Positions 1 to 9,476 of a DNA stretch of 9,476 nt are shown in pieces. The notes below the pieces were generated by a model. That model did no database searches. It was given only the letters and a program-made list of their open reading frames with translations, and was not told where the DNA came from. The number at the start of each line of letters is the position of its first letter. The stretch's first letter is position 1. The position numbers and the translations under genes are program-made. The stretch is from Nocardioides sp. (GTDB taxonomy: Bacteria > Actinomycetota > Actinomycetes > Propionibacteriales > Nocardioidaceae): the NCBI GenBank assembly GCA_023252065.1, contig JAHEXO010000047.1:1-9476 (forward strand), written 5' to 3'.

Positions 1-38
1 CTTTTTGTGACCTGGGGCCGGCGGTCGGCTCCGTTGCA

Positions 39-101
39 ACTAACTGGCATACAGACCGCATCTGGAGCCGCACCCCGACGACGGTCTCTATGCCAGTTAG
101 T
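39..101. repeat. 20 bp inverted repeat (hairpin or operator) downstream of the ABC operon
   Basis: Arms 39-58 and 82-101 are complementary over 20 bp with one mismatch and are separated by a 23 bp loop. The arm core reads CTAACTGGCATACAGACCG. It lies about 80 bp beyond the stop of the minus-strand ABC permease, where a terminator would be expected, but no T-run follows the stem on either strand, so a classical intrinsic terminator is not evident. An 8 bp palindrome GTTGCAAC (33-40) abuts the left arm. It could equally be a paired operator for a gene left of the window. The remaining non-coding sequence from 1 to 179 is GC-rich and shows no gene. Confidence 0.6.
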
Positions 102-179
102 GCCGGCGACCTTTCTGGCCCGAGGACGACCCTGCTCGCGGCCGGCCGGCGTCGGCTGTGGGCCAGCAAGTCGGGCGGC

Positions 180-1403
180 CTAGTCCAGCCGGGCCACCAG
201 CGGCAGGCGTGACCGCGCGGTCAGCCCGACCACGAGCGCGGTGACGAGCGGGAGCGCGACCACCAGCCCCAGGATCAGCGGCCACGGGATGGAGAGGTAG
301 TGCGACGGCGCGCCCGGGAGGTAGCCCCGCGTGAGGGGGTAGGTGACGGCGATCCCCGGGATGAACCCCACCGCGGCACCGAGCAGCGCACCCACGGCCC
401 CGACCGATAGCGCGTACGCCGCGGCGACGCCACGTCGCGTCCGAGGCGCCGCGCCGACCGCCGAGAGCGTCGCGAGGTCGGGCCGGGCGTCGGAGAGCGC
501 CAGGAAGGTCGCGGTCAGGGTCCCCCCGATCATCAGCACCCCGGCGAGCCCGAACAGGATCCACAGCACCACCCGCTCGGCCCCGGGCACCTGGTAGCCC
601 CGCTCGACATAGAGGTACGACGAAGGGTCGAGGGCGGTGAGCGACTGCTCCAGCGTGCTCTCCTGGTCGCGGGTGAGCGGGACGCCTCCGAGCACCAGCC
701 CCACGGGCCGTGGCGCCACCCCGAGCGCTCGCGCGGCGCGAGGAGTCAGCACTCCGATCGCCGAAGCCGGCCTGGCACCCACGTCGAGGTAGACGGCTGG
801 GACGTCGAGTCGCCGATGGCCCGAGATCGAGAGGCCGGCTGTGTCGGCGCTGGTGGCGCCGTCGGTGAAGAACACCGAGCGCCCGTCGCGCAGCGCAGCG
901 CCGAGCCTCGCGAGCTGGGCGGCGTCGAGCCCCTTCCCCACGGCACGGAGCGTGGCGGAGTCGGTGCCGTCACTGACGACGGCTTGGGAGGCGAAGGTGC
1001 TGGCGAAGGTGGCCTGGCGCGCCGAGTGTCCAGGGATCCACAGCCTGATGTGCCGCTCGCCGGCACCCATGACGGCCCGCGCCCGCGACTCCGGGGCGAT
1101 GCGGTGGACCGTGGCGGTGAGGGCCGGCCAGTCCGGGTGCGCGGAGAAGGCGGTCACCGTCGCCATGCCGACGGGGAGCTCCTGCGTGTAGTCCGCCTGG
1201 GCCTGGGCCTGGTCGCTGGTGTTGGCGATCGCCAGGGCCACGACGCCGGCCACGGTGGCGGCCACGGCGGCGACCGCCGGCACCGTGCGGGTCCGGTGTC
1301 GCGCCGCATCGCGTACGGCGTACCGCAGCGGCAGCGGGAAGCGCCGGCCCAGCCGCGCCACCGCGACGACGACGACCGGCACCAGGAAGATCATCCCGAA
1401 CAC
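180..1403 (-). CDS. ABC transporter FtsX-type permease, C-terminal half (after in-frame stop)
   Basis: This is the C-terminal half of a large two-module FtsX/MacB-type permease that works with the ATPase at 2762-3478. The frame opens with GTG directly after a TAG and is in the same frame as the upstream half, so it continues that protein. It starts in a membrane segment (about residues 1-16). A basic linker rich in Arg/His (about 30-40) and a TM (41-60) follow, then an extracytoplasmic domain (about 65-275). The C-terminal part, about 278-400, is an FtsX domain with several TM segments and a conserved-looking ending of Arg-Leu-Pro-Leu-Val. No convincing Shine-Dalgarno precedes the GTG, and a nearby ATG at 1394 is also possible. 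It may be expressed only by reinitiation or readthrough, or not at all. Without the stop, the joined protein would be about 861 residues, a usual size for actinobacterial permeases of this type. Confidence 0.7.
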   Translation of the reverse strand: MFGMIFLVPVVVVAVARLGRRFPLPLRYAVRDAARHRTRTVPAVAAVAATVAGVVALAIANTSDQAQAQADYTQELPVGMATVTAFSAHPDWPALTATVHRIAPESRARAVMGAGERHIRLWIPGHSARQATFASTFASQAVVSDGTDSATLRAVGKGLDAAQLARLGAALRDGRSVFFTDGATSADTAGLSISGHRRLDVPAVYLDVGARPASAIGVLTPRAARALGVAPRPVGLVLGGVPLTRDQESTLEQSLTALDPSSYLYVERGYQVPGAERVVLWILFGLAGVLMIGGTLTATFLALSDARPDLATLSAVGAAPRTRRGVAAAYALSVGAVGALLGAAVGFIPGIAVTYPLTRGYLPGAPSHYLSIPWPLILGLVVALPLVTALVVGLTARSRLPLVARLD

Positions 1404-1406
1404 CTA
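1404..1406 (-). other. In-frame amber codon splitting the FtsX permease
   Basis: On the minus strand the frame reads GCC GTG GTG TAG GTG TTC GGG ATG. The codons before and after TAG are in one frame and belong to one hydrophobic segment, so a single base change (for example from TTG, TCG, TGG or CAG) would restore an uninterrupted permease. A sequencing error, a recent nonsense mutation, or stop-start reinitiation on TAG-GTG are all compatible. Confidence 0.75.
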
Positions 1407-2765
1407 CACCACGGCAGCCGCAGCGATCAGCAGCTCGCCCGCTCCCTGGCGTGCCCCGAGCACGGCCAGCACGACGCTGACGCCGAGCAGGAGAAGTCCC
1501 ACGAGCGGCGAGCGCAGGCTCGCCTTCCGATCCCCCCGACGTCCCGCCAGCACCGCCACGACGTCCTGCCGCGACGCGATCCAGGCCGGCACGACGGCAG
1601 CCAGCAGCGCACTCACGAGCCCGAACGCCGCGATCGCGAGGAGGTGCGCCCAGCGCAGCTGGAAGGGCCCGAACCAGGTGTTCGACATCCCTTGTAGGGC
1701 AGGCAGGATCGCCCACGCCGTCGCGATCCCGAGCACCAGGCCGGCGAGGCCACCGACACCACCCAGCACGACCGCGGTCCCGAGCACCACGCGACGCGAC
1801 TGCTTCGGCGTACCACCGTTGGCCGCGAGCAGTGCCAGGGTGCGCGACTGGCGGCGGGCTCCCACGGCGAACGCCGGACCGGCCAGCAGCACCACCTCCA
1901 GCAGCGCCATCACCCCGATCAGCGCGAGCACGGTGTAGAGCTGGGTGCGGCTGGTCGACAGTGCCGACGCCACCTGAGGTGGCAAGGACGACGTGGGCGG
2001 CGGGTGCTCCACGACCTCTCTCGAGAGCACCAGGGCGCCGACCGCGTTGACCGCGCGCACCTGGTCCCAGGTCACGGGCGCGCCACCCACGAGCCAGGAG
2101 CGGATGCCCTCACGACCGGGGCCGGGGAAGAGCGCGGGCATGCCGAGCAGGGTCGGGGCCGAGCGCTGACCGGCAGACTCCGCGATCCCGACCACGGTCG
2201 CCGCCGTGCCGTCGGCGAACGTCAGCCGGTCGCCCACGGAGAACCCCTCCTGAGCCAGGGCGGCGTTGACGTCGACCTCGTCCTTGCTCGCCGGAAAGTG
2301 CCCGGAGGTCAGGTGGAACAGTCCCTTCGCCAGCGGGCTGGCCATGTCGACGCCGGTCGCGTCGACACGGAGCTCACCGGCGTCGGTACGGACGACCGCC
2401 TGGCGCGGACGCACCTCGAGCGCGGGCCGGGGGCCACCGAGGATCCGTCGGATCGACGCCAGGGACGTCGCAGGCCGGCGAGCGCCTTGGCTGCTGTAGG
2501 CCTGGTCCGGGTCCGGCAGCTGGTAGGCGGTCGTGACGTCGGGCAGCGACGTGATCTTGGCCTGCGCCGCCCCGAGGCGCCGGTCGAGGCCTTCGACCGC
2601 GCTGACGCTCGAGGTGGCCTGGGCGACGTCGGCCGCGACCACGGCCACGACCGGGAAGGTCACCATCACCAGCACCAGCGCACTGCGGCCCTTGGCCCGC
2701 CACGCCTCGCGCCGGGCCAGCCGCAGGGCCAGCCGCCACCCCGAGATCCCCGAGAGCAGGCTCAT
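1404..2765 (-). CDS. ABC transporter FtsX-type permease, N-terminal half
   Basis: This is the N-terminal half of the membrane component of an exporter-type or lipoprotein/peptide-extruding ABC system. The ATG at 2765-2763 overlaps the ATPase stop as ATGA, which decides the start over longer in-frame extensions. A basic N-terminus precedes TM1 (about residues 29-48). An extracytoplasmic, MacB-like periplasmic-type region follows (about 50-300). After it comes an FtsX domain with several TM segments (about 310-410) containing Gly-Ala-Arg-Arg-Gln-Ser-Arg-Thr-Leu, the cytoplasmic loop typical of this family. A further TM (about 430-453) is truncated by the in-frame TAG. The predicted product is 453 residues, about half the expected length. 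A half permease with one FtsX module might pair with the C-terminal half, but loss of function is the simpler reading. Confidence 0.8.
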   Translation of the reverse strand: MSLLSGISGWRLALRLARREAWRAKGRSALVLVMVTFPVVAVVAADVAQATSSVSAVEGLDRRLGAAQAKITSLPDVTTAYQLPDPDQAYSSQGARRPATSLASIRRILGGPRPALEVRPRQAVVRTDAGELRVDATGVDMASPLAKGLFHLTSGHFPASKDEVDVNAALAQEGFSVGDRLTFADGTAATVVGIAESAGQRSAPTLLGMPALFPGPGREGIRSWLVGGAPVTWDQVRAVNAVGALVLSREVVEHPPPTSSLPPQVASALSTSRTQLYTVLALIGVMALLEVVLLAGPAFAVGARRQSRTLALLAANGGTPKQSRRVVLGTAVVLGGVGGLAGLVLGIATAWAILPALQGMSNTWFGPFQLRWAHLLAIAAFGLVSALLAAVVPAWIASRQDVVAVLAGRRGDRKASLRSPLVGLLLLGVSVVLAVLGARQGAGELLIAAAAVV

Positions 2766-3478
2766 CGCGAGCGTTCCAGGAGCGTGTCCGGCCGGTTGGC
2801 GCCCGACTCGTCGACGACCACACCGTCGCGGAGGAACACCACCCGGTCGGCCCACGCGGCGTGCCGGGCCTCGTGGGTGACCAGGACGCCGGCCGCGCCT
2901 GCGTCACATCGACCCCGGAGCACGCGCAGGACGTCCTCGCCGGTCTCGCTGTCGAGAGCGCCGGTCGGCTCGTCGGCCAGGATCAGCCGGCGCTCACCGA
3001 CGACGGCGCGGGCGATGGCGACCCGCTGCTGCTGGCCGCCCGACATCTCGTCGGGGAACCGGTCGGCCAGCTCGCCGATCCCGACCTCCTCCAGCGCCTC
3101 CCTGGCCGCCTTGCGGGCCGACCGGCTGCCCTGGCCGTCCAGCTCGCGCGGCAGGGCGACGTTCTCGACCGCCGTCAGGGCGGGGATCAGGTTGAAGTCC
3201 TGGAAGACGTAGCCGATCGAGGTACGCCGCATGGCCGCGCGCCCCTTCTGCCCCAGCCCGGCCAGGTCGACGCCCTCGACCCGCACGACCCCGTCGGTCG
3301 GGGTGTCCAGCCCGCCGGCCAGGGTCAGCAGCGTCGACTTCCCGGACCCCGACGGACCCATCACGGCGACCAGCTCCCCGGCGTACGCCGCGAAGCCGAC
3401 GGCGCGCCGGGCGGTCACCTCGGTCGCCCCCTCTCCGTGCACCCGGGTGACGGCCTCGAGCTCCAGCACGGCGTTCAC
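2762..3478 (-). CDS. ABC transporter ATP-binding protein (MacB/LolD type)
   Basis: This is the cytoplasmic ATPase of the PadR-controlled ABC system, 238 residues, a usual length. All nucleotide-binding motifs are intact: Walker A GPSGSGKST (41-49), Q-loop Gln93 in VFQDFNL, signature MSGGQQQRVAIARA (from 145), Walker B LILADEPTGALD (165-176) and H-loop His202. The VFQDFNLIPALTAVENV stretch is typical of the MacB/LolD/FtsE group that drives FtsX-type permeases. The start is GTG 3478-3476, which overlaps the padR stop as GTGA; the reading frame stays open far upstream, but that part is only a shadow of padR. The stop overlaps the permease ATG as ATGA, so all three cistrons are probably translationally coupled. 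Substrate is unknown. Systems of this layout often handle antimicrobial peptides or lipids, but nothing here fixes it. Confidence 0.93.
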   Translation of the reverse strand: MNAVLELEAVTRVHGEGATEVTARRAVGFAAYAGELVAVMGPSGSGKSTLLTLAGGLDTPTDGVVRVEGVDLAGLGQKGRAAMRRTSIGYVFQDFNLIPALTAVENVALPRELDGQGSRSARKAAREALEEVGIGELADRFPDEMSGGQQQRVAIARAVVGERRLILADEPTGALDSETGEDVLRVLRGRCDAGAAGVLVTHEARHAAWADRVVFLRDGVVVDESGANRPDTLLERSR

Positions 3479-4101
3479 CGGCCCGCTCCCTTCGAGGCGA
3501 CAGTGGCGACCTTCCCGACCTTCCCGACCTTCCCGACCGACGCGACCGGTTCGGCCCGCCGCTCGGCGGCCGCGCGGCGCAGGCGGGCCTCGCAGTGGTC
3601 GAGCCACCGGATCTCCGCCTCGGCGCTGAAGACGAGGGAGTCGAGCACCAGCCCCCATGCGAGCTCGGCGGAGCCGTCCGAGCCCTCGCCGGGGTCGGCG
3701 GCCCGTCGCTTGAGGCTGGTGTAGTCCTGCAGGGCCGTCATGGTGGCGCTGCGCTGCTGCTGGATGACCGCGCCGACGTCGACCCCTGGCACGGTCACCG
3801 CGAGCGCCAGCTTGATGGCGAGCTCGTCTCGGGGCGGCTGCGTGCGGGCCACCGGCGAGGTGAACCAGTCGGTGACCTCCTGGCGCCCGGCGTCGGTCAC
3901 GGCGTAGACGACGTGTCCCTCGCCGTCCTCGCCCCGGCCCTCGACCAGCCCGTCGCGCTCGAGCCGGGCCAGGGTCGTGTAGACCTGCCCGACGTTGAGC
4001 GGCCAGGTGCCGCCGGTGTGGTGCTCGAACTCCGCTCGCAGCTGGTAGCCGTAGCGCGGTCCCTGCTCCAGCAGGGCGAGCAACGCGTTGCGCACCGACA
4101 C
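3475..4101 (-). CDS. PadR-family transcriptional regulator
   Basis: This is a winged-helix regulator of 208 residues heading the ABC operon and probably repressing it. The N-terminal PadR domain (about residues 3-75) has the family pattern LLALLEQGPRYGYQL, then NVGQVYTTLARLERDGLV and a beta-wing ending VVYAVTDAGR. A helical C-terminal dimerisation part follows (about 90-180; PadR-s2/Vir_act_alpha_C-like). GTG 4101-4099 is chosen because AGGAGG (4113-4108) lies six bases ahead; a second GTG at 4095 is less well spaced. The stop overlaps the ATPase GTG. The C-terminal tail carries three Val-Gly-Lys units (about 189-198) from a 9 bp tandem repeat, outside any conserved domain. The palindrome in the promoter upstream is a good candidate for autoregulation. 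The ligand is unknown. Confidence 0.92.
   Translation of the reverse strand: MSVRNALLALLEQGPRYGYQLRAEFEHHTGGTWPLNVGQVYTTLARLERDGLVEGRGEDGEGHVVYAVTDAGRQEVTDWFTSPVARTQPPRDELAIKLALAVTVPGVDVGAVIQQQRSATMTALQDYTSLKRRAADPGEGSDGSAELAWGLVLDSLVFSAEAEIRWLDHCEARLRRAAAERRAEPVASVGKVGKVGKVATVASKGAGR
3507..3538. repeat. 9 bp tandem repeat within the padR 3' end
   Basis: Three perfect copies of CGACCTTCC followed by CGACC, in frame with padR. On the coding strand they encode Val-Gly-Lys repeats near the C-terminus. Copy number is probably variable between strains. Confidence 0.85.
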
Positions 4102-4107
4102 CGGTGG

Positions 4108-4113
4108 CCTCCT
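4108..4113 (-). promoter_or_regulatory. Shine-Dalgarno of padR
   Basis: AGGAGG on the minus strand, six bases before the GTG at 4101. It is the best ribosome-binding site in the left half of the window and decides the padR start. Confidence 0.75.
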
Positions 4114-4153
4114 TCGTCGGATCCATGTCCCCCGTGGCCATGGATACGGAGTA

Positions 4154-4183
4154 TGTATACGCCTTTGCATATCGAGTATGCAA
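4154..4183 (-). promoter_or_regulatory. Predicted padR operon promoter
   Basis: On the minus strand, TTGCAT (4183-4178) and TATACA (4159-4154) are separated by 18 bases, close to a sigma-70-type -35/-10 pair. This would give an untranslated leader of about 45 bases carrying the AGGAGG. The -35 element lies inside the TTGCATA-N5-TATGCAA palindrome, an arrangement typical of repression. Confidence 0.5.
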
Positions 4184-4186
4184 GGG
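4162..4186. promoter_or_regulatory. Candidate PadR operator (inverted repeat)
   Basis: TTGCATA (4165-4171) and TATGCAA (4177-4183) are perfect inverted arms around a 5 bp spacer; allowing one mismatch extends them to 10 bp (4162-4186). The AT-rich site stands out in a very GC-rich region and overlaps the predicted padR -35. GAGTATG within it recurs at 4149-4155 and, inverted, at 4215-4221. Binding by the adjacent PadR protein is inference from position. Confidence 0.5.
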
Positions 4187-4194
4187 GCTCCGGT

Positions 4195-4214
4195 GCGCGT
4201 TCTCGAGATCGCGC
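4195..4214. promoter_or_regulatory. 20 bp near-perfect palindrome upstream of the RDD gene
   Basis: GCGCG-T-TCTCGAGA-T-CGCGC is self-complementary except for one T/T pair. It ends directly before the CATACT -10-like hexamer of the RDD gene, so it fills the -13 to -32 region. A repressor operator is the likely reading; the cognate protein is not known. Confidence 0.4.
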
Positions 4215-4226
4215 CATACTCGGGCC
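4215..4226 (+). promoter_or_regulatory. Predicted leaderless promoter -10 of the RDD gene
   Basis: CATACT (4215-4220) is followed by six bases, CGGGCC, and then the ATG at 4227. A start of transcription at or next to the A of ATG, typical of actinobacterial leaderless mRNAs, fits the absence of any Shine-Dalgarno. Confidence 0.45.
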
Positions 4227-4727
4227 ATGTCCGGTGCCGGGTACGCCTCGTGGCTGGCGCGGGTGGGTGCGGTGCTCATCGACGGACTGGCCAACGCGGT
4301 CGCCGCGGCCCCGTTCTACGCCGGCTACACCTCGCTGTTCGGCAGCCACCTCGCGACCACGCAGAACGCCGACGGCTCGTCGACGGTGCACGTGACCGGG
4401 AGCATCGGCCTCCCGGTGACCCTCATGGTCGTCGGGACCGTCACGTTCCTGGCGTTCTTCGTCTGGAACATCTGCCTGCGCCAGGGCCGGACCGGCGCGA
4501 CCGTCGGCAAGAGCATCCTGGCGATCCGCCTGGTCAGCCGGTCCGAGGGCCGTCCGATCGGCCCGCTGCCGGCGTTCGTCCGCCACCTGTGCCACGTCGT
4601 GGACGGGCTGTTCTGCGGGCTGGGCTACCTCTGGCCGCTGTGGGACGCCCAGCACCAGACCTTCGCCGACAAGATCATGAGCACCGTGGTCGTCAACGAG
4701 GTCGAGGAGCCCGACCGGGCCCGGTGA
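4227..4727 (+). CDS. RDD-family integral membrane protein
   Basis: A 166-residue membrane protein with the RDD domain signature. YASWLARVGAVLIDGL at the N-terminus supplies Arg12 and Asp19 just ahead of and inside TM1 (about 13-36). TM2 is at about 62-84, then comes the family's cytoplasmic GRTGATVGKSILAIRLV loop (87-103). A third hydrophobic segment (about 122-140) precedes the closing Trp-Asp/Phe-Ala-Asp-Lys part (139-149). The function of most RDD proteins is unknown; some have been linked to transport. The frame stays open upstream to 4104, but that stretch covers the padR promoter and has no family similarity, and the leaderless -10 supports ATG 4227. The 3' end overlaps the monooxygenase gene tail-to-tail by 35 bp. 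Confidence 0.85.
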   Translation: MSGAGYASWLARVGAVLIDGLANAVAAAPFYAGYTSLFGSHLATTQNADGSSTVHVTGSIGLPVTLMVVGTVTFLAFFVWNICLRQGRTGATVGKSILAIRLVSRSEGRPIGPLPAFVRHLCHVVDGLFCGLGYLWPLWDAQHQTFADKIMSTVVVNEVEEPDRAR

Positions 4728-6045
4728 CGGCGCGGGCGCTCCGCTCCTTGCCCAGCTCGGCGCGGTAGGAGTGGAAGTCGACCTCCATCGTGTGCCGCTT
4801 GCTGGCCACGAACCGTCGTCGCACCGCCTCGTCGTACGCCGCGACCTGTGCCCGCATCTGCGACCGCGAGGGCAGGGTGACCCGGCCGTTGATGAGGTCG
4901 GCGACCCAGTGCGCCTGGGCCTCGGCGAGCGGCATGATCGCGCCGAGCGGCTGGACCAGTCCGATGAAGTAGAGGCCGGGGCGGTCAGGGGCGACGACCC
5001 GGCGGTAGAGGTCGACGTGGTTGTCCTCGGCGCGGACCACGGTGTCGTCGAGGAACGGGAAGGTGACCTTGTAGCCGGTGCAGTAGACGACGACGTCGGC
5101 CTCGACGCTCGAGCCGTCGGCGAAGTGCACGCACGGCCCGTCGAACCCGGTGATCGTGGGCTTGACCGTGATGTCGCCGTGCCCGAGCCGACCGAGGAGC
5201 TCGTCGCTCACCGTCGGGTGGGCCTCGAGGACGTCGTGGTCGGGCTGGGGAAGGCCGTAGTCGGTCATCTTCCCGACCGCGACCCGGAGCATGGTGCGCA
5301 TCGCGATCTTCTGGAGCCGCAGCGGCCCGCGGGCGAGCGGGGAGTCGGTGAGGTGGTCGGTCGGCGTCCCGAACAGGTACTTCGGGATCACCCACGCACC
5401 CCGGCGCATGGCCAGGTAGGTCTCCTGGGCATGACGGCTCGACTCGACCGCGACGTCGGTGGCCGAGTTGCCGATCCCCAGCACCACCACGCGCTTGCCC
5501 TCGAGGACCTCCGGCGTGCGGTAGTAGTGCGCGTGCAGCTGGAGCCCCGGGAACGTCTCGGCGCCCGGGAACGACGGCTCCGGCCAGCGCGGGTCCCAGT
5601 GGTGTCCGTTGGCAACCAGCACATGGTCGTAGTGGCGGGTCTCGACGATGCGGCCCTCGTCGCGGGAGCGGAAAGTGACGTCGTAGCCGCCTCCGGCCAC
5701 CGGCTCGACCTTCGTCACCTCGGTCCGGAACGTGATCTTCTCGCGGAGGCCGAAGTGGTCGACGAAGTCGTCGAAGTACTGCGCGACCTGCCAGTGGCTC
5801 GGGTAGTCCGGGTACGTCGCGGGCATCGGGTGGGCGGCGTACTCCATCGCCGCCCGCGAGGTGTTGATGTGCAGCGAGCGGTAGGCCGAGCTGACGCCGT
5901 TGTCGTTGTCGTAGCGCCAGTTGCCGCCCACGCCCGACCCGATCTCGAAGCAGTCGAAGTCGATGCCGTCGGCCTGCAGCACCTGGGCCGCTGTGATCCC
6001 CGACGACCCCGCCCCGATGATGCACGCCTTCCCGCCGCCCCTCAT
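4693..6045 (-). CDS. Flavin-containing monooxygenase (FMO-type, NADPH-dependent)
   Basis: A 450-residue, probably cytosolic class B flavoprotein monooxygenase, which uses FAD, NADPH and O2 to oxygenate soft nucleophiles (N or S) or, in some members, carbonyl compounds. Visible motifs: FAD-binding GAGSSG (11-16) with Glu34 at the end of the second strand; Asn61 in HINTSRAAMEY, matching the conserved FMO asparagine; the FMO fingerprint FPGLQLHAHYY (165-175), which fits FxGxxxHxxxY exactly; the NADPH-binding GIGNSA (190-195); and the C-terminal CTGY (322-325). Length is normal for bacterial FMOs. Distinguishing FMO from Baeyer-Villiger activity is not possible from motifs alone, but the fingerprint with Tyr and no BVMO-type extension favours FMO. 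The substrate is unknown and the neighbours do not suggest a pathway. No Shine-Dalgarno is seen; a TANNNT box lies six bases before the ATG. Confidence 0.9.
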   Translation of the reverse strand: MRGGGKACIIGAGSSGITAAQVLQADGIDFDCFEIGSGVGGNWRYDNDNGVSSAYRSLHINTSRAAMEYAAHPMPATYPDYPSHWQVAQYFDDFVDHFGLREKITFRTEVTKVEPVAGGGYDVTFRSRDEGRIVETRHYDHVLVANGHHWDPRWPEPSFPGAETFPGLQLHAHYYRTPEVLEGKRVVVLGIGNSATDVAVESSRHAQETYLAMRRGAWVIPKYLFGTPTDHLTDSPLARGPLRLQKIAMRTMLRVAVGKMTDYGLPQPDHDVLEAHPTVSDELLGRLGHGDITVKPTITGFDGPCVHFADGSSVEADVVVYCTGYKVTFPFLDDTVVRAEDNHVDLYRRVVAPDRPGLYFIGLVQPLGAIMPLAEAQAHWVADLINGRVTLPSRSQMRAQVAAYDEAVRRRFVASKRHTMEVDFHSYRAELGKERSARAVTGPGRAPRPR

Positions 6046-6057
6046 GCGCCGAGGTTA
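6046..6057 (-). promoter_or_regulatory. Predicted leaderless promoter -10 of the monooxygenase gene
   Basis: On the minus strand, TAACCT (6057-6052) is followed by six bases, CGGCGC, and the ATG at 6045. This is the same TANNNT-N6-ATG layout as at the two plus-strand genes, with no Shine-Dalgarno. Confidence 0.45.
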
Positions 6058-6074
6058 GCCGGGTCTTGACGGCC

Positions 6075-6159
6075 TGGTTTCGAGACGGTCGCAGAGCGAC
6101 CTCCTCGACCAACGGCCGACCGTCGGTTGAGGAGGCGCGCCAGCGCCGTCTCGAAACCA
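6075..6159. repeat. 85 bp imperfect intergenic inverted repeat (GTTTCGAGACGG type)
   Basis: The outer 14 bp arms are perfect: TGGTTTCGAGACGG (6075-6088) and its complement (6146-6159). They continue inward imperfectly through CTCCTCGACC and GGTTGAGGAGG, with one bulged base. I recognise this as the kind of hairpin repeat seen many times in Nocardioides-like genomes, in intergenic positions; that is memory, not a search. Here it sits between two divergent promoters. No reading frame or transposase is inside. It could fold into a long hairpin or be a non-autonomous mobile element. Confidence 0.7.
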
Positions 6160-6176
6160 CGGTCACCCGACGCCCG

Positions 6177-6195
6177 GTTCTGCTGAGAGCGGAAC
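6177..6195. promoter_or_regulatory. Predicted regulator-binding palindrome upstream of the XRE gene
   Basis: GTTCTGCT-GAG-AGCGGAAC has 8 bp arms with one mismatch around a 3 bp spacer. Its centre is 49 bp before the ATG of the regulator at 6235, and the same palindrome recurs upstream of the clpP operon at the same distance. Activator-binding position and probable autoregulation are inferred. Confidence 0.6.
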
Positions 6196-6222
6196 GGGGC
6201 TGCCACCGCCTGCTTGCCGACC

Positions 6223-6234
6223 TAGCATCGGGTC
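6223..6234 (+). promoter_or_regulatory. Predicted leaderless promoter -10 of the XRE regulator
   Basis: TAGCAT (6223-6228), then CGGGTC, then ATG at 6235. There is no Shine-Dalgarno, so a leaderless transcript is likely. Confidence 0.5.
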
Positions 6235-6555
6235 ATGGGTGAGGTCGTTCCGCTGCCGGCACGCCGGGAGCCACCGTCGGAGCAGGGGCAGTCCAACGGC
6301 GTGGAGCCGCTGTGGCGTGAGTCGCTGGGCCGCGAGCTCCGTCGCGAGCGGCACGCCTCGGGCAGGCGGCTGGTCGACGTGGCGGAGGAGGCGGGCGTCT
6401 CGCCGCAGTACCTCTCCGAGGTCGAGCGCGGCCTCAAGGACCCGTCCTCCGAGCTGTTGGCGGCGATGGCCGGCGCCCTCGGGCTCTCGGTCGGCAGCCT
6501 CGCGATCCGGGTCGGCTCGACGGCGCCTCAGTCGCCGGTCTGCCTGGCCGCCTGA
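6235..6555 (+). CDS. XRE-family regulator, ClgR/PopR-like, with C-terminal Ala-Ala
   Basis: A 106-residue DNA-binding protein with one Cro/cI-type helix-turn-helix domain (about residues 28-85). The core VSPQYLSEVERGLKDPSSELLAAMAGAL closely resembles ClgR and PopR, the activators of clp genes in Streptomyces and relatives. It ends Cys-Leu-Ala-Ala; in Streptomyces, PopR and ClgR are degraded by ClpP1/P2 through C-terminal alanines, so this tail is a probable degron. Gene context agrees: the gene converges on a clpP pair with a 28 bp 3' overlap, and its promoter shares a palindrome with the clpP promoter. The inferred role is an activator of the clpP pair and of itself, accumulating when the housekeeping Clp protease is overloaded. 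An unrelated XRE antitoxin is unlikely, because no toxin gene is present. Confidence 0.87.
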   Translation: MGEVVPLPARREPPSEQGQSNGVEPLWRESLGRELRRERHASGRRLVDVAEEAGVSPQYLSEVERGLKDPSSELLAAMAGALGLSVGSLAIRVGSTAPQSPVCLAA

Positions 6556-7160
6556 CCGACCCGCGGCCCGGCGTCGCGCGAGGTGATCACGGCGTCCACG
6601 ACGCCGTACTCCACCGCCTGCTCGGCGGTGAGGACGAGGTCGCGCTCGGTGTCCTCACGGACCTGCGCGGGCGTGCGCCCAGTGTCCTGCGCGAGGAGCT
6701 CCTCCAGCAGCGAGCGCACCCGCTCGATCTCCTCGGCCTCGAGGATCAGGTCGGGGACGGTGCCGCGGCCCTCGGCCGCCGGCGCGTGCAGCACCACCCG
6801 GCCGTGCCGCAGGATCTGCCGGTGCCCGGGCGCGCCGCCGGCCAGGAGCGCGGCCGCCGTGGCGACCGCCTGCCCGACGCAGGTGGTCTCGACGACAGGG
6901 CGCACGAACTGCATCGCGTCGTAGATCGCCAGCATCGCCGGGATCGAGCCCCCCGGGGAGTTGAGGTAGAGGTTGATCGGCGCCTCGGGGCTCTCGGACT
7001 CGAGGTGGATCAGCTGGGCGATCACCGTGTTGGCGACCCCGTCGTCGATGGGCGTCCCGAGGTAGATCACCCGGTCGGCGAGCAGACGGCTGTAGACGTC
7101 GACGGTCCGCTCGCCGCGGTTGGTGAGCGTGGTGACGTAGGGAATCGGGTAGCTGGTCAT
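6528..7160 (-). CDS. clpP: ClpP-family protein lacking the catalytic serine
   Basis: A 210-residue paralogue of the ClpP peptidase (S14). The fold is well preserved: NLYLNSPGGSIPAMLAIYDAM (63-83), TTCVGQA (92-98) and the C-terminal AVEYGVVDAVI. At the position of the nucleophile, the usual GQAASMG reads GQAVATA, so Ser is Ala100. The register is secure because His125 (RVVLHAP) lies 25 residues on, as in active ClpPs, and Asp174 (TERDLVL) is also kept. It is probably inactive and forms a mixed tetradecamer with the partner encoded just upstream, comparable in principle to cyanobacterial/plastid ClpR. The ATG at 7160-7158 overlaps the partner's stop as ATGA, deciding the start and indicating coupled synthesis. 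The reading frame is otherwise intact, so it does not look like a decaying gene. Confidence 0.92.
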   Translation of the reverse strand: MTSYPIPYVTTLTNRGERTVDVYSRLLADRVIYLGTPIDDGVANTVIAQLIHLESESPEAPINLYLNSPGGSIPAMLAIYDAMQFVRPVVETTCVGQAVATAAALLAGGAPGHRQILRHGRVVLHAPAAEGRGTVPDLILEAEEIERVRSLLEELLAQDTGRTPAQVREDTERDLVLTAEQAVEYGVVDAVITSRDAGPRVGQAARQTGD

Positions 7161-7840
7161 CGCTCGGGGCCCCCGCGACGTTGTTCGACGGAGGAGCGGA
7201 GCGGGGGAGGAGCAGAACGTCGTGGCGTGATTGACGCCCCCAACCCGAGCGGACGTCGTACGACGGGCTGCACCTCGTCGAGCGAGGCGACGACGTGGTC
7301 GACGAAGCCGTAGTCGAGCGCCTCGTCGGCGCTGAACCACCGGTCGCGCCGCGAGTCGCGTTCCACAGTCTCGATGTCCTGGCCCGTGTCCTCGGCGATC
7401 AGCCGGAGCACCGTGTCGCGGGTGTGCCGCAGGTCGTCGGCCTGGATCGCGATGTCCATCGCGGTCCCGCCGATGCCTCCGGAGCCCTGGTGGAGCAGGA
7501 CGCGTGCGTGCGGGAGCACGTAGCGCTTGCCCCTCGTCCCCGAGCTGAGCAGGAACTGGCCGGCGCTGGCCGCCATCCCCATCGCCACGGTGACCACGTC
7601 GTTGGGGATGATCCGCATCACGTCACGGATCGCCAGCATCGCCGGCACCGAGCCGCCGGGCGAGCTGATCCAGAGCTGGATGTCGGCGCGGGTGTAGCGA
7701 GCCGCCAGCACCATGAGGCCGGTACAGAGCCGGTTGCCCAGGGTCTCGTCGAGCACACCGCCCATGAGCAGGGTGCGCTGCTCGAGCAGGCTGCCCGCGA
7801 TCTCGTCGTCGATCCGGTGCCAGGCCGTGGAGTCGTTCAT
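7157..7840 (-). CDS. clpP: ATP-dependent Clp protease proteolytic subunit, first gene of a clpP pair
   Basis: A 227-residue ClpP peptidase, the proteolytic chamber used by Clp ATPases such as ClpC or ClpX. The catalytic triad is intact: Ser92 in GMAASAG, His117 in PHARVLLHQ and Asp166 in SRRDRWFS. WISSPGGSVPAMLAIRDVM (57-75) is the conserved substrate-groove/oxyanion region. A basic, Pro-rich tail (about 190-227) extends past the usual ClpP end, and its last bases overlap the next clpP gene. ATG 7840 is chosen because family similarity begins a few residues later. The frame remains open far upstream through a 15 bp repeat array, but that part looks regulatory. The paired layout next to a PopR/ClgR-like gene resembles the accessory clpP3-clpP4 operon of Streptomyces. 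Confidence 0.92.
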   Translation of the reverse strand: MNDSTAWHRIDDEIAGSLLEQRTLLMGGVLDETLGNRLCTGLMVLAARYTRADIQLWISSPGGSVPAMLAIRDVMRIIPNDVVTVAMGMAASAGQFLLSSGTRGKRYVLPHARVLLHQGSGGIGGTAMDIAIQADDLRHTRDTVLRLIAEDTGQDIETVERDSRRDRWFSADEALDYGFVDHVVASLDEVQPVVRRPLGLGASITPRRSAPPPLRSSVEQRRGGPER

Positions 7841-7852
7841 GCTGCGAGGCTG
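7841..7852 (-). promoter_or_regulatory. Possible weak -10 of the clpP operon (leaderless)
   Basis: On the minus strand, CAGCCT (7852-7847) then CGCAGC precedes the ATG at 7840. It resembles the TAGCATCGGGTC of the XRE gene (CAGCCTCG against TAGCATCG), but has C in place of the first T, as might be expected of an activator-dependent promoter. No Shine-Dalgarno is visible. Confidence 0.3.
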
Positions 7853-7879
7853 CCACCCGTCGTACGGCGAGCGAAGGGC

Positions 7880-7973
7880 GTGCTGCCCCGGGCGGAACTG
7901 CTCTGGGCGGAACTGCTCTGGGCGGAACTGCTCTGGGCGGAACTGCACTGGGCGGACCCGCTCTGGGCTGATC
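7880..7973. repeat. 15 bp tandem repeat forming an array of overlapping operator-like palindromes upstream of clpP
   Basis: The unit GGGCGGAACTGCTCT repeats with a 15 bp period: three identical copies from 7890, then three increasingly diverged ones, ending against the potC stop. Read as palindromes, the copies are: 7880-7898 GTGCTGCC-CCG-GGCGGAAC; 7895-7913, 7910-7928 and 7925-7943 GAACTGCT-CTG-GGCGGAAC; 7940-7958 GAACTGCA-CTG-GGCGGACC; and a decayed 7955-7973. Neighbours share four bases (GAAC). The site nearest the gene has its centre 49 bp before the clpP ATG. The shared motif with the XRE promoter argues for a regulatory role. Confidence 0.7.
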
Positions 7974-7980
7974 CCCGGAC

Positions 7981-8916
7981 TCAGGGAACGCTGACCACGC
8001 TGCCCATGGCGCGATCGGCCTCCTCGTTCGTGCTCGTGGCCACGCGCGCGGCGGAGCGCCGCAGGAAGACCCCCGTCGCCAGGATCACGATGATGGTGAT
8101 CGCCAGCATGATGGTCGCCAGCGCGTTGATCGCGGGTGTGATCCCGAAGCGGACTGCGGAGTAGACCACGATCGGCCAGGTGTTGGTGGTGCCGTTGGTG
8201 AAGGCCGGCAGCACGTAGTCGTCGAAGGAGAAGGTGAAGGTCAGCAGCGCCGCCGCGACGATCGCCGGGAAGAGCCGCGGCAGCGTGACCTGGCGGAACG
8301 TCGACCAACGGCCGGACCCGAGGTCGTAGCCGGCCTCCTCCAGGGAGTCGCCCATGCCGACGAACCGCGCTCGGATGATCAGCATCGCCAGCGACGCCCC
8401 GAAGACCACCTGCCCGAAGAAGATCGTCCACGGCCCCAACGACGGGAAGAACGGGACGTACTTCGGCACCTGGACGAAGAAGATCAAGGAGGCCACCGCG
8501 ATCACGATCTCCGGGACGACCAGGGTGAGGTAGACCAGTGAGTCGAACGGCACCCGGAGGAACTTGTTCATCCGGGCCAGGGACACGGCCGCCGCGAGGC
8601 CCAGCACGGTCGAGACGATCGCCGCGGCCGCCCCGATCTTGACGCTCGTGACGATGGCCGGGATGTACGTCGGGTCGTGCAGACCGGCGCTGAACCAGCA
8701 GGTCGTGAACCCGTTCCACACCGTCATGTTGCCCAGCTGCGACGGCGGGATGGAGCACACGTTGCCGTGGAAGCCGGAGAGCGCCACCGGAGACGGCTTG
8801 TTGAACGCGAACAGGGCCATCACCGCGATGGGGAGGTAGAGGAAGACGAAGACGCCCACCGCCCACGCGGTCAGGGCGCGCTTGGCGGTGACGACACGCC
8901 TTCGTCCCCTAGGCAC
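7981..8916 (-). CDS. potC: Spermidine/putrescine-type ABC transporter permease PotC
   Basis: A 311-residue inner-membrane permease of the PotC/BPD_transp_1 type, working with PotB, an ATPase and a binding protein to import polyamines or a related solute. TM1 (about 16-36) is followed by an external loop, then about five more TM segments. The EAA loop EEAGYDLGSGRWSTFRQVTLPRLFP contacts the ATPase, and FSFDDYVLPAFTNG is typical of PotC-like proteins. The first external loop (about 39-85) looks longer than usual and has two cysteines (54 and 73). The GTG start at 8916 overlaps the potB stop by 8 bp and follows a purine-rich AAGGAGGAGAGG; no other start fits as well. The stop at 7981 abuts the clpP repeat array, with no clear terminator between. 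Substrate assignment within the polyamine/opine class is tentative. Confidence 0.88.
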   Translation of the reverse strand: MPRGRRRVVTAKRALTAWAVGVFVFLYLPIAVMALFAFNKPSPVALSGFHGNVCSIPPSQLGNMTVWNGFTTCWFSAGLHDPTYIPAIVTSVKIGAAAAIVSTVLGLAAAVSLARMNKFLRVPFDSLVYLTLVVPEIVIAVASLIFFVQVPKYVPFFPSLGPWTIFFGQVVFGASLAMLIIRARFVGMGDSLEEAGYDLGSGRWSTFRQVTLPRLFPAIVAAALLTFTFSFDDYVLPAFTNGTTNTWPIVVYSAVRFGITPAINALATIMLAITIIVILATGVFLRRSAARVATSTNEEADRAMGSVVSVP

Positions 8917-9476
8917 CGAACCTCTCCTCCTTGGTCGCGAAGAGGATGTAGATGGCCACGAACCCCGACAGCGCGATCATCAGGCCGATCGAGAGGGCCG
9001 AGCCGAACGGCTGGTTCTGCGCGGAGAGGAACTGGTCGCCGATCACGTTGCCCACGAACTCGTACTTCCCGCCACTGAGGAGGTTCGGGATGATGTACTC
9101 CCCCGACATCGGGATGAAGACCAGCAGTGCGCCGGTCACGACGCCGGGCAGCGTCAGCCGCAGGGTGATCTGCCGGAACGCGTTGAACGGCTTGGCCCCC
9201 AGGTCGGTGGCCGCCTCGATCAGCGACCAGTCCATGCGCTCCAGGGACGCGAACACGGGGATGATGAAGAGCGGCAGGTAGTTGTAGACCAGCCCCACGC
9301 CCACGGCGTACTTGGTGTACATGATGTTGATCCCGAGGTACTTCGCCAGGTAGCCGTGGGAGTCGAGGATGATCCGCAGGGCGTAGGTCCGGATCAGGAA
9401 CGACGTCCAGAACGGCACCACGATCAGCAGCAGCGCGAGCATCTTGTAGGTCGACAGGTACCGCGCCATCCAGTAC
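8909..9476 (-). CDS. potB: Spermidine/putrescine-type ABC transporter permease PotB (5' end outside window)
   Basis: This is the C-terminal 188 residues of a PotB-type permease, the partner of PotC. The frame is open to the window edge, and the Met encoded at 9469 is internal: the preceding Tyr-Trp and the following ARYLSTYKMLALLLIVVPFWTS match the middle of PotB proteins, where TM2 leads into TM3. Visible parts are four TM segments, LIRTYAL after TM3, the EAA loop IEAATDLGAKPFNAFRQITL that contacts the ATPase, and FIPMSGEYIIPNLLSGG, a stretch strongly typical of PotB. The stop TAG (8911-8909) lies inside the start region of potC, so the two are co-translated. The ATPase and binding-protein genes would be expected to the right of the window. 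Confidence 0.88.
   Translation of the reverse strand, partial: YWMARYLSTYKMLALLLIVVPFWTSFLIRTYALRIILDSHGYLAKYLGINIMYTKYAVGVGLVYNYLPLFIIPVFASLERMDWSLIEAATDLGAKPFNAFRQITLRLTLPGVVTGALLVFIPMSGEYIIPNLLSGGKYEFVGNVIGDQFLSAQNQPFGSALSIGLMIALSGFVAIYILFATKEERFGA

Follow-up and report, generated by a model that had tools for sequence, protein, structure and literature searches.

An array of six 15-bp units located upstream of a clpP gene pair in Nocardioides is, with a probability of about 0.8 by our estimate, the operator of a PopR-type activator that is encoded by the neighboring gene, that drives a back-up clpP pair and controls its own expression, and whose operator has expanded by slippage. The array was found in a stretch of 9,476 nucleotides, all of which was analyzed and which we call the window. 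We propose that dimers of the PopR-like protein bind the 15-bp palindromic units and bring RNA polymerase to a promoter with CAGCCT as its -10 box. The nearest unit would cover approximately positions -42 to -56, and every further unit would lie 15 bp more upstream. The regulator would act on its own promoter through one equally spaced site. The two alanines at its C terminus should make the regulator a substrate of the housekeeping protease ClpP1P2, so that failure of the main Clp protease would turn on the second clpP pair, as has been reported for PopR in Streptomyces. Slippage duplication would have raised the usual two or three units to six in the window (four of them strong), and a larger number of units might make the response stronger or more switch-like when little regulator is present. 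In this scheme, binding, activation, degradation, the standing of this pair as a second one in the genome and the effect of unit number are what we infer.

The array lies between a potC-like permease gene and the clpP pair, in a gap of 140 bp between the permease gene and clpPa (Table 1). This location supports the proposal, made in an initial annotation of the same DNA, that the array belongs to the clpP operon. In the register defined by related loci, six head-to-tail 15-bp units occupy positions 7882-7971. Four are strong (GCTGCC-CCG-GGCGGA, followed by three copies of ACTGCT-CTG-GGCGGA), and the two further units are weak. Tandem Repeats Finder reports a repeat at 7890-7968 (period 15, 5.3 copies, 93% matches). 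The initial estimate of approximately five or six sites upstream of clpP is confirmed as six, a count that is read from one sequence, in which an assembly error within the repeat is conceivable, although the array is short.

Some details required revision. The sites had been described as overlapping palindromes, but the 15-mers abut, and the GAAC that neighbors seemed to share is an artefact of extending the frame by 4 bp. When palindromy is counted from the letters in that extended frame, as arm positions out of 8, the claim that each period resembles a palindrome holds for the proximal unit (6/8) and for the site in front of the XRE gene (7/8), but not for the inner units, which score a poor 4/8. 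Because the inner units are poor palindromes by themselves, their identity as sites rests on comparison with relatives. The reported agreement of 7880-7898 with 6177-6195 at 13 of 16 arm positions is correct by letter count, and the suggested half-site, N3 spacer and symmetry of PopR type are likewise supported. The array is best read as a functional-looking operator array of PopR type, to which the regulator would bind.

Table 1. Coordinates and properties of the predicted regulatory elements and associated genes in the window.
Feature	Positions	Strand	Properties
Single operator before regulator gene	6179-6193	+	TCTGCTGAGAGCGGA; PWM 20.5, best in window; only 9/12 consensus letters
Predicted -10 box TAGCAT, regulator gene	6223-6228	+	29-nt gap to operator, as at clpP; predicted start at ATG 6235
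PopR-like XRE regulator gene	6235-6555	+	Product 6235-6552, 106 aa, ends ...PVCLAA; ClgR structure 3f51, E 3.2e-15; Pfam HTH_31/HTH_3
clpPb, second operon gene	6528-7160	-	Start overlaps clpPa stop; Pfam CLP_protease, E 3.7e-62
clpPa, first operon gene	7157-7840	-	227 aa; Ser-His-Asp present; Pfam CLP_protease, E 2.9e-56
Predicted -10 box CAGCCT, clpP operon	7847-7852	-	[CT]ANNNT at fixed spacing from unit 1
Operator unit 1, promoter-proximal	7882-7896	-	GCTGCCCCGGGCGGA on + strand; PWM 13.6; 10/12 consensus letters
Operator units 2-4	7897-7941	-	Three identical copies of ACTGCTCTGGGCGGA; PWM 15.7 each; adjacent identity 15/15
Operator unit 5, degenerate	7942-7956	-	ACTGCACTGGGCGGA; PWM 6.9, ~4th percentile of relatives' units
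Operator unit 6, degenerate	7957-7971	-	CCCGCTCTGGGCTGA; PWM 9.1, ~6th percentile of relatives' units
potC-like permease gene	7981-8916	-	

Loci for comparison were collected in two ways. A contig scan for related loci, of which the best 80 of 297 were kept, found its nearest relatives in Nocardioides. A protein search (E 1e-15) within the genus of one relative, G001, detected the regulator in 139 of 215 genomes, and 138 regions were taken. The total is 219 records, including the window; seven short segments were dropped. Because the two sets overlap, counts use distinct sequences, which amount to 175 promoters under a strict rule (window included) or to 178 under a looser rule that underlies the shuffle, period, PWM and identity counts. 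The promoters are not mutually independent, since 102 of the 175 are the window or belong to the single genus set.

Units were scored against TCTGCC-N3-GGCAGA, with at least 8 of 12 letters at the ends of a run and at least 7 in inner units. By this measure, 142 of the 175 distinct promoters carry at least two tandem 15-bp units: two abutting units are present in 119 promoters, three in 19, four in 3 and six in 1, which is the window, and the others have one unit (32 promoters) or none (1 promoter). These counts bear out the earlier expectation that unit number differs between genomes, and the array in the window is the longest, by abutting 15-bp units, among the 175 promoters compared. Dinucleotide shuffles of the 178 promoters in the looser set contained two units in 20 of 1780 cases and never more. 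A single unit arose in 62% of dinucleotide shuffles, so a lone unit is no better than chance. The period itself was examined over the range of 10-22 bp, where pairs spaced by 15 bp occur in 128 of 178 promoters, pairs spaced by 20 bp in 19, and those at every other period in 0-3.

Sites were also scored with a PWM trained on 311 units from relatives, with the window excluded; the median score of the relatives' units is 16.0. Background sequence, 706.5 kb in total, came from the flanking parts of 77 of the 80 related loci, and one tandem pair was found there outside clpP promoters. At a PWM score of at least 15, these loci have 69 sites in the 250 nt that precede the regulator gene and 3 elsewhere; the corresponding numbers are 70 versus 10 at a score of at least 13 and 74 versus 89 at a score of at least 9. 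Frequent occurrence of the palindrome at random positions had been named in the initial annotation as evidence that would count against a regulatory site. In the 77 related loci, strong single sites are almost confined to the region before the regulator gene and tandem pairs to the clpP promoters, but weak sites (PWM at least 9) are widespread.

Other spacings do occur. In part of the Nocardioides genus set, 18 successive pairs (PWM at least 9) are 20 bp apart, for example, those of L159, L171, L175, L225 and L226. Six pairs are spaced by 30 bp, and one of these is the window's own, which spans the weak unit 5. For the 34 promoters in which fewer than two units at 15 bp were counted, the PWM finds a 15-bp pair in 6, a 20-bp pair in 19, a 30-bp pair in 1, a 48-bp pair in 1 and a single site in 7. 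With 20 bp instead of 15 bp between units, the second site is displaced by roughly half a turn of the helix, and because a minority of promoters are arranged in this way, the 15-bp contact is not universal.

The kind of operator is already known. According to the available part of PMC9775585, which cites Viala et al. 2000, PopR of Streptomyces lividans activates clpP3, and its target is TCTGCC-3N-GGCGAATCTGCC-3N-GGCAGA; counting the letters of the target as quoted there gives two palindromes 15 bp apart. The initial annotation knew of no described clp promoter with such an array, but a tandem PopR operator of two units has thus been described. According to the same excerpt, two terminal alanines probably serve as a signal for degradation. 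The accessible text of PMC9765437 and PMC12607617 reports that PopR controls clpP3clpP4 and is degraded by ClpP1P2, and that ClpP3P4 is a back-up core that is expressed upon failure of ClpP1P2. The system in the window shares with the S. lividans system, as these excerpts portray it, the TCTGCC/GGCAGA half-sites, the N3 spacer, the 15-bp spacing, a regulator that is a ClgR paralogue with terminal alanines, and a clpP pair that is probably a second one. It differs from the quoted S. lividans operator in having six units instead of two, an altered left half in the inner units and a host of another genus, and it is known from sequence.

When the entire window is scanned with this PWM, the top hit is the operator that precedes the XRE gene; array units take ranks two to six, and the weakest unit, at 7942, is tenth. 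The number of consecutive units depends on the threshold. At a PWM score of 6, six are counted in the window, as against four in the next best genomes; at 9, the window has four, equal to L111 and L192; and at 11 or 13, the window alone has four. "Six" is therefore an anatomical count, and "four" is the count of convincing sites.

Adjacent units within the array are identical at 12, 15, 15, 14 and 11 of 15 positions, whereas adjacent units of relatives have a mean identity of 10.3/15 (168 pairs, with a single pair at 15). With units this nearly identical, expansion to six by duplication looks recent here, and the units found elsewhere appear to be old and selected. In units 2-4, the left half-site reads ACTGCT and deviates from TCTGCC. 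Another expansion is present in a Microbacterium MAG (L058), in which five sites precede the clpP pair at offsets of 40-118, measured from the end of the hit, the last three being identical and 16 bp apart. Both arrays are expanded, with a 16-bp period in the expanded part of L058 and a 15-bp period in the window.

It is quite possible, although we would expect otherwise, that units 1-4, or merely units 1 and 2, form the operator and that the remaining copies are neutral products of slippage. This explanation is compatible with an operator of PopR type. It would account for the identity of units 2-4 in every letter, including the spacer, when the mean for relatives is as low as given above, and it fits the percentiles of units 5 and 6 and the presence of two units in most relatives. 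Less easily accommodated are the exact register of units 2-4 and their PWM scores, which are mid-range among the relatives' units, as well as the second expansion in L058 and the recurrence of three or four units in 22 of 175 promoters. A more ambitious proposal, which we advance tentatively and consider rather doubtful, is that of an evolvable ladder. PopR dimers would line up along the DNA in one continuous oligomer, each dimer covering 15 bp. Slippage would alter how many units there are, and this number would in turn determine how much of the protease-limited activator it takes to turn on the back-up Clp protease. Because 15 bp corresponds to approximately 1.4 turns, neighboring dimers would then lie on nearly opposite faces of the DNA. 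If this proposal is true, the six-unit array of the window and the five-site array of Microbacterium represent two independent dial settings.

For a PopR-type operator, the initial annotation had put forward the XRE product as the likely binder, and this choice is supported. The regulator gene is convergent with clpPa and clpPb. Against the ClgR model NCBIfam NF041677, its product scores 61.8 bits, below the curated cut-off of 170 bits, a cut-off that discriminates little, as no match reached it in six relatives or 14 control genomes. In each of the six relatives, a PopR-like protein (61-74 bits) is accompanied by another protein that is a better ClgR match (104-113 bits), and all of these scores are under the cut-off. 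Therefore, the neighbor is a ClgR paralogue, as PopR is. A 123-aa XRE paralogue in G001 and G002 was considered as ClgR and rejected, because its sequence appears by eye to be of another type and it scores 39-42 bits, versus 104-113 bits. All 25 aligned sequences, the window's regulator and 24 others chosen from 120 among 1473 matches, have the C-terminal Ala-Ala, which is also present in 167 of 185 distinct regulators from loci with adjacent clpP (window included; 18 lack it). The LAA end of the regulator is a putative, degron-like degradation signal.

Sites matching at least 10 of 12 letters are the best ones before 82 of 183 distinct regulator genes, as compared with approximately 1% in mononucleotide shuffles. 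The window's regulator gene has a site with fewer matching letters, and because approximately 12% of shuffles reach 9/12 within 200 nt, the case for this site rests on its PWM score and its position. The gap between this operator and the -10 box of the regulator gene was read from the window's own sequence. One operator with spacing like that at clpP indicates that the regulator probably controls its own gene. Farther upstream, a 13-bp perfect inverted repeat was noticed by eye (6076-6088 and 6146-6158, ggtttcgagacgg and ccgtctcgaaacc); it ends approximately 20 bp before the regulator's operator and looks like an intergenic repeat element or a terminator.

We think it unlikely that the array is bound by ClgR, or by ClgR together with the PopR-like protein, rather than by the neighbor's product alone. 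The window's system resembles the ClgR regulon of actinobacteria in its protein superfamily and its clp targets but differs from it in motif, and among solved structures 3f51 comes closest to the regulator in sequence. There are reasons to consider such binding: the neighbor is a ClgR paralogue, and the two motifs are related, in that a ClgR match in L250 overlaps a site of TCTGCC type. ClgR recognizes GTTCGC-5N-GCG, as stated in the accessible portion of PMC9775585. This motif, with at most one mismatch, is present in 4/4 upstream regions of the other clpP pair in four relatives (a count made with no chance control). In contrast, the array region of the window has two matches with two mismatches and no match with fewer than two, and no match with two or fewer mismatches was found in the promoter of the window's regulator gene. 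The other clpP pairs, which we infer to be the housekeeping ones, have no tandem PopR pair in these upstream regions (0/4), and single PopR-type sites (9/12) occur in 3/4, partly coinciding with the ClgR match. Moreover, the tandem motif travels with the neighbor's gene.

The placement of the array relative to the predicted clpP promoter is shared among relatives. Of 132 distinct promoters with at least two units and enough sequence, including the window, 90 have the motif [CT]ANNNT (that is, CANNNT or TANNNT) beginning exactly 29 or 30 nt beyond the proximal unit, and no other single offset accounts for more than 8. Unit 1 is separated from the ATG of clpPa by 41 nt, which is the most frequent offset in promoters with at least two units (26 promoters, window included). 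Given the usual distance from a -10 box to a start site, the clpP transcript is predicted to be leaderless, starting with the A of the ATG at 7840; it is this start that would place unit 1 at -42 to -56. A -35 consensus was sought and not found, with TTG occurring in at most 8 of 134 promoters at any one position. The location of the units upstream of the core promoter favors activation and positive autoregulation.

Small XRE proteins are often repressors, so repression through the array, rather than activation, was also considered. We judge it very improbable, because the units are located at -42 and beyond and not over the core promoter, and the same is true at the regulator's own promoter. 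Also, PopR is described as an activator in the available text of PMC9775585 and PMC9765437. The idea that the repeat is coding, either by adding repeats to the N terminus of ClpPa or by specifying a small peptide, can practically be dismissed: each 15-bp unit would make five codons, and an open clpP frame extends from 8866 to 7157, but ClpPa of L001, L002, L004, L007, L009 and others aligns from the same first residue, a -10 box at fixed spacing lies between the array and the ATG, and the same motif precedes the unrelated regulator gene.

The association of the PopR-like regulator with clpP genes is consistent. A clpP gene is adjacent and convergent to the regulator gene in 209 of 219 records (window included), and 204 records have two clpP hits. 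The other 10 have no clpP within 3 kb; contig ends truncate some of them, and G014 has the pair at a distance of approximately 4.5 kb. In 204 aligned rows, which include the window and retain duplicates between collections, the serine of clpPa is kept in 203, and the remaining row has a gap. The corresponding position of clpPb is column 100, which, from the known ClpP motif, we take to be that of the catalytic serine, and it is occupied by S in 62 rows, A in 55, W in 50 and G in 37. The window's clpPb lacks the catalytic serine, having Ala at protein position 100. Because the clpPb column is mixed and the clpPa serine is nearly constant, PopR-controlled pairs often hold one subunit that should be dead as a protease. 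Four clpP matches were found in 4 of 5 relatives examined, and G001 has only two. The pair in the window looks like a back-up Clp operon and would then be a second clpP pair of its genome.

As far as the open literature shows, what is new is the conservation of the operator as a 15-bp ladder across genera, the shared promoter spacing and the six-unit expansion; among titles and abstract beginnings of open-licence literature, we found no work on the number of PopR operator units. A two-site target known from one Streptomyces promoter thereby becomes a countable grammar across several actinobacterial genera, in which units measure 15 bp, the gap to the -10 box is fixed and the regulator's own gene has a single site. 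Because promoters with 2, 3, 4 and 6 units occur naturally, it becomes directly testable whether operator number tunes a feedback loop whose activator is degraded by the very protease that it backs up.

Elsewhere in the window, a 9-bp tandem repeat is located at 3506-3547, inside the 3' end of an ORF at 3475-4170 on the minus strand, whose product contains the stretch VGKVGKVGK.
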